From the NCBI GenBank assembly GCA_039924845.1, contig JBDTAC010000079.1, forward strand, positions 1 through 58,144: DNA of 58,144 bases, written 5' to 3'. The translations under genes and the position numbers were made by a program. The notes beneath the pieces were generated by a model that had not been told where the DNA came from, did not search any database, and saw only the letters and a program-made list of their open reading frames with translations. Shown in pieces: positions 1 to 58,144 of the stretch; positions within the stretch are counted from its first letter, which is position 1, and each line of letters starts with the position of its first letter. Origin of the DNA: Bacteroidia bacterium (GTDB taxonomy: Bacteria > Bacteroidota > Bacteroidia > DATLTG01).

Positions 1-100
1 CGAAATCCCTGCGGGCTTTCGTTACATCGGTTCGCGAGCTTTGCGAATGTCCAAAGCCCTACGGGACTTCGTACATCTGCGAGTTTTGCAAAAAGCAAGA
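1..100. repeat. Two tandem units with small CCC-NNN-GGG hairpins (REP-like)
   Basis: Two related units of about 50 bp lie side by side. Each starts with a small hairpin (AAATCCC-TGC-GGGCTTT at 3-19 and AAGCCC-TAC-GGGACTT at 54-69), then ACATC and a GCGAG-TTTGC segment. The hairpins resemble those after the Y1 transposase at 5,224-5,450, so they may be REP-like sequences lodged inside the first cassette junction. The left edge is cut by the window. Confidence 0.5.
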
Positions 101-105
101 CTCTT

Positions 106-129
106 CGCAAAGCTCGCGAACCGTTAGCC
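106..129 (+). other. Right half of an attC-like cassette junction (site A)
   Basis: A 23-base sequence at 106-128, ending in GTTAGC (123-128), is identical to the right end of the next junction (1278-1300). It marks the start of cassette 1. Bases 123-135 read in reverse complement match 12 of 13 bases at 1171-1183, the left arm of the junction that closes the same cassette. The left arm of site A itself lies outside the window or is disrupted by the hairpin units at 1-100. Confidence 0.6.
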
Positions 130-168
130 CTCATTTTAACACAGAATAAGGAATATAAATTTAAATAA

Positions 169-1182
169 ATGGAAAAAAAATATCAATTCTTCATCAGTTC
201 TACATACATTGATTTAGTTGAAGAACGAAAAGAAGTCATTCAAGCACTACTTGAGTTAGATTGCATTCCTGTTGGTATGGAATTATTTCCAGCAGCAAAT
301 GAAGACCAATGGACGCTTATTAAAGAATTAATTGACACTTGTGATTATTACTTACTAATTGTTGGTGGAAGATATGGTTCCTTAAACAGTCAGGGAATTA
401 GCTACACCCATATGGAATATGATTATGCTATTAAAAAAGGTATTCCTGTTATTGCATTTACACCTGCAAACCCAGAAGAAATAGCAGTAGGTAAAACTGA
501 TAAAGACCCAGAAAAAAATCAAAAACTAAATGACTTTTTAGATTTGGTTCAGCAAAAAATGTGTAAAAGTTATGAAAACCCCAAAGACCTAGGATCTGTG
601 GCAAGTAGAAGTATGATTAAACTAATAAAGAAACATCCTGCTATTGGTTGGGTTAGAGCAAATAAACTTACAAGTGCTGAAAGTAATATAGAAATTATTG
701 AATTAAGAAAGAAAGTTCAGGAACTAGAAGAAAAACTATATAAACAAAAGAATTTCGCTCCACAAGGAGCAGACTCATTAGAACAAGGAGAAGATAAAAT
801 AGAATTAAAATATCATTACGTGCAAAATGCTTGGCAATCTATGGTTGACTCTGAAGATGGAAGTATTGAATTTACTTGGGATGAAGTATTCAGTATTCTT
901 TCTCCTCTAATGGTTGACGAAGCACCAGAAGATTCATTACGAAATGAGATTGTGAAAATTATTAGAGAACAAATAAAAGAAAAAGAAAATCGCAGACCTT
1001 CCAAAATTGAAGTAAATGGAACAGATTTTCAAACAATTAAAATTCAACTTATAGCATTAGGTTTAATAGACAAAAGCGATAAGAAAAGAAGTATTAAAGA
1101 CAGTGATGTATATTGGAAACTAACACCTTTTGGAGAAAATAAAATGATGAGCCTAAAAGCGAGAAAGAAAAACGAGGGCTAA
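169..1182 (+). CDS. DUF4062 domain protein with C-terminal winged-helix-like region, cassette 1
   Basis: A 337-residue protein. Residues 1-100 carry the DUF4062 signature: FFISSTYIDLVEERKEV at the start, then VGMELFPA, DYYLLIVGGRYGS and THMEYDYAIKKGIPVIAF, a Rossmann-like fold distantly related to TIR domains. Residues 170-195 look like a short coiled coil (ELRKKVQELEEKL). Residues 275-330 look like a winged helix (KIEVNGTDFQTIKIQLIALGLI... YWKLTPFGE). In other bacteria DUF4062 is often the N-terminal module of large NTPases in anti-phage loci; here it stands alone. It is the only gene of cassette 1, on the cassette strand, with its stop codon next to the attC-like site. A defence role is inference only. 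Confidence 0.75.
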   Translation: MEKKYQFFISSTYIDLVEERKEVIQALLELDCIPVGMELFPAANEDQWTLIKELIDTCDYYLLIVGGRYGSLNSQGISYTHMEYDYAIKKGIPVIAFTPANPEEIAVGKTDKDPEKNQKLNDFLDLVQQKMCKSYENPKDLGSVASRSMIKLIKKHPAIGWVRANKLTSAESNIEIIELRKKVQELEEKLYKQKNFAPQGADSLEQGEDKIELKYHYVQNAWQSMVDSEDGSIEFTWDEVFSILSPLMVDEAPEDSLRNEIVKIIREQIKEKENRRPSKIEVNGTDFQTIKIQLIALGLIDKSDKKRSIKDSDVYWKLTPFGENKMMSLKARKKNEG

Positions 1183-1304
1183 CAGCCGTTTGGCGTGATT
1201 GGGGTTTTAGTGGAATTAGCGTTTTTTTACTACATTTACGTTAAGCCGAAAATACTCGGTTTCAAAGTCCCCAACCACGCAAAGCTCGCGAACCGTTAGC
1301 GGCT
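1171..1304 (+). other. attC-like recombination site B
   Basis: An imperfect palindrome closes cassette 1. The left arm ends GGCTAAC (1177-1183) and the right end is GTTAGC (1295-1300). Inside, GCGTGATTGGGG pairs with CCCCAACCACGC with one mismatch, leaving unpaired bases on one side, as in integron attC sites. The outer left bases GAGGGCTAAC are complementary to the start of cassette 1 (123-132), whereas the outer right bases belong to cassette 2. The consensus RYYYAAC/GTTRRRY is met only at its inner bases, so this is attC-like rather than a textbook attC. Confidence 0.65.
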
Positions 1305-1364
1305 ATTGTAAAACGACATCAAAAATTTAACAGACGACAAACATTTATTTAAAACTTATTGGCA

Positions 1365-1817
1365 ATGAAAACGATTTTTGATAAAGAAACAAGAGATAAA
1401 TTGATTGAAAGAATTAGCAAGCTTGATGAAAACAGTATAGCTCAATTCGGCAAGATGAATATTTACCAAATGGTGAAGCATTGTACTCTTTATGAAGAAT
1501 GGATATTAGGTAAAAACAAGCCTGAATATAAACAAGCATTCATTGGACGCTTATTTGGAAAAATGGCTTTGAAAGATATAATAAAAGATGAAAGCCCACT
1601 AAAGCGAAATGTACCTACACTTTCTTTTCTGAAAGTAAAAAAAGCAATAGGTGACATAGAAGCGGAAAAAAGTAAATGGATTATCCTGATTGAAGAGTAT
1701 GAATATTTTTCAAATCCAGACTTCATTCATTCTTTTTTCGGAAAAATGACAAAAGAACAAATTGGTTATATGGCTTATAAACATATTGACCATCATTTGA
1801 GACAATTTGGAGCATAG
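1365..1817 (+). CDS. DUF1569/DinB-like four-helix protein, cassette 2
   Basis: A 150-residue protein. The pattern KMNIYQMVKHCTLYEEWILG near the N terminus and KHIDHHLRQFGA at the C terminus fits the DUF1569 branch of the DinB superfamily, four-helix bundles that usually bind a metal through histidines. The ATG at 1365 is preferred over the in-frame TTG at 1359. It is the only gene of cassette 2; its stop lies 15 bases before site C. DinB-like proteins include thiol-dependent transferases, but no substrate can be deduced. Single-gene content and position next to the junction are typical of integron cassettes. Confidence 0.72.
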   Translation: MKTIFDKETRDKLIERISKLDENSIAQFGKMNIYQMVKHCTLYEEWILGKNKPEYKQAFIGRLFGKMALKDIIKDESPLKRNVPTLSFLKVKKAIGDIEAEKSKWIILIEEYEYFSNPDFIHSFFGKMTKEQIGYMAYKHIDHHLRQFGA

Positions 1818-1830
1818 ACAAAAAACAACA

Positions 1831-1967
1831 AACCGCTAACAGCACCTACATAAAAGGCGGGGTTTCGTGCTCCGCAGACACATTTGTGGTGAAACAAAGT
1901 TTGGTTCTCCATATCAACATTTGTTGTAAAATCGCCAACGATTTGTAGCTGCAAAACGTTAGCGGTA
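1831..1967 (+). other. attC-like recombination site C
   Basis: An imperfect palindrome from CCGCTAAC (1833-1840) to GTTAGCGG (1958-1965) closes cassette 2. The next paired block is CTACA (left) with TGTAG (1944-1948). Bases 1831-1840 match the reverse complement of the start of cassette 2 (1295-1304) at 9 of 10 positions. The interior contains a 76-bp block (1870-1945) that recurs exactly in site D. Confidence 0.65.
1870..1945 (+). repeat. 76-bp direct repeat, copy 1 (inside site C)
   Basis: It is identical over 76 bases to 4483-4558. It begins CTCCGCAGACACATTTG and ends CGCCAACGATTTG, and forms the inner part of the attC-like palindrome. It contains further small inverted repeats. Exact identity implies recent duplication or homogenisation of the junction. 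Confidence 0.9.
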
Positions 1968-2040
1968 ATGGCGGGGCGACAGTGCAACCATCGAACGACA
2001 GGGAAAACTTAATAATTTTCTGCACGAATGACCACACTTT

Positions 2041-3366
2041 TTGACTATTTTTGAACCAAATAAAAAAAAATTGAAAACTCATCATAAAATAATAAACGGA
2101 GACAGCAGACAAATGACCGAACTGCCAGACAATTCGGTGCATTTGGCTATTACTTCGCCACCATATTGGCAACTCAAAGACTATGGGACTGAGAACCAAA
2201 TTGGGTTTCACGACAATTACGAAAATTACATCAACAACCTGAATTTAGTTTGGAAAGAGTGCTACCGCACTCTTCACAATGGTTGCAGATTGTGTGTTAA
2301 CATTGGCGACCAATTTGCAAGAGCAGTTTATTACGGTCGCTATAAAGTAATTCCAATCCGAGAGGAAATAATTAAGTTCTGCGAAAATATTGGCTTCGAC
2401 TATATGGGAGCTATTATTTGGCAAAAGGTTACAACCTCTAATACATCAGGTGGAGGCGTTCAAATGGGCTCTTATCCTTACCCCAGAAATGGAATTTTAA
2501 AGCTCGATTATGAATTTATTTTGGTTTTCAAAAAATTGGGGGATGCACCTAAACCGACTAAAGAACAAAAGGAACTTTCTAAAATGACAGCGGAAGAATG
2601 GAACACTTTTTTTGCTGGACATTGGAATTTTGCAGGCGCGAGACAGAACAACCATATGGCAATGTATCCAGAAGAATTACCAAGACGATTAATTAAAATG
2701 TTTTCGTTTATAGGAGAAAATATTCTTGACCCATTCGCAGGAAGCGGAACAACCTCATTAGCTGCTAAAAATCTTGAACGAAATTCAATGGGATTTGAAA
2801 TTAATCAGGAATTTATTCCAATCATAAAAGAAAAATTAGAGGTCCATCAAAAAGACTTGAATGGAACTACTTATGAGTTTTTAAAACAAAAAGAGTTTAA
2901 AACCGACTTTGAGGAAGAAATCCAAAAGTTTCCTTACATATTCAAGGACCCTCATACGCTTGACAAAAAAATTGATGTAAAAAAATTACAATTCGGTTCT
3001 AAAATTGACAAAGACAGTACCAACAAAAGAGAAGATTTTTTTATGGTCAAAGAAATTATCAGTCCCGAAAAAATTCGCTTGAGCAATGATTTAACGATTA
3101 AACTTATTGGAATAAAAGAAGACACAATTATAAATGGCAAAGCAACAGCATTTCTAATTGAAAAAACAAAAGGTAAACGAGTTTTTCTTAAATATGACAA
3201 GGAAAAATACGACAAGGAAAATAATTTGCTTTGCTACTTATATCTTGAAAACAAAACTTTCATCAATGCTCACTTAATTAAAAAAGGGCTTGCTCAGGTG
3301 GACAGCGAAATGGATTTCAAATACAAAAATAAATTTTTAAGCCTCTACAAAGAAGTATGCCTATAA
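2041..3366 (+). CDS. Type II DNA methyltransferase (N4-cytosine class motif) with C-terminal SNase-like domain, cassette 3
   Basis: A 441-residue modification enzyme. TSPPYWQLKDYG (motif IV, residues 38-49; SPPY is usual in N4-cytosine enzymes) precedes DPFAGSGTTSLAA (SAM-binding motif I, 230-242), the permuted beta-class order. Residues 335-438 resemble a staphylococcal-nuclease fold: IKLIGIK, GKRVFLKYDKEKYD, LLCYLYLENKTFINAHLIKKGLAQV. At the positions of nuclease Arg35, Asp40, Glu43 and Arg87 I read Lys354, Lys359, Thr362 and a lysine near 389, so cleavage is unlikely. Start TTG 2041 is chosen because the nearby ATG at 2028 meets a stop after five codons and the ATG at 2113 would remove the GDS segment. 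It overlaps the next gene by 10 bases. The partner nuclease family suggests CTAG as target. Confidence 0.85.
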   Translation: MTIFEPNKKKLKTHHKIINGDSRQMTELPDNSVHLAITSPPYWQLKDYGTENQIGFHDNYENYINNLNLVWKECYRTLHNGCRLCVNIGDQFARAVYYGRYKVIPIREEIIKFCENIGFDYMGAIIWQKVTTSNTSGGGVQMGSYPYPRNGILKLDYEFILVFKKLGDAPKPTKEQKELSKMTAEEWNTFFAGHWNFAGARQNNHMAMYPEELPRRLIKMFSFIGENILDPFAGSGTTSLAAKNLERNSMGFEINQEFIPIIKEKLEVHQKDLNGTTYEFLKQKEFKTDFEEEIQKFPYIFKDPHTLDKKIDVKKLQFGSKIDKDSTNKREDFFMVKEIISPEKIRLSNDLTIKLIGIKEDTIINGKATAFLIEKTKGKRVFLKYDKEKYDKENNLLCYLYLENKTFINAHLIKKGLAQVDSEMDFKYKNKFLSLYKEVCL

Positions 3367-3722
3367 ATTATACCCACCAAGAAAGACAAGCGTTATTAGC
3401 CACTTTAATATTGGGGCGACAGAATGCAATTGGAGCAAGTAGATTAGCCCAACTATTAGGTTATCCGATTGGAGGAAATCAGGTTCAATTAAGAGGTTTA
3501 ATAAAAGAGTGCATTGAATTCGATGAGGATTTAATCGGTGCAACAACGAGTAGACCTGCTGGATTTTTTAGAATTAATACTATCAATGAATTAGAAAATT
3601 ATTTGGATAGTTTAGAAAATCGCACTCGTAGCGACAACGACAGAAGAACTGCCTTAATAAATAGTTGGAATAATCAACCAAATATTCCTAATACAATTAA
3701 ACCAATACTAACAGTACAATAA
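3357..3722 (+). CDS. Small protein between methyltransferase and endonuclease of the RM operon
   Basis: A 121-residue protein I do not recognise. Residues 5-60 are helical (HQERQALLATLILGRQNAIGASRLAQLLGYPI) and could form a winged helix; the C-terminal third is Asn/Arg-rich and probably loose. Its start overlaps the methyltransferase end by 10 bases and its stop shares a base with the endonuclease start (TAATG), so the three genes are translationally coupled. Position suggests a controller or accessory subunit of the RM system, but its sequence does not resemble known C proteins. Function unassigned. Confidence 0.6.
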   Translation: MPINYTHQERQALLATLILGRQNAIGASRLAQLLGYPIGGNQVQLRGLIKECIEFDEDLIGATTSRPAGFFRINTINELENYLDSLENRTRSDNDRRTALINSWNNQPNIPNTIKPILTVQ

Positions 3723-4426
3723 TGGCTAAAGAATGGATTGTCGCATCAGATGGCGAAGGATTAAAGTTTAAGCACGAAACGCTATTAAATTATGGTTTAA
3801 ACAGATGGGGATTAAATAAAGCTTACAGCGTGGGTGCTTTATCAGAATTAATTAGAAGTTGCGCCCCAAAAGAATTTAAAGAATGGGAAGAATTTTACTT
3901 TACTAAGGGAAGTCAAAAAAAGAAAGACGGAATAAAAATAACAAGAGAGTATATCACTGGACTTGGTCAAACCCTTTATATCAAGTTAACAGAAGTCGTT
4001 CAAAAGGAGTTAGCCTCTATAACCGAAGACGAGTGTATTGAATACGCTTATAATCTTGTTCTTCGCAGAACATATGATGGTTACAGAACAGAAATTGAAA
4101 CTATTTACGGACAATTAGAGGGTGCAGTTGAGCGTAAAATAGAACCAGCGCCAGACAATTGGGATAGAGCTTATAGCGTAGACTTTTTTATAAAAATCGA
4201 AAAGAAATTTATCGGTATTCAAATTAAGCCAATTGCATCTGGACAAGCATTAAATCAATTTCAATGGATTGAAATGCACAGGAAAAATCACGAAAAATTT
4301 GAAAATGAATTTGGCGGAAAAGTTTTTTTTGTTTATTCAATAAAAGCTGGGACAGGTAAAAAGAAAATTTTCAATGTAGAAGTAATTGAAGAAATAAGAG
4401 CAGAAATTAAACGACTTTCCAAATAG
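3722..4426 (+). CDS. MjaI-family type II restriction endonuclease, cassette 3
   Basis: A 234-residue protein. The central block LRRTYDGYRTEIETIYGQLE (114-133), EPAPDNWDRAYSVDFFIKIEKKFIGIQIKP (141-170) and the later KNHEKFENEFGGKVFFVYS match what I recall of the MjaI family, whose founder recognises CTAG. The D-x12-QxK pattern (Asp154, Gln167, Lys169) fits a PD-(D/E)XK active site with Gln replacing the usual acid. It is coupled to the small protein and the methyltransferase, giving a complete modification-to-restriction operon inside one cassette. The specificity is inference from the family. Confidence 0.82.
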   Translation: MAKEWIVASDGEGLKFKHETLLNYGLNRWGLNKAYSVGALSELIRSCAPKEFKEWEEFYFTKGSQKKKDGIKITREYITGLGQTLYIKLTEVVQKELASITEDECIEYAYNLVLRRTYDGYRTEIETIYGQLEGAVERKIEPAPDNWDRAYSVDFFIKIEKKFIGIQIKPIASGQALNQFQWIEMHRKNHEKFENEFGGKVFFVYSIKAGTGKKKIFNVEVIEEIRAEIKRLSK

Positions 4427-4443
4427 CGACCAAAGAAGCCACA

Positions 4444-4558
4444 TACCGCCAACAGCGGGTTTGAGAAATTGGCGGTTCATGTCTCCGCAGACACATTTGT
4501 GGTGAAACAAAGTTTGGTTCTCCATATCAACATTTGTTGTAAAATCGCCAACGATTTG
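4444..4558 (+). other. Truncated attC-like site D
   Basis: The left arm TACCGCCAAC (4444-4453) matches the reverse complement of the start of cassette 3 (1958-1967) at 9 of 10 bases. The interior includes the exact 76-bp repeat shared with site C, but the right end with GTTAG is missing: after 4558 the sequence changes to a coding fragment. CCGCCAA (4446-4452) also pairs with TTGGCGG (4469-4475). The site is therefore broken, and cassette 3 should not be excisable from this side. Confidence 0.6.
4483..4558 (+). repeat. 76-bp direct repeat, copy 2 (inside site D)
   Basis: Exact copy of 1870-1945. Its right edge coincides with the breakpoint at 4558/4559. Confidence 0.9.
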
Positions 4559-4759
4559 CAAGGTTTACGCTATTTCTTTTATGCCTATATCACCGATCCT
4601 GACTTAAGAAACATTATAGATCAAAAAGATTATATCGAACTAAACCCCAACCCAAGTTTTAATGTAGAAGACTTTAATCGTGTGGACGATGAAATGAAAA
4701 GCAAATTACCTTACTACATTAAAACATACGTTCCATTAAATAAATTTTTATCTGCATAG
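4559..4759 (+). pseudogene. C-terminal remnant, probably of a type I restriction enzyme R subunit
   Basis: About 66 codons remain open, starting abruptly at the broken attC-like site: QGLRYFFYAYITDPDLR, then IELNPNPSFNVEDF and KTYVPLNKFLSA before the stop. The pattern (FFxAYxTDPxLR, NPSFxxEDF, YIKxYVPLN) resembles the extreme C terminus of HsdR-type restriction subunits as I remember them. It has no start of its own; an ATG at 4469 reads through the recombination site and is not a credible start. It looks like a gene tail left by a deletion or transposition joining two loci. The family assignment is tentative. Confidence 0.45.
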
Positions 4760-4761
4760 AC

Positions 4762-5223
4762 ATGTCAGGAACATTTTCACAAATTTATATTCAAATAGTT
4801 TTTGCCGTTAAAGGCAGAGAAAATATAATTGCTAAAGCATGGAAAGATGATTTGCATAAATACATATCTGGCATCATTAAAGGGAAAGACCAAAAATCAA
4901 TTATTGTAAATGGTATGCCAGACCATATCCATGCTTTTATTGGGTTAAAGCCATCTATGTCAATTTCAGATTTGGTGAGAGATATCAAAAACAATTCGAG
5001 TAAGTTTATCAATGAAAACAAATTGGTAAAAGGAAAATTTTCATGGCAGGAAGGGTATGGTGTATTTTCCTATTCGCATTCGCAAATTGAAAATGTTTAC
5101 AATTACATATTAAATCAGGAGGAGCATCATAAAGTAAAAAGTTTCAGAGAAGAATATGTTGAATTTTTAGAAAAATTTGAGATTGAACACAATGAAAAAT
5201 ATTTGTTTGATTGGATTGAATAA
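4762..5223 (+). CDS. Y1 (HUH) transposase, IS200/REP-associated type
   Basis: A 153-residue single-domain transposase. NGMPDHIHAFIGL (50-62) holds the metal-binding H-x-H pair (His55, His57). WQEGYGVFSYSHSQIENVYNYILNQEEHH (95-123) is the conserved C-terminal helix region, with the nucleophilic tyrosine probably Tyr113 or Tyr115. The length is normal for a full copy. It starts two bases after the upstream remnant's stop. No tnpB follows; instead there is a run of small hairpins at 5224-5444, the arrangement seen for REP-associated tyrosine transposases. It probably cuts and moves single-stranded DNA. Confidence 0.85.
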   Translation: MSGTFSQIYIQIVFAVKGRENIIAKAWKDDLHKYISGIIKGKDQKSIIVNGMPDHIHAFIGLKPSMSISDLVRDIKNNSSKFINENKLVKGKFSWQEGYGVFSYSHSQIENVYNYILNQEEHHKVKSFREEYVEFLEKFEIEHNEKYLFDWIE

Positions 5224-5444
5224 TGTCACCCCTTCGGGGTTTACATTCGTTATAGATTCGTTTTTTACAATCATTCCATCTGCTACAATAATATCATCCC
5301 TTCGGGATTAAAAATAAAACGAAAGCCCGAAGGGCTGATATAATTATAGAAAAAAATGAAATGTGTGATATGAAGAACCTCGAAGAGGTTTAATCTTTAT
5401 AAAAACGAATAATAACAAAAAAAATTCGACTCCGAATGGGGTCG
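5224..5444. repeat. Cluster of five small hairpins (REP-like) after the Y1 transposase
   Basis: This non-coding stretch (to 5548) holds short palindromes with 3-4 base loops: ACCCC-TTC-GGGGT (5228-5240), ATCCC-TTC-GGGAT (5296-5308), AGCCC-GAA-GGGCT (5324-5336, opposite orientation), AACCTC-GAA-GAGGTT (5376-5390) and CGACTCC-GAAT-GGGGTCG (5427-5444). TTC/GAA loops with CCC/GGG stems recur. Such hairpins are the substrates of REP-associated HUH transposases, so they are likely tied to the gene just upstream. From 5445 to 5531 I see nothing else. Confidence 0.6.
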
Positions 5445-5531
5445 CACAATTCAACAAACGTCCTTTGCTATAATAATTCCATCCCTAATGATTAATTGTT
5501 GAAGAAGTTAGCCTTATCGAAGTAATGTCGT

Positions 5532-5554
5532 TTCGAAAAAATAATTTTTCAAAA
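5532..5554. repeat. Dispersed A/T palindrome, copy 1
   Basis: First copy in the window; exact core AAAAAATAATTTTT. It contains the TGA stop of the minus-strand OmpA-family gene (5549-5551). Confidence 0.85.
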
Positions 5555-7489
5555 CCCTGTTACTTTAAATTCTGTTCTTCGATTTCTGGCTCTATTTTCA
5601 GGCGTATCATTTGTTGTAATAGGGCGTGTATCACCATATCCTCGATACGTTAAACGACTTTCGGAGATGCCATGTTGAATCAAATAGTCGTACACTGATT
5701 TTGCGCGATTGTTAGATAAAATCAAATTGTCTTTCGCTTTTCCAACGTTGTCGGTATGTCCGCTTAATTCGATTTTTAAATTAGGATTGGTGTTTAAAAA
5801 TGTAATAAGTTTTCCCAGTTCGGCGCGCGATTCTTCTTTCAAATCGTATTTATTCGTCTCGAAAAAAATATTTTTCAACTGAACAACTTCACCTGTATCA
5901 ATTGGCTGTAAAGGAATATCAAGTGTAAAGGGTTTGGAAATATCTACATTTTTTAATGAAAAATTATCGGAATAAAATAAATATCCTTTTCGAGAAACAT
6001 GAAGTGCATAATCTTTGTTAAGCGGTAAACAAACTAAAAAACTTCCATCTCCTACATTGGATTGAGATTCTACAACGCTTTTTGCGGAAGCTAAATCAAT
6101 CAATTCAAAGTCAGCATCCAATGGCTTGTGCGTACGACTGTCGAATACTTTGCCTTTTACATAGGTAATTTTATTCGGCTGATCTTCGTTTGGAAGTTCA
6201 AAAGAATACAAATCTAAATTTCCGAAACCACCTTGTCTATTGGATGCGAAATACGCTAAATGCCCATTCGGATCCACCAAAATACTATTCTCATCTTTGT
6301 ATGTATTAATCGGATAACCTAAATTTACTGGGATTCCCCAACTTCCATTCGGCAATCGTCTCGACATAAAAATATCCAATCCGCCCATACCGGGATGTCC
6401 GTCAGACGAAAAATAAAGTGTTTGATTATCCGCAGCAATAAAAACAGATTCCTCCATACCCGGCGTATTAATGGTATCACTGAGGCGTGTCGCCTTTTGC
6501 CACCCCTTTTCATCGTCCAAAATAGACTTATAAATATCTTGATTTTTGATTCCTTCTCCTGATTCAAAACCGCGAATAAAATAAAGTGTACGGCCGTCAG
6601 AAGAAAGCGAAGGCTGACTTTCCCAATTTTTAGTATTGATATTGGGTCCCATATTTCGAGGTGTTGTCCATTTGTTTCCTACCCGGAACGAATAATATAA
6701 ATCACAACTTCCGTAACCATTCGGACGATCACATCCCGCAAAAACTAAAATTTGTCCATCTGCAGAAAGCGTTGGCGCACCTTCATTTAAGGGCGTATTA
6801 ACAGGTGCCCCAAAATTGTATGCAGTGGTCCATTTACCTTCTGATTTATTGCTCACATAAAAATCTTCTTGATGTCCTTCTTCTGCATTCGGATCTTTAA
6901 TATCTCGTGTAAATAAAAATGTTTGTCCATCCGCCGTAATTGCCGGAAAATATTCTGCATCTTCTGTATTAATGGCATCTCCCATGTTTTGAGGATTAAA
7001 AGGAACAGGGTGTTTAAGTGCTTCTACCGCGAAATCACAATCTGCCAAGCCTTCTTCGGTGTATTTAATAAAATCAGGATCTTGCGGATTGGTGCTTTGG
7101 AATTTTTGAAAATTTATTTTTGCATTTAGATAATCGCCTGTTTCCAACTGAAGCCGCGCTATGATTAAAAAATTATTAGCGAAAAAGGCAGGGTTAATGG
7201 CGAGTGCTTTGTTCAATTCATCAATCGCTTTTTCGTCTTCTTTCATGTCGGCATACACATAGCCGAGCATGCTGTAAGCTTCTACAAAATTTGGATCTTT
7301 TTCAATCGCATTGCTAAAATTTTCGACTGCTTTCGGATTATTTTTCGCATCGTAAAATCGCAATCCTTCCTGATAATATTTGACCGCTTTTTTATTGGTA
7401 CTGGTAAGGCTTAAATTTTGACTAAAACAAGCACATGGAAAAAAGATACAGCTAAATAAAATGAAAAGATATTGTTTTTTTAAGGTCAT
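5549..7489 (-). CDS. TPR - PD40 propeller - CRD - OmpA outer-membrane protein (PorE-like layout)
   Basis: A 646-residue secreted envelope protein. Order: signal peptide 1-24 ending CFSQ; TPR repeats about 31-150; PD40/WD40-type propeller repeats about 175-430 (repeated LSADGQxLxFAG, SSDGRTLYFIRG, SSDGHPGMGGLDIF); a carboxypeptidase-regulatory-like domain about 440-525 (VKGKVFDSRTHKPL); OmpA C-terminal domain 535-646 with the peptidoglycan-binding pattern GHTDNVG...NLxLSxxRAxxV...NRRTEF. This order is that of PorE, the type IX secretion component linking the outer membrane to peptidoglycan, but many paralogues share it, including the gene at 35242. It stands alone, and its stop lies in an A/T palindrome. 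Confidence 0.88.
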   Translation of the reverse strand: MTLKKQYLFILFSCIFFPCACFSQNLSLTSTNKKAVKYYQEGLRFYDAKNNPKAVENFSNAIEKDPNFVEAYSMLGYVYADMKEDEKAIDELNKALAINPAFFANNFLIIARLQLETGDYLNAKINFQKFQSTNPQDPDFIKYTEEGLADCDFAVEALKHPVPFNPQNMGDAINTEDAEYFPAITADGQTFLFTRDIKDPNAEEGHQEDFYVSNKSEGKWTTAYNFGAPVNTPLNEGAPTLSADGQILVFAGCDRPNGYGSCDLYYSFRVGNKWTTPRNMGPNINTKNWESQPSLSSDGRTLYFIRGFESGEGIKNQDIYKSILDDEKGWQKATRLSDTINTPGMEESVFIAADNQTLYFSSDGHPGMGGLDIFMSRRLPNGSWGIPVNLGYPINTYKDENSILVDPNGHLAYFASNRQGGFGNLDLYSFELPNEDQPNKITYVKGKVFDSRTHKPLDADFELIDLASAKSVVESQSNVGDGSFLVCLPLNKDYALHVSRKGYLFYSDNFSLKNVDISKPFTLDIPLQPIDTGEVVQLKNIFFETNKYDLKEESRAELGKLITFLNTNPNLKIELSGHTDNVGKAKDNLILSNNRAKSVYDYLIQHGISESRLTYRGYGDTRPITTNDTPENRARNRRTEFKVTGF

Positions 7490-7510
7490 GAAAAATTAAT
7501 TTTTTGAAGG
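7490..7510. repeat. Dispersed A/T palindrome, AATT-centred variant
   Basis: AAAAATTAATTTTT core followed by TGAAGG. It lies immediately upstream of the OmpA-family start codon (ATG 7489 on the minus strand). Confidence 0.65.
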
Positions 7511-7528
7511 TGTTTTTTTAAAATTTAT

Positions 7529-8158
7529 TTACGGAATGTGCATGTATTTGTGGGTTTGCAAGGACACATTCCAACGCGGATGGCTCATCACGTACTCCAC
7601 AATTAAAGGCATTACCGTTTCTCTTTTACTCCATTCCGGTTGCAAAAACAATTGACATTTTTCACTCACCGAAGCGGCATTTTTTTCTGCCCATTTAAAA
7701 TCATCTTTATTGAAAATAATCACTTTCAATTCATCCGCTTTTTTAAAAATATCAGGTAAAGGTGCACTTGTTTTTTTAGGTGAAAGGCAAATCCAATGCC
7801 AATTTCCTGTTAAAGGATACGCGCCAGAAGTTTCCACAAACGTTTGAATTCCGCGCTTATTTAGTTCTGAAGTTAAATAATCCAATTGATACATGGAAGG
7901 CTCTCCACCTGTAACCACAACAGTTTTCGCTGGAAATTGTTCAGTGTTAAAAACAATCTTATCCACCGCTGTAAGCGGATGCAAAGAAGCGTCCCAACTT
8001 TCTTTTACATCGCACCAATGACAACCCACATCACAGCCACCAATGCGAATAAAATACGCTGCTTTCCCAGAATGAAATCCTTCTCCTTGAATGGTGTAAA
8101 ACTCTTCCATCAACGGTAAAGAAAAACCCTTTTCATCAACAATAGAAGCACTTTTCAT
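7529..8158 (-). CDS. queE: 7-carboxy-7-deazaguanine synthase (radical SAM)
   Basis: A 209-residue radical SAM enzyme of queuosine (7-deazaguanine) biosynthesis that converts 6-carboxytetrahydropterin to 7-carboxy-7-deazaguanine. EEFYTIQGEGFHSGKAAYFIRIGGCDVGCHWCD carries the cluster cysteines Cys42, Cys46 and Cys49 (CX3CX2C). VVTGGEPSMY is the SAM-binding GGEP motif, and LSPKKT and the final QTHKYMHIP are typical of the family. Length is normal. The other queuosine genes are not in this window. The neighbour trmO is another tRNA-modification gene on the same strand, 96 bases upstream. Confidence 0.95.
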   Translation of the reverse strand: MKSASIVDEKGFSLPLMEEFYTIQGEGFHSGKAAYFIRIGGCDVGCHWCDVKESWDASLHPLTAVDKIVFNTEQFPAKTVVVTGGEPSMYQLDYLTSELNKRGIQTFVETSGAYPLTGNWHWICLSPKKTSAPLPDIFKKADELKVIIFNKDDFKWAEKNAASVSEKCQLFLQPEWSKRETVMPLIVEYVMSHPRWNVSLQTHKYMHIP

Positions 8159-8221
8159 TAATAATTTATTTTTGAATGTAAAAAATAATTTTTCAATTCG
8201 TATTTTAACTTTGTTTTTTTG

Positions 8222-8247
8222 CCTTCAAAAAAATAATTTTTGGAAGC
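8222..8247. repeat. Dispersed A/T palindrome
   Basis: Exact core with outer arms CTTC and GAAG, so an RNA copy could fold into a hairpin. It lies between trmO (stop at 8255) and queE. Confidence 0.85.
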
Positions 8248-8254
8248 AGTTTTT

Positions 8255-8710
8255 TTACCAATAATTTTTCATCAAATCACTCACCCAAATGGGTTGTTTA
8301 ATTTCACCTTTCGGTTCAAATTCTTTACATACTGGTTTGATATCTATAATCGGTGTCCCATCAATTGCATCCAAATATCTTACTTTTATTTTTCTTCCAG
8401 AATGTTCTATTAATTCAACCGTAGAAAGTCCAATTCCGTTAGGTCGATCTTTTTTCCGTTGTACAAAAATACCAACCGAAGGATATACAGGATTTCCGCG
8501 CGGGCGACCTGAAAAAACAATGTTTTTTTTATCTACTTTATTGAATAAAAAAATAATTTCGAGGTGAGAAAAATCACTGATATTATCAAATGCTTCCGTC
8601 GGAATGTGCGCTGCGAGTTCTATTTCGCTCTCAATTTCTTTCCAAAAATCATCAATAGCAATCAATCGCGTATTTTTCACAGTAGCGATGGGACTTATAT
8701 TTCTTTCCAT
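8255..8710 (-). CDS. trmO: tRNA t6A37 N6-methyltransferase (TsaA/UPF0066 family)
   Basis: A 151-residue beta-barrel methyltransferase. The family signature DRPNGIGLSTVELI (about 92-105) is intact; SGRPRGNPVYPSVGIF and DAIDGTPIIDIKP are the other conserved blocks of the TsaA-like fold. The family methylates N6-threonylcarbamoyladenosine at position 37 of tRNA-Thr using S-adenosylmethionine. Some family members are much longer with a C-terminal extension; this is the short form. Its stop lies 8 bases from an A/T palindrome. Confidence 0.87.
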   Translation of the reverse strand: MERNISPIATVKNTRLIAIDDFWKEIESEIELAAHIPTEAFDNISDFSHLEIIFLFNKVDKKNIVFSGRPRGNPVYPSVGIFVQRKKDRPNGIGLSTVELIEHSGRKIKVRYLDAIDGTPIIDIKPVCKEFEPKGEIKQPIWVSDLMKNYW

Positions 8711-8725
8711 AATTTCACTGTAAAT

Positions 8726-9397
8726 TTAACTACTCCAAACAACTTCCTTGATGTCATCATCAGCTTGACATTCGTTGATGAGCTTCATTAATTCTAATTT
8801 ATCCAAACTTTTAAATTCGACCGAAATAATAAATTCATTATCTAATTTATCAACCAAACAAGAAAAAATTTCTAAGTGATTGCTTTGAAAAAATTTACTC
8901 ACCAAATCCACTGATTTATTTTTATTAACCGTCGTTATTTTTACGCTTTTTTGTTTAAATTTATTGAATAATTTTTTTTCAATTGGTTGCAACATCCAAA
9001 GAATACATATCGCTAAAACAGTGGCAATGAGCGCAGCAAAATACATTCCGCTACCTGTTGCTAAACCAATGGCAGCAACCGTCCACAAACCAGATGCCGT
9101 AGTTAAGCCACGTACAATTCCTTGCTTCAAAAATAGAATTGTTCCCGCACCAATAAAACCGATTCCGCTAATTACTTGCGCTGCAATTCGCGATGGATCC
9201 AACACAATATTTTTACCTCCCAAGACTTCTGCAAAACCGTACGCAGAAACAATCATAGCGAGCGATGCGCCCAAACAAACCATCATGTGCGTGCGCAATC
9301 CAGCTGCCCAATCTTTGCGCTCTCTTTCTAATCCGATAACAGCGCCAAACAAGGCAGCCAAACTTAATCGGATTAATATTTCAGTGTAGGAAATCAT
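8726..9397 (-). CDS. MgtC/SapB family membrane protein
   Basis: A 223-residue inner-membrane protein. The N-terminal ~150 residues hold about four hydrophobic segments with the family signature LAALFGAVIGLERERKDWAAGLRTHMMVCLGASLAMIVSAYGF and GIGFIGAGTIL. Residues about 150-223 resemble an ACT-like cytoplasmic domain (VKITTVNKNKSVDLVSKFF). MgtC proteins modulate Mg2+ homeostasis or F-ATPase in pathogens; the role here is unknown. The ATG at 9397 is preferred to the upstream in-frame ATG at 9421, which would be encoded by an A/T palindrome and overlaps the predicted promoter box. It runs with trmO, 15 bases apart. Confidence 0.85.
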   Translation of the reverse strand: MISYTEILIRLSLAALFGAVIGLERERKDWAAGLRTHMMVCLGASLAMIVSAYGFAEVLGGKNIVLDPSRIAAQVISGIGFIGAGTILFLKQGIVRGLTTASGLWTVAAIGLATGSGMYFAALIATVLAICILWMLQPIEKKLFNKFKQKSVKITTVNKNKSVDLVSKFFQSNHLEIFSCLVDKLDNEFIISVEFKSLDKLELMKLINECQADDDIKEVVWSS

Positions 9398-9401
9398 GCG
9401 T

Positions 9402-9418
9402 AAAAATATTTTTTCAAA
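9402..9418. repeat. Dispersed A/T palindrome, ATAT variant
   Basis: AAAAATATTTTTTCAAA lies between the mgtC-like start codon and its promoter box, that is, in the predicted 5' leader. Confidence 0.5.
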
Positions 9419-9422
9419 CACA

Positions 9423-9430
9423 CAAATTTA
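9423..9430 (-). promoter_or_regulatory. Bacteroidota -7 box (TAAATTTG) for the mgtC-like gene
   Basis: It matches TAnnTTTG on the minus strand, 25 bases upstream of ATG 9397. No clear -33 element was identified. Confidence 0.45.
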
Positions 9431-9474
9431 CGTAATAACGCGGATTACACAAATTAAGGTTTGTAAAACAGAGG

Positions 9475-9497
9475 CTTGAAAAATTAATTTTTCAAAA
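9475..9497. repeat. Dispersed A/T palindrome, AATT-centred variant
   Basis: Perfect palindrome TTGAAAAATTAATTTTTCAA; it contains the TGA stop of aroF (9492-9494). Confidence 0.8.
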
Positions 9498-10493
9498 CAC
9501 TTTTTTGAGCTTTCTTATTTTCTCAATTAAATCTTCTGATTCTTTAAAATCAAGTGTTTGTTGTCCATCCGACAAAGCTTCTTCGGGCGTTTCGTGCACT
9601 TCGTAAATAACACCATCTGCTCCTGCAAGCGTTGCTGCCAAAGCAATTACAGACACATGCTCGCGCAAACCAATACCATGCGAAGGATCTGCAATCACAG
9701 GCAAATGCGTTTTTTCTTTCAAAATCGGAATGGCATTCAAATCAAATGTATTTCGATACGCGGTTTCAAACGTTCGAATGCCGCGTTCACAAAGCATTAG
9801 GCGCTCATTTCCACTTGCAAAAACATATTCTGCCGACTGCAATAATTCATCAATCGTTCCACTCATTCCGCGTTTTATCAATACGGGTTTATCTACTTTT
9901 CCCAGCTCATCCAACAAATTAAAATTTTGCGAATTTCGCGCGCCCACTTGGTACACATCCACATAATCGTACATCTCCGCCATTTGCGAAACTTGCATCA
10001 CTTCCGTAATTATTTTTATTCCTTTTTCTCTGCAAATTTTATAAAACATTTTTAATCCATCCATTCCTAAACCTCTGAATGCGTAGGGAGAACTACGCGG
10101 CTTGAAAACACCTCCACGCATTATTTTAATATTATTTTTAAGCAAATGATTGGCGATTTTTTCCACTTGTTCTTCGCTTTCAATGCTGCAAGGACCTGCC
10201 ATAATAGAAAAATTATTTTCACCGATTTTTATCCCATCGCCCAAATCAATTTCCGTCGCATTTACTTTCCATTTTCTGGAAACCAATTTGTAACTGTCCG
10301 ATACTCTGTGAACGTCTTCAACACCTTTCAAACAGCCGATTAACCGAATATCAAATTCTTTTTTTCCGATGCAAACCAAATAGTTTCCTTTTTGCGTTTT
10401 CACTTCCGTGGATTTGTATCCGATTTTTGTAACAGCCGAAAAAAGATTCTCTTTTTCTTTCGGTTGAATGTCTTTTTTTAATTGAATAATCAT
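9492..10493 (-). CDS. aroF: 3-deoxy-7-phosphoheptulonate (DAHP) synthase, last gene of the trp operon
   Basis: A 333-residue enzyme condensing phosphoenolpyruvate and erythrose-4-phosphate, the first step of the shikimate pathway. Residues 1-75 form a ferredoxin/ACT-like N-terminal domain; the catalytic barrel carries IMAGPCSIESEEQ, KPRSSPYAFRGLG and VIADPSHGIGLREH. It overlaps trpA by four bases (ATGA), so it belongs to the trpEGDCFBA transcript and should share the trp attenuator. Supply of chorismate precursor is thus tied to tryptophan demand. The stop codon lies inside an A/T palindrome. Confidence 0.95.
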   Translation of the reverse strand: MIIQLKKDIQPKEKENLFSAVTKIGYKSTEVKTQKGNYLVCIGKKEFDIRLIGCLKGVEDVHRVSDSYKLVSRKWKVNATEIDLGDGIKIGENNFSIMAGPCSIESEEQVEKIANHLLKNNIKIMRGGVFKPRSSPYAFRGLGMDGLKMFYKICREKGIKIITEVMQVSQMAEMYDYVDVYQVGARNSQNFNLLDELGKVDKPVLIKRGMSGTIDELLQSAEYVFASGNERLMLCERGIRTFETAYRNTFDLNAIPILKEKTHLPVIADPSHGIGLREHVSVIALAATLAGADGVIYEVHETPEEALSDGQQTLDFKESEDLIEKIRKLKKVF

Positions 10494-11278
10494 GATTTCG
10501 GTTTTATAGATTCAACAAAAATTTGAATATCTTTTTTTAAATTTTTACTCTCCTCAATCGATTTTATAAATGCACTTCCAATAATGGCTCCTTGCGCATA
10601 TTGACAAGCTGTTTCAAAAGATTTTTTATCTGAAATTCCAAAACCAATCAATGTCTTACTTTTCAATTTCATCTTTTTGATGCGCTCAAAATATTTTTTT
10701 TGAGCTTCTGAAATTTTATTTTTAGCACCCGTTACAGAAGCCGAAGAAACCATGTAAATAAAGGAATCCGAATGTTTATCAATTTCTCGAACACGCTCTT
10801 CGGATGTTTGTGGCGTAATCAAAAAAATATTTTTCAAATCGTATTTTTCGAAAATGGTTTTATACTCATTTAAGTATTCTTTCAAAGGTAAATCAGGTAA
10901 AATAATTCCGCTAATTCCAAATGAACAAGCCTCTTTACAAAATTTTTCGACACCGTATTGTAACACCGGATTCAAATATCCCATCAATATAAAAGGTGTT
11001 TTAAAAGAAGAAGTTTTCTTCTTAAAATTTCTTAACTGTTGAAATAAAATCTGTAGCGTCATTCCGTTTTTTAACGCCATTTCGTCGCTGTGCTGAATAG
11101 TTGGACCATCCGCCAAAGGGTCTGAAAACGGAATACCGATTTCAATTAAATCAACTTTGTTTTTGATTAATTCTTCTAAAATTATTCCCGTGTCATTCAA
11201 TCGCGGAAAGCCTGCAGTGAAATACACAGAGAAAATATTTCCATTTTTTTCTTGAAATAAATTATCTAACTGATTCAT
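10490..11278 (-). CDS. trpA: Tryptophan synthase alpha subunit
   Basis: A 262-residue TIM barrel that cleaves indole-3-glycerol phosphate to indole, which is passed to the beta subunit. Conserved blocks: DLIEIGIPFSDPLADGPTIQHSDEMAL (catalytic Glu, substrate loop), GIILPDLPLKEY (catalytic Asp), FIYMVSSASVTGAK and LIGFGISDKKSFE. It starts 5 bases after trpB and ends overlapping aroF by ATGA. Length is normal. Confidence 0.97.
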   Translation of the reverse strand: MNQLDNLFQEKNGNIFSVYFTAGFPRLNDTGIILEELIKNKVDLIEIGIPFSDPLADGPTIQHSDEMALKNGMTLQILFQQLRNFKKKTSSFKTPFILMGYLNPVLQYGVEKFCKEACSFGISGIILPDLPLKEYLNEYKTIFEKYDLKNIFLITPQTSEERVREIDKHSDSFIYMVSSASVTGAKNKISEAQKKYFERIKKMKLKSKTLIGFGISDKKSFETACQYAQGAIIGSAFIKSIEESKNLKKDIQIFVESIKPKS

Positions 11279-11283
11279 CTTTT

Positions 11284-12459
11284 TTATTTTTGATATTTCA
11301 TATACGTTGCCAAATCTTTATCTCCCCTACCCGATAAATTAATCACCACTAAATCTTTTTTCTTGAACTTCTTTTTTTCGAGAAATGCGAGTGCATGCGC
11401 ACTTTCCAATGCAGGAATAATACCTTCCAATTTGCACAATAAATAAGCTGCGTCCAAGGCTTCCGAATCTGTTGCATTCGCAAAAATGGCTCTTCCGCTT
11501 TCAAATAAATGTGCGTGCACGGGACCTACTCCCGGATAATCCAATCCTGCCGAAATGCTGTAAGGCTCTACTATTTGTCCATCTTCCGTTTGCATCAAAA
11601 GTGTTTTGCTTCCGTGAATAATACCTGGTTTTCCAAGTACACTTGTCGCCGCGGAATATCCACTATGTATCCCTTTTCCTGCAGCTTCAACAGCAATTAA
11701 ATTTACTTTCTTTTGATCTAAGAAATGATAAAAAGCGCCAGCAGCATTGCTTCCTCCTCCCACACAAGCAATCACATAATCTGGATTTCCTTTCCCCGTT
11801 TTATCTTTCAACTGGATTTTTATTTCTTCGCTAATAACACTCTGGAAACGTGCTACCATATCCGGATACGGATGCGGACCTACAACAGAACCAATAATAT
11901 AATGCGTATCTTCCGGATGATTGATCCAATCTCGAATCGCCTCATTGGTAGCATCCTTCAGCGTTTTACTACCACACGTAGCGGGAATCACTTTCGCACC
12001 TAATAATTTCATACGAGCGACATTTGGCGCTTGGCGCTCCATGTCAATCGAACCCATGTACACAATGCATTCTAAGCCCATTAGAGCGCAAACAGTGGCA
12101 GTTGCAACTCCGTGTTGTCCTGCGCCAGTCTCCGCAATGATGCGTGTTTTACCCAAACGTTTCGCCAATAAAATTTGTCCGAGTGTATTGTTTATTTTAT
12201 GCGCTCCCGTATGGTTTAAGTCTTCCCGTTTTAAATAAATATTCGTTTCATAATGAGCCGAAAGTCTTTCTGCATGATACAAAGGAGAAGGTCGTCCAAC
12301 ATAATCTTTTAATAATTTTTGAAACTCTTCTTGAAATTTTTTTTCTCCCATAATTTTCAAATACTTCTTGCGAAGCTCTTCCACATTGGGATACAACATT
12401 TCTGGAATAAATGCGCCGCCGTAATTTCCATAATAACCGTTTTTATCTACTTGATACAT
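11284..12459 (-). CDS. trpB: Tryptophan synthase beta subunit
   Basis: A 391-residue PLP enzyme joining indole and serine. [20 protein letters not shown] contains the PLP lysine (HKIN); [13 protein letters not shown] and [13 protein letters not shown] (phosphate loop) are intact, as is the C-terminal [11 protein letters not shown]. Its start codon overlaps the end of trpF by 13 bases (QQCIK in one frame, MYQVD in the other), implying translational coupling. It is the standard TrpB1 length that pairs with TrpA. Confidence 0.98.
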
Positions 12460-13061
12460 TGTTGTAATTTTTTAAGCGTTTGACAATTTTTTAATCCGGG
12501 CATTATTTCAAATTTACTATTTACATCCATCGCGTACAAGGCTTTATTTATAGTACTTTCAGAAAGAAAAGACGCTGCTTCTAAATCAATTCCTCCGCTT
12601 AGGAAAAATAATTTTTCGCCTTCGTATTTTTGCAAAATATTCCAATCAAATTTTTTTCCACTTCCACCGTATTTACTTGTTTTTATGTCGAACAAAAAAT
12701 AATCACAATATTTTTCATACGTCGGAAGTTGCGTAAAGTTAAATTCTTCATCTATTCCGAAAGCCTTAATAATACTGACATTTTTATTTTTTAATTCATT
12801 ACAATACGCTACCGTTTCATTTCCATGCAACTGAACAAACTGCAAATTCTGCTTTTTTACACATGCTAAAATTTCTTCCACAGATTCATTTACAAACACA
12901 CCTACTTTTTTAATTCCTTTCGATATTTCAGGCATTTTAAAATCCTTCCCCACAAATCGGGGAGATTTTTCGTAAAAGATAAAACCCATATAATCTGGCT
13001 TCAATTCAGCGACTTCAAAAATATTTTTTTCAAATTTCATTCCGCATACTTTCCATTTCAT
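12447..13061 (-). CDS. trpF: Phosphoribosylanthranilate isomerase
   Basis: A 204-residue TIM barrel. [12 protein letters not shown] is the N-terminal catalytic-cysteine block (usually KICG), [12 protein letters not shown] and [10 protein letters not shown] follow, and [19 protein letters not shown] holds the catalytic Asp and phosphate region; [12 protein letters not shown] is the final loop. It is separate from trpC, unlike the E. coli fusion. The start overlaps trpC by ATGA and the end overlaps trpB. Confidence 0.96.
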
Positions 13062-13864
13062 TGCTTAGAAGTTTTATCATAACATTCAATTTCTTTTACA
13101 AACTGTGCACACGCTAATTCGGGCCGACAGTGTTGCATAAATTTCTCGCCAATTAAAAAACCTTGAAATCCTACTTCTTTTAATTGATGAATTTCTTTTG
13201 CACTGTGAATTCCACTTTCCGAGATTTTAACAAACTGATTCGGAATTAATTTTGCGAGGCGGAGCGATGATTCGATACTCACGTCAAACGTTTTTAAATT
13301 ACGATTATTAACTCCCACAACATCTGTTAATTCATCAATCGAATTAATTTCTTCTTCATCATGAATTTCCACTAAAACTTCCAATTGAAGCGAATGTGCA
13401 AAAGCCGTAAATTGCTTTATTTGAGAGGAATTGAGGACATTTGCGAGTAATAAAATCACGTCTGCACCAATCGATTTTGCTTCTATAATTTGGTATTCAT
13501 CTACGACAAAATCTTTACGTAAAATCGGACAATAATTAAATTTTCTGGCAATCGTTAGGTCTTCATTTTTTCCACCAAAAAATTCTGAATCTGTTAAAAT
13601 AGATAGTGCACTTGCTCCCGCTTGCATATATCCGATGGAAGTTCGTTCAATCGAAACATGTTTATTTATTAAGCCTTTCGATGGTGATTGACGTTTTATT
13701 TCGGCAATGATTCCGATTTTATCTTTTCGTTGTAAATATTTTTTTAACGAAACACCGGTCGAATTAAAATAAATACTTTTTTCTAAAAGCTGTGTCGGAT
13801 ATAGACTTTTACGGTCTTTTACTTCTTTTTCTTTTTGAAAAATTATTTTTTCTAAAATGTTCAT
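13058..13864 (-). CDS. trpC: Indole-3-glycerol phosphate synthase
   Basis: A 268-residue TIM barrel. IGIIAEIKRQSPSKGLI (catalytic Lys and substrate loop), ALSILTDSEFFGGKNEDL, PILRKDFVVDEYQI, GVNNRNLKTFDV and ISESGIHSAKEI are all present. Length fits the monofunctional form. It follows trpD after 9 bases and overlaps trpF by four. Confidence 0.97.
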   Translation of the reverse strand: MNILEKIIFQKEKEVKDRKSLYPTQLLEKSIYFNSTGVSLKKYLQRKDKIGIIAEIKRQSPSKGLINKHVSIERTSIGYMQAGASALSILTDSEFFGGKNEDLTIARKFNYCPILRKDFVVDEYQIIEAKSIGADVILLLANVLNSSQIKQFTAFAHSLQLEVLVEIHDEEEINSIDELTDVVGVNNRNLKTFDVSIESSLRLAKLIPNQFVKISESGIHSAKEIHQLKEVGFQGFLIGEKFMQHCRPELACAQFVKEIECYDKTSKQ

Positions 13865-13873
13865 AAGAGATTT

Positions 13874-14863
13874 TTATTTAGTGATTAGTTTATTAAAAAC
13901 AGACAATGCTTTTTTTGATTCGATAGATTCTTTAGCCATAGCAAGGCATTCTGATAATTTCAAATTTGATTTTACACAGTGAATCGCCATTCCTGCATTG
14001 GCAATAATTGCATTTTTTTGCGCCTCTGTTGCTTTGTCATTTAAAACAGTGATGAAAATTTCGGCAGCTTCTTTCACTGAATTTCCACCGAATAATTCGT
14101 CTTGTTTTAGTTTTCGAAATCCTATATCTTCTGGACTTAGCAATTGTTCCGAATTGGTCGAAATCACCTTAAAAGGTGCGGTCAATGAAATTTCATCGTA
14201 ACCATCTAAGGAATGCACAATAGTGTATTTTTTAGCCGTTTTTTGAAATAAGTAATTATACAAACGCGCCAATTCTAAATTATAAACACCTAATAATTGA
14301 TGAGCTGGAAACGCAGGATTGACAATCGGACCGAGAATATTAAAAAAAGTTTTTACACCCAATTCTTTTCGTATCGGAGCCACATTTTTCATTGCAGGAT
14401 GAAATAAAGGTGCGTGCAAAAAACAAATTCCGGAGCGATCTAATTCTCTCTTTAACACATCCGAATTATTCGAAAATGTATACCCTAAAAACTCCATCAC
14501 ATTAGACGATCCACTCACAGATGAAACGCCATAATTACCATGTTTTGTTACTTTAATTCCTGCGCCAGCCACCACAAAACAAGCGAGCGTAGAAATATTA
14601 AATGTATTTTTTCCATCACCTCCTGTGCCAACCAAATCAATGGTTTCAGCATCTGAAAAATTAATTTTTAAACACAGTTCCAACATCGCTTCCTGGAAAC
14701 CTTCCAATTCATCCACCGTAATACTACGCATCAAATAAACAGATAAAAAACTTGCTACTTCGCTGTTGTTATACTTCGAAAGCGCAATATTTGTAAGCAT
14801 TTCCCTCGCTTCCGTTTTTGAAAGCGCTTGATGTTCGTATAATTTATTTAAGATTTTTTTCAT
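13874..14863 (-). CDS. trpD: Anthranilate phosphoribosyltransferase
   Basis: A 329-residue enzyme transferring phosphoribosyl from PRPP to anthranilate. DLVGTGGDGKNTFNIST is the PRPP loop and KHGNYGVSSVSGSSNVMEFLG the second signature. It starts directly after the trpG stop (TAG-ATG). A degenerate A/T palindrome at 14653-14672 lies inside the gene and encodes LKINFSD. No fusion with trpG. Confidence 0.97.
   Translation of the reverse strand: MKKILNKLYEHQALSKTEAREMLTNIALSKYNNSEVASFLSVYLMRSITVDELEGFQEAMLELCLKINFSDAETIDLVGTGGDGKNTFNISTLACFVVAGAGIKVTKHGNYGVSSVSGSSNVMEFLGYTFSNNSDVLKRELDRSGICFLHAPLFHPAMKNVAPIRKELGVKTFFNILGPIVNPAFPAHQLLGVYNLELARLYNYLFQKTAKKYTIVHSLDGYDEISLTAPFKVISTNSEQLLSPEDIGFRKLKQDELFGGNSVKEAAEIFITVLNDKATEAQKNAIIANAGMAIHCVKSNLKLSECLAMAKESIESKKALSVFNKLITK
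14653..14672. repeat. A/T palindrome variant inside trpD
   Basis: AATT-centred core within codons for LKINFSD. Confidence 0.5.
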
Positions 14864-15433
14864 CTATTTTTCGCTTATCCAATTTTTCATTAATTGTTCT
14901 CCGTGTTCGCTCAAAATACTTTCTGGATGAAACTGGACGCCACGAACAGCATAGGTTTTATGACGTAACGCCATTATATTTTCATGATCATCAATAGCCG
15001 TAACTTCAATTTCATTTGTAATTTTTTCAGGATTTACAACCCAAGAATGATAACGTCCCGCATTGAATTTTTTCGGAATATTTTTGAATAAATAATCTTC
15101 TTTCACTACATGAATTGGTGTTGCCACGCCGTGAAAAACATTTTTTAAATTGATGAGTGAATTTCCAAAAACCTCCGCAATGGCTTGATGCCCGAGACAT
15201 ACGCCTAAAATATTTTTTTTCGGAGCGTACATTTTTATTACGTCCAATAAAATACCTGCTTCACTTGGTATTCCAGGACCAGGGGACAAAACAATTCGAT
15301 CAAATCGTTCAATTTCTGAAAGCGAAATCTGATCGTTTCGATGCACTTCCACTTTGTGATCACAAATTTTTTCAATCAAATGAACGAGATTGTACGTAAA
15401 ACTGTCGTAATTATCGAGAAGTAAAATAGTCAT
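14864..15433 (-). CDS. trpG: Anthranilate synthase glutamine amidotransferase component
   Basis: A 189-residue class I amidotransferase supplying ammonia to TrpE. LDNYDSFTYNLVHL at the N terminus, LSPGPGIPSEAG, the nucleophile block GVCLGHQAIAE, and the His/Glu of the triad in VQFHPESIL. It lies 11 bases after trpE. A stand-alone TrpG may also serve aminodeoxychorismate synthase, but operon position points to tryptophan. Confidence 0.95.
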   Translation of the reverse strand: MTILLLDNYDSFTYNLVHLIEKICDHKVEVHRNDQISLSEIERFDRIVLSPGPGIPSEAGILLDVIKMYAPKKNILGVCLGHQAIAEVFGNSLINLKNVFHGVATPIHVVKEDYLFKNIPKKFNAGRYHSWVVNPEKITNEIEVTAIDDHENIMALRHKTYAVRGVQFHPESILSEHGEQLMKNWISEK

Positions 15434-15444
15434 GTCGTTTTATT

Positions 15445-16863
15445 TTAAATTTTTTCTGCTAATTCAATTGCTTTTTTTAAAGCCGCTAATTTATTTCCAA
15501 CTTCGTTCAATTCGCTTTGTTCATTGGATGAATCTACGATTCCAGCTCCTGCCTGAGAAATTAAAAAATTATTTTTACTCAAGAAAGAACGAATCATAAT
15601 CGCGTGATTAAAATCTCCGTCGAAGCTCATAAAACCAATACAGCCACCATAAAATCCGCGATTTTTATTTTCGTATTTGCGAATTAATTGTATCGCTTTG
15701 TGTTTGGGAGCACCGGAAAGCGTGCCTGCCGGAAATGTATTGGCAACTACATTTAGAGTATTGTTTTTTTCTTTTACTTTCCCTAAAACTTTTGATACGA
15801 GGTGAATGACGTGAGAATAATAGTGCACTTCGCGAAAAATTTCCACCTTTACATTTTCGCAATTTCGGCTTAAATCATTCCTTGCTAAATCAACCAACAT
15901 CACATGTTCCGCATTTTCTTTCGCATCTATTTTTAATTTTTCAGCTAATTCTGCATCCACTTTTTCATCGTCTGTTCTGCGAAAAGTGCCTGCAATTGGG
16001 TAAATAGCCGCTGTTTTATTTTTAATCGTGATTTGCGCTTCGGGCGACGAACCGAATATTTTAAAATTTCCATAATCAAAATAAAATAAATAAGGCGAAG
16101 GATTTATCGAACGTAAAGCTCTGTAAACATTGAAATCATCACCTTGAAATTGTTGTAAAAATTGTCGCGACAAAACGATTTGAAAAACATCTCCACGATG
16201 ACAATGCGCTTTTCCTTTTCTGATAATTTCTAAAAATCCAGCATCTGAATAATTCGATTTTTCCTCACCAACAATTGTGAAAGGATACTGCGAATAATTT
16301 TTATTTTGAATGTATTTCTCAAGCGTTTCTAAGCCATCCGAAAAATTATTTTTTTGAATGGAATGTTCGAACAAATACATTTCGTTGTTAAAATGATTGA
16401 TTGCAATAACGTATTTATAAACGTGGTATAAAACATCTGGAGTTTTCGTTTTTTCATCTGTATTTTCGGGTATCTCAAGCGTTTCGAAATAACGAACGGC
16501 GTCGTAATTTATGTATCCAAATAATCCGTTGTGAATGAATTTAAAATCATTTTTCTCCGATTCGAATTGAGTTGAAAAAGCAGTTAATTCCGTTGGTACA
16601 GAAATAGTAGAATCAATCGTTATCGTATTTTCAGAACCGTCTGGAAACTGTGTAAAAATTTTATTTTCAGATACTTTAAATGTCGCTATTGCTTCGCAAC
16701 AGATATAGGAAAAACTATTTTCGTTGCCGTGATAATCGGAGCTTTCGAGTAAAATAGAATTCGCAAATTTATCACGTAATTTCAAATAAATACTCACCGG
16801 CGTGTACGTATCTGCGAGTAATTTTTTATGCTGTGTGTATATTGTATGTTTTTTAGTTTCCAT
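15445..16863 (-). CDS. trpE: Anthranilate synthase component I
   Basis: A 472-residue chorismate-utilising enzyme and first gene of the trp operon. The N-terminal ILLESSDYHGNENSFSYI contains the LLES-x10-S pattern of tryptophan feedback binding. The catalytic part carries FGSSPEAQI, YPIAGTFRR, HVMLVDLARNDLSRNC, FPAGTLSGAPKHKAIQLI and FYGGCIGF. Control looks double: allosteric inhibition by tryptophan, and the attenuator at 16889-17009 just upstream. An in-frame A/T palindrome at 16336-16361 encodes IQKNNFSDG. Confidence 0.97.
   Translation of the reverse strand: METKKHTIYTQHKKLLADTYTPVSIYLKLRDKFANSILLESSDYHGNENSFSYICCEAIATFKVSENKIFTQFPDGSENTITIDSTISVPTELTAFSTQFESEKNDFKFIHNGLFGYINYDAVRYFETLEIPENTDEKTKTPDVLYHVYKYVIAINHFNNEMYLFEHSIQKNNFSDGLETLEKYIQNKNYSQYPFTIVGEEKSNYSDAGFLEIIRKGKAHCHRGDVFQIVLSRQFLQQFQGDDFNVYRALRSINPSPYLFYFDYGNFKIFGSSPEAQITIKNKTAAIYPIAGTFRRTDDEKVDAELAEKLKIDAKENAEHVMLVDLARNDLSRNCENVKVEIFREVHYYSHVIHLVSKVLGKVKEKNNTLNVVANTFPAGTLSGAPKHKAIQLIRKYENKNRGFYGGCIGFMSFDGDFNHAIMIRSFLSKNNFLISQAGAGIVDSSNEQSELNEVGNKLAALKKAIELAEKI
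16336..16361. repeat. A/T palindrome inside trpE
   Basis: Exact core within coding sequence, read as QKNNFS. Confidence 0.75.
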
Positions 16864-16888
16864 TTTTTTATCTGTAAAGTATTAACGC

Positions 16889-16922
16889 AAAAAAGGCTTA
16901 CTGTGAACAGTAAGCCTTTTTT
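16889..16922 (-). terminator. trp operon attenuator terminator
   Basis: A near-perfect hairpin between the leader peptide and trpE: AAAAGGCTTACTGT pairs with ACAGTAAGCCTTTT, ending in a run of T on the minus strand. Its 5' arm on the minus strand (16908-16902, GTTCACA) can instead pair with TGTGAAC in the leader peptide's last codons, forming an antiterminator. It begins 26 bases upstream of the trpE start. Confidence 0.88.
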
Positions 16923-16946
16923 GTATATCGAGTTTTAATAAATACG

Positions 16947-17009
16947 TTAGCCGTTCACAAGTTCTTTTGTGAATTGCCACCATTTTTTATTTAAAACAAT
17001 TGTTCTCAT
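16947..17009 (-). CDS. trpL: trp leader peptide with tandem Trp codons
   Basis: A 20-codon frame starting ATG at 17009 and ending TAA at 16947-16949, reading MRTIVLNKKWWQFTKELVNG. Codons 10 and 11 are TGG TGG (16982-16977). Right after them TTCACAA (16973-16967) pairs with TTGTGAA (16960-16954), a pause hairpin inside the coding sequence; the latter segment can also pair with GTTCACA in the terminator stem. A ribosome stalled at the Trp codons would cover the first arm, free the second and prevent termination. This is classical transcription attenuation. The 5' leader is very short, about 12 bases from the predicted transcription start. Confidence 0.87.
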   Translation of the reverse strand: MRTIVLNKKWWQFTKELVNG

Positions 17010-17027
17010 TTTTCAGATGATATGGGA

Positions 17028-17035
17028 CAAATGTA
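17028..17035 (-). promoter_or_regulatory. Bacteroidota -7 box (TACATTTG) for the trp operon
   Basis: It matches TAnnTTTG and lies 19 bases upstream of the leader-peptide ATG, which places the transcription start about 12 bases before that ATG. An A-rich tract follows upstream; no clear -33 TTG. Confidence 0.6.
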
Positions 17036-17127
17036 AATTATTTTTTTGAAATACCGTTTTTCTGCGATAAAAAATTTAATTTTAAACTCGTTTAAATTAT
17101 TCTATTTTCAGTATTAAATCTCCGTAA

Positions 17128-17835
17128 ATGCTTGCACACAAAGGAATATCATCCAGTATTATACTTTCTTTTTTATTGATTTTTAATTTTTCTGCGAAAG
17201 CGCAACGTTTTCAAACAGGAATTACATTTGGTCCTGCGATGACAACCGTAAATGGGATAGACACGAAAGATTATGATAACGATGCGTATAAATTAGGATT
17301 TACACTGGGAGCCTTTGCCAATACTCACATCAGCGATAAAAATATTCTTCAATTTGAAATAAATTTCACACAAGCAGGCGCTACACAAGCACCCGATTCT
17401 TTAAATAATAGTTCATTTCGACTTACTTTAAATTATCTGAATGCGGGCGTTTTAATCCGGCATCGAATACGGTTTAAAATGTCTGGAAAGCTGGTGGACA
17501 AAGTAGATTTGGAGGCAGGAGTAGCTGTTGGAAGATTACTAAGTTCCTCTTTTGTTGAGAATACATACAGCGTTCCGCTCACCTCAGCAAATTACAACAC
17601 CACTGATATCAATGCTTTTGCAGGTATTGATTATAGTTTTTCACAACGCTTTTATTTTTGTGCACGATACAGCAATTCCCTGCAACCATTGGTAAAAAGA
17701 GATTATACACCTTATTATGCTTCTTATTATACTTGGAATAAAGGAAATAATATGATATTTGATTTTTCTTTCCACATTCTTTTAGGAAAAAGAAATACGG
17801 ATGCAGCCGCTAATTTGAATCCGACTACAAAATAA
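17128..17835 (+). CDS. PorT-family outer-membrane beta-barrel protein
   Basis: A 235-residue protein with a signal peptide (about 1-25, ending AKAQ) followed by alternating beta strands: FQTGITFGPAMTTVNG, KLGFTLGAFANTHISD, LQFEINFTQAGA, FRLTLNYLNAGVLIRHRI, YFCARYSNSLQPLV, and a C-terminal strand MIFDFSFHILLGK. This fits the OMP_b-brl_2/PorT family common in Bacteroidota. Specific function unknown. It is transcribed away from trp, divergently. Confidence 0.75.
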   Translation: MLAHKGISSSIILSFLLIFNFSAKAQRFQTGITFGPAMTTVNGIDTKDYDNDAYKLGFTLGAFANTHISDKNILQFEINFTQAGATQAPDSLNNSSFRLTLNYLNAGVLIRHRIRFKMSGKLVDKVDLEAGVAVGRLLSSSFVENTYSVPLTSANYNTTDINAFAGIDYSFSQRFYFCARYSNSLQPLVKRDYTPYYASYYTWNKGNNMIFDFSFHILLGKRNTDAAANLNPTTK

Positions 17836-17854
17836 ATTATTATTCAATAATGAG

Positions 17855-17880
17855 CCTTCAAAAAAATAATTTTTCAGAAG
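17855..17880. repeat. Dispersed A/T palindrome
   Basis: Exact core with CTTC and GAAG arms, between two convergent genes (OM barrel on plus, glycosyltransferase on minus). Confidence 0.85.
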
Positions 17881-17884
17881 TACA

Positions 17885-18976
17885 TTACGTACGTTTCAAT
17901 AATGCATTGAAACAATCCAAATAACGCTGTTTTTGTGATTCAACAGAATATTTCTCGATAACCGATTTGCGTGCTTCTTTTCCTATTTTTTCGCGCAATT
18001 CAGGCGATTCAATCAGCAAAGAAAGTTTTTCAATCCATTCATTTTCCGACACTGCCAAAAAACCATTTATGCCGTCCTCAATAATATCCGTATTTACGCC
18101 TACTGGCGACATAATTGCAGGAATTTCCATCGCCATGTACGACAAGCCTTTCAGTCCACATTTCCCTTTCGTCCATTCATCATCCGGCAAAGGCATTATG
18201 CCAATGTCAATTTTTGAAAGTTCTTCGATTTCGGTTTCACTATTCCACTCAATTCCTTTCACATCAATGCTTTCATTAAAATAATTTGGATCGCCAATCA
18301 CCTTTATTTCAATTTTATCTTGGTACTTTTCTTTTATCTTTTTCAGAAAAGAAACTGCGTGTTCAAAATGTTTAATCGTAGTGATACTACCTGTCCAACC
18401 AATACAAACTTTGTTTTTATTAGTTGCTGAAAAATTAATTTTTCGATGATAATTGGTATCAATTGTGGTAGGAATAATTACGACGTTTTCATTGTGGTGT
18501 TTAGCATAATCCGCTAAATAGTTGTTTCCTGCAATCACTAAATCCGCCATCGAAATCAACTTTACCGTTTTACCTGGGCTTTTGAGCCAACCTAATTTTT
18601 TATTGGCGTCCGAAACATCCAAATGCCAAATGGCATCGTCAAAATCATACACAAATTTGACTTTTTTCTTACGTATTTGACGCGCAAAAAAAGTAGAACC
18701 TGTCATGAATGCCTCGCGCTGAATAAAAACAATGTCATAATCGGAAGCGTGCCACACATCCATTTGACGCTTTAATGCACTTCTTAAAAAAATATACAAC
18801 TTAGCGTGAAAACTACCCGGTTTATAAAAAAGCTGGTCGTTTTTTTCAGAAATCAAATAAGATAAATGATAGTCAAATCCATTTTCTTTCAGAAAACTAA
18901 AATATTGTTCAAATCGAAAACGCTGGCTGGGCGAACGATTTGGACGATGTGCTGCTATAAATAAAATTCGCGGCAT
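17885..18976 (-). CDS. GT4-like glycosyltransferase
   Basis: A 363-residue GT-B enzyme, probably building cell-surface polysaccharide. N-terminal MPRILFIAAHRPNRSPSQRFRFEQYFSFL; C-terminal donor-binding half with CIGWTGSITTIKHFEHAVSFL, IDIGIMPLPDDEWTKGKCGLKGLSYMAMEIPAIMSPVGVN and the DII-DGINGFLA loop. Start ATG 18976 is preferred over an in-frame ATG at 19027, because a TATATTTG promoter box lies at 19025-19032. It is divergent from the CapD-like gene, which also acts in polysaccharide synthesis. An A/T palindrome variant at 18426-18446 is in-frame (RKINFSA). Confidence 0.85.
   Translation of the reverse strand: MPRILFIAAHRPNRSPSQRFRFEQYFSFLKENGFDYHLSYLISEKNDQLFYKPGSFHAKLYIFLRSALKRQMDVWHASDYDIVFIQREAFMTGSTFFARQIRKKKVKFVYDFDDAIWHLDVSDANKKLGWLKSPGKTVKLISMADLVIAGNNYLADYAKHHNENVVIIPTTIDTNYHRKINFSATNKNKVCIGWTGSITTIKHFEHAVSFLKKIKEKYQDKIEIKVIGDPNYFNESIDVKGIEWNSETEIEELSKIDIGIMPLPDDEWTKGKCGLKGLSYMAMEIPAIMSPVGVNTDIIEDGINGFLAVSENEWIEKLSLLIESPELREKIGKEARKSVIEKYSVESQKQRYLDCFNALLKRT
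18426..18446. repeat. A/T palindrome variant inside glycosyltransferase
   Basis: AATT-centred core, read as RKINFSA. Confidence 0.5.
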
Positions 18977-19024
18977 AGAAGTTTCTGTTGGGTTTAATTT
19001 TACAAATCTGTAAAAATAAAAACG

Positions 19025-19032
19025 CAAATATA
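19025..19032 (-). promoter_or_regulatory. Bacteroidota -7 box (TATATTTG), glycosyltransferase side
   Basis: Minus-strand TATATTTG, 49 bases upstream of ATG 18976. It faces away from an identical box on the plus strand at 19062. Confidence 0.6.
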
Positions 19033-19061
19033 CGGTTTGAAAACCAAAACACTTATTTAGC

Positions 19062-19069
19062 TATATTTG
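19062..19069 (+). promoter_or_regulatory. Bacteroidota -7 box (TATATTTG), CapD-like side
   Basis: Plus-strand TATATTTG 15 bases before ATG 19084. It fixes the start of the downstream gene, since an earlier in-frame start at 18988 would precede the promoter. Confidence 0.65.
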
Positions 19070-19083
19070 AGCACTCTTTTTAT

Positions 19084-20973
19084 ATGAAAAAACTCAATTT
19101 CATTTTCGTTAAAAATATGCCCCGTTGGATTATTTTTTTCATAGACATGGGGATATGTCTATTTTCACTGATTTTAGCCTATTTAGTTCGATTTAATTTT
19201 GCCATTCCGAGAATCGAAATTATCAATTTCCAAATTGTTTTTCCTTGCGTATTGGGCGTTAGAGCCATTAGTTTTTATTTCTCGAAAACCTATCAAGGCA
19301 TTGTAAAATTTACGAGCAGTAAAGATGCGCAGCGTATATTTATTGTAGTCACTATCGACACACTTGTGTTTGTTTTAATCAATATCATCACCTATAAATT
19401 TATCAACAAAACATTTCCGATTCCCTTTTCCATCATTATTATAGATTACATGGCGAGTGCATTTTTACTGATTAGTTTGCGCGTTTTATTCAAAGCTTTG
19501 TATATGGAATTGACTAATCCGACCAAAAATAAAAAAAATGTAATCATTTTTGGAGCGGGTAAATCAGGAATTATCACGCTGCGAACGCTTGACAGAGATG
19601 CCGGGACAAAATACAAAGTATTGGCTTTTGTGGATGATGATAAAAAAAAACAAGGCAAAAAAATTGAAGGAGTTAGCATTCATTCTTTTGAAGAGTTGCC
19701 GGAAATGCTAAAAAGAACCACCATTGCACATTTAATTATTTCCGTTCAACATCTTAGTCCGCAACGTAAACAAGCCATCGTAGATATTTGTCTCAACAAC
19801 AATACAAAAGTTCTGAATGTGCCGCCTGTAAACAATTGGATTAACGGAGAACTCAGTTTTAAGCAAATTAAAAAAGTAAAAATTGAGGAGTTATTAGAGC
19901 GCGATCCGATTCAACTCGACAAAGAAAATATCGAAAAACAATTGACCGGAAAAATAATTTTGGTAACGGGAGCGGCTGGTTCTATTGGAAGTGAAATGGT
20001 ACGACAAATTATTCGTTTTCATCCGAAAAAAATAATTTTGTTGGATCAAGCGGAATCTCCTTTGCACGATATGCAATTGGAATTGACAGAAAAATACAGT
20101 TCTACCGCTTTTGAAATTGTGATGGGAGATATTCGAAATAAAGAACGAATGTTTAATGTTTTCAATACATTTAAGCCACAAATAGTATTTCACGCGGCGG
20201 CTTACAAACACGTACCGATGATGGAAAACAATCCATCGGAATCTATTCTCACCAACGTACTCGGAACAAAAAATTTAGCCGATTTATCCGTTGATTTTAA
20301 GGTAGAAAAGATGGTGTTAATTTCGACAGACAAAGCTGTTAATCCAAGTAATGTGATGGGTGCCTCCAAACGCATTGCAGAAATTTACAGTCAATCATTA
20401 AATAAAATTTCAACCACTACAAAATTTATTACCACACGCTTCGGAAACGTTCTTGGATCAAACGGTTCGGTGATTCCACACTTTCGCCAACAAATCGAAA
20501 ATGGCGGACCAATTACGATTACTCATCCCGAAATTACGCGTTATTTTATGACGATTCCGGAAGCCTGTCAATTGGTTTTGGAAGCCGGTGCCATGGGAAA
20601 GGGCGGAGAAATTTTTATTTTCGACATGGGAAAATCGGTGAAGATTATTGATCTCGCAAAAAAAATGATTTTACTTTCGGGATTGGAATTAAATAAGGAT
20701 ATTCAAATTATTTACACAGGTTTACGTCCGGGCGAAAAATTATTTGAAGAGTTATTAAACGACAAAGAAAAAACAATTCCCACACACCATTCTCAAATAT
20801 TAATTGCCAAAGTAAAAGAGTACGATTTCACCATTATCACCTCTGAAATTACTGATTTAATAGGTCTTTTCAACAAACAAAACAACCAAGCCATTGTTCA
20901 AAAAATGAAACAATTGGTGCCAGAATTTAAAAGCAATAATTCTGTTTACGAGCAATTGGACGTTGAAAATTAA
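19084..20973 (+). CDS. CapD/WbpM-like membrane NDP-sugar dehydratase/epimerase
   Basis: A 629-residue protein. About 1-140 hold four hydrophobic segments (WIIFFIDMGICLFSLILAYLVRF first). Then an N-terminal Rossmann domain with NVIIFGAGKSGIITLRTL and a catalytic SDR-type Rossmann domain with KIILVTGAAGSIGSEMVRQI, FHAAAYKHVPMMENNP and LISTDKAVNPSNVMGASKRIAE, in which the usual Tyr of YxxxK is Met (MGASK), as in WbpM/FlaA1 relatives. These enzymes make 4-keto-6-deoxy sugar nucleotides for O-antigen or capsule. The stop codon lies in an A/T palindrome variant. Start chosen from the promoter at 19062. Confidence 0.92.
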   Translation: MKKLNFIFVKNMPRWIIFFIDMGICLFSLILAYLVRFNFAIPRIEIINFQIVFPCVLGVRAISFYFSKTYQGIVKFTSSKDAQRIFIVVTIDTLVFVLINIITYKFINKTFPIPFSIIIIDYMASAFLLISLRVLFKALYMELTNPTKNKKNVIIFGAGKSGIITLRTLDRDAGTKYKVLAFVDDDKKKQGKKIEGVSIHSFEELPEMLKRTTIAHLIISVQHLSPQRKQAIVDICLNNNTKVLNVPPVNNWINGELSFKQIKKVKIEELLERDPIQLDKENIEKQLTGKIILVTGAAGSIGSEMVRQIIRFHPKKIILLDQAESPLHDMQLELTEKYSSTAFEIVMGDIRNKERMFNVFNTFKPQIVFHAAAYKHVPMMENNPSESILTNVLGTKNLADLSVDFKVEKMVLISTDKAVNPSNVMGASKRIAEIYSQSLNKISTTTKFITTRFGNVLGSNGSVIPHFRQQIENGGPITITHPEITRYFMTIPEACQLVLEAGAMGKGGEIFIFDMGKSVKIIDLAKKMILLSGLELNKDIQIIYTGLRPGEKLFEELLNDKEKTIPTHHSQILIAKVKEYDFTIITSEITDLIGLFNKQNNQAIVQKMKQLVPEFKSNNSVYEQLDVEN

Positions 20974-20981
20974 TTTTTCGT
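20962..20981. repeat. A/T palindrome variant at end of CapD-like gene
   Basis: GAAAATTAATTTTTC core; it contains the TAA stop (20971-20973). Confidence 0.6.
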
Positions 20982-21014
20982 AAATTCGTAATTATTCGAT
21001 ATTCGTAACCGCTC

Positions 21015-21431
21015 ATGAATGCTTTCAAACAAAAAACGCCAATACAAATCCGCTTTAAAGATGTGGATCAAATGGGGCACGTGAACAACGCCAATTACAT
21101 CACGTATTTCGAGTACGCACGCATGGATTATTTCAGAGCGTTGATGGGAAATAATCAAAAAATTGATTGGCAAAACGAAGGCGTGATTATTGCAAAAGTA
21201 GAAATGGAATACAAACATCCCATTGTGTTGGACGATGAAATCCATTGCTATACGTGGGTTTCCAAGTTAGGTACAAAAAGTTTCGATATGAATTGTTGCA
21301 TCGTAAAAATAGAAAACGGAAAGGAAATTGAATGTGCCAGCGGAATGGCAATATTGGTTTGTTTCAATTACACCAAGCAAAGCAGCATTCCGATTCCTGA
21401 AAAATGGAAACTGAAAATACAAGCTGTTTAA
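21015..21431 (+). CDS. Acyl-CoA thioesterase, 4HBT hotdog fold
   Basis: A 138-residue single-domain hotdog protein. IRFKDVDQMGHVNNANYITYFEYARMDYFRAL is the 4HBT (YbgC/FadM-like) signature with the catalytic-helix Asp before GHVNN. It hydrolyses acyl-CoA thioesters; chain preference cannot be inferred. It starts 41 bases after the CapD-like gene and ends in an A/T palindrome that holds its TAA. Confidence 0.88.
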   Translation: MNAFKQKTPIQIRFKDVDQMGHVNNANYITYFEYARMDYFRALMGNNQKIDWQNEGVIIAKVEMEYKHPIVLDDEIHCYTWVSKLGTKSFDMNCCIVKIENGKEIECASGMAILVCFNYTKQSSIPIPEKWKLKIQAV

Positions 21432-21447
21432 AAAATAATTTTTCAAG
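21426..21447. repeat. Dispersed A/T palindrome
   Basis: Exact core; the TAA stop of the thioesterase (21429-21431) lies at its left edge. Confidence 0.82.
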
Positions 21448-21461
21448 CGATAAAAAAGACG

Positions 21462-21484
21462 TTTCAAAAAAATAATTTTTCGAT
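21462..21484. repeat. Dispersed A/T palindrome
   Basis: Exact core, only 15 bases from the previous copy and 16 bases before the TPR gene start. Confidence 0.85.
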
Positions 21485-21499
21485 TCAATTTAATTGTCC

Positions 21500-22540
21500 A
21501 TGAAATTTTTATTTCTTTTTGGAATAATTAGTTTACTCTCCTTTCGGTCGTTCTCACAGACAACTGCGGATGACTTTCTGAAACTCGGACAAAAAAATGA
21601 TAGTTTAAAAGAGTATAAAGAGGCACTTAAAAGTTACGATAAAGCTATTCGATTAAAGCCTGATTATGCGCTTGTCTTCAATAAAATGGGACTCGATAAT
21701 TATAAATTGAAAAAATACAAAGAGGCAATTCTTCTTTTTAATAAAGCCATAACAAATTACCCAAAATACGCAGAAGCCTTTTATAATCGGGCTTTGACAG
21801 AGATTCAAATTCCGGATGGACCAAGCGCTCTTCGTGATTTAGATAAATCAATTGACCTAAACGACGCCAATGCCGATGCTTTTTTTTATCGTGGATTTGT
21901 GAAAAGTAAAATGAATAAACCCATTGATGCTATTAGTGATTTCGATAAAACCATTGAATTAAAGGATAACAATATCAAAGCGTATATTTTTCGTGCTGAC
22001 GAAAAAATAAAGCTCGGAAAAACAACGGAAGCACTTGCTGATTATAATAAAGCCTATGAGATTCAGCCAGATTCTGCCAATTCTGATTTTTTTACGAAAC
22101 GAGCAAACGCCAAATTTAAAAATCATGATTTTAAAAATGCCATAAGCGATTATAATTCTGCCATCGGATTGGACGATAAAAATTTAGAAGCATACATCAA
22201 TAGAGCAGCAGCAAAATTAACGGTTAGCGACTGTCAAGGCGCATTAAGCGACAGCGAAACAGCATTAAAAATGGATAAAAAAAATTACAAAGCACTTAAT
22301 TTTAAAGGTACTGCTGAGACTGGTTTGAAAGACTACAGAAATGCCATTATGGATTTGGATGAGTCTATAAAAATCAATCCAAATTATTCGCAAGCCTTTG
22401 TAAATAGAGCTGCTGCAAAATATTTATCGGGTGATAAAAAAGGAGCTTGTGTTGATTTATATACTGCTGATGGATTGGGCGATAAGATGGCAAACGGCTT
22501 AATCGAAAAACATTGTGGAAGCGATCAAATTGAGCGTTGA
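21500..22540 (+). CDS. Secreted TPR-repeat protein
   Basis: A 346-residue protein: signal peptide 1-20 (LFLFGIISLLSFRSFSQ), then about eight tetratricopeptide repeats of 34 residues (for example YKEALKSYDKAIRLKPDYALVFNKMGLDNYKL). A C-terminal segment YLSGDKKGACVDLYTADGLG ends the array. TPR arrays bind protein partners; no enzymatic domain is visible. ATG 21500 is chosen over the in-frame TTG at 21494. Its TGA stop lies in an A/T palindrome. Confidence 0.85.
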   Translation: MKFLFLFGIISLLSFRSFSQTTADDFLKLGQKNDSLKEYKEALKSYDKAIRLKPDYALVFNKMGLDNYKLKKYKEAILLFNKAITNYPKYAEAFYNRALTEIQIPDGPSALRDLDKSIDLNDANADAFFYRGFVKSKMNKPIDAISDFDKTIELKDNNIKAYIFRADEKIKLGKTTEALADYNKAYEIQPDSANSDFFTKRANAKFKNHDFKNAISDYNSAIGLDDKNLEAYINRAAAKLTVSDCQGALSDSETALKMDKKNYKALNFKGTAETGLKDYRNAIMDLDESIKINPNYSQAFVNRAAAKYLSGDKKGACVDLYTADGLGDKMANGLIEKHCGSDQIER

Positions 22541-22558
22541 AAAATTATTTTTTCAAAC
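22536..22558. repeat. Dispersed A/T palindrome
   Basis: Exact core between convergent genes; it holds the TGA stop (22538-22540) of the TPR gene. Confidence 0.85.
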
Positions 22559-22563
22559 CGATT

Positions 22564-23535
22564 TTAGAGTAATTGTTTCACGTCAATTCCTAAAGCACAT
22601 TTAAAATGTTTTTTTGGACAAGCAGCATGTCCGTGCAAGCCACAGGGGCGACAATCCAGCAATTCATTAATTTCTACAACACGTGCATTATCCGACAATG
22701 GACCAAAACCAAAACTGGGAACGGTGGAACAAAAAATAGCTGTAACAGGTGCATTCATTGCAGAAGCAATGTGCAAAGGCGCGGAATCATTTACGTAATT
22801 CATTTCGGCATCACGCATCAGCGCAGCCGATTCTAAAAAATTAATTTTACCAGCAAGGTTTTCTACATTTTTATTTCCACTTTCTATTTTGATGTATTCG
22901 CACAAATCGTAATCTGTAGGAGATCCCAACAGAAAAAATTTTTTTTCAATCGAACTATTTTTAATTAATTCAATCCATTTTTCTTTCGGAAATTGTTTCG
23001 TAAACCAAATAGAAGCCGGAGCAATACAAAAATATTTTTGCGTTTTATATTTTTCAACACTTAAAAAATTATTTTTTGAAGGATACAATTTTGGTTTCAC
23101 AGAAACGCCATCTGTCAAGGCTTTTATCAATTCTTGATTGCGATCAATTTCGTACTTCTTCCCTCCTATTTCGTGTTTTATTTTGGTCGTGAATAAAAAA
23201 GAAAAGGGATTTTTTTCAAATCCAATTTTTTGTTTCGCGCCCGAAAATGCTATTAAAAATCCAGAAGAAGCAAAACGCTGAAGATTAATAACAACGTCGT
23301 ATTTTTCTTTTTCAATCTTTTTATGAAGTAAAAAAAGATTTTTCAGTTTGTTCTTTTTCTTATCCCAAACTAACGTTTGATGAATGTATGGATGGCCTTC
23401 CAATAAAGACTCATTGCCCTTTCGCAACAAAAAATCAATTTCAGCAATTGGATGAAATTGATGTAATTTTTCTACTAAAGAAGTAGCCAAAATAACATCG
23501 CCAATAAAAGCCGTTTGCAGAATGAGCAGTTTCAT
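22564..23535 (-). CDS. Glycosyltransferase family 9 (heptosyltransferase-like)
   Basis: A 323-residue GT-B enzyme of LPS core synthesis type. LILQTAFIGDVILATSLVEKLHQFHP is the N-terminal GT9 block (acceptor side), DVVINLQRFASSGFLIAFSGAKQKIGF is conserved, and FCIAPASIWFTKQFPKEKW and NYVNDSAPLHIASAMNAPVTAIF form the nucleotide-sugar binding half. It is the third gene after lon and a coiled-coil protein on the minus strand, each spaced about 20 bases with an A/T palindrome between. An in-frame palindrome at 23059-23083 encodes PSKNNFLS. Confidence 0.88.
   Translation of the reverse strand: MKLLILQTAFIGDVILATSLVEKLHQFHPIAEIDFLLRKGNESLLEGHPYIHQTLVWDKKKNKLKNLFLLHKKIEKEKYDVVINLQRFASSGFLIAFSGAKQKIGFEKNPFSFLFTTKIKHEIGGKKYEIDRNQELIKALTDGVSVKPKLYPSKNNFLSVEKYKTQKYFCIAPASIWFTKQFPKEKWIELIKNSSIEKKFFLLGSPTDYDLCEYIKIESGNKNVENLAGKINFLESAALMRDAEMNYVNDSAPLHIASAMNAPVTAIFCSTVPSFGFGPLSDNARVVEINELLDCRPCGLHGHAACPKKHFKCALGIDVKQLL
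23059..23083. repeat. A/T palindrome inside GT9 gene
   Basis: Exact core in coding sequence, read as SKNNF. Confidence 0.75.
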
Positions 23536-23539
23536 GGTC

Positions 23540-23561
23540 TCCGAAAAATTATTTTTTCAAC
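23540..23561. repeat. Dispersed A/T palindrome
   Basis: Exact core between the 138-residue protein (its TGA stop at 23557-23559 lies inside) and GT9. Confidence 0.85.
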
Positions 23562-23973
23562 TCGTTATTTCCTTTATTTTTTCTTTCAGAAAATTTATTT
23601 GCACCACTCTATCTAAGGAAAGCGTTTGTTTTTCCTGTTCATTGACATATTCCAAAACAGCTAAATTTTGCTTTAATAAATTCAAAATAGGTAGATTTAA
23701 TTTTTCATTCAAAAATATTTTTTCAGAAAGTACAATTGCTAAAGCAGAAAATTCTTCGTTCGTAAAAACTTTTTTTTGAGAGAGTTGAAAAATTATTTTT
23801 TCGGAAGGTATTTTTTCGATATCTGCTAAACTGTACTGAAATTGCTCTAAACAGAAATCATTTAGCACCAACTCTGCTCTCTTCCAATCTTCTTTTTCTT
23901 TTAACTCATCTAATTTCTGCTTCATTTTCTGAAGCTCTTCGCGCACTCTCGAAAAGAAATTAAATTTTAACAT
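23557..23973 (-). CDS. Uncharacterised coiled-coil protein between lon and GT9
   Basis: A 138-residue, Lys/Glu-rich, mostly helical cytoplasmic protein. Residues 8-32 form a likely coiled coil (RVREELQKMKQKLDELKEKEDW). I do not recognise a family. It lies 17 bases after lon and 21 before GT9 and is probably co-transcribed. An A/T palindrome at 23783-23808 is in-frame and encodes PSEKIIFQ, a different reading frame from the copies in trpE and priA. The stop codon comes from another copy. Confidence 0.7.
   Translation of the reverse strand: MLKFNFFSRVREELQKMKQKLDELKEKEDWKRAELVLNDFCLEQFQYSLADIEKIPSEKIIFQLSQKKVFTNEEFSALAIVLSEKIFLNEKLNLPILNLLKQNLAVLEYVNEQEKQTLSLDRVVQINFLKEKIKEITS
23783..23808. 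repeat. A/T palindrome inside the coiled-coil gene
   Basis: Exact core, read as SEKIIFQ. Confidence 0.78.
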
Positions 23974-23980
23974 TTCTTAT

Positions 23981-24005
23981 TTTTGAAAAATTATTTTTTC
24001 GAAGC
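23981..24005. repeat. Dispersed A/T palindrome
   Basis: Exact core; it supplies the TAA stop of lon (23991-23993). Confidence 0.87.
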
Positions 24006-26474
24006 CGTTTCTTTCTTCACTGTAAAATCAATAGGATTTTTTACTTTTTCGGTCAGTAAAGCATTTTCCACCACTTCAATCATTTTTTCTACGTACACAA
24101 ATTTCACTCCTTTTAAATAATCGGCTTTGATGTCTTCAATGTCTTTTCTATTTTCTTCCGACAAAATAATTTCTTTGATGCCTGCCCTTTTTGCTGCCAA
24201 GATTTTTTCTTTAATTCCGCCCACTGGAAGCACGTTTCCGCGCAGCGTAATTTCGCCTGTCATCGCCAAATGTTTTTTTACTTTGCGTTGCGTAAACGCA
24301 GATGCAAGTGCCGTCAACATGGTAATTCCAGCCGAAGGACCATCTTTCGGCGTAGCACCTTCTGGCACGTGAATGTGTACATTCCATTGGTCAAAAACTT
24401 CGTACGAAATGTTTAATAAATCGCAATGTGCTTTCAAATATTCGAGTGCAATCACAGCCGATTCTTTCATCACTTCACCCAAATTGCCCGTCAATGTTAA
24501 CTTTCCGTTGCCTTTGCTCAAACTTACTTCAATAAATAAAATATCACCACCAACGGAAGTCCACGCCAATCCAGTAACTACGCCAGCAACATCATTTCCT
24601 TGATAACGATCTTTCACATGCGCCGGACCTAATATTTTCAGTAAATCTTTTTCAGAAATCTCCGAATTAAACTTTTCTCCAATGGCAATAGATTTGGCTC
24701 TGTTACGAACAATTTTCGCAATTGTTTTTTCCAAACTTCGTACGCCTGATTCGCGCGTATAATTTTCAATAATGTGTTCGATAATTAATTTTGCAAACGT
24801 AATCTGTTTCGGTTTTACGCCATGTTCCTCCAATTGTTTGGGAACCAAATGACTTTTCGCGATTTCTATTTTTTCTTCTACCGTATATCCTGAAACTTCT
24901 ATAATCTCCATTCTGTCCAGCAATGCCGGTTGAATGTTATTCAAAGAATTAGCTGTTGCGATAAACATAACGCGAGATAAATCGTAATCCAATTCTACAA
25001 AATTATCATAAAACGTACTATTTTGCTCGGGATCCAGCACTTCCAACAAAGCAGAAGAAGGATCTCCATGATAATCGCTGCCCAGTTTATCAATTTCATC
25101 CAACACAAAAACAGGATTCGACGTTTTTGTTTTTTTGATGTTTTGTAAAATCCTTCCCGGCATCGCGCCAATATAGGTTTTGCGATGTCCGCGAATTTCT
25201 GCTTCATCGCGCAAACCGCCGAGCGACATCCGAACGTATTGTCTGCCTAAGGATTTAGCGATTGATTTTCCCAAAGAAGTTTTTCCAACTCCCGGAGGAC
25301 CGTACAAACAAATGATCGGCGATTTCATATTGTTTTTCAATTTCAACACCGCCAAATGCTCTAAAATCCGTTCTTTCACTTTATCCAAACCATAATGATC
25401 TTTATCTAAAATATTTTTTGCACGTTTTAAATTAAAATTATCCTTGCTGTATTCGTTCCAAGGCAATTCAAGTAATAATTCCAAATAATTGGTTTGCACC
25501 GAATGTTCCGCTGCGTTCGGATTCATACGTTGCAACTTATCTAACTCTTTATTGAAAGTGGTTTCTACCTCTTTATTCCATTTTTTTGTTTTTGCTTTGG
25601 CGCGCATTTCATCAATTTCTTGTTCAAACGAATTTCCACCCAATTCTTCTTGAATGGTTTTCATTTGTTGCTGCAAAAAATATTCGCGCTGTTGTTTATC
25701 AATGTCAATTTTTACTTTCGATTGAATTTGATTTTTCAATTCCAACATTTGCAATTCTTTTGTCAAATTACTTAACAAAAGCGTTGCACGTTCGCGTAAA
25801 TCCGCCACTTCTAACATTTTTTGTTTTTCCACCACTGGCGCATTCATGTTGGACGAAATAAAATTAATGAGGAAAGAAGGACTCTCAATATTTTTAATGG
25901 CGAAACCCACTTCAGCCGGAATGTGCGGCGTGTAGCGAATAATTTGCAAAGAAAGATCTTTCAAAGAACCAATCAAGGCATCAAATTCTTTATCGCGCAC
26001 TGTTGTTTTCTTTTCTGCAAATGCCGAAATACTTGCTTTTAAATACGGTTCTGTCTGAATAATTTCCTTCAATTCAAAACGTTTTTTACCTTGAATAATA
26101 ACCGTTGTATTTCCATCTGGCATGCGCAACATTTTTAAAATAAGCGCAATCGTACCTATTTTATTGAGTTCTTCAATACTCGGATCTTCAATGCTATCGT
26201 TTTTTTGCGAAACCACACCAATCGTTTTATCGCCTTTATAGGCGTCTTTAATCAGTTTAATGGATTTATCGCGACCAACAGTAATGGGAATTACCACACC
26301 CGGAAATAAAACTGTATTTCGTAAAGGCAGTATAGACAAGGTATCCGGCGTTTTTTCCGAATTCATTTGTTCTTCGTCTTCCGAAGTTAGCAGTGGAATA
26401 AATTCTGTATCGTCATCCGCTATGTTGCTTCTCAAGCGCGGCATCATTCCTTCAAACTCAAAATTATCTTCCAT
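23991..26474 (-). CDS. lon: ATP-dependent protease Lon
   Basis: An 827-residue LonA-type protease. LAN substrate-binding domain about 45-240 ([19 protein letters not shown]), AAA+ module with Walker A GPPGVGKT (392-399) and Walker [12 protein letters not shown], then the serine-lysine protease domain: Ser714 in KDGPSAG and Lys755 in VGGIKEK. It degrades misfolded and regulatory proteins in the cytoplasm. Length is normal. The last codons (SKK-stop) are encoded by an A/T palindrome. A candidate promoter lies at 26554-26561. Confidence 0.98.
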
Positions 26475-26553
26475 AATTTCTTTCTATTTCTAATTTACAA
26501 TATACGACAATCTGTCAGAAAAATATTTTTTAAATTTTCTATTTCAAAAAAAA

Positions 26554-26561
26554 CAAAGCTA
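26554..26561 (-). promoter_or_regulatory. Possible -7 box (TAGCTTTG) for lon
   Basis: It matches TAnnTTTG 80 bases upstream of the lon ATG. The spacing is long, so this is weaker than the other boxes. The rest of 26475-26712 is non-coding. Confidence 0.35.
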
Positions 26562-26618
26562 AAAATCGTTTAAACAACAAACAACACAAGGTTTTAGCCG
26601 CGCACTATTGTCAATTGC

Positions 26619-26650
26619 TGTGCCAAAATAAAGGATTTATTTTTTGGCAA
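26619..26650 (-). terminator. Possible weak hairpin after the TPR lipoprotein gene
   Basis: TTGCCAAAAAATAAA can pair with TTTATTTTGGCA across a 3-base loop. The stem is A/T-rich and not followed by a strong T tract on the minus strand. Confidence 0.3.
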
Positions 26651-26659
26651 GAAAAGGTG

Positions 26660-26684
26660 TTTGAAAAATTATTTTTTTGAAGCT
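26660..26684. repeat. Dispersed A/T palindrome
   Basis: Exact core with GAAGC right arm, 29 bases after the TPR lipoprotein stop on the minus strand. Confidence 0.85.
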
Positions 26685-26712
26685 GAAAATTTGTTTCTAC
26701 TGAAGTGTTCCT

Positions 26713-27777
26713 TTATTTGTTTCCGCCTGCATTTCTGATTTCAGCCACGATTTTTTTCATGGATTCATATACAGGTTTATAATTGGGGTTGATTTGAGAA
26801 ACGCGCTGAAAATCAATCATCGCTTGATTGTAATTTTTCATTGCATCATAAGATAAACCTCTGCCGTAATAAGCTTGATAATAGGCGCTATCCAACTTTA
26901 TGGCGTCAGTAAAATTTTTCACCGCAATGTCATACACTTTTAAATTTAAAAGATGAATCACGCCGAGATTAAATTGAGCATTTTTGTAATTCGGATACAA
27001 TTGCAAAAGTTTGGTATATGTTTCCACCGCATTGTTCCAATCTTCGGCATCTTGATAATATTTCCCGATATCATACAAAACTATTTCATCATTGGGTTTT
27101 ACACGTAAAGCATCGTTGTAATAATCCAGTGCAGATTTAGATTTTTTGGCTTCGTACAAAACTCCTAATTCCACATACGCATCGTAATAATCCGGATTTT
27201 GCTCCACTGCCGTTTGTAGGCTGGAAAGCGCATTGGTCGTATCGTGTGTTAATTTAAAATTCATTCCTTTCAAAAAATAAGCTTGAGAATTATGGATGTC
27301 TAATTGCAATACTTGATCAATGTAAGTCATGGATTGCGAATATTTTTGCACATACGAAAATAGCTCTGCCAATTTGAGCAATGCCGCCTTATTTTTAGGA
27401 TTTAGCGCAATACATTTATCCAACATTTCTTTGGAATGCCCTGTTTGATTGATGGTAAAATAAACGTCCGAAAGTGCGATAAGGTAATTTGCATTGGTAC
27501 TATCTAAGCGAATAGCTGATTTTAAATCATTCATCGCATCCAAATAATTTTTTTGAAGACTGTAATAATTGGCGCGCTGACTGTATAATGCAGGATTATT
27601 TGCATTGGTTTTCAACTGATTACTTAATTGATTTATCTTTTGCTGAACAGTATCTTTTTGAGCTGTACTATCGGCAGTTGCAACAGATGTGGCTGTATTT
27701 TTTGAGGTATTGGAATGATTGCAGGCGAGAAACAAAAAAGAAGTTCCAAAAAGGAGTGCAAAAAAATAATTTTTCAT
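26713..27777 (-). CDS. TPR-repeat lipoprotein
   Basis: A 354-residue exported protein. MKNYFFALLFGTSFLFLAC gives a lipoprotein signal with acylated Cys19, then a Ser/Thr-rich linker and at least seven TPR repeats from about residue 50 (NPALYSQRANYYSLQKNYLDAMNDLKSAIRLD and so on). Probably a periplasmic scaffold. The first codons (MKNYFF) are written by an A/T palindrome at the start codon. It is downstream of recA on the same strand, separated by the recA terminator. Confidence 0.85.
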   Translation of the reverse strand: MKNYFFALLFGTSFLFLACNHSNTSKNTATSVATADSTAQKDTVQQKINQLSNQLKTNANNPALYSQRANYYSLQKNYLDAMNDLKSAIRLDSTNANYLIALSDVYFTINQTGHSKEMLDKCIALNPKNKAALLKLAELFSYVQKYSQSMTYIDQVLQLDIHNSQAYFLKGMNFKLTHDTTNALSSLQTAVEQNPDYYDAYVELGVLYEAKKSKSALDYYNDALRVKPNDEIVLYDIGKYYQDAEDWNNAVETYTKLLQLYPNYKNAQFNLGVIHLLNLKVYDIAVKNFTDAIKLDSAYYQAYYGRGLSYDAMKNYNQAMIDFQRVSQINPNYKPVYESMKKIVAEIRNAGGNK

Positions 27778-27778
27778 G
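27758..27778. repeat. A/T palindrome spanning a start codon
   Basis: Exact core; codons 1-6 of the TPR lipoprotein (MKNYFF) lie in it. Confidence 0.75.
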
Positions 27779-27798
27779 TACTAATTTTAAAAATAATT

Positions 27799-27836
27799 GT
27801 GATTCTGAACAACATAATGAGGCTGTTCAGAATCAC
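27799..27836 (-). terminator. recA intrinsic terminator
   Basis: A 13-bp stem GTGATTCTGAACA / TGTTCAGAATCAC with a 12-base loop, followed by AATTATTTTT on the minus strand, 10 bases after the recA stop. Partial A/T palindrome sequence flanks it on both sides. Confidence 0.85.
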
Positions 27837-27846
27837 AAAAAAATAA

Positions 27847-28893
27847 TTAATCAACTAAAACAGCAGGTTGCAATATCTCTCTTACTTTTGCTTCAATCGT
27901 GTCGCATAAATCAGGATTTTCGCCCAACAATTGTTTCACAGCATCGCGCCCTTGTCCAAGTTTCGTTTCATCGTAACTGAACCAAGATCCACTTTTCTTG
28001 ATAATTCCTTTATCAACGGCTAAATCAATAATTTCGCCCACTTTTGAAATACCTTCTCCGTACATAATATCAAATTCTGCCAAACGGAAAGGCGGCGCTA
28101 CTTTGTTTTTCACCACTTTCACACGTGTGCGATTTCCGACAACGGCTTCTGCATCCTTTATCTGACCAATTCTGCGAATATCCAAACGAATAGACGCATA
28201 AAATTTAAGTGCATTTCCGCCAGTAGTCGTTTCTGGATTACCAAACATAACGCCTATTTTTTCGCGAAGTTGATTGATGAATACGCAGCAACAGCCTGTA
28301 CGGCTGATATTTGCAGTGAGTTTACGCAATGCTTGTGACATCAATCGAGCGTGCAATCCCATTTTAGAATCACCCATTTCGCCTTCAATTTCGCTTTTCG
28401 GAGTCAATGCAGCAACGGAATCAATCACAATGATATCAATGGCTCCAGAACGAATTAAATTATCTGCAATTTCCAATGCTTGTTCGCCATTATCAGGTTG
28501 AGAAATCAATAAACTTTCAATATCAACACCTAATTTTTGGGCGTATAAACGATCGAACGCATGTTCTGCATCAATAAAGGCAGCAATTCCGCCAGCTTTT
28601 TGCGCTTCCGCGATGGCATGTATCGCCAAAGTTGTTTTTCCGGAAGATTCAGGTCCGTATATTTCCACAATTCTCCCTTTCGGATAACCGCCAATGCCTA
28701 AAGCTACATCTAACGTAACCGATCCGGATGGAATAAATTCTAAATTTTCAATCGCCGCATCGCCTAATTTCATAATGGTTCCTTTACCGTAAGATTTCTC
28801 CAACTTTTCGATGGTCAATTGCAAGGCTTTCATTTTTTCTTTATTCACTTCTTTGACCGCATCTTTTTTTGTTGATTCTTTTTCTTTGCTCAT
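27847..28893 (-). CDS. recA: Recombinase A
   Basis: A 348-residue RecA. Walker [10 protein letters not shown] (80-88), ATP-binding [10 protein letters not shown], Walker B region [12 protein letters not shown], loop L1/L2 region [50 protein letters not shown]. It promotes strand exchange and SOS induction. The N-terminal 20 residues are charged and poorly conserved, as usual. It follows bcp after 29 bases and ends at a strong terminator. Confidence 0.98.
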
Positions 28894-28922
28894 GTTTTCT
28901 GGGTTTTATGGATTTGTATTTA

Positions 28923-29414
28923 TTACTTTTCGATAATTTGTTCGGTATGATTTTTTGTATCAACGTCGGTAATTATTTTGTCGATAATTCCTTTTTCAGA
29001 AATAATAAAAGTGGTTCTGATAATACCATCGTATGTTTTTCCCATAAATTTTTTTTCACCCCAAACATCGTACGCCAAAATTATTTTTTTGTCTGTATCT
29101 GCCAGCAATGTAAAGGGCAATTGATATTTATCGGCAAATTTTTTATGCGATTTTTCATCGTCCGCGCTTACACCAATTACTTCATAACCTTGTTTTTGCA
29201 AAGCATAATAATTGTTTTTCAAATCGCAGGATTCTGCCGTACAACCAGGCGTATTGTCTTTCGGATAAAAATATAAAACGATTTTTTTGCCTTTTAAATC
29301 GGCGGAGGAAATCATTTTTCCATTTTGATCTTTTGCAGCAAAACTGGGAGCTTTATCGCCTTCCCGCAATTTGGTAGCATGTTTATCATTCATTATAATA
29401 CTTGGAATTTTCAT
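28923..29414 (-). CDS. bcp: Thioredoxin-dependent thiol peroxidase (Bcp/PrxQ)
   Basis: A 163-residue peroxiredoxin. LREGDKAPSFAAKDQNGKMI opens the fold; YFYPKDNTPGCTAESCDLKNNY holds the peroxidatic cysteine (TPGC) and the PrxQ-type resolving cysteine five residues later. GVSADDEKSHKKFADKYQLPFTLLAD follows. It reduces H2O2 and organic peroxides. An internal ATG at 29393 (MNDKHATK) is an equally plausible start; the first seven residues are not diagnostic. It probably shares a transcript with recA. Confidence 0.93.
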   Translation of the reverse strand: MKIPSIIMNDKHATKLREGDKAPSFAAKDQNGKMISSADLKGKKIVLYFYPKDNTPGCTAESCDLKNNYYALQKQGYEVIGVSADDEKSHKKFADKYQLPFTLLADTDKKIILAYDVWGEKKFMGKTYDGIIRTTFIISEKGIIDKIITDVDTKNHTEQIIEK

Positions 29415-29504
29415 AGACGCGCAAGTTACAAATTAGTTAAAAGAGGAAAAACCATTCGATTCTTTTTTATTAACATTTTTTCGAAAAAAATATTGTACAA
29501 AAAT

Positions 29505-30140
29505 TTATTTTTTCTGAAAATAGTTACAAAAGGCACTTATTCCGCAAATCTCACATTTCGGATTTCTAGCCGTACACACATATCTGCCATGTAAAATAAG
29601 CCAATGATGTGCCACCGGAATTATTTTTTCAGGAATGTATTTTACCAATTGTTTTTCTGTTTCGAGCGGTGTTTTCGCGTTGCTGGAAAGTCCGATGCGT
29701 GCCGCCACGCGAAAAACGTGCGTATCCACAGCCATCGTAGGTTTATCGTAGACTACGGAAGCAATTACATTAGCCGTTTTACGCCCCACGCCAGGCATTT
29801 TTTGCAATTCATCCACATCCGAAGGCATTTTTCCTTTAAAATCTGTTTCCAACATTTTTGCCATGCCTACCAAATGTTTGGCTTTATTATTTGGATAACT
29901 GATGCTGCGGATGTACGGAAAAACTTCGTCGGAAGTAGCTGCTGACAACACTTTTGCATTCGGGAAGGCTTTAAACAAAGCTGGTGTAACCATATTCACG
30001 CGCTTATCGGTGCATTGCGCAGATAAAATAACGGCAACAATTAACTGATACGGATTTCTATAATCCAATTCCGTTGCAGCAGTTGGATTATTTTTACTGA
30101 AATACTCGATTATTTTCTCGAAACGTTCTTTTTTCTGCAT
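29505..30140 (-). CDS. nth: Endonuclease III
   Basis: A 211-residue base-excision DNA glycosylase/AP lyase for oxidised pyrimidines. VAVILSAQCTDKRVN, helix-hairpin-helix LQKMPGVGRKTANVIASVVY with the catalytic Lys (GRKTA), VDTHVFRVAARIGL with the catalytic Asp, and a 4Fe-4S motif C-x6-C-x2-C-x5-C at the end (CTARNPKCEICGISAFC). ATG 30140 is chosen over the in-frame TTG at 30155 because a TATATTTG promoter box lies at 30153-30160; the mRNA would then be nearly leaderless. Confidence 0.95.
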   Translation of the reverse strand: MQKKERFEKIIEYFSKNNPTAATELDYRNPYQLIVAVILSAQCTDKRVNMVTPALFKAFPNAKVLSAATSDEVFPYIRSISYPNNKAKHLVGMAKMLETDFKGKMPSDVDELQKMPGVGRKTANVIASVVYDKPTMAVDTHVFRVAARIGLSSNAKTPLETEKQLVKYIPEKIIPVAHHWLILHGRYVCTARNPKCEICGISAFCNYFQKK

Positions 30141-30152
30141 ATCCTTATCCGA

Positions 30153-30160
30153 CAAATATA
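30153..30160 (-). promoter_or_regulatory. Bacteroidota -7 box (TATATTTG) for nth
   Basis: It lies 12 bases upstream of ATG 30140, directly after the terminator at 30165-30202. Transcription should start about 6 bases before the start codon. Confidence 0.65.
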
Positions 30161-30164
30161 AATC

Positions 30165-30202
30165 AAAAAAGCTCCATTCACAATCTGTGAAGGAGCTTTT
30201 TT
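30165..30202 (-). terminator. Intrinsic terminator between a 58-residue gene and nth
   Basis: A strong hairpin: AAAAAAGCTCC-A-TTCACA pairs with TGTGAA-GGAGCTTTTTT around a 3-base loop. A- and T-tracts flank the GC part, so it can work in both directions. It closes the small gene at 30251-30427 and touches the nth promoter. Confidence 0.88.
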
Positions 30203-30250
30203 GACGCGATTTAAGCTAACAGATAAAAAAACTATAAACCAATCATGAAA

Positions 30251-30427
30251 TTAGTTAAGCAGCATTTCCACGTATCCATCGTTGCGAAGTTTACGGATGC
30301 TAAGTGCTTTTGAATAATTCAAAATGTTACGGATAACGTTTTCCGAAGGTTCAAAAAATAATTTTTCGCCTTCTTCTTTTTGAACATCAATTGTACTTTT
30401 TTTGTTTTTAGTAATTGTTTTATTCAT
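30251..30427 (-). CDS. Small conserved-type protein, 58 residues
   Basis: ATG 30427 to TAA 30251. It reads MNKTITKNKKSTIDVQKEEG, then EKLFFEPSENVIRNILNYSKA and LSIRKLRNDGYVEMLLN. The pattern S-ENVIRNILNYSKAL resembles short uncharacterised proteins I recall from many Bacteroidota, with a variable basic N terminus and a conserved SxxxIxNILxYSKAL core. An A/T palindrome (30349-30371) is inside the gene and writes GEKLFFEP. A strong terminator follows, supporting a real transcription unit. Function unknown. Confidence 0.7.
   Translation of the reverse strand: MNKTITKNKKSTIDVQKEEGEKLFFEPSENVIRNILNYSKALSIRKLRNDGYVEMLLN
30349..30371. repeat. A/T palindrome inside the 58-residue gene
   Basis: Exact core, read as EKLFFEP. 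Confidence 0.8.
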
Positions 30428-30522
30428 TCAATTTATTTTTTAGTTACGATAAGCTAACGCAACTTTATTTTGAATATTGTATCTCTTCTAAAAATAATTT
30501 TCTAAATCCTTCATTAAAATAA

Positions 30523-30555
30523 GAAAGCCGCAAACAACAAGTATTTGCGGCTTTC
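30523..30555 (-). terminator. Intrinsic terminator after the collagen-like lipoprotein gene
   Basis: A 12-bp perfect stem GAAAGCCGCAAA / TTTGCGGCTTTC, 9-base loop, followed by TTATTTT on the minus strand. An A/T palindrome lies between it and the stop codon at 30577. Confidence 0.82.
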
Positions 30556-30576
30556 AAAAAAATAATTTTTCAAACG
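30552..30576. repeat. Dispersed A/T palindrome
   Basis: Exact core; it fills the gap between the lipoprotein stop and the terminator stem. Confidence 0.85.
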
Positions 30577-31104
30577 TTAATTCTTCAAATTAAAAGTTGT
30601 GCGCAGCGCATTATAATCTTCTAAATTCACATTGGGATGTGCCTTTAACTGAGAAGGTGCAATACATACCACTCTGAATTGGCATGAAGCTGCATAATAC
30701 GTGTTCGGATCATTGTGTTGGGCACCATCGCTATAAGAAAATTCAAATGTAACATTACTGCCAACGTAACCGTACGCCCACATAACGTTTAATCCAGCTG
30801 TTCCAGAAGGTTGCGCGTTTGGCATTGCTCCCCAAGAAGTTCCTCCATCCACACTCACAAAAACTTCCACAGCACCGCCAGTTCCAATATTACTGGTCAA
30901 TTGAGGATCTGAAAAACTAACGTACCAATATGGTACGGAATATGTCCATTGAGTTGACGAGGTAACATTAAAATTTCCGCTTTGCACATTTGCATTGCCT
31001 GCTGCTCCTTGTGGCCCCTGTGGTCCTGTCGCTCCATCCTTAGAACATCCAGCAAATAAAGCAGTGGTAACAAAAGCCAGAAGTATTATTTTTATTTTTT
31101 TCAT
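30577..31104 (-). CDS. Lipoprotein with short collagen-like segment
   Basis: A 175-residue exported protein: lipoprotein signal with Cys20 (TALFAGC), then SKDGATGPQGPQGAAGNANVQ, a short Gly-x-y stretch, then a beta-rich domain (SGNFNVTSSTQWTYSVPYWYVSFSDPQLTSN). This layout is common in Bacteroidota surface lipoproteins of unknown function. It is alone, with its own terminator. No catalytic motif seen. Confidence 0.78.
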   Translation of the reverse strand: MKKIKIILLAFVTTALFAGCSKDGATGPQGPQGAAGNANVQSGNFNVTSSTQWTYSVPYWYVSFSDPQLTSNIGTGGAVEVFVSVDGGTSWGAMPNAQPSGTAGLNVMWAYGYVGSNVTFEFSYSDGAQHNDPNTYYAASCQFRVVCIAPSQLKAHPNVNLEDYNALRTTFNLKN

Positions 31105-31182
31105 GATTTTAAATTTTTTTAGTTCACCTACTCGTAAGCTTTTCGGTATCCGCTTGAGCGAAAGTAAAAAATAATTTCAAGC

Positions 31183-31206
31183 TCTCAAAAAATAATTTTT
31201 CAAACA
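31183..31206. repeat. Dispersed A/T palindrome
   Basis: Exact core in the 290-bp gap between divergent genes. A degenerate relative lies at 31165-31181. Confidence 0.83.
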
Positions 31207-31217
31207 CTAAAATTTTG

Positions 31218-31241
31218 TCTTTGAAAAAATAATTTTTTGAC
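31218..31241. repeat. Dispersed A/T palindrome
   Basis: Exact core, 12 bases after the previous copy. The remainder of 31242-31383 shows nothing else identifiable. Confidence 0.83.
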
Positions 31242-31383
31242 GCCCTTTTTTTATCGCTTATTTACTTTGGAAGAATCTACTACGCTATTCTTTACATTAT
31301 CAGAATCCATCATTGTTCTCGCAAAAGTGTAGATGCAAAACCAAAATTTCTCTATCAAAATTTCGAGCTTAACGTACATTTCT

Positions 31384-31391
31384 TACATTTG
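31384..31391 (+). promoter_or_regulatory. Bacteroidota -7 box (TACATTTG) for aroC
   Basis: It ends 6 bases before the aroC ATG, so the transcript should start at or next to the start codon (leaderless). Confidence 0.65.
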
Positions 31392-31397
31392 CGACTT

Positions 31398-32477
31398 ATG
31401 GCAGGCAATACTTTTGGTAGCATTTTTAGATTAACTACGTTCGGCGAGTCGCACGGAGAAGCTTTGGGCGGCATCGTAGATGGTTGCCCGGCGGGACTTT
31501 CCATTAATTTGGATTTTATTCAACACGAATTAGAGCGCCGAAAACCTGGGCAATCTCGCCTTGTTACACAACGCAAGGAAAGCGATACAGTCGAATTTTT
31601 ATCTGGAATTTTCGAAGGAAAAACGACTGGAACGCCAATTGGTTTTATTGTTCGAAATGAAAATCAAAAATCAAAAGATTACGATCATTTAAAAGATGCG
31701 TATCGCCCATCACACGCGGATTATACATACGATGCAAAATATGGTTTTAGAGATTATCGCGGCGGCGGAAGAGCTTCTGCACGAGAAACCGTTTCACGCG
31801 TTGTAGCAGGCGCCATCGCAAAATTATTTTTAAAACAATTCGGAATTATAATTTCTGCATACACATCTCAAGTAGGAAATATCCAAACCGAAAAAAAATA
31901 TTTTGAACTGGATTTATCAAAAACAGAAAACAATCTTGTTCGTTGCCCGGATGAAATAATTGCCGAAAAAATGATTTCTAAAATCGAAGAAATTCGAAAA
32001 CAAGGCGACACTATTGGCGGTGTTATAACAGCTGTGGCAAAGGGAATCCCGGTTGGTTTAGGCGAACCTGTTTTCGATAAATTACACGCCGATTTAGGAA
32101 AAGCAATGTTGAGTATAAATGCCGTAAAAGGTTTCGAATACGGTTCTGGTTTTGAAGGTGTAAAAATGAAAGGTTCGGAACACAACGATGTATTTGAAAT
32201 GAGTGAAGATAATATCACTACAAAAACAAATCATTCCGGCGGAATCCAAGGCGGAATAAGCAATGGCGAAGATATTTATTTTCGTGTAGCTTTTAAACCC
32301 GTGGCTACAATTATGCAAGAACAACTTACAATAAATAACAAAAAAGAAATCGTAAAAATGATGGGGAAAGGCAGACACGATCCATGTGTTTTGCCACGTG
32401 CTGTGCCAATTGTAGAAGCGATGACAGCGATTGTTTTAGCCGATTTCATACTGAGAAGTCGCAGCGCAAAAATTTAA
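31398..32477 (+). CDS. aroC: Chorismate synthase
   Basis: A 359-residue FMN-dependent enzyme turning 5-enolpyruvylshikimate-3-phosphate into chorismate. [33 protein letters not shown], the signatures [29 protein letters not shown] and [14 protein letters not shown], and [18 protein letters not shown] are all intact. ATG 31398 fits homologues; the in-frame TTG at 31389 is inside the promoter box. It supplies chorismate for the trp operon elsewhere in the window but is transcribed separately. Confidence 0.97.
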
Positions 32478-32514
32478 TTTTTGTATCTTTACAATTCTAA
32501 AAAACAAAAGAACG

Positions 32515-35199
32515 ATGAAAAAAATTTTAAAATGGGCAGGAATTTCTTTCCTCGTGTTGATCCTTATTTTGGCAGCGCTACCTTTCTTATTCAAAGGGAA
32601 AATAGTGAAAATGATTAAAGAGCAAGCCAATGAAAACCTGAATGCGAAAATTAATTTTGGAGATTTCGACTTAACACTTTTAAGTAGTTTTCCTGATTTT
32701 AAATTAAGCGTGGATAGCGTGAGTGTAGTTAATATCGCTCCTTTTCAAGGCGATACATTATTCAGTGTTAATAATCTTTCTGTTACGGTTAATTTAATGA
32801 GTGTTATTAGCGGAAATCAATATAAAATAAATTCCATTTATCTTCAAAAACCAAGAATATTCGCAAAAGTGCTGAAAGACGGAACAGCAAATTGGAGTAT
32901 TAGCAAACCTACTGTTAGCAATACATCCCAGACAAATTCATCTCCTTCAAAATTTAATATGAAGCTGAATAAACTTCAGATAGAAGATGGGACAATTATT
33001 TACGACGATGCTTCTTTGGGATTTAAAATGGTGATAGACGGCTTTAATCACAAGCTAAGCGGAGATTTCACAAAAGATAATTTTTTACTAAAAACAAATT
33101 CTACAATTGCTCAGCTTACCACTATTTACGGTGGAATTGCATATTTGAATAAAGTAAAAGCCGCCGCAGATGCCGATATCGACGTGAATATGCCAGATTT
33201 TAAATTTACTTTTAAAAACGACGACATTCGGTTAAATGATTTGGAATTGGGCTGTGATGGATATTTCGCAATGCCAAAAACAGATATGGATATGGACTTG
33301 GTTTTTTCAGCTAAACAATCCGAATTTAAAAACTTTTTATCACTTATTCCAGCCATTTACAGCAAAGATTTTGCTTCCATCAAAACATCCGGAAAATTAG
33401 CTTTAAGTGGCTATGTAAAAGGGATTTATAACGATAAAAAAATGCCAGCCTTTGGTGCTAAAATCAATATTGATAATGCAATGTTTCAATATCCGTCGTT
33501 GCCGAAAGCTGTTACTAATATTGGTGTTGATGTAGTTATTGATAACAAGACGGGCATTCCAGATAATACCGTAATTGATGTAAATAAATTTCATATTGAA
33601 ATGGCAGGAAACCCCGTAGATATGACCATGCACGTGCAAACGCCTGTTTCCGATCCTGATATCAACGGGAAAATTTCTGGAAAATTAGATTTATCAACCG
33701 TAAAAGAAGTGATACCATTGGATAAAAAAGATAATCTGAGTGGAATTATTACAGCCAATGTGAGTTTGAAAGGGAAAATGTCCGCTATCCAAAAACAACA
33801 CTATGATCAATTCAGCGCGTCTGGTTCATTCGGTGTAATCAATATGAATTACCAAACCTCTTCCCTGCCCTATATCATACAGCTAAACAAAATGACGCTT
33901 GATTTCTCTCCAAAATACGTCGCTCTTTCTGCCTTCGATTCAAAAATTGGACGAAGCGATATACAAGCAGACGGAAAAATAGAAAATTTCATGGAATACA
34001 TTTTCAAAAAACAAGTGTTGAAAGGTGAATTTAATGTGCGCTCTTCTCTCTTGGATTTAAACCAATTTATGACACCTGCCGATTCTTCTGTTGCAAACAA
34101 TTCAAAGAAAGCAGACACCACTTCCTTGTCGGTAATTGCGGTACCAGAAAATGTTGATTTTACAATGACAGCAACAATCGAAAAAATGATTTATCAAAAT
34201 TTAACGATGAGCAAATTGAGCGGAGCTTTAGTTGTAAACAATCAACAAATAAAAATGAATAATTTAAAAATGAGTACGCTTGGTGGCGATATGAATGTGA
34301 ATGGAACATACAACACGAAAAATATTAAAAAACCAATTGTTGATTTCGATTTGACTATTACTGATTTCGATATCAGCCAAACATTTCAAGCTTTTAATAC
34401 GGTTCAAAAATTAGCACCAATTGGTAAATATTGTACTGGAAAATTCTCAACTTCCATGAACTTCACAAGCACTCTACAAGCTAATATGCACCCTGACTTA
34501 AATTCGCTGACAGGTGGTGGAAAACTAAGCACCAAACAAGTAGTTGTAGAAGGTTTTGAACCTATTAATAAATTGGCTGATGCACTAAAAGATGCAAAAT
34601 TAAAGCATCTGCAAATGAATAATCTCAACATCTCTTTTAAATTTACAAATGGTAGAGTGTATATAGATCCATTCGATTATAAAGTGGGCGATATCAGTGG
34701 AAAAATAGCTGGCTCTAATGGCTTTGATCAAACCATTGATTATGGCATGGACATACAAATGCCACGCTCCGAATTAGGCGGACAAGCCAATGCTTTGGTA
34801 AATAATTTAGTAACACAAGCTGCTAATAAAGGCGCAAAAGTAAACGTAGGCGATAAAATAAATTTAACCGTAAAATTTGGTGGAACAGTAACTAAACCTA
34901 CTATTAAATTAGACACAAAAAATGCAATGAACGATGCTGTAGATAATTTAAAACAAGAGGCGCAACAAGCATTGGACAAAGCAAAAGCCGAAGCCGAAGC
35001 AAAAGCAAAAGCGGCTGCCGATAGCTTAAAAAACCTTGCATTAAAACAAGCACAAGCCAGCGCCGATCAAGCAAAAAAGGCAGCGCAAGATGCCGTAGAT
35101 AAAGCCAAACAGCAAGCAGAACAACAAGCCAAAGATGCCGCTGACAAAGCTAAAAAAGATGCCGAAAAAAAGATAAAAAATATGCTGGGCGGCCATTAA
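32515..35199 (+). CDS. AsmA-like envelope protein with long Ala/Lys coiled-coil tail
   Basis: An 894-residue protein. One N-terminal membrane anchor (about 5-27), then an AsmA-type N-terminal region (INFGDFDLTLLSSFPDFKLSVDSVSVVN), a long beta-rich body and an AsmA C-terminal-like region about 640-800. Such proteins are bridge-like lipid transporters or outer-membrane assembly factors. The last ~85 residues are an uninterrupted helix rich in Ala, Lys, Glu and Asp (repeats of ADKAKKDAEKK type). A near -7 box (TATCTTTA) is at 32484. It is 37 bases after aroC. Confidence 0.85.
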   Translation: MKKILKWAGISFLVLILILAALPFLFKGKIVKMIKEQANENLNAKINFGDFDLTLLSSFPDFKLSVDSVSVVNIAPFQGDTLFSVNNLSVTVNLMSVISGNQYKINSIYLQKPRIFAKVLKDGTANWSISKPTVSNTSQTNSSPSKFNMKLNKLQIEDGTIIYDDASLGFKMVIDGFNHKLSGDFTKDNFLLKTNSTIAQLTTIYGGIAYLNKVKAAADADIDVNMPDFKFTFKNDDIRLNDLELGCDGYFAMPKTDMDMDLVFSAKQSEFKNFLSLIPAIYSKDFASIKTSGKLALSGYVKGIYNDKKMPAFGAKINIDNAMFQYPSLPKAVTNIGVDVVIDNKTGIPDNTVIDVNKFHIEMAGNPVDMTMHVQTPVSDPDINGKISGKLDLSTVKEVIPLDKKDNLSGIITANVSLKGKMSAIQKQHYDQFSASGSFGVINMNYQTSSLPYIIQLNKMTLDFSPKYVALSAFDSKIGRSDIQADGKIENFMEYIFKKQVLKGEFNVRSSLLDLNQFMTPADSSVANNSKKADTTSLSVIAVPENVDFTMTATIEKMIYQNLTMSKLSGALVVNNQQIKMNNLKMSTLGGDMNVNGTYNTKNIKKPIVDFDLTITDFDISQTFQAFNTVQKLAPIGKYCTGKFSTSMNFTSTLQANMHPDLNSLTGGGKLSTKQVVVEGFEPINKLADALKDAKLKHLQMNNLNISFKFTNGRVYIDPFDYKVGDISGKIAGSNGFDQTIDYGMDIQMPRSELGGQANALVNNLVTQAANKGAKVNVGDKINLTVKFGGTVTKPTIKLDTKNAMNDAVDNLKQEAQQALDKAKAEAEAKAKAAADSLKNLALKQAQASADQAKKAAQDAVDKAKQQAEQQAKDAADKAKKDAEKKIKNMLGGH

Positions 35200-35218
35200 A
35201 AAAACAAGGATTTTTTAG

Positions 35219-35242
35219 CCTTCAAAAAAATAATTTTTCGAA
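35219..35242. repeat. A/T palindrome touching a start codon
   Basis: Exact core; its right arm TTCGAA runs into the ATG (35242) of the second OmpA/TPR gene. Confidence 0.85.
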
Positions 35243-37260
35243 TGAACAAAAAACGAGTACGTAAAATAATTTTTCTACTTCCGTTATTCGCAATTCCTTT
35301 TTTGCTTGTTGCACAAGAGAATAATTGTCAAGATAGTGACAATAAACAAGCCGTAAAATTTTATGAAAAGGGCACAAATATCCATAAATACGAAAAGCAA
35401 GAACGCTTAGATAATTTACAAAAGGCGCTTCAATTAGAACCCGATTATGCGGCTGCCAATTTTGCTTACGCAGAAGAATTAATAAAAACGCTCATTTATC
35501 AAAATGCTCCTTTTAAGCCCACGGAAAAATATTTTTTGAAAGTGGTGCAAACCTGTCCACACTACCATTCCGACCCTTATTATTTTTTAGGATTTAGTTA
35601 TTATGAACAAGAAAAATACAACGATGCCATCACGTATTTAAACCAATTTATTGCTTTTAAAGACGAAGACGAAAAAAAATTTTCAAAAGACTACGATTCC
35701 TATTTATCGAATGCCAAACAGATGTTGAAATTTGCTACATTTTATGCGAATATTTTTAAACATCCTGTTCCCTTCGATCCAAAACCAGTAGCCGGAATTT
35801 GTACACCTTTGGATGAGTATTTACCAATTATTTCACCTGATAATCAATATTGTTTTTTTACACGGAGAATGCCACCAGATCAAAAAGCAAGCGTTGCTGT
35901 TTCTGATCAACTTATCGAAGTTTTTTCGTCCAGCGAACGCCAATCAAATGGAATTTTTGATAGAGGCGATGCTATGCCCCCACCCTTTAATCAAAATTCA
36001 AACGAAGGAGGAGCAACAATTTCTATCGACAATAAACATTTATATTATACCATTTGCAAGGATGAAGGCGGGCAATTTCCCAATTGCGATATCTATACGT
36101 CCGATTTTGTAAATGGCGAATGGACCGAAATAAGAAATATGGGACCCAACGTAAACGATCCTGTTTATTGGGATTCTCAACCTTCTATTTCTGCGGATGG
36201 AAATACACTTTATTTTGCCAGCGATCGTCCGGGCGGATACGGAAAAATTGATATTTACAAAACCGTTCGTGATCCAAAAACGGGCGAATGGGAAAAAGCC
36301 GTAAACCTTGGACCAACCATAAACACTGCTGGAAACGAGAAATCTCCTTTTATCCATTCTGACAGTCAAACACTTTATTTTTCATCGGATGGTCTTCCGG
36401 GAATTGGTGGTTATGATATTTTTTATTCGAGAGCTGACAGTAACGGAAAATGGCAAACACCTGTAAACATTGGTTATCCGATTAATACCGCAGGTGATGA
36501 TTTAGGTTTTTTTGCAAGTACCGACGGACATCTCGGTTATTTTGCATCCAATGATCCGAACCGTGTAAAAGGTACGGGTATTGGAGGTTGGGATATTTTT
36601 TCATTCGATTTATACAAAGATGCACGTCCTGAAAAAGTGGCTTTTATAAAAGGAATGATGAAAGATGAAAATGGCAATGTGGTTAAAAATGCAAGTGTTG
36701 AAATAAAAGATGTAGTAACTAAAAAAAAGGTGGGAGTGGTTGTAGATACAGCCACGGGAGAATACGCAGCTGTCGTCAACATACAAAAAAAACACGATTA
36801 TATTTTAACGATTAGAAAGAAAGGCTCCGCATTTAATTCTCAACTAATAACATCAGCAGATAGTTTTTCACAAAAACCAGTTGTTGTCAATTTTCAAATA
36901 AAGCCTGTCGTAGTGGGAAAATCGTATGAATTGCACAATATTTATTACGAAACAAATTCTTCTGAACTAAAAAAAATATCCTTGTCGGTAATTAATGAAT
37001 TTGCTGATTTTTTAAAACTAAACCCAAAAATAAAAATCGAAGTACAAGGTTTTACGGATAATGTGGGCGATGAAAAAGATAATTTAGCACTTTCTAACGA
37101 TCGCGCTTTCACGGTACGAGAAGTCCTAAAGCAACACGGAATTGCCGAATCCAGAATGAAATTTAAAGGCTACGGATCCTCTAATCCGATTGCGCCAAAT
37201 GATACAGATCAAGGACGTGCTAAAAACAGACGCACCCAATTTTTAATCCTCGAAAAATAG
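35242..37260 (+). CDS. TPR - PD40 propeller - CRD - OmpA outer-membrane protein, second paralogue
   Basis: A 672-residue paralogue of the gene at 5549. Signal peptide 1-24 (IPFLLVAQ), TPR-like helices about 30-165, PD40 repeats about 190-450 (SADGNTLYFASDRPGGYGKIDIY, HSDSQTLYFSSDGLPGIGGYDIF), CRD-like domain about 465-550 (IKGMMKDENGNVVKNASVEIKD), OmpA domain about 560-672 (GFTDNVGDEKDNLALSNDRA...NRRTQF). It may be PorE or a related cell-wall-anchored scaffold; sequence alone does not decide which of the two is PorE. No T9SS core genes adjoin. Confidence 0.87.
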   Translation: MNKKRVRKIIFLLPLFAIPFLLVAQENNCQDSDNKQAVKFYEKGTNIHKYEKQERLDNLQKALQLEPDYAAANFAYAEELIKTLIYQNAPFKPTEKYFLKVVQTCPHYHSDPYYFLGFSYYEQEKYNDAITYLNQFIAFKDEDEKKFSKDYDSYLSNAKQMLKFATFYANIFKHPVPFDPKPVAGICTPLDEYLPIISPDNQYCFFTRRMPPDQKASVAVSDQLIEVFSSSERQSNGIFDRGDAMPPPFNQNSNEGGATISIDNKHLYYTICKDEGGQFPNCDIYTSDFVNGEWTEIRNMGPNVNDPVYWDSQPSISADGNTLYFASDRPGGYGKIDIYKTVRDPKTGEWEKAVNLGPTINTAGNEKSPFIHSDSQTLYFSSDGLPGIGGYDIFYSRADSNGKWQTPVNIGYPINTAGDDLGFFASTDGHLGYFASNDPNRVKGTGIGGWDIFSFDLYKDARPEKVAFIKGMMKDENGNVVKNASVEIKDVVTKKKVGVVVDTATGEYAAVVNIQKKHDYILTIRKKGSAFNSQLITSADSFSQKPVVVNFQIKPVVVGKSYELHNIYYETNSSELKKISLSVINEFADFLKLNPKIKIEVQGFTDNVGDEKDNLALSNDRAFTVREVLKQHGIAESRMKFKGYGSSNPIAPNDTDQGRAKNRRTQFLILEK

Positions 37261-37313
37261 ATAACAAATTCTATAAATGATGCAGCGCTTGCCAAATCAT
37301 TATTTTATTTTTA

Positions 37314-37321
37314 TAACTTTG
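37314..37321 (+). promoter_or_regulatory. Bacteroidota -7 box (TAACTTTG) for tatA
   Basis: TAnnTTTG match 21 bases upstream of the tatA ATG. Confidence 0.6.
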
Positions 37322-37342
37322 CGCAGTTTTTAAACAAAAAAT

Positions 37343-37651
37343 ATGTTACTATTTTTAGATATCGGCGGCGGAGAAATTTTTTTAATTCTGTTTGTTTTTT
37401 TATTGCTTTTCGGATCCGACAAAATTCCTGAAGTAGCGCGAGGATTAGGAAAAGGAATTCGTGAATTTAAGGATGCCACCAACGGAATTCAGCGTGAAAT
37501 CAACGACAGTATTATGAGTATCAAAAAGGAAACAGATATTTCGCAAGAAATAAATTCTGTGAAAACGCACATTGATAAAATACCTGAAATTCCTGCAGAA
37601 CACAAAATGGAAGAACTATCCGAAGGCAAAAATAACGCTTCCGAAAAATAA
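37343..37651 (+). CDS. tatA: Twin-arginine translocase subunit TatA/E
   Basis: A 102-residue membrane protein. A short N-terminal transmembrane helix (GEIFLILFVFLLLFG), the FGSDKIPEVARGLGKGIREFKDA amphipathic helix, and a charged C-terminal tail. It forms the pore-forming part of the Tat pathway for folded proteins. tatC is not in the window. The last codons and TAA stop are in an A/T palindrome. Confidence 0.93.
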   Translation: MLLFLDIGGGEIFLILFVFLLLFGSDKIPEVARGLGKGIREFKDATNGIQREINDSIMSIKKETDISQEINSVKTHIDKIPEIPAEHKMEELSEGKNNASEK

Positions 37652-37661
37652 TTTTTCGAAG
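37637..37661. repeat. Dispersed A/T palindrome, near-perfect long-arm copy
   Basis: GCTTCC-GAAAAA-TAA-TTTTTC-GAAGC: arms GCTTC and GAAGC are fully complementary with a 3-base centre. The centre TAA is the tatA stop codon. Confidence 0.85.
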
Positions 37662-37742
37662 CAATTTTTTCGCAATTTATTTCCCGAAAAAAGAATTGAT
37701 TTATTTTTTATTACTTTCGGGCGTTAAAAATTTTATTTCGTG

Positions 37743-37766
37743 ATTGAAAAAATAATTTTTTGAGAG
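37743..37766. repeat. Dispersed A/T palindrome
   Basis: Exact core directly before the pntAA start codon (37767). Confidence 0.83.
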
Positions 37767-38900
37767 ATGAAAATAGCTGTACCAAAAGAAACTAAAATTA
37801 AGGAAAATCGCGTAGCGCTTACGCCCGATGTTGTTCAAGCCCTTACAAAAAAAGGATTTGAATGTCTTATCGAAAAAGATGCAGGTCTTAATTCCTATTT
37901 TTCAGACGAGCAATACATCGCTGCTGGAGGAAAAATAATCGCTGAAAAAAATAATCTGTACGCTGATGCGGATGTCGTTTTAAAAGTAAACGCACCTTCA
38001 GCAGATGAAATTAATTTAATGAAATCCGGTTCGGTTTTATTGAGTTTTATGTTTGCGATGACCAATCCTGAATTGGTGGAAGCTTGCGCGAAAAAAAATA
38101 TTTCAGCGTTTTCGGTTGATGCGATTCCACGTATTTCCAAAGCACAAAAAATGGACGCGCTTAGTTCTCAAGCAAATTTGGCGGGATATAAATCAGTGAT
38201 TATGGCAGCCAACACGTTGGGAAAAATTTTCCCTTTATTGATGACAGCAGCTGGAACCATAAAACCTTCTAAAGTTGTAATTATGGGTGCTGGAGTTGCC
38301 GGATTGCAAGCTATTGCAACCGCAAAACGTTTAGGTGCCGTAGTGGAAGTTTCGGATATTCGCCCGGAAACGAAAGAACAAGTACAATCTTTAGGCGGAA
38401 AATTTATCGAAGTAAAAAGCGATGAATCCATTAAAATAGAAGGCGGTTATGTAAAAGGAGTTTCGGATGATTTTCTAAAAAAACAACAAGAATTAATTGC
38501 GAAACACATCAAGGAGGCAGATATCGTTATCACCACCGCATTGATTCCGGGAAGAAAAGCGCCTGTTTTAGTAACCGAAGAAATGGTGAAAAGTATGCGC
38601 ATGGGTTCTGTAATCGTTGATATGGCAGTGGAACAAGGCGGAAATTGTGTGGGCAGCGAATTAAATAAAACGATTGTAAAAAATGGTGTTACCATTATTG
38701 GAGAATCAAATATTCCGAGTTTATTGCCATTAAACGCAAGCGAATTGTACGCAAAAAATATTTCTACTTTCCTGGAACACCTCGCTACCAACGATGGTTT
38801 TAAATGGGAAATGGAAGAAGAAATTACGAAAGGATCTCTCATCACACACAAAGGTGAAATCGTGTATGCTCCATTACTAAAAAAAGTTTCTGTCGCTTAA
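37767..38900 (+). CDS. pntAA: NAD(P) transhydrogenase subunit alpha, part 1 (NAD-binding)
   Basis: A 377-residue soluble dI subunit. KIAVPKETKIKENRVALTPDVV is the alanine-dehydrogenase/PNT N-terminal signature, SSQANLAGYKSVIMAA follows, and VVIMGAGVAGLQAIATAKRLGAVVEVSDIRPE is the NAD-binding Rossmann motif. It passes hydride from NADH to NADP+ driven by the proton gradient. The split-alpha form (separate dI and first membrane part) is seen here. TAA lies at the edge of an A/T palindrome. Confidence 0.95.
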   Translation: MKIAVPKETKIKENRVALTPDVVQALTKKGFECLIEKDAGLNSYFSDEQYIAAGGKIIAEKNNLYADADVVLKVNAPSADEINLMKSGSVLLSFMFAMTNPELVEACAKKNISAFSVDAIPRISKAQKMDALSSQANLAGYKSVIMAANTLGKIFPLLMTAAGTIKPSKVVIMGAGVAGLQAIATAKRLGAVVEVSDIRPETKEQVQSLGGKFIEVKSDESIKIEGGYVKGVSDDFLKKQQELIAKHIKEADIVITTALIPGRKAPVLVTEEMVKSMRMGSVIVDMAVEQGGNCVGSELNKTIVKNGVTIIGESNIPSLLPLNASELYAKNISTFLEHLATNDGFKWEMEEEITKGSLITHKGEIVYAPLLKKVSVA

Positions 38901-38917
38901 AAAAAATAATTTTCAAA
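38896..38917. repeat. A/T palindrome, one base short
   Basis: Core AAAAAATAATTTTC; it overlaps the pntAA stop codon and lies 10 bases before pntAB. Confidence 0.7.
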
Positions 38918-38927
38918 CACCAAATTT

Positions 38928-39248
38928 ATGGAACACATTATCAGTTTTTTCGGAATACACATTCAACTACTTTACATTCTCATTCTTTCTATTTTTGTGG
39001 GGATAGAAGTCATCGGCAAAGTACCTTCCGTATTGCACACGCCGCTCATGTCGGGCGCCAACGCCATTCATGGAGTAGTTATTGTAGGTGCCATTTTAGT
39101 AATGTTAGATGCTGATCCAACGAATATATTGGCGCTCAGTTTAGGATTTTTAGCCGTAGTTCTAGGAACTTTAAATGTAGTTGGCGGATTTGTTGTAACA
39201 GATCGGATGCTCGAAATGTTTAAAAAGAAACCCACTGCGAAAAAGTAA
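38928..39248 (+). CDS. pntAB: NAD(P) transhydrogenase subunit alpha, part 2 (membrane)
   Basis: A 106-residue membrane protein with three to four hydrophobic helices (LLYILILSIFVGIEVIG, THGVVIVGAILVML-type segment, LALSLGFLAVVLGTLNVVGGF). It corresponds to the C-terminal membrane part of E. coli PntA. It is 27 bases after pntAA and 35 before pntB, clearly one operon. Confidence 0.92.
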   Translation: MEHIISFFGIHIQLLYILILSIFVGIEVIGKVPSVLHTPLMSGANAIHGVVIVGAILVMLDADPTNILALSLGFLAVVLGTLNVVGGFVVTDRMLEMFKKKPTAKK

Positions 39249-39283
39249 AATAAATCGAATGTTCATTTTTTAATCAGACGTTT

Positions 39284-40672
39284 ATGCAAAATCAATACAT
39301 TTTAGACATTATTTATTTCATTGCTTCCGTAACTTTTATCATCGGTTTAAAAATGCTCAGTCATCCAGAAACTGCACGTAACGGGAATTTAATTGCAGCA
39401 GTCGGTATGACACTTGCCATTGCTGGAACTATTTTTTTACATGATAAAACCATTCAACCAATTATTTATACACTCATTTTTGCCGCTATTTTTGTAGGTG
39501 GAATTTCTGGTTGGATTGTCGCGAAAAAAGTAAAAATGACCGCCATGCCCGAAATGGTTTCTGTTTTCAATGGAATGGGTGGAGCTTGCGCTGCGCTGAT
39601 TTCGCTCATCGAATTTCACGTTCACGTAGGAAATATGAAAGCGACCGGAATTGTAATGGCGGGATTAATTATTGGAAGCGTTTCCTTCGCGGGAAGTATT
39701 ATTGCTTTTTTGAAACTCAACGGTACCATCAAAAAATCTTTGCGTTTACCGAATTATAACAGCATCAATAATATATTTTTACTTCTTGTTTTCGCTTTTG
39801 GCGGATATCTTATTTTTTCCGGAGTAGGCAGCAGCACACTTTTATATTCACTTTTCGCGATGGCATTGCTTTACGGAATTATGTTTGTAATGCCCATCGG
39901 CGGCGCAGATATGCCCGTTGTAATTTCTTTGTTAAACTCCTTTACCGGATTAGCCGCTGCTTGCGCGGGATTTTTATACCACAATCAAGTGATGTTAACA
40001 GGCGGAATTTTAGTTGGATCTGCCGGAACGCTTCTTACAATTGTTATGTGTAAAGCGATGAATCGTCCCTTATTTAATGTTATTTTTGGTGCCTTCGGCG
40101 AAGGTGCTGCAACAGCAGCTGCGGTGGGAAAATCAGGTGGTTCTATTAAAGATATTTCCGTAAGTGATACCGCTACTTTAATGAATTATTCGAAACGTGT
40201 AGTAATTGTTCCTGGTTACGGATTAGCTGTAGCACAAGCGCAACACGTCATACATGATTTAGAAATTTTGTTGGAAGAAAGAGGCGTGGAAGTAAAATAT
40301 GCCATTCATCCAGTTGCTGGTCGTATGCCTGGGCACATGAACGTTTTACTTGCAGAATCGAATGTAGATTATGGTAAATTAGTGGAAATGGAAGAAATAA
40401 ATCCGGAATTTCCGAACACAGATGTTGTATTGGTTGTAGGAGCAAACGATGTTGTAAATCCTGCTGCCAAAAACGATCCCGCCTCTCCTATTTTCGGTAT
40501 GCCGATTTTAGATGTAGAATCCGCACAACACATCATCATCAACAAACGAAGCATGAATGCGGGTTACGCAGGTATTGACAACGAATTATTTTACGATCCG
40601 AAAACAAGTATGCTTTTTGGAGATGCGAAAAAAGTATTGACGCAATTGGTTGCCGAATTAAAAGCGATGTAA
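39284..40672 (+). CDS. pntB: NAD(P) transhydrogenase subunit beta
   Basis: A 462-residue subunit: eight or nine transmembrane helices over residues 1-260 forming the proton path, then the soluble NADP-binding dIII domain about 290-462 (VVIVPGYGLAVAQAQHVIHDL, HPVAGRMPGHMNVLLAESNV, VLVVGANDVVNPAAKNDPASPIFGMPILDV, RSMNAGYAGIDNELF). All dIII signatures are intact. It completes the proton-translocating transhydrogenase that supplies NADPH. Confidence 0.97.
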   Translation: MQNQYILDIIYFIASVTFIIGLKMLSHPETARNGNLIAAVGMTLAIAGTIFLHDKTIQPIIYTLIFAAIFVGGISGWIVAKKVKMTAMPEMVSVFNGMGGACAALISLIEFHVHVGNMKATGIVMAGLIIGSVSFAGSIIAFLKLNGTIKKSLRLPNYNSINNIFLLLVFAFGGYLIFSGVGSSTLLYSLFAMALLYGIMFVMPIGGADMPVVISLLNSFTGLAAACAGFLYHNQVMLTGGILVGSAGTLLTIVMCKAMNRPLFNVIFGAFGEGAATAAAVGKSGGSIKDISVSDTATLMNYSKRVVIVPGYGLAVAQAQHVIHDLEILLEERGVEVKYAIHPVAGRMPGHMNVLLAESNVDYGKLVEMEEINPEFPNTDVVLVVGANDVVNPAAKNDPASPIFGMPILDVESAQHIIINKRSMNAGYAGIDNELFYDPKTSMLFGDAKKVLTQLVAELKAM

Positions 40673-40678
40673 AAGCAG

Positions 40679-40701
40679 TTCAAAAAAATATTTTTTTAAA
40701 G
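40679..40701. repeat. A/T palindrome, ATAT variant
   Basis: CAAAAAAATATTTTTTTAAAG, 6 bases after the pntB stop. Confidence 0.55.
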
Positions 40702-40707
40702 CCCTTT

Positions 40708-40726
40708 TTTTGAAAAATATTTTTGT
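40708..40726. repeat. A/T palindrome, ATAT variant, overlapping a -7 box
   Basis: TTTGAAAAATATTTTTG. Its right half is TATTTTTG (40718-40725), a TAnnTTTG match that could drive priA. Confidence 0.5.
40718..40725 (+). promoter_or_regulatory. Possible -7 box (TATTTTTG) for priA
   Basis: TAnnTTTG match 68 bases before the priA ATG, formed by the right half of a repeat variant. Confidence 0.4.
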
Positions 40727-40793
40727 CCTCCTTTATCCTACAATAATGGAAAAGGAATAAAAAATCATACTTTTTAAGCCAAAAGATAAAAGA

Positions 40794-43271
40794 ATGATTA
40801 CGCTTTTTGCAGATGTTATTCTTCCGATTCCCGTTCCAAACTTGTACACGTACCGCGTGCCACAAGAATGGAACGAAGCCATTAAAGAAGGACAACGCGT
40901 CGTAGTGAATTTCGGAAAAGGAAAATTGTATGCTGCTTTGGTGCGAAACATTCATCAAAAAGCACCCGAAAAGTACGCAGCAAAATACATCGAACATATT
41001 TTAGATGCAGGACCTGTTGTAACAAATTCTCAATTTCAATTGTGGGAATGGATGGCTTCGTATTATATGTGCACGATTGGAGAAGTGATGAATGCTGCAT
41101 TTCCAGCAGCTTTAAAGTTAGGGAGCGAAACAAAAATAATGCTAAATCCAAGCAACGAATTATCAAAAGAAATACTTTCTGAAAAAGAATTTTTATTGAT
41201 AGATGCGCTGGAAATCCGAACAGAAATAACCTTGATAGAAGCGGCGGAAATCGTAGAACGCAAAACCGTTTATCCAATTATAAAATCCTTAATTGACAAA
41301 GGTTTTGTACTAATTCAAGAAGAAATAAAAGAAAAATACAAACCCAAAATTGAAGAATATATTCGGCTTTCTGCTTTCGCGGAAGACGAAGAAAATTTGA
41401 AAAATAAATTTTCGGAGCTCGAAAAAAAAGCGTTCAAACAATTGGAAGTATTGATGGCATTTATTCAGCTTTCTAAACGTTATTCTGGAGAAACGGAAGA
41501 AGTTAAAAAAAGCAAATTGATGCACGTTTCAGACGCTTCCGCAACAATTATAAATCAGCTCGTTAAAAAAAGTATTTTTGAAATTTACACGAAAGAAATT
41601 TCACGCTTCGAAAAAAATAATTTTTCAAACCTCAGCGAAAAAAAATTAAACGATGTGCAAGAAAATGTTTTCAAAAAAATAAAAAATATCTTTTTAGATA
41701 AAGACGTAGTACTTTTACACGGCGTAACATCGAGCGGGAAAACAGAAGTGTATATTCAATTGATGCAAGAGTGCATTGCGAGCGGAAAACAGACATTGTA
41801 TTTATTGCCAGAAATTGCGCTTACGGCACAAATTATTAATCGTTTGCAAAAACATTTTGGCGACAAAGTGAGTATTTATCATTCCAAATTAAATGACAAT
41901 GAACGCGTAGAAGTTTGGAAAAATGTACTTCAAAAAAGCGAAAAAAATAATTCAGGAAAAATAATTATTGGTGCGCGTTCTGCATTATTCCTGCCTTTTC
42001 ATGATTTAGGATTAATAATTGTGGACGAAGAACACGATACTTCTTACAAACAATATGATCCTGCACCGCGCTACAACGCACGCGATTCTGCGATGTATTT
42101 AGCACGCATTCACGGAGCAAAAACATTGTTGGGATCTGCTACACCTTCCGTGGAAACGTATTACAATGCGGAACAAGGAAAATACGGATTCGTAGAAATG
42201 ACGGAGCGTTTCGGAGGAATTGAAATGCCCGAAATTATTGTTGCTGACATCCAAGAAGAGAAACGAAAAAAAATAATGAAATCGCATTTTTCTACGATTT
42301 TATTGGAACATTTAAAAATGGCGCTTGATAATAAAGAGCAAGCAATTGTGTTTCATAATCGGCGTGGATTTGCACCCGTTTTTGAATGCGATACCTGCGG
42401 CTGGATTCCGCATTGCATCCATTGCGATGTGAGTTTGACGTATCACAAAACAGCACATACGATGCGTTGTCATTATTGTGGTTATTCGCTGAAACCGCCT
42501 GCTGCGTGCGAAGCTTGCGGCGCTACTAAATTAAAAATGAAAGGTTTTGGCACGGAAAAAATTGAAGAAGAATTGTCTTTGTTTTTTCCTACAGCCCGCA
42601 TTTTACGTATGGATTTAGACACCACGCGTTCTAAATATGCGCATCAAAATATTATTCGAGATTTTGAAGATCAACGCATTGATATTTTAGTGGGAACACA
42701 AATGATTACGAAAGGTTTTGATTTTGATAACGTAAGCGTGGTGGGCATTTTAGACGCAGACAGCATGATGAACTTTCCAGATTTCCGTTCGTACGAACGC
42801 TCTTTTCAGCTAATGGCGCAAGTTAGCGGACGAGCCGGAAGAAAAAACAAACGCGGAAAAGTAATTGTTCAAACGTATAATCCTGCGCATTCGGTAATAC
42901 AAAATGTAGTTCGGAACGATTATGCCGCGATGTATAAAGAACAAATTCTTGATCGAAAAAACTTTTTTTACCCGCCTTTTTTTCGCCTCCTAAAAATTAC
43001 TGTAAAACACAAAGATGCCGATTTACTGAATTACGCTGCCGATGTACTTGCGAGCGATTTGAAAAAAACAATCAACGGAAAAGTACTCGGACCTGAATAT
43101 CCTTTGGTAGCACGTATTAAAAATGATTATTGCAAAACGATTTTAATAAAAGCAGAACGCGAAAAATCCATTGCGCAAACAAAAGAAATTTTGAAAAAAA
43201 GTTTTTTGCATTTCTATGAAAATACTGATTTCAAACAAGTGAAATTAGTGGTGGATGTGGATCCGAATTAA
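40794..43271 (+). CDS. priA: Primosomal protein N' (replication restart helicase)
   Basis: An 825-residue superfamily 2 helicase. N-terminal 3'-DNA-binding domain (VPQEWNEAIKEGQRVVVNFGKGK), Walker A HGVTSSGKTEVYIQL, Walker B LIIVDEEHDTSYKQYD, GSATPSVETY, and the eight-cysteine zinc region CDTCGWIPHCIHCDVS...CHYCG...CEACGA. C-terminal helicase motifs GTQMITKGFDF and QVSGRAGR are intact. It reloads the replisome at stalled forks. An A/T palindrome at 41605-41631 lies in-frame between domains and encodes FEKNNFSN. Confidence 0.97.
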   Translation: MITLFADVILPIPVPNLYTYRVPQEWNEAIKEGQRVVVNFGKGKLYAALVRNIHQKAPEKYAAKYIEHILDAGPVVTNSQFQLWEWMASYYMCTIGEVMNAAFPAALKLGSETKIMLNPSNELSKEILSEKEFLLIDALEIRTEITLIEAAEIVERKTVYPIIKSLIDKGFVLIQEEIKEKYKPKIEEYIRLSAFAEDEENLKNKFSELEKKAFKQLEVLMAFIQLSKRYSGETEEVKKSKLMHVSDASATIINQLVKKSIFEIYTKEISRFEKNNFSNLSEKKLNDVQENVFKKIKNIFLDKDVVLLHGVTSSGKTEVYIQLMQECIASGKQTLYLLPEIALTAQIINRLQKHFGDKVSIYHSKLNDNERVEVWKNVLQKSEKNNSGKIIIGARSALFLPFHDLGLIIVDEEHDTSYKQYDPAPRYNARDSAMYLARIHGAKTLLGSATPSVETYYNAEQGKYGFVEMTERFGGIEMPEIIVADIQEEKRKKIMKSHFSTILLEHLKMALDNKEQAIVFHNRRGFAPVFECDTCGWIPHCIHCDVSLTYHKTAHTMRCHYCGYSLKPPAACEACGATKLKMKGFGTEKIEEELSLFFPTARILRMDLDTTRSKYAHQNIIRDFEDQRIDILVGTQMITKGFDFDNVSVVGILDADSMMNFPDFRSYERSFQLMAQVSGRAGRKNKRGKVIVQTYNPAHSVIQNVVRNDYAAMYKEQILDRKNFFYPPFFRLLKITVKHKDADLLNYAADVLASDLKKTINGKVLGPEYPLVARIKNDYCKTILIKAEREKSIAQTKEILKKSFLHFYENTDFKQVKLVVDVDPN
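41605..41631. repeat. A/T palindrome inside priA
   Basis: Exact core with CTTC left arm, read as FEKNNFS. Confidence 0.8.
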
Positions 43272-43310
43272 ATTTTTAGTTCTAAGTTTTTTAGTTTTAA
43301 GTTAAAAAGC

Positions 43311-43335
43311 ATTTGAAAAATTATTTTTTTGAAGC
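43311..43335. repeat. Dispersed A/T palindrome
   Basis: Exact core with GAAGC right arm, 40 bases after priA. Just before it, TTTTTAGTTCTAAG and its near copy TTTTTAGTTTTAAG (43274-43301) form a short direct repeat. Confidence 0.83.
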
Positions 43336-43359
43336 ACAAAAACATTGGATTATTCTTGG

Positions 43360-43367
43360 TAAATTTG
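43360..43367 (+). promoter_or_regulatory. Bacteroidota -7 box (TAAATTTG)
   Basis: TAnnTTTG match 40 bases before ATG 43408. Confidence 0.5.
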
Positions 43368-43407
43368 TTTTCTGTAAAAAAATTCAAAACAATAAAATCC
43401 AATTTAC

Positions 43408-43938
43408 ATGAGATATTTAATCAGCATAATGATTTTTTCAATTGTTTTTTTCTGTAAAAAAGGCACCGATAAATCAATACAGAAAAACACATCACCACTT
43501 CAAATCATTGACTTTTTTGGTGATTTTCAAATGAAAACACCACGCAATTGGCACAAATTTAAACTACAAGGAATTGACTCATATATTGGCGGAATTACGA
43601 ATGGACGCGATACATTAACATTTGATTTTGGTCCTTACTCTGACGATTTTTCAGATATATACGAAACACAAATGTATGCAAACGATACAATAAACGGTAA
43701 ATTTGGTATTATAACAAAACCTAAAATTAAAGAAAAAGGTTATGTTGGTGTATATTTAGAAAATGTTAATGTTGGCAGAGATCGTTTTAATTTAATTACT
43801 CAAAGTAAAAAAAATGAAGATGTGAAAAATGAAGATACAATTATTTCGATTTTCCAAACGATAAAATTTAAAAATAGCGACACAACTAAAAATTCTCAAT
43901 CATTAAAATTTTTAGTTAGAGACTCTTATGTTAGGTAA
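43408..43938 (+). CDS. Uncharacterised exported protein
   Basis: A 176-residue protein with a hydrophobic N terminus (YLISIMIFSIVFFC) and possible acylated Cys16 followed by KKGTDKS. The mature part is polar (FFGDFQMKTPRNWHKFKLQGIDSYIGGITNGRDTLTFDFG), which resembles small surface lipoproteins of Bacteroidota; I recognise no named family. Between priA and pruA, with its own promoter box. Confidence 0.62.
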   Translation: MRYLISIMIFSIVFFCKKGTDKSIQKNTSPLQIIDFFGDFQMKTPRNWHKFKLQGIDSYIGGITNGRDTLTFDFGPYSDDFSDIYETQMYANDTINGKFGIITKPKIKEKGYVGVYLENVNVGRDRFNLITQSKKNEDVKNEDTIISIFQTIKFKNSDTTKNSQSLKFLVRDSYVR

Positions 43939-43967
43939 TTAAAATTATCTGCAAAAAAGGGAAACAC

Positions 43968-43992
43968 GTTCAAAAAATTATTTTTCCGAAGC
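43968..43992. repeat. A/T palindrome, one base short
   Basis: AAAAAATTATTTTT core with CGAAGCC right arm, 30 bases after the preceding gene. Confidence 0.72.
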
Positions 43993-44039
43993 CTTAAAAA
44001 CAATAAAAATAATTCCTAAATCACTCCATTTTCTTTTCG

Positions 44040-44047
44040 TAAATTTG
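44040..44047 (+). promoter_or_regulatory. Bacteroidota -7 box (TAAATTTG) for pruA
   Basis: TAnnTTTG match 46 bases before the pruA ATG; an A/T palindrome occupies the predicted 5' leader. Confidence 0.6.
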
Positions 44048-44050
44048 TGC

Positions 44051-44075
44051 TCTCAAAAAATTATTTTTTCAAACC
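44051..44075. repeat. A/T palindrome in the pruA leader
   Basis: Exact core between the promoter box and the pruA start codon, so it would be transcribed as 5' UTR. Confidence 0.83.
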
Positions 44076-44093
44076 ATCTAAATTGAATTCGTT

Positions 44094-45725
44094 ATGGCAA
44101 AAGGATTTTACAACGTACCTGCTCCGATAAATGAACCTGTAAAAAATTATTTTCCAGGAAGCGCAGAAAGAGAAGAACTGAAAAAAATGTTGGCGCATTT
44201 GCGTTCGCAAGAAATAGATATTCCGATGTATATTGGCGGAAAAGAAATTAAAAGTGGCGAAACCGTTCGTCTTGCGCCTCCGCACGATCACAAACATACC
44301 TTAGGACATTTTCATAAAAGTACTAAAGAACACGTAAAACAAGCCATTGATGCGGCTTTGAAAGCGAAAACAAATTGGGCAAATCTTTCGTGGGAACACC
44401 GCGCGAGTATTTTTTTAAAGGCAGCCGATTTAATCGCAGGACCTTTTCGCGCCAAGCTGAATGCGGCAACCATGCTCGGTCAATCGAAAAATGCGTACCA
44501 AGCCGAAATTGATGCCGCTTGCGAAATCACTGATTTTTTGCGCTTCAACGTGCATTACATGACGGAGATTTATAAATTGCAACCTAATTCTTCCGCAGGT
44601 ATTTGGAATCGTGTGGAACAACGACCGTTAGAGGGTTTTATCTATGCGTTAACTCCTTTTAATTTTACGGCAATTGCCGGAAATTTACCTACTTCTTGCG
44701 CTATGATGGGAAATGTGGTGGTTTGGAAACCTTCCAACACGCAAGTTTACGCTGCCAATGTATTGATGGAAATATTTATAAAAGCAGGCGTTCCGGCGGG
44801 TGTCATTAATTTAATTTACCCTTCGGGACCAGATGCAGCAGATGTTATTTTTTCACATCCTGATTTTGCAGGAATCCATTTTACTGGCTCTACGGAAGTG
44901 TTTCAGAACATTTGGAAAACAATCGGAAATAATATTCATCTCTATAAATCGTATCCAAGAATTGTAGGCGAAACAGGTGGAAAAGATTTTATTGTGGCGC
45001 ATCCTTCTGCGGAAGCAAAAGTGGTGGCAACAGCTATTTCGCGCGGTGCGTTTGAATATCAAGGACAAAAATGTTCGGCCGCTTCTCGCGCTTACATTCC
45101 GGCTTCTTTGTGGAAAGAGGTAAAAGACTTGGTGTGTAAGGATTTGGCGTCTTTTAAAATGGGACCGACAGAAGATTTCGGAAATTTTATCAATGCAGTT
45201 ATTGATGAAAAATCATTTGATAAACTTGCTAAATATATTGATAACGCGAAGAAAGACAAAGATGCAGAAATTGTGGCAGGAGGAAATTACGATAAATCAA
45301 AAGGATATTTCATCGAGCCAACTATTATTTTAGCGAAACAACCGAAATACGTCACTTTGTGCGAAGAATTATTTGGACCAGTATTAACCATTTTTGTTTA
45401 CGAAGATGCCAAATTTGAAGAAACATTAGACATTGTTGATTCTACTTCCATTTACGCGCTAACAGGCGCTTTCATCGCGCAAGATAGATATGCGATTGAA
45501 TACGCTGCGAAAAAATTAGTGAACGCTGCCGGAAATTTTTATATCAATGATAAACCTACAGGAGCTGTTGTTGGTCAGCAACCGTTTGGTGGCGCAAGAG
45601 GTTCTGGAACAAATGACAAAGCAGGATCAATGATAAATTTATTGCGTTGGGTTTCTCCGCGTACTATCAAGGAAACCTTTGTTCCGGCTACGGATTATAA
45701 ATATCCATTTTTACAAAAAGAATAA
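44094..45725 (+). CDS. pruA: L-glutamate gamma-semialdehyde dehydrogenase (P5C dehydrogenase)
   Basis: A 543-residue aldehyde dehydrogenase for the second step of proline catabolism, giving glutamate. IYALTPFNFTAIAGNLPTSCAMMGNVVVWKPSNTQ, the glutamate site RIVGETGGKDFIVAH, and the catalytic cysteine in GAFEYQGQKCSAASRAYIP are intact; VVGQQPFGGARGSGTND is typical of the PruA family. It is monofunctional, without a PutA proline dehydrogenase domain. putA/prodh is not nearby. Confidence 0.95.
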   Translation: MAKGFYNVPAPINEPVKNYFPGSAEREELKKMLAHLRSQEIDIPMYIGGKEIKSGETVRLAPPHDHKHTLGHFHKSTKEHVKQAIDAALKAKTNWANLSWEHRASIFLKAADLIAGPFRAKLNAATMLGQSKNAYQAEIDAACEITDFLRFNVHYMTEIYKLQPNSSAGIWNRVEQRPLEGFIYALTPFNFTAIAGNLPTSCAMMGNVVVWKPSNTQVYAANVLMEIFIKAGVPAGVINLIYPSGPDAADVIFSHPDFAGIHFTGSTEVFQNIWKTIGNNIHLYKSYPRIVGETGGKDFIVAHPSAEAKVVATAISRGAFEYQGQKCSAASRAYIPASLWKEVKDLVCKDLASFKMGPTEDFGNFINAVIDEKSFDKLAKYIDNAKKDKDAEIVAGGNYDKSKGYFIEPTIILAKQPKYVTLCEELFGPVLTIFVYEDAKFEETLDIVDSTSIYALTGAFIAQDRYAIEYAAKKLVNAAGNFYINDKPTGAVVGQQPFGGARGSGTNDKAGSMINLLRWVSPRTIKETFVPATDYKYPFLQKE

Positions 45726-45730
45726 TTTAG

Positions 45731-45754
45731 GTTTGAAAAAATATTTTTTCGAAG
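45731..45754. repeat. A/T palindrome, ATAT variant
   Basis: TTTGAAAAAATATTTTTTCGAAG, 6 bases after the pruA stop. Confidence 0.65.
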
Positions 45755-45832
45755 TGCAAAATCTTCTTCAGTAAGATTTCAACAAAATGATTTTACTTAT
45801 GAAGAATAAATTGCTTATTTGAAGAAATTTTT

Positions 45833-45840
45833 TATTTTTG
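45833..45840 (+). promoter_or_regulatory. Bacteroidota -7 box (TATTTTTG)
   Basis: TAnnTTTG match 37 bases before ATG 45878. Confidence 0.55.
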
Positions 45841-45877
45841 CCTTTAGAGAACATTAACGCACAGCTAAAAAAACAAC

Positions 45878-46012
45878 ATGAAAAAAACATTCTTAGCAAT
45901 TGTAGCCATCGCATTTATAGTATTAACGATGATGTCTTGCAGAAGTCAGCAACATTGTGCAGCTTACGGCGGACAAGGCAGTACGCAACATCCATCGCAT
46001 AATTCCATTTAA
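45878..46012 (+). CDS. Small lipoprotein, 44 residues
   Basis: ATG 45878 to TAA 46012. MKKTFLAIVAIAFIVLTMMSC is a lipoprotein signal with Cys21, followed by only 23 mature residues (RSQQHCAAYGGQGSTQHPSHNSI). A promoter box precedes it. It sits 12 bases before ytxJ and may be co-transcribed. Very short Cys/His-containing lipoproteins of this kind are frequent in Bacteroidota; no function known to me. Confidence 0.7.
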   Translation: MKKTFLAIVAIAFIVLTMMSCRSQQHCAAYGGQGSTQHPSHNSI

Positions 46013-46024
46013 AAAAATAATTTT

Positions 46025-46381
46025 ATGGACTGGCTGTTTCTTGATAGTGAGAAGCAAATTTCGGAAATAATCGAGGAAAGTTTTCGCGAAGATATTTCAG
46101 CTATTGCCATTTTTAAACACAGCACGCGCTGTTCCATCAGTTCCATGGCGAAACAACGTTTGGAGCGTTCTTGGGATTTATCCCCAAAAAATAGTCCTAT
46201 TTATTATTTGGATTTGTTGGCACATCGCGACATTTCCAATTTAATTGCCGAACAATTTTCCGTCATTCACGCTTCGCCTCAATTATTACTTATCAAAAAC
46301 GGAAAGTGCTTTTTTAACGCTTCGCAGCAAGACATTCGTGTGGAAGATGTGAAATCTTCTATCCAAAAAATCAGTAATTAA
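46025..46381 (+). CDS. ytxJ: Bacillithiol-system monothiol bacilliredoxin YtxJ
   Basis: A 118-residue thioredoxin-fold protein. IAIFKHSTRCSISSMAKQRLE carries the active cysteine in the single-Cys TRCS motif; IYYLDLLAHRDISNLIAEQFSVIHASPQLLLIKNGKC with cis-proline (SPQ) completes the fold. YtxJ (DUF2847) is implicated in removing bacillithiol from proteins, so the organism probably makes bacillithiol. Its 3' end overlaps osmC by 11 bases, tail to tail. Confidence 0.88.
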   Translation: MDWLFLDSEKQISEIIEESFREDISAIAIFKHSTRCSISSMAKQRLERSWDLSPKNSPIYYLDLLAHRDISNLIAEQFSVIHASPQLLLIKNGKCFFNASQQDIRVEDVKSSIQKISN

Positions 46382-46775
46382 AAATCACTGCCTGTTTTAA
46401 ATCTGGATGCAAACTTTTTGCAACCGGACAAGTTCTTGCCGCATTTTCCATGAGTGTTTTTTCTTTATCCGAATATTTTTTTTGAGGCATAGAGAATTCC
46501 AACACAATTTCAACCACTCTTCGTGGATCTGTCCCCATTATTTTAGTGATTTCCACTTTCGTATTGTTTATGTCAATTCCATTGCGTTCAGCCACAATTC
46601 CCATAATCGTAAGCATGCAACATCCAAGCGAAGTGGACAATAAATCGGTTGGTGAAAAAGCCTCCCCTTTTCCGTTATTATCTGTAGGTGCATCGGTTAT
46701 AATTTCCATTCCTGATTTTACGTGCGTCGCTTTTGTCCGCAACTGATTGGTATAATAAATAACTGCTGTTTTCAT
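46371..46775 (-). CDS. OsmC-family peroxidase
   Basis: A 134-residue protein with the OsmC fold. The two reactive cysteines are in LLSTSLGCCMLTIMGIVAERNG and AARTCPVAKSLHPD. The family reduces organic hydroperoxides. It is closest to the short OsmC/YhfA-like branch. Convergent with the bacilliredoxin, both linked to thiol redox protection. Confidence 0.88.
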   Translation of the reverse strand: MKTAVIYYTNQLRTKATHVKSGMEIITDAPTDNNGKGEAFSPTDLLSTSLGCCMLTIMGIVAERNGIDINNTKVEITKIMGTDPRRVVEIVLEFSMPQKKYSDKEKTLMENAARTCPVAKSLHPDLKQAVIFNY

Positions 46776-46806
46776 ATTATTTTAGTTGAATTAAAAGTTA
46801 AAATCT

Positions 46807-46814
46807 TACATTTG
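46807..46814 (+). promoter_or_regulatory. Bacteroidota -7 box (TACATTTG)
   Basis: TAnnTTTG match 20 bases before ATG 46835; it excludes the in-frame GTG at 46814 as start. Confidence 0.6.
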
Positions 46815-46834
46815 TGAATGTAAATTTACGGAGA

Positions 46835-47617
46835 ATGTCTAAAAAAGTAATTTTTATTGTTGCTTTTGTTGCAGCGGCGCTATTCGCAGTTGCACAACAA
46901 GATGCTTTTTTTGATTCTACACCTACCGCTTCTGAGCAAGGTCCGGATTTAAACGTATTGTATCGCAACAGCGGAACTTTCGGAATAATGATTCACACCA
47001 ATGGTTTTGGCATCAATTACCGCCGAGGAAAACACGTTACCGGTTACAAAGAGCGTATTTGGGAAATAGAAGGTTTGAACATGAGCGACCCCAAACAAAC
47101 GAAAACACAAAATCCAACATTCCCAAACTCGAAAGGTTATTATTACGGAAAAATGAATGCTTTGCTCATTTTACGAACTGGTTTGGGTTACCAGAATATC
47201 TTGTATCGAAAAAATATTCCAAACAGTGTTGAAATACGTTATTCCTATTATGGCGGATTTTCGTTGGGCATGGCGAAACCCGTTTATTTACAGATATTAC
47301 ATGCATCTTCCTACCAGCAAAATCAATACGTATTATCTACGGAAAAATATGTACCCGGACAAGATTTAATAGACAGCATTTATGGTAGTGCACCTTATTT
47401 TACGGGTTTCAGCGAAATTCAATTTCATCCAGGCGTTTACGGAAAATTAGGCATTAGTATGGATTATGCCGATCGCCATGATGCTGTAAAATCAATAGAA
47501 GCTGGGATTATTGCAGATGCCTACCCCACCGCCATCCCAATGATGGCTTACGAAACTCCCAAACACGTTTTTCTCACTTTGTACATTGATTTTCTGTTTG
47601 GGAAACGTTGGTTTTAG
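46835..47617 (+). CDS. Uncharacterised outer-membrane beta-barrel-like protein
   Basis: A 260-residue secreted protein. Signal peptide 1-21 (VAFVAAALFAVAQQ), then repeated amphipathic strands (SGTFGIMIHTNGFGINYRRGKHVTGYKERIWEIEG, ALLILRTGLGYQNILYRK, VEIRYSYYGGFSLGMAKPVYL) and a C-terminal strand VFLTLYIDFLFGKRWF ending in aromatic residues, as outer-membrane barrels do. A conserved Bacteroidota family of unknown role. Followed by lipA 31 bases later. Confidence 0.72.
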   Translation: MSKKVIFIVAFVAAALFAVAQQDAFFDSTPTASEQGPDLNVLYRNSGTFGIMIHTNGFGINYRRGKHVTGYKERIWEIEGLNMSDPKQTKTQNPTFPNSKGYYYGKMNALLILRTGLGYQNILYRKNIPNSVEIRYSYYGGFSLGMAKPVYLQILHASSYQQNQYVLSTEKYVPGQDLIDSIYGSAPYFTGFSEIQFHPGVYGKLGISMDYADRHDAVKSIEAGIIADAYPTAIPMMAYETPKHVFLTLYIDFLFGKRWF

Positions 47618-47619
47618 TA

Positions 47620-47641
47620 ATTGAAAAAATATTTTTTCGGA
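47620..47641. repeat. A/T palindrome, ATAT variant
   Basis: TTGAAAAAATATTTTTTCGGAA between the OM protein and lipA, 7 bases before the lipA start. Confidence 0.65.
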
Positions 47642-47648
47642 AAGAAAA

Positions 47649-48518
47649 ATGAGCGAACTTGTAGAAGAGAAAAATCCAAGAATAAAAAAACCAGATTGGT
47701 TGCGCGTTAAATTGCCTACTGGCAAAGAGTATGCGCAAGTTCGAAATATTGTAAGCACACATAAATTACACACCATCTGCGAAAGTGGGAATTGTCCAAA
47801 CATGGGCGAATGCTGGGGCGCAGGCACGGCTACGTTTATGATATTGGGAAATATTTGTACGCGCTCCTGCGGATTTTGCGCCGTAGCTACTGGTCGTCCA
47901 AATGCAGTGGATTTGCAAGAACCTCAACGTGTAGCGGAATCGGTGCGTTTGATGAATATTAAACATTGCGTTATCACTTCCGTGGATAGAGATGATTTGA
48001 AAGATGGCGGTTCCATAATTTGGGCTGAAACTATTAAAACAATTCGTGCGGCAAGTCCGAAAACAACGATGGAAACCTTGATTCCTGATTTTCAAGGAAA
48101 GTGGGAAAACCTACAACGCATCATCGATAGCAAACCAGAAATTGTTTCGCATAATTTAGAAACCGTAAAACGCTTAACCAAACAAGTGCGCATACAAGCC
48201 AAATACGAACGCAGTTTAGAAGTGTTGAAACGCTTGAAAGACGCCGGATTAAAAACAAAATCAGGCATTATGCTCGGCTTAGGCGAAACACAAGAAGAAG
48301 TATACGAAGCAATGGACGATTTACGAAAAGCCGGTTGCGATGTGCTTACCTTAGGTCAGTATTTACAACCTACACACCAGCATTTACCGGTGGTAGAATT
48401 TATTCATCCTGATACATTTTTGGCTTTAAAAAAAGCCGGACTCGAAAAAGGATTTCGTTTTGTAGAAAGCGGTCCTTTGGTACGTTCCTCCTATCACGCC
48501 GAAAAACATTTGTTCTAA
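47649..48518 (+). CDS. lipA: Lipoyl synthase
   Basis: A 289-residue radical SAM enzyme inserting two sulfurs into octanoyl groups of dehydrogenase and glycine-cleavage proteins. The auxiliary cluster motif [13 protein letters not shown] and the radical SAM motif [10 protein letters not shown] are intact, as are [27 protein letters not shown] and the C-terminal serine region [13 protein letters not shown]. lipB is not adjacent. Confidence 0.97.
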
Positions 48519-48522
48519 AACC

Positions 48523-48547
48523 TGTTTGAAAAATTATTTTTTCGAAG
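48523..48547. repeat. Dispersed A/T palindrome
   Basis: Exact core with CGAAGC right arm between convergent lipA and the patatin-like gene. Confidence 0.87.
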
Positions 48548-48552
48548 CAATT

Positions 48553-50853
48553 TTACTTTAATAATTCTTTCAGTTTAGCTACGGAAGCTCTGTTTTCTGG
48601 AAGTTTCATAGAATTAACCACCTGCTTTTTCTCTTTGTTGGTGAGGTGCCAGCTCAAAGAAATATTATCTCCAGGATCATTTTGCAATTGAAAATCTACA
48701 AAATCAATTTTGCCTTTAAACCACAAACTCGTGTATTCAATCATTTGGTTTTCATTAAAATCTTGAACATTAAAAAGTGTCGCGTAAAGTGTATTGATAG
48801 GTTGTGTAAGCGTTTCGATAATTGTTTTCGGAGCATTGTCTTGTATCGGAAATTCTTTGTGTTTATCGCGTATTTGAACAATCACAATACCACTCGTATT
48901 TTCTTCTATCCATTTTCGGAAAGCATAAATAAATTTTAAAGCTGGCTCTACGCCGTAATTGTCGCGCAAACCAGCATCCATTACTTCAATGGTTGGGATG
49001 CTTGGAAGTTGCGTTGCTGGCATGATATATGGAAAAGTGGCATTCATTCGCAAAGCGCTTGTAAATTTTAAATTGGCAGCATCCTGATTTTTGAAAAATT
49101 TTGAAAATTCGATGTCTTCCACCAATGGATGATTGGTGAGCGAAGGTTGAATATCGTTTTCCGTAAGATAAGAAACCGGTTGCGAAGCAATCACTAATTT
49201 CCTTCCATCGTTAATAACAGTGGGCGTAATAACCATTATCGGAATCAATGCCTTTTTTTCAGGAAGCGTGTAATCGCTGATTCTTTTTTGAAAAACATTG
49301 TCGGTATTTTCATTTAATTTTTTTTCGAAAAAATAACCGCGGTCTTTGGAATAAGAATAATTTCCATCTTTAAATTTCTGAAGGTTGAAAAATAAATCGT
49401 TCGTGGTAATGCTAAATGCCAATGGATTTAAAATATCTTTCGAGATATTGACCAAGAAAGAATCGGGATATAAATTTTTAATTTTTCCTTGTTGTTGCTC
49501 CAAATACAATTCGCGCAAATACGCTGCACCAATAATTCCGCCAGAAGATCCGGTAATTAATTCGATGTGTTTTAGCAATTCTCCTCCTAAAATACTATCG
49601 GTATGTTGCAAGGTGTAAAACGTCCATAAAGAAGAACGCAAGCCACCTCCGCTGGTACAAACAATTACAAATTTTGGTTTTTGATTTCGCGCTAAACTAT
49701 TTATTGCATTTTTCGAAACCCAATTATTCAGTATTTTTGTCGTGCTATCAATATCATTATTACGCTGTGTTTTATTGATATCTGATTGATCTAAAATACC
49801 GTTAGTCAAAATTGCTTTTGGCACGGTATAATCCATCCCGTAAGCCCTACTACCAGAATTTGCAATATCATAATGCGATACAAAATTAATTATTACCAAA
49901 ACGATGCAAGACACCGTAACCGACCAACCTCTGAGCCAAGTATAGGTTGCACTTGTCAGCATTAAAAACATGGTGAACAATAAAAAAACACTGGCTCCAG
50001 CAGGAATTTGAAACACCGAAACATCGCGAAACAATCCCAATAAAATAAGGCTTACCACAGCAATTATTTCAAAAAGAGCAGCACTGACGTGGTTTTGCTT
50101 AAAAACTTTGATTAGTTTTTCTTTTTCATAATGCTCGTATCCACGCGCTAATTTAATTCTGAAAAGAGTACTCATATACGTTTCCACGTGCCAATCTCTT
50201 TTATTTTCAGGGTTTTTCGGAGAATCCACGTTTTGCCAATCCATGTTTTCTTTTAATGCGATGCGCTGACTCTTTCGGATTTTTAATTCCGGATTTCCAT
50301 CGTCGCTGCTAATCACACCAAACATTTTTTGAATGTCTTTATTTGCCCAACGGAAATATAAAATCGAAAATAAAATGAACGAAATATTTCCCGTTAAAAA
50401 TCCCGCAATATGCATCCACACATATTTTGGCGCTACTAATTGCGAATGTGTTTGAAACTTGTATATCGAGACACAATAAACAAAAACAAAAATTACTGGA
50501 ATAATTAAATTATTGAGACAAAATTTAAAAAAAGGATTTGAAAGCGTTGCCAGGAAAGGAAACCGAAACGCATTGGTAATGTACGAAGCAATGTTGAAAG
50601 CCATAATAAAACCTCCGCAAGCAAAACCCAACAATAAATAAGAACGGAAATCTACTTGACCTAAATATTCAGGATCTAAAAAAAGATACGGAACACCGTA
50701 TTTAATGGCAACTACTTGTGTAATACAACCAAAAAATAGCAACCAAAAAAGGACTAACAATTGATTTTTTTTCAGTACAACAAAAAAAAGTTGTAATGGG
50801 AAAGAGTAAACAACCCGCCTCAAACTTTGATGTTTCTCAAACAGAATTTTCAT
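48553..50853 (-). CDS. Membrane-anchored patatin-like phospholipase
   Basis: A 766-residue protein. The N-terminal ~350 residues hold about seven or more transmembrane segments (LLVLFWLLFFGCITQVVAI, LLLGFACGGFIMAFNIASY, FLTGNISFILFSILYF, AALFEIIAVVSLILLGLF, ...). The C-terminal part is a patatin hydrolase: oxyanion loop CTSGGGLRSSLW, nucleophile ITGSSGGIIGAAYL and catalytic Asp in VMDAGLRDNYGVEPAL. It probably hydrolyses lipids at the inner membrane. ATG 50853 is chosen over an in-frame start at 50871. No neighbours on its strand except ykgJ upstream. Confidence 0.82.
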   Translation of the reverse strand: MKILFEKHQSLRRVVYSFPLQLFFVVLKKNQLLVLFWLLFFGCITQVVAIKYGVPYLFLDPEYLGQVDFRSYLLLGFACGGFIMAFNIASYITNAFRFPFLATLSNPFFKFCLNNLIIPVIFVFVYCVSIYKFQTHSQLVAPKYVWMHIAGFLTGNISFILFSILYFRWANKDIQKMFGVISSDDGNPELKIRKSQRIALKENMDWQNVDSPKNPENKRDWHVETYMSTLFRIKLARGYEHYEKEKLIKVFKQNHVSAALFEIIAVVSLILLGLFRDVSVFQIPAGASVFLLFTMFLMLTSATYTWLRGWSVTVSCIVLVIINFVSHYDIANSGSRAYGMDYTVPKAILTNGILDQSDINKTQRNNDIDSTTKILNNWVSKNAINSLARNQKPKFVIVCTSGGGLRSSLWTFYTLQHTDSILGGELLKHIELITGSSGGIIGAAYLRELYLEQQQGKIKNLYPDSFLVNISKDILNPLAFSITTNDLFFNLQKFKDGNYSYSKDRGYFFEKKLNENTDNVFQKRISDYTLPEKKALIPIMVITPTVINDGRKLVIASQPVSYLTENDIQPSLTNHPLVEDIEFSKFFKNQDAANLKFTSALRMNATFPYIMPATQLPSIPTIEVMDAGLRDNYGVEPALKFIYAFRKWIEENTSGIVIVQIRDKHKEFPIQDNAPKTIIETLTQPINTLYATLFNVQDFNENQMIEYTSLWFKGKIDFVDFQLQNDPGDNISLSWHLTNKEKKQVVNSMKLPENRASVAKLKELLK

Positions 50854-50928
50854 ATTTGTGATGAGTAGCACATAAAACGAACTCGTTGGTTATGCGAAAG
50901 TAATAAAAAGTGTACGAATTATTCGGTT

Positions 50929-51408
50929 TTATTTTTCGTAAACCAATTTTAATTTTTCGGCAATTTCAGCAACGGCAGGACAAACCGCGACATTTTCGAG
51001 CGTTAAATCCAGTAATTGATAAAATTTTTTTCGGTCGGTATGTGGATATTCGCGACAAGCAGTTGGGCGATGATCGTAAATAGTACACAAATTTTCGGCA
51101 TCCAAAAACGTGCAAGGCGCACTGTTCAACACAAAATCTTTGTCTGCATCTTCGTGTAAATATTTTTCGATAAACTGCGAAGGCCTTATTTTAAAGTATT
51201 TCGAAAGGCGTTCAATGTCTTTTTGAGAAAAAATCGGACTTGTAGTTTTGCAACAATTGGCACAGGTTAAACAATCGGTGTGCGCAAAAACTTCGTGATG
51301 CAATTCATGTACGACATTATCTAAATCCTTTGGATTTTTACGTTTTAATTTTAAAAAAAACTTTTTCGTATCCTCGTGAATCGCTTTCGCAGAACTATGT
51401 TTTTTCAT
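50929..51408 (-). CDS. YkgJ-family cysteine-cluster protein
   Basis: A 159-residue protein with the Fe/Zn-cluster signature: CLTCANCCKTTSPIFSQKDI, then CTFLDAENLCTIYDHRPTACREYPH and a late CPA. Family members (UPF0153/CxxCxxCC) bind an iron-sulfur or zinc centre; the physiological role is unclear. It is separated from the patatin gene by 75 bases. Confidence 0.87.
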   Translation of the reverse strand: MKKHSSAKAIHEDTKKFFLKLKRKNPKDLDNVVHELHHEVFAHTDCLTCANCCKTTSPIFSQKDIERLSKYFKIRPSQFIEKYLHEDADKDFVLNSAPCTFLDAENLCTIYDHRPTACREYPHTDRKKFYQLLDLTLENVAVCPAVAEIAEKLKLVYEK

Positions 51409-51409
51409 C

Positions 51410-51433
51410 TTCGAAAAATTATTTTTTTGAACC
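51410..51433. repeat. Dispersed A/T palindrome
   Basis: Exact core directly upstream of the YkgJ gene start (minus strand). Confidence 0.85.
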
Positions 51434-51455
51434 GCAATTTAAAACTAAAATTTAG

Positions 51456-51480
51456 CCTTCCGAAAAATTATTTTTTCAAA
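51456..51480. repeat. Dispersed A/T palindrome
   Basis: Exact core, second copy in the divergent intergenic region. Confidence 0.85.
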
Positions 51481-51525
51481 GTGCTTTTATTAGTACATTT
51501 ATATACTCAATTTTTGTACTGCTGA

Positions 51526-53184
51526 ATGAAATCGCTCAAAAAACAAAGTATTTTTATATTGTTCGCTTTATTAGGAAGTGCTTGCCAAAACAGTTCAAAC
51601 AATACAGCTAATAAAATAACTAAGCAAGATTCTATTCCTGCCATTTCTAAACAAGACGATACAACAGAAAGGGTAAAAAAAGCGGATACCGTTGTTTCAA
51701 TAACCAAAAAAAATGACAGCACTGATGCAATTCATTCGGCAAAAAAAGAAAAATTAAACAGCCAAAAATCTACCCATTTTGTTTCTGAAAAAGCGGAAAA
51801 AGAATTTGCTGTTTTTTTGGATTCAATTGCTCCTCCTGCCACTTATTTTAATATTAAAAGCAATATTGATACTACGTTGTTGGGAAAAAAAGGCACATTT
51901 ATTTTTGTTCCTCGTAATTGTTTTGTGCTACAAAATGGTCAAGTTTATAAAGGCAAAATAAGATTGCAATTAAAAGAAGTATTTGATAAAAGCGATATGA
52001 TTTTGTCTAATCTTCAAACGGAAAGCAATGGAAAATTATTAGAATCAGGCGGGATGATATACTTGGATGCAAATGGCGCAAATGGCGAGGAATTAAATAT
52101 TAAAAAAGGGGCAAATTTATACGTAGAAATTCCTACAAAAGAACAAAAGGCAGGAATGGAAGTTTATCAAGGGAATTATTCGCATAACACTAATCAAATA
52201 AATTGGACTTCGCCAAAAGCATTAGAAAAACAATTGATTCCGATTCCAATAGAGTATTTAGATTTTGAATGGATTAGGTTGGCAAACGGAGATACCACAA
52301 AAGAAAATGAGGAAATAAAAATATTAAATGCACAAGAAGAAATGTCTAAAAATACCAAATATGAAAACACATTTGTAGCAACACGCGAATTTCAAAAAAG
52401 ATTTTCGTTGGCATCTGCTTGCGCTGAGAAATTATGGCAATTTGATTATAAAAAATATGATACCTTTTTGGATATATATTTAACTAATTTGGATAAAGAT
52501 TTATGGTATTGCGATTCATTGTTTTATAAAAAAGCTCAGATAGAATTTTTGAAAAAACTAAAAAGCGTAGGACAAACTACGTTTCAAAACGACTATACTT
52601 ACGATGAACGTGATGTTAATGAGTTATACAAAGGAGAGCATTTAGGAAAAGTGATGTCCATAAAAAATTATGGAATAAATCTGTCAGCTACCAATGCTTA
52701 TCAACTATTACTGAAAAAAGGCATTAGTAAAAAAGAGGCATTGGATGAAATACGGAAATATAGAATACAACAAGGAATAATTAGCGAAATACGTAAAAAA
52801 ATAAATGAAGATTACTTAACGTATCAATTTAATATGACGCATTTGGGTTGGGTAAATGTGGATGTTTGCGTTTATAAAGGGCAAAGAAAAGATTTTTTTG
52901 TGCAAGTTAAGGATGCGCCTAACGATATTAAGATGAAGGCGTTTATTGTTTTGGATAAAATGAATTCCGTTTTGTCCAAAGGTATTGAAGCGAATACTTG
53001 TACTTTTTATGATTTTCCATCAGGACAAAAGAAGAAGATTTTTATTTATGGTTACAAAGATGGAGTTCCTTATTTTGGGTATAAAGATGTTCAAAATGGC
53101 AATAATACAACAGAAGCAATAACACTACAAAAAACAACATTTGAAAGTTTGGAAAAAAATATAAAAACTATTTTGGCAAAATAG
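51526..53184 (+). CDS. Uncharacterised large lipoprotein
   Basis: A 552-residue exported protein. MKSLKKQSIFILFALLGSAC is a lipoprotein signal with Cys20; residues 21-90 are Ser/Thr/Lys-rich and probably a flexible tether. The folded part begins near SEKAEKEFAVFLDSIAPPATYFNIKSNIDTTLLGKKGTFIFVPRNCF, which looks like a ZU5/beta-sandwich-type opening, followed by VQLKEVFDKSDMILSNLQTESNGKLLESGGMIYLDA. I do not recognise a named family. The tail contains a beta-rich repeat (KIFIYGYKDGVPYFGYKDV). Confidence 0.7.
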   Translation: MKSLKKQSIFILFALLGSACQNSSNNTANKITKQDSIPAISKQDDTTERVKKADTVVSITKKNDSTDAIHSAKKEKLNSQKSTHFVSEKAEKEFAVFLDSIAPPATYFNIKSNIDTTLLGKKGTFIFVPRNCFVLQNGQVYKGKIRLQLKEVFDKSDMILSNLQTESNGKLLESGGMIYLDANGANGEELNIKKGANLYVEIPTKEQKAGMEVYQGNYSHNTNQINWTSPKALEKQLIPIPIEYLDFEWIRLANGDTTKENEEIKILNAQEEMSKNTKYENTFVATREFQKRFSLASACAEKLWQFDYKKYDTFLDIYLTNLDKDLWYCDSLFYKKAQIEFLKKLKSVGQTTFQNDYTYDERDVNELYKGEHLGKVMSIKNYGINLSATNAYQLLLKKGISKKEALDEIRKYRIQQGIISEIRKKINEDYLTYQFNMTHLGWVNVDVCVYKGQRKDFFVQVKDAPNDIKMKAFIVLDKMNSVLSKGIEANTCTFYDFPSGQKKKIFIYGYKDGVPYFGYKDVQNGNNTTEAITLQKTTFESLEKNIKTILAK

Positions 53185-53185
53185 A

Positions 53186-53211
53186 ACTTCCGAAAAATTA
53201 TTTTTTTGAAA
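53186..53211. repeat. Dispersed A/T palindrome
   Basis: Exact core with CTTCC left arm, 2 bases after the lipoprotein stop. Confidence 0.86.
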
Positions 53212-53237
53212 GACTTTTTTACGCTTCTGAAAAAACA

Positions 53238-53262
53238 CATTTGAAAAATTATTTTTTCAAAG
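53238..53262. repeat. Dispersed A/T palindrome
   Basis: Exact core in the same 134-bp gap, 26 bases from the previous copy, 57 bases before anmK. Confidence 0.86.
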
Positions 53263-53318
53263 CGTAATTCTCATCTGATTCTTCTAAACTTATTTTCACT
53301 AATCTTGTATTCGATAAA

Positions 53319-54425
53319 ATGAAGCAAGAATATAAAGTAATCGGAATTATGTCGGGCACTTCGCTGGACGGAGTGGACATCGCTTTGTGTCGTTTTGTTT
53401 TGGAAAATGATAAATGGAAATACTTTCTCGAAAAAGCCGAAACCATTCCATATACAAAGACTTGGAAAAAAAAGCTTTCTACGATTGAAAATAGTTCCGC
53501 ATTTGATTTTGCTTTGGGAAACGCGGAATACGGCACATTGTTAGGAAACCTAATTAATTCCTTTTTGAAAAAATATTTTTTGAAAGCCGATTTTATCGCT
53601 TCTCACGGACATACTATTTTTCATCAGCCAGAAAAAAAATTAACGTTTCAGTTGGGAGATGGAGCCGCGATTGCGGCGATTTGCAATTTACCTGTGATGT
53701 GTGATTTTAGATCCTTGGATGTGGCTTTGGGCGGACAAGGCGCGCCATTGGTACCTGCCGGAGATGTACTTCTTTTTTCAGAATATGATTTTTGTTTGAA
53801 TTTGGGAGGTTTTGCAAATGTATCGTTTCAGAAAAAAAATAAACGCATCGCATTTGATATTTGTCCAGTAAATTTAGTCGTAAATTATTTGTGTGAAGGA
53901 ATCGGAAAACCTTTTGATGACAAAGGAAAAATGGGAAAAAACGGGAAAATAAATTCCTCGCTTTTGGCGGAATTAAATAAATTACCTTTTTATCATCTTC
54001 CTATAAATAAGCCGAAATCATTGGGAAAAGAATGGGTTTTGAAAAATATTTTTCCAATACTTAAAAAATATGAAATTCCGTTGAACGATAAAATCCGAAC
54101 TTTTTACGAGCACATTTCCATTCAATTAAACAAGGCATTAGAAAAAGAAAAAATCGGAAATGTATTGGTAACAGGCGGCGGCGCACACAATGATTTTTTG
54201 ATGGAATGTCTTCGAAAAAATTCTTCGCACACTTTTATTTTACCCGAAAAAAAAGTAATTGATTTTAAAGAAGCGCTGATTTTTGCATTTTTAGGCGTAT
54301 TGCGCTGGCGCTACGAAATAAATTGTTTGCAATCCGTAACCGGAGCTATCAAAAACAGTGTGAGCGGATGTATTTATTGGGGCAATAAAAAACCCGATCG
54401 TACAAAAATGCACAATCGGGAATAA
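53319..54425 (+). CDS. anmK: Anhydro-N-acetylmuramic acid kinase
   Basis: A 368-residue sugar kinase of cell-wall recycling that opens and phosphorylates 1,6-anhydro-MurNAc to MurNAc-6-P. VIGIMSGTSLDGVDIALCRF is the N-terminal ATP/substrate signature; IASHGHTIFHQP, LGGQGAPLVPAGDVLLF, LNLGGFANVSF and the C-terminal VLVTGGGAHNDFL are intact. It ends near a hairpin shared with the convergent small gene. murQ is not adjacent. Confidence 0.95.
   Translation: MKQEYKVIGIMSGTSLDGVDIALCRFVLENDKWKYFLEKAETIPYTKTWKKKLSTIENSSAFDFALGNAEYGTLLGNLINSFLKKYFLKADFIASHGHTIFHQPEKKLTFQLGDGAAIAAICNLPVMCDFRSLDVALGGQGAPLVPAGDVLLFSEYDFCLNLGGFANVSFQKKNKRIAFDICPVNLVVNYLCEGIGKPFDDKGKMGKNGKINSSLLAELNKLPFYHLPINKPKSLGKEWVLKNIFPILKKYEIPLNDKIRTFYEHISIQLNKALEKEKIGNVLVTGGGAHNDFLMECLRKNSSHTFILPEKKVIDFKEALIFAFLGVLRWRYEINCLQSVTGAIKNSVSGCIYWGNKKPDRTKMHNRE
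53562..53584. repeat. A/T palindrome variant inside anmK
   Basis: ATAT-centred core, read as LKKYFLKA. Confidence 0.5.
54387..54420 (-). terminator. Terminator for the small acidic-tail gene, inside the anmK 3' end
   Basis: On the minus strand CCCGAT...ATCGGG (6-bp stem plus two inner pairs, loop about 12) is followed by TTTTTT. It overlaps the last codons of anmK on the plus strand. A perfect A/T palindrome of another kind (AATAAAAAAATATTTTTTATT, 54421-54441) lies beside it. Confidence 0.6.
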
Positions 54426-54440
54426 AAAAATATTTTTTAT

Positions 54441-54698
54441 TCAGAATTCATCTTCAAAAAAGCGATCTTCTTCCTCGTCATCATCAATGCTTCCATGAGC
54501 GAGGTCTTCAAATTTTATGTCCTCGTCTGGCATTGCATCCAAATCTTCGTCGTCATCGTTAGCGACTGATTTTTTCCAGTTTTTCTTTTTTTCCTTGTCT
54601 TTCAAAGGCGTTAGCTTAGAAGGTTTTCTCAATTCACCTGAATCGGATTTTCCTGCTTTTTTTGGCAAACTTTTTTTTGAATTTGTTACTTTTTTCAT
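54441..54698 (-). CDS. Small bipartite-charge protein
   Basis: An 85-residue protein, almost entirely charged. The N-terminal half is basic (MKKVTNSKKSLPKKAGKSD... KDKEKKKNWKKS), the C-terminal half strongly acidic (DDDEDLDAMPDEDIKFED...DDDEEEDRFFEDEF). Probably disordered. A TAAATTTG -7 box at 54739-54746 and a terminator at its end support a real gene. Similar small acidic-tailed proteins occur in Bacteroidota; function unknown. Confidence 0.65.
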   Translation of the reverse strand: MKKVTNSKKSLPKKAGKSDSGELRKPSKLTPLKDKEKKKNWKKSVANDDDEDLDAMPDEDIKFEDLAHGSIDDDEEEDRFFEDEF

Positions 54699-54738
54699 CG
54701 CTGAATTTTATGATTCAATTTTTGAACTTTTAAAAAAA

Positions 54739-54746
54739 CAAATTTA
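54739..54746 (-). promoter_or_regulatory. Bacteroidota -7 box (TAAATTTG)
   Basis: TAnnTTTG match on the minus strand, 40 bases before ATG 54698. Confidence 0.5.
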
Positions 54747-54789
54747 ATTTCGACAACAATTATACAAATTTTCAAAAAAATAATAACAT

Positions 54790-54813
54790 CTCAAAAAAAA
54801 TATTTTTCGAGAT
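54790..54813. repeat. A/T palindrome, ATAT variant with CATCTC/GAGATG arms
   Basis: CATCTC-AAAAAAAATATTTTT-CGAGATG: the outer arms are complementary but differ from the usual CTTC/GAAG, so this may be an independent palindrome. Confidence 0.55.
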
Positions 54814-54830
54814 GATTAAAACAATCCTCC

Positions 54831-54838
54831 TATTTTTG
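54831..54838 (+). promoter_or_regulatory. Bacteroidota -7 box (TATTTTTG)
   Basis: TAnnTTTG match 23 bases before ATG 54862. Confidence 0.6.
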
Positions 54839-54861
54839 TATAAAATTAGAAAAAAATTCTT

Positions 54862-56088
54862 ATGAAAGATTTACTCGAGAAGTACGAAAATAAAAAACCA
54901 GAAATAGTTTTTGAATGGAAAGATGCCGAATCGGAAGCAGAAGGTTGGATCGTTATTAATTCCTTACGAGGTGGTGCTGCAGGTGGCGGAACGCGCATGC
55001 GGAAAGGTTTAGATAAACGCGAAGTAGAATCTTTGGCGAAAACAATGGAAGTGAAATTTACCGTTTCTGGACCGCAAATTGGTGGCGCTAAATCGGGTAT
55101 TAATTTTGATCCTGCCGATCCACGTAAAAAAGAAGTTTTAAAACGTTGGTACAAAGCGGTAATGCCTTTGTTGAAAAATTATTATGGAACCGGCGGAGAT
55201 ATGAATGTGGATGAAATTCATGAAGTGATCCCGATTACGGAGGATTTTGGCTTGTGGCATCCGCAAGAAGGCATTGTGAATGGGCACTTCCGTCCGGCAG
55301 AGAACGAAAAAATTCATAAAATCGGTCAGTTGAGAATGGGCGTTTCAAAAGTAATCGAAGACACAACGTATTCGCCCAATCCATCCAAAAAATACGTGGT
55401 TGCCGATATGATTACCGGTTTTGGCGTGTCAGAATCTATTAAACATTATTATACGATTTACGGTGGCGCGATAAAAGGTAAAAAGGTAATTGTACAAGGC
55501 TGGGGTAATGTGGCTGCCGCTGCGGCGTATTATTTATCGCAAGCTGGCGCTCTAATTGTTGGTATTATTGATGTAAACGGCGGACTTATTTCCGAAAACG
55601 GCTTTACGTTTGACGAAATTAAAAAATTATTTGCTGAAAAGAAAAATAATAAATTGGTTCATGAAAAATTAATTCCTTTCACAGAAATAAATCAAAAAAT
55701 TTGGGAAACGAAGGCGGATATTTTTATTCCTGCCGCAGCTTCTCGATTAATGACGAAAGAACAAGTGGAGAATTTAATTAAAAATGGTTTGCAAGTGATT
55801 GCTTGCGGTGCTAATGTGCCTTTTGCTGACAAAGAAATATTTTTTGGACCAATTGCGGAATATGCCGATTCTAAAATTAGTGTGATTCCTGATTTTATCG
55901 CTAATTGCGGAATGGCACGAGTTTTTGCGTATTTGATGCAAAGTAATATCGAACTTTCTGACGCCGGAATTTTTACAGATGTATCCACAACCATGCGCAA
56001 AGCCTTGGAAGAAGCGCATCGCATAAATAATTCAAAAAATAATATTGCGAAAACTGCTTTTGAAATTGCCTTAAAAAAATTAATTTAA
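54862..56088 (+). CDS. Glu/Leu/Phe/Val-type amino-acid dehydrogenase
   Basis: A 408-residue NAD(P)-dependent dehydrogenase. The N-terminal domain has GGAAGGGTRMRKGLDKREVESLAKTMEVKFTVSGPQIGGAKSGINFDP with the catalytic lysine, and YYGTGGDMNVDEI with the second active-site region; the C-terminal Rossmann domain has KVIVQGWGNVAAAAAYYLSQAGALIVGIIDVNG and ACGANVPF. Whether it prefers glutamate or a branched-chain amino acid cannot be told from sequence alone. Its stop and the MscS start overlap (TAATG). Confidence 0.88.
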   Translation: MKDLLEKYENKKPEIVFEWKDAESEAEGWIVINSLRGGAAGGGTRMRKGLDKREVESLAKTMEVKFTVSGPQIGGAKSGINFDPADPRKKEVLKRWYKAVMPLLKNYYGTGGDMNVDEIHEVIPITEDFGLWHPQEGIVNGHFRPAENEKIHKIGQLRMGVSKVIEDTTYSPNPSKKYVVADMITGFGVSESIKHYYTIYGGAIKGKKVIVQGWGNVAAAAAYYLSQAGALIVGIIDVNGGLISENGFTFDEIKKLFAEKKNNKLVHEKLIPFTEINQKIWETKADIFIPAAASRLMTKEQVENLIKNGLQVIACGANVPFADKEIFFGPIAEYADSKISVIPDFIANCGMARVFAYLMQSNIELSDAGIFTDVSTTMRKALEEAHRINNSKNNIAKTAFEIALKKLI

Positions 56089-57194
56089 TGGAACAAATTC
56101 AGACGTATTTAAATGCTGTTTTTTTAGACAATCCACTGAAAAATTATTTTTGGTTTGCGCTCATTATTATCGCTGGGTTCTCCCTAAAAAAAGTTATTTC
56201 AAAGCTCGCTGCAAAAATAATTTTTCGTTTTTTACACCGTTTTTCGAAAGCAGTTAGTTTCGAAAAATTATATATTTTATTGAAAAAACCATTTCGGTTT
56301 TTCATCATTGTTCTTACTTTTTATTTCGCATTTGATCGACTTCAATTTCCGCAAAATTGGCAATTGGTATCGAAAGAAATATTTGGAATTCGGATGCTTA
56401 TTTTTGGCGTATTTGAAACTGGGATTATTATTTCCATTACTTGGGTTACGCTTCGCATCATTGATTTCCTTGGACTTGAATTATTGCACAGAACAGCTCA
56501 GAAAGGTTCTAAATCGGACGATCAATTAGTACCTTTTTTTAAAGAAGCAGCGAAAATAATTGTCGTTATTTTTTGCATTTTTTTTATGCTCGGTACTATT
56601 TTTAAAGTAAACGTAGCTTCGCTGATTGCCGGTTTAGGAATTGGCGGTTTGGCAGTTGCTTTAGCAGCAAAAGAATCCATCGAAAATTTATTGGGATCCT
56701 TTACAATTTTTTTAGATAAACCTTTTGTGATTGGCGATTTAATTCAAGTGGGCGATATCAACGGAACAGTTGAAAAAATTGGCTTTCGCAGCACGCGTAT
56801 TCGAACCATCGAAAAAAGTTATCTCACCGTTCCAAATAAAAAGTTGGTAGAATCTGAATTGGATAATTTATCTCTGAGAACCTTTCGCAGAGCCAATTTT
56901 AATATTGGTTTGGTGTACGAAACTAAAGCAAATCAAATTAAAAGTATCGTAAAAGAAATACAAGAACTATTAGATTCTCATCCGCATACCAATCAAGATG
57001 GACGCGTGAAATTTCATGGATTTGGTGATAGTTCTTTGGATGTGATGGTGGTGTATTATGTGGATACCATTGAGTGGGACGTGTATTTAGACGTGCGCGA
57101 AGAAATCAATTATAAAATTATGGAAATTGTAGAGGCAAACAATTCTGGCTTTGCTTTTCCTTCGCAAACGGTTTATATGGCTCCGAAAAAATAA
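56088..57194 (+). CDS. MscS-family mechanosensitive channel
   Basis: A 368-residue channel. About four transmembrane helices; the pore helix and following beta domain are clear: VNVASLIAGLGIGGLAVALAAKESIENLLGSFTIFLDKPFVIGDLIQVGDINGTVEKIGFRSTRIRT and LTVPNKKL. It relieves osmotic pressure. The ATG overlaps the dehydrogenase stop by one base, so the two are translationally coupled. Two partial A/T palindromes lie inside (about 56137-56155 and 56213-56231), and the TAA stop is in an exact copy. Confidence 0.93.
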   Translation: MEQIQTYLNAVFLDNPLKNYFWFALIIIAGFSLKKVISKLAAKIIFRFLHRFSKAVSFEKLYILLKKPFRFFIIVLTFYFAFDRLQFPQNWQLVSKEIFGIRMLIFGVFETGIIISITWVTLRIIDFLGLELLHRTAQKGSKSDDQLVPFFKEAAKIIVVIFCIFFMLGTIFKVNVASLIAGLGIGGLAVALAAKESIENLLGSFTIFLDKPFVIGDLIQVGDINGTVEKIGFRSTRIRTIEKSYLTVPNKKLVESELDNLSLRTFRRANFNIGLVYETKANQIKSIVKEIQELLDSHPHTNQDGRVKFHGFGDSSLDVMVVYYVDTIEWDVYLDVREEINYKIMEIVEANNSGFAFPSQTVYMAPKK

Positions 57195-57204
57195 TTTTTC
57201 AAAG
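57181..57204. repeat. Dispersed A/T palindrome
   Basis: Exact core; it writes the last codons (PKK) and TAA stop of the MscS gene. Confidence 0.87.
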
Positions 57205-57215
57205 CTCAATAAAAT

Positions 57216-57241
57216 CGTTTCAAAAAAATAATTTTTCGAAC
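57216..57241. repeat. Dispersed A/T palindrome
   Basis: Exact core, 12 bases after the previous copy. Confidence 0.86.
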
Positions 57242-57277
57242 TGCTTTTTTCCATTCTCAAAAAATAAGAATTAATTC

Positions 57278-57285
57278 TATTTTTG
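57278..57285 (+). promoter_or_regulatory. Bacteroidota -7 box (TATTTTTG)
   Basis: TAnnTTTG match 31 bases before ATG 57317. Confidence 0.6.
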
Positions 57286-57316
57286 CAGCCTTATTCATTT
57301 TTAATTGAAAGATTTG

Positions 57317-58144
57317 ATGGCAAAGTTTCATACACTCACGATTGCAGATGTAAAACACGAAACCGTTGATTGCGTTTCGTTGGCTTTTAGCGTTCCGCAA
57401 GCACTTACAGAAGAATATAAATACATACAAGGTCAATATCTTACGTTGAAAATTAATGTAGATGGCGAAGAATTAAGACGTTCGTATTCCATTTGTAGTA
57501 GCACTATTACAGATAAAGATTTGCGTGTGGCGATCAAAAAAGTAAAAGGTGGAAAAGTTTCTACCTGGATTAATGATCAAGCAAAAATAGGCGCGAGTGT
57601 GGAAGTAATGACGCCGCTTGGAAAATTTTATACCGAATTAAAACCAACCAACAAAAAAAATTACGTGCTTTTTGCTGGTGGCAGCGGAATTACGCCGATG
57701 ATGTCCATTATAAAAACAACATTGAGTGTTGAAGAAAAAAGTCAGATCACCTTGTTTTACGGTAATTTTAACGAAGATTCCATTATTTTTAAAACAGAAT
57801 TAAACGAGTTAGAAAAAAAATTTTCCGGACGCTTAAAAGTATATCATGTTTTAGACAAACCATTTAAAGAGCCTTCTCATCAGCTTTTACAAGGAATGAT
57901 GTTGGCTGAAAAAATAAATTCTTTGTTGCAAAATTTTGTAGAGCGCACACCTGTAACGGAATATTTTATTTGTGGTCCGGGCCCGATGATGGAAAATGTA
58001 AAACAAGCCTTGGAAACATTAAATGTGCATCCAAATTACATTCACATTGAATATTTTACTGCTGCGCTAAGTGCCATTGCTGCTGCAGAAGCTGCTTCCG
58101 AAACCAAACCGGATTTGGCAAGCAAAGTAATTGTAATTATGGAC
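57317..58144 (+). CDS. PaaE-like ferredoxin/flavin reductase, cut by the window end
   Basis: 276 codons open to the last base. Order: FAD-binding barrel with RRSYSICSS (about 55-63), NAD-binding domain with YVLFAGGSGITPMMSIIKT and YFICGPGPMMENVKQAL. The region after FTAALSAIAAAEAASETKPD is a linker, and a plant-type 2Fe-2S domain is expected next but lies outside the window. This order (FNR then ferredoxin) is that of PaaE, the reductase of ring-1,2-phenylacetyl-CoA epoxidase, and of related stand-alone reductases. No other paa gene is visible. Confidence 0.87.
   Translation, partial: MAKFHTLTIADVKHETVDCVSLAFSVPQALTEEYKYIQGQYLTLKINVDGEELRRSYSICSSTITDKDLRVAIKKVKGGKVSTWINDQAKIGASVEVMTPLGKFYTELKPTNKKNYVLFAGGSGITPMMSIIKTTLSVEEKSQITLFYGNFNEDSIIFKTELNELEKKFSGRLKVYHVLDKPFKEPSHQLLQGMMLAEKINSLLQNFVERTPVTEYFICGPGPMMENVKQALETLNVHPNYIHIEYFTAALSAIAAAEAASETKPDLASKVIVIMD

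Follow-up and report, generated by a model that had tools for sequence, protein, structure and literature searches.

The window analysed here, a stretch of 58,144 nucleotides from a Bacteroidia bacterium, starts at base 1 of contig C79 of a 2.66-Mb assembly (101 contigs), and its first 4.5 kb hold an array of three gene cassettes (Table 1). The cassettes begin with GTTAG at positions 123, 1295 and 1958, and the left cores of their sites read CTAAC at 1179-1183 and 1836-1840 and CCAAC at 4449-4453. These positions agree with the cassettes given in a preliminary description of this DNA (123-1294, 1295-1957 and 1958 to about 4453). Because the window and the contig share their first base, the sequence preceding site A is missing; site A is a long perfect palindrome, but the contig begins inside it and its left half cannot be judged. 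At the other end, site D does repeat the inner 76 nt of site C but is truncated. Past 4558 neither the right arm nor the GTT core that would be expected is there, and the array therefore terminates at D.

Table 1. Features of the cassette array at the start of the window
Feature	Position	Strand	Evidence
Site A, right part of attC-like hairpin	1..122	+	perfect 20-bp arms 28-47/104-123; fold z about -8 to -10
Cassette 1: DUF4062 ORF and attC-like site B	123..1294	+	own ends 14/15
DUF4062 protein, 337 aa	169..1182	+	PF13271, E 2.4e-29
attC-like site B, CTAAC...GTTAG	1179..1299	+	R1 and R2 models
Cassette 2: one ORF and attC-like site C	1295..1957	+	own ends 8/9, 10/15; R2 E 7e-10
DUF1569 / DinB-like protein	1365..1817	+	PF07606, E 2.2e-9
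attC-like site C, CTAAC...GTTAG	1836..1962	+	models; fold z -3.1 and -3.6
Cassette 3: three-ORF restriction-modification system and truncated site D	1958..4558	+	own ends GTTAGCGGTA / GTTGGCGGTA
N4/N6 DNA methyltransferase, C-terminal SNase-like domain	2068..3366	+	PF01555 1.3e-41, PF00565 3e-8
121-aa protein between methyltransferase and endonuclease, function not assigned	3357..3722	+	
MjaI-type restriction endonuclease	3722..4426	+	PF09568 4.5e-36
Site D, left core CCAAC and inner 76 nt identical to site C	4449..4558	+	

The ORF of cassette 1 ends with its stop codon inside the CTAAC core, and this cassette with its site scores E 1.6e-13 with the covariance model R1, of which site B is a part, and E 2.9e-12 with the larger model R2 (both described below). 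The methyltransferase gene is also recognized by PADLOC (MTase_II, 3.7e-179). From 1958 to 4426, cassette 3 encodes a whole type II restriction-modification system, a large cargo for one cassette. Rfam at gathering thresholds gave no match in the window, and BLAST of the window array returned nothing among phages and only DUF4062 homologues among plasmids. Outside the array, at 4762-5350, small palindromes (cccTTCGggg) come after an IS200-like Y1 transposase; the two may be a RAYT/REP pair.

The ends of each cassette are complementary to one another. Over the first 15 nt, counted from the G, cassettes 1, 2 and 3 agree with their own other ends at 14/15, 10/15 and 10/15 positions (9/9, 8/9 and 8/9 over the first 9 nt), and when GTTAG...CTAAC pairs were sought without bias across the whole window, cassette 1 stood out with 9/10, the runner-up reaching 5/10. 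The same rule holds for 107 cassettes from many genomes, each bounded by consecutive sites at a distance below 1.6 kb: of the 12 nt past GTT, 8.72 on average agree with the cassette's own other end and 4.45 with the other side of the same site, compared with 4.23 at random. Both halves of the preliminary description, that cassette ends match themselves and that the two sides of one junction do not match outside the core, are borne out, and its reading of integron-like cassettes whose ends come from each cassette's own circle is supported. The neighbouring arms of sites B and C agree at 6/12 positions outside GTT, slightly above the random mean of 4.2 because many cassettes begin with GTTAGCGG. 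Agreement with the own end is 88-98% at nt 4-9 and 2% at nt 11, a conserved mismatch in which the cassette start has A and the other end reads G, paralleling the inner stem of the sites. Class 1 integron cassettes have matching own ends as well (7-13 nt); this is a trait common to integrons, and by itself it is neither new nor unusual. The bases just 5' of GTT (CAAACC, CCAAAC, CAAAAC) differ among copies of one cassette and might mark the strand-exchange region.

Four sites from the window's genome (two in the window, one on contig C38 and one on C54) were aligned by their arms only, an automatic whole-loop alignment having been dropped after it misplaced site E. The hairpin common to them consists of the CTAAC/GTTAG core, an asymmetric 1-nt/5-nt spacer and an inner stem of about 19 pairs with a fixed A.C mismatch. 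Of its 24 pairs, 13 are altered on both sides, compared with 6.4 after shuffling and at most 5 in slid controls. In an alignment of 45 sites the corresponding counts are 259 cells, 81 shuffled and at most 82 slid, and as this alignment was fitted to the structure, the counts lean that way. The sites thus show, by covariation, the structure-conserved and sequence-variable hairpin of attC, and the attC-type fold on which the preliminary description had made its reading depend is found. Single-sequence folding was set aside as sole proof in favour of covariation, because its z-scores are only moderate for sites B and F. The core boxes GTT/AAC are present, with GTTA or GTTG usual, and the RRY of GTTRRRY is often unmatched (GTTAGCG, GTTACTG). 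Covariance models were built from the four own-genome sites only (R1) and from the 45 sites (R2), and the E-values of both are rough. Applied to five class 1 integron loci and to the IntI locus of genome G141, R2 gave no match at E <=10.

Contig C38 of the same genome opens with the same 127 bp as the window and then continues into a different cassette, GTTAGGCAACATTGT ... ACAACGTTGCCTAAC, with own ends matching at 14/15. The same site sequence therefore precedes different genes in one genome (C79 and C38), and the junction segments are not tied to fixed genes, as the cassette reading had foreseen. Additional sites occur on contigs C54 and C62. Comparison genomes were taken at class and phylum level, because the family and order levels contain only the window's genome. 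With R1, 44 of 295 genomes of the same class matched at E <=0.1 (best 1.6e-11), and the stretches around these matches are tandem arrays on a single strand. With R2, sites were identified in 199/295 class genomes (E <=0.001) and 137/396 phylum genomes (E <=1e-6); one genome (G145) has 18 sites in a 20-kb stretch, about one per kb. Of 102 cassette ORFs, 95 share the strand of the array and seven are opposite, with a median coverage of 83% of the cassette; the cassettes are tandem and mostly carry one ORF, the three-ORF cassette 3 of the window being an exception. On a Tenacibaculum finnmarkense plasmid (L225), a DUF4062 gene lies between weak site-like matches (E 0.0009-0.15), and some 6 kb away there is a different tyrosine recombinase scoring far below the array clade; this is a weak lead to what is possibly a more distant related system.

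In several genomes, homologues of one tyrosine recombinase lie 5' of the arrays. In a locus set gathered by recombinase similarity alone, independent of the sites, 40 of 42 sites are 3' of the recombinase and on its strand. A site is present at 17 of 22 Bacteroidota loci with 1.5 kb of downstream sequence and at none of the 37 loci from other phyla, which sets the related recombinases outside Bacteroidota apart; for some recombinases of the clade no site was detected. The start of the first cassette, located by the own-end rule (>=8/10, a value that decoy ends achieve in 1.9%), was found at 36 of 38 loci and falls less than 200 bp from the recombinase gene at 29 of the 38, with conserved sequence before it. 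Most loci are codirectional (integrase, then array), with the consensus tT.cg.aTATAaAc.A|GTT, and a minority is divergent, with the consensus TTTCGTATATTAG.GA|GTT (five sequences). Judged from these alignments, the conserved sequence before the first cassette is an attI in position and behaviour. The layout tracks the recombinase tree; the divergent locus L149 is placed elsewhere. The catalytic residues R-K-H-R-H-Y are conserved (alignment A7).

The preliminary description had seen no integrase, and for the genome as a whole this does not stand: its only recombinase gene of the array clade, with the same catalytic residues, lies on contig C21 (9073-10140, minus strand) at the contig end. The tree places it together with the divergent-layout loci L211, L212, L213 and L153, in a clade whose support is starred. 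On its 5' side an attI-like sequence, ATTCGCCAATAAGTAT|GTTGCCTGC, one of the five behind the divergent consensus, lies at about 10283; the gene after it is interrupted by the end of the contig. The continuation of this array was not found in the assembly and the contig is not joined to the window's cassettes, so that their link to the C21 recombinase is indirect. The only other pattern match, on C62, considered as the far end of the first C21 cassette, was rejected; it lies in a different inverted repeat and not in an attC-like site. No IntI was found in the window's genome. Near the recombinase gene (L014, about 7644-8006 on C21) there are short tandem repeats with units like ACATGCGCCATCAAAC.

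The IntI model TIGR02249 matches the array recombinase below its cut-off and in two pieces (about 4-178 and 241-315), skipping about 179-240, where IntI bears its specific insertion. The IntI-specific domain around patch III has been described as a defining and necessary feature of integrons (PMC9668308), and the array recombinase does not have it. In a quick tree that leaves the deep order unsettled, IntI1 and the IntI of G141 form their own fully supported branch. On these comparisons the array recombinase is not IntI, and with arrays that start at a non-IntI recombinase and an attI-like sequence, the alternative raised in the preliminary description, a divergent integron, gains support. The closest matches in a single stretch, over the core and catalytic domains, are XerA and archaeal XerC-like proteins (NF040815, 4a8e, 5hxy), with 195 bits to 4a8e and 195-226 bits to NF040815 (cut-off 220), which NCBI names 'site-specific tyrosine recombinase/integron integrase'. 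Unlike these proteins, the Bacteroidota recombinase has an additional N-terminal domain and is associated with arrays and attI. The predicted structure of a relative from Algoriphagus (mean pLDDT 84) has as its best PDB match 2a3v, the Vibrio integron integrase (E 1.2e-16), and so would share the overall fold of IntI. The protein carries some 74 additional residues that form an N-terminal domain (pLDDT 92). This domain has a weak match to the HARP family PF07443 in 2 of 24 members (best E 0.001), and in fold comparisons the HARP domain of SMARCAL1 and the DNA-damage recognition domain of XPB rank highest. These fold matches are not significant, however (E 0.07-0.09), and DUF5710 matches more members (8/24, best E 6e-5). 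The domain is possibly HARP-like, which we regard as a lead only, and that it binds junctions of single- and double-stranded DNA is a guess.

Exact exchange of cassettes is seen among relatives. Copies of one cassette of 1,435 bp, with genes for an ArsR-like regulator and a MerT/HMA-type protein, share about 97% identity across three families (L060 12759-14193, L208 and L213; genomes G076, G096 and G080). On the left, identity begins exactly at GTT; on the right, it runs through the hairpin to the variable spacer before the next GTT, and the sequence next to it is unrelated. The cassette occurs in both codirectional and divergent arrays. This metal-resistance-like cassette marks a recent horizontal cassette transfer.

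It is highly probable, in our view, that the window begins with the end of an integron array of a Bacteroidota type, run by the array-associated tyrosine recombinase. From the site anatomy, covariation, own-end rule, polarity, attI position, catalytic residues and exact cassette exchange observed above, we infer that the recombinase of the array clade carries out the recombination, that a folded single strand is its substrate and which bond it cleaves. The integrase would insert circular cassettes at the double-stranded attI beside its own gene, and excision or reshuffling would take place at the attC-like sites, read as folded single strands. A free cassette would form one hairpin with two stems. 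The inner stem would comprise about 19 bp with the A.C mismatch, behind the 1x5-nt asymmetric spacer AAC-A / RAAMC-GTT; the outer stem would arise where the two ends of the cassette pair with each other over GTT and about 12 further bp, nt 11 forming a second A.C mismatch. The two stems are probably the integrase-binding arms around the GTT/AAC exchange point, and the folded cassette strand would be joined to attI at GTT. Insertion would part the outer halves, which would explain why a cassette's ends match each other but not those of its neighbours.

A remnant of a classical IntI integron, in the form of an ordinary attC cluster devoid of an integrase (CALIN) whose attC sites had merely diverged, would account for the absence of an integrase in the window itself and for the integron-like GTTA/G core and cassette anatomy, and such clusters are common (PMC9024848). 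However, IntI above the curated cut-off is found in 1 of the 295 class genomes, compared with sites in 199; that genome (G141) is outside the site-positive set and its IntI locus has no R2 site. As the arrays also begin at a different recombinase, and the site model has no match to class 1 integron arrays at the threshold given above, we consider this origin improbable. The integrase of G141 (L202 3295-4542, contig C40) is itself a genuine IntI type, with 428 bits to TIGR02249 and an extended N-terminus.

It is about equally improbable that other machinery makes the cassettes and that the recombinase is a frequent passenger at the same insertion hot spots. Sites and recombinase occur together in 138 class genomes and are both absent from 84 (odds ratio 15.8, p 3e-21, the genomes not being independent), with 61 genomes having sites without a recombinase at the cut-off and 12 showing the reverse. 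Those 61 genomes would fit a passenger, as would the relationship of the clade to XerA-type proteins with housekeeping roles. A passenger would not be expected, however, to keep a nearly fixed position, strand and distance to the first cassette, a conserved attI-like sequence beside its gene, and a layout that follows its own tree. Finally, REP-like or IS200/RAYT-type palindromes spread by the Y1 transposase (4762-5223) without any cassette function, suggested by that gene and the small palindromes next to it, can practically be dismissed, since the gene lies outside the array, the sites have cassette ends, and such spread would not explain why the two ends of each gene unit are complementary, why cassette boundaries are exact across three families and why the polar array is anchored at a recombinase.

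The integron reading places the Bacteroidota arrays beside the IntI integrons (class 1 and Vibrio superintegrons), which likewise have an integrase beside attI, a polar array on one strand, mostly one-gene cassettes, a GTT core, variable palindromic attC-like sites, ends that match in the circle and horizontal exchange of cassettes. In contrast to IntI, the Bacteroidota integrase has no IntI-specific insertion, carries the extra N-terminal domain and stands apart in the tree, and its sites differ in their spacer and fixed A.C mismatches, with class 1 sites undetected by R2; the mixture of mostly codirectional and some divergent loci is a further difference. The system works like an integron, with the same architecture, but without the defining IntI feature, and we file it as an integron variant outside the IntI family. 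In the open-licence literature that our search covered, Bacteroidota integrons appear only as integrase-only elements, apart from a single complete integron in Salinibacter (PMC9024848), and we found no previous account of integrons such as these.

Together, these findings point to a second kind of integron, widespread in Bacteroidota and outside the standard integron definitions. We lean slightly towards a broader view, in which Bacteroidota have their own integron type in most of the sampled class genomes, the tyrosine recombinase lineage that runs it gained capture by folded sites without the IntI domain, perhaps via an N-terminal, HARP-like domain that binds junctions, and integrons arose or were re-engineered twice. 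If the integron reading is right, this large phylum harbours a platform for gene capture that has gone unrecognised and of which hundreds of cassettes can already be seen, and it becomes directly testable whether recognition of folded attC requires the IntI insertion, and how integrons originated. The visible cargo includes mercury-transport, aminoglycoside and lincosamide nucleotidyltransferase-like and restriction-modification genes. Among 91 cassette proteins (L054, L060, L063 and others; alignment A11), which include streptomycin adenylyltransferase-like and lincosamide nucleotidyltransferase-like proteins, each of the listed Pfam families occurs in only 1-3 of the 91.
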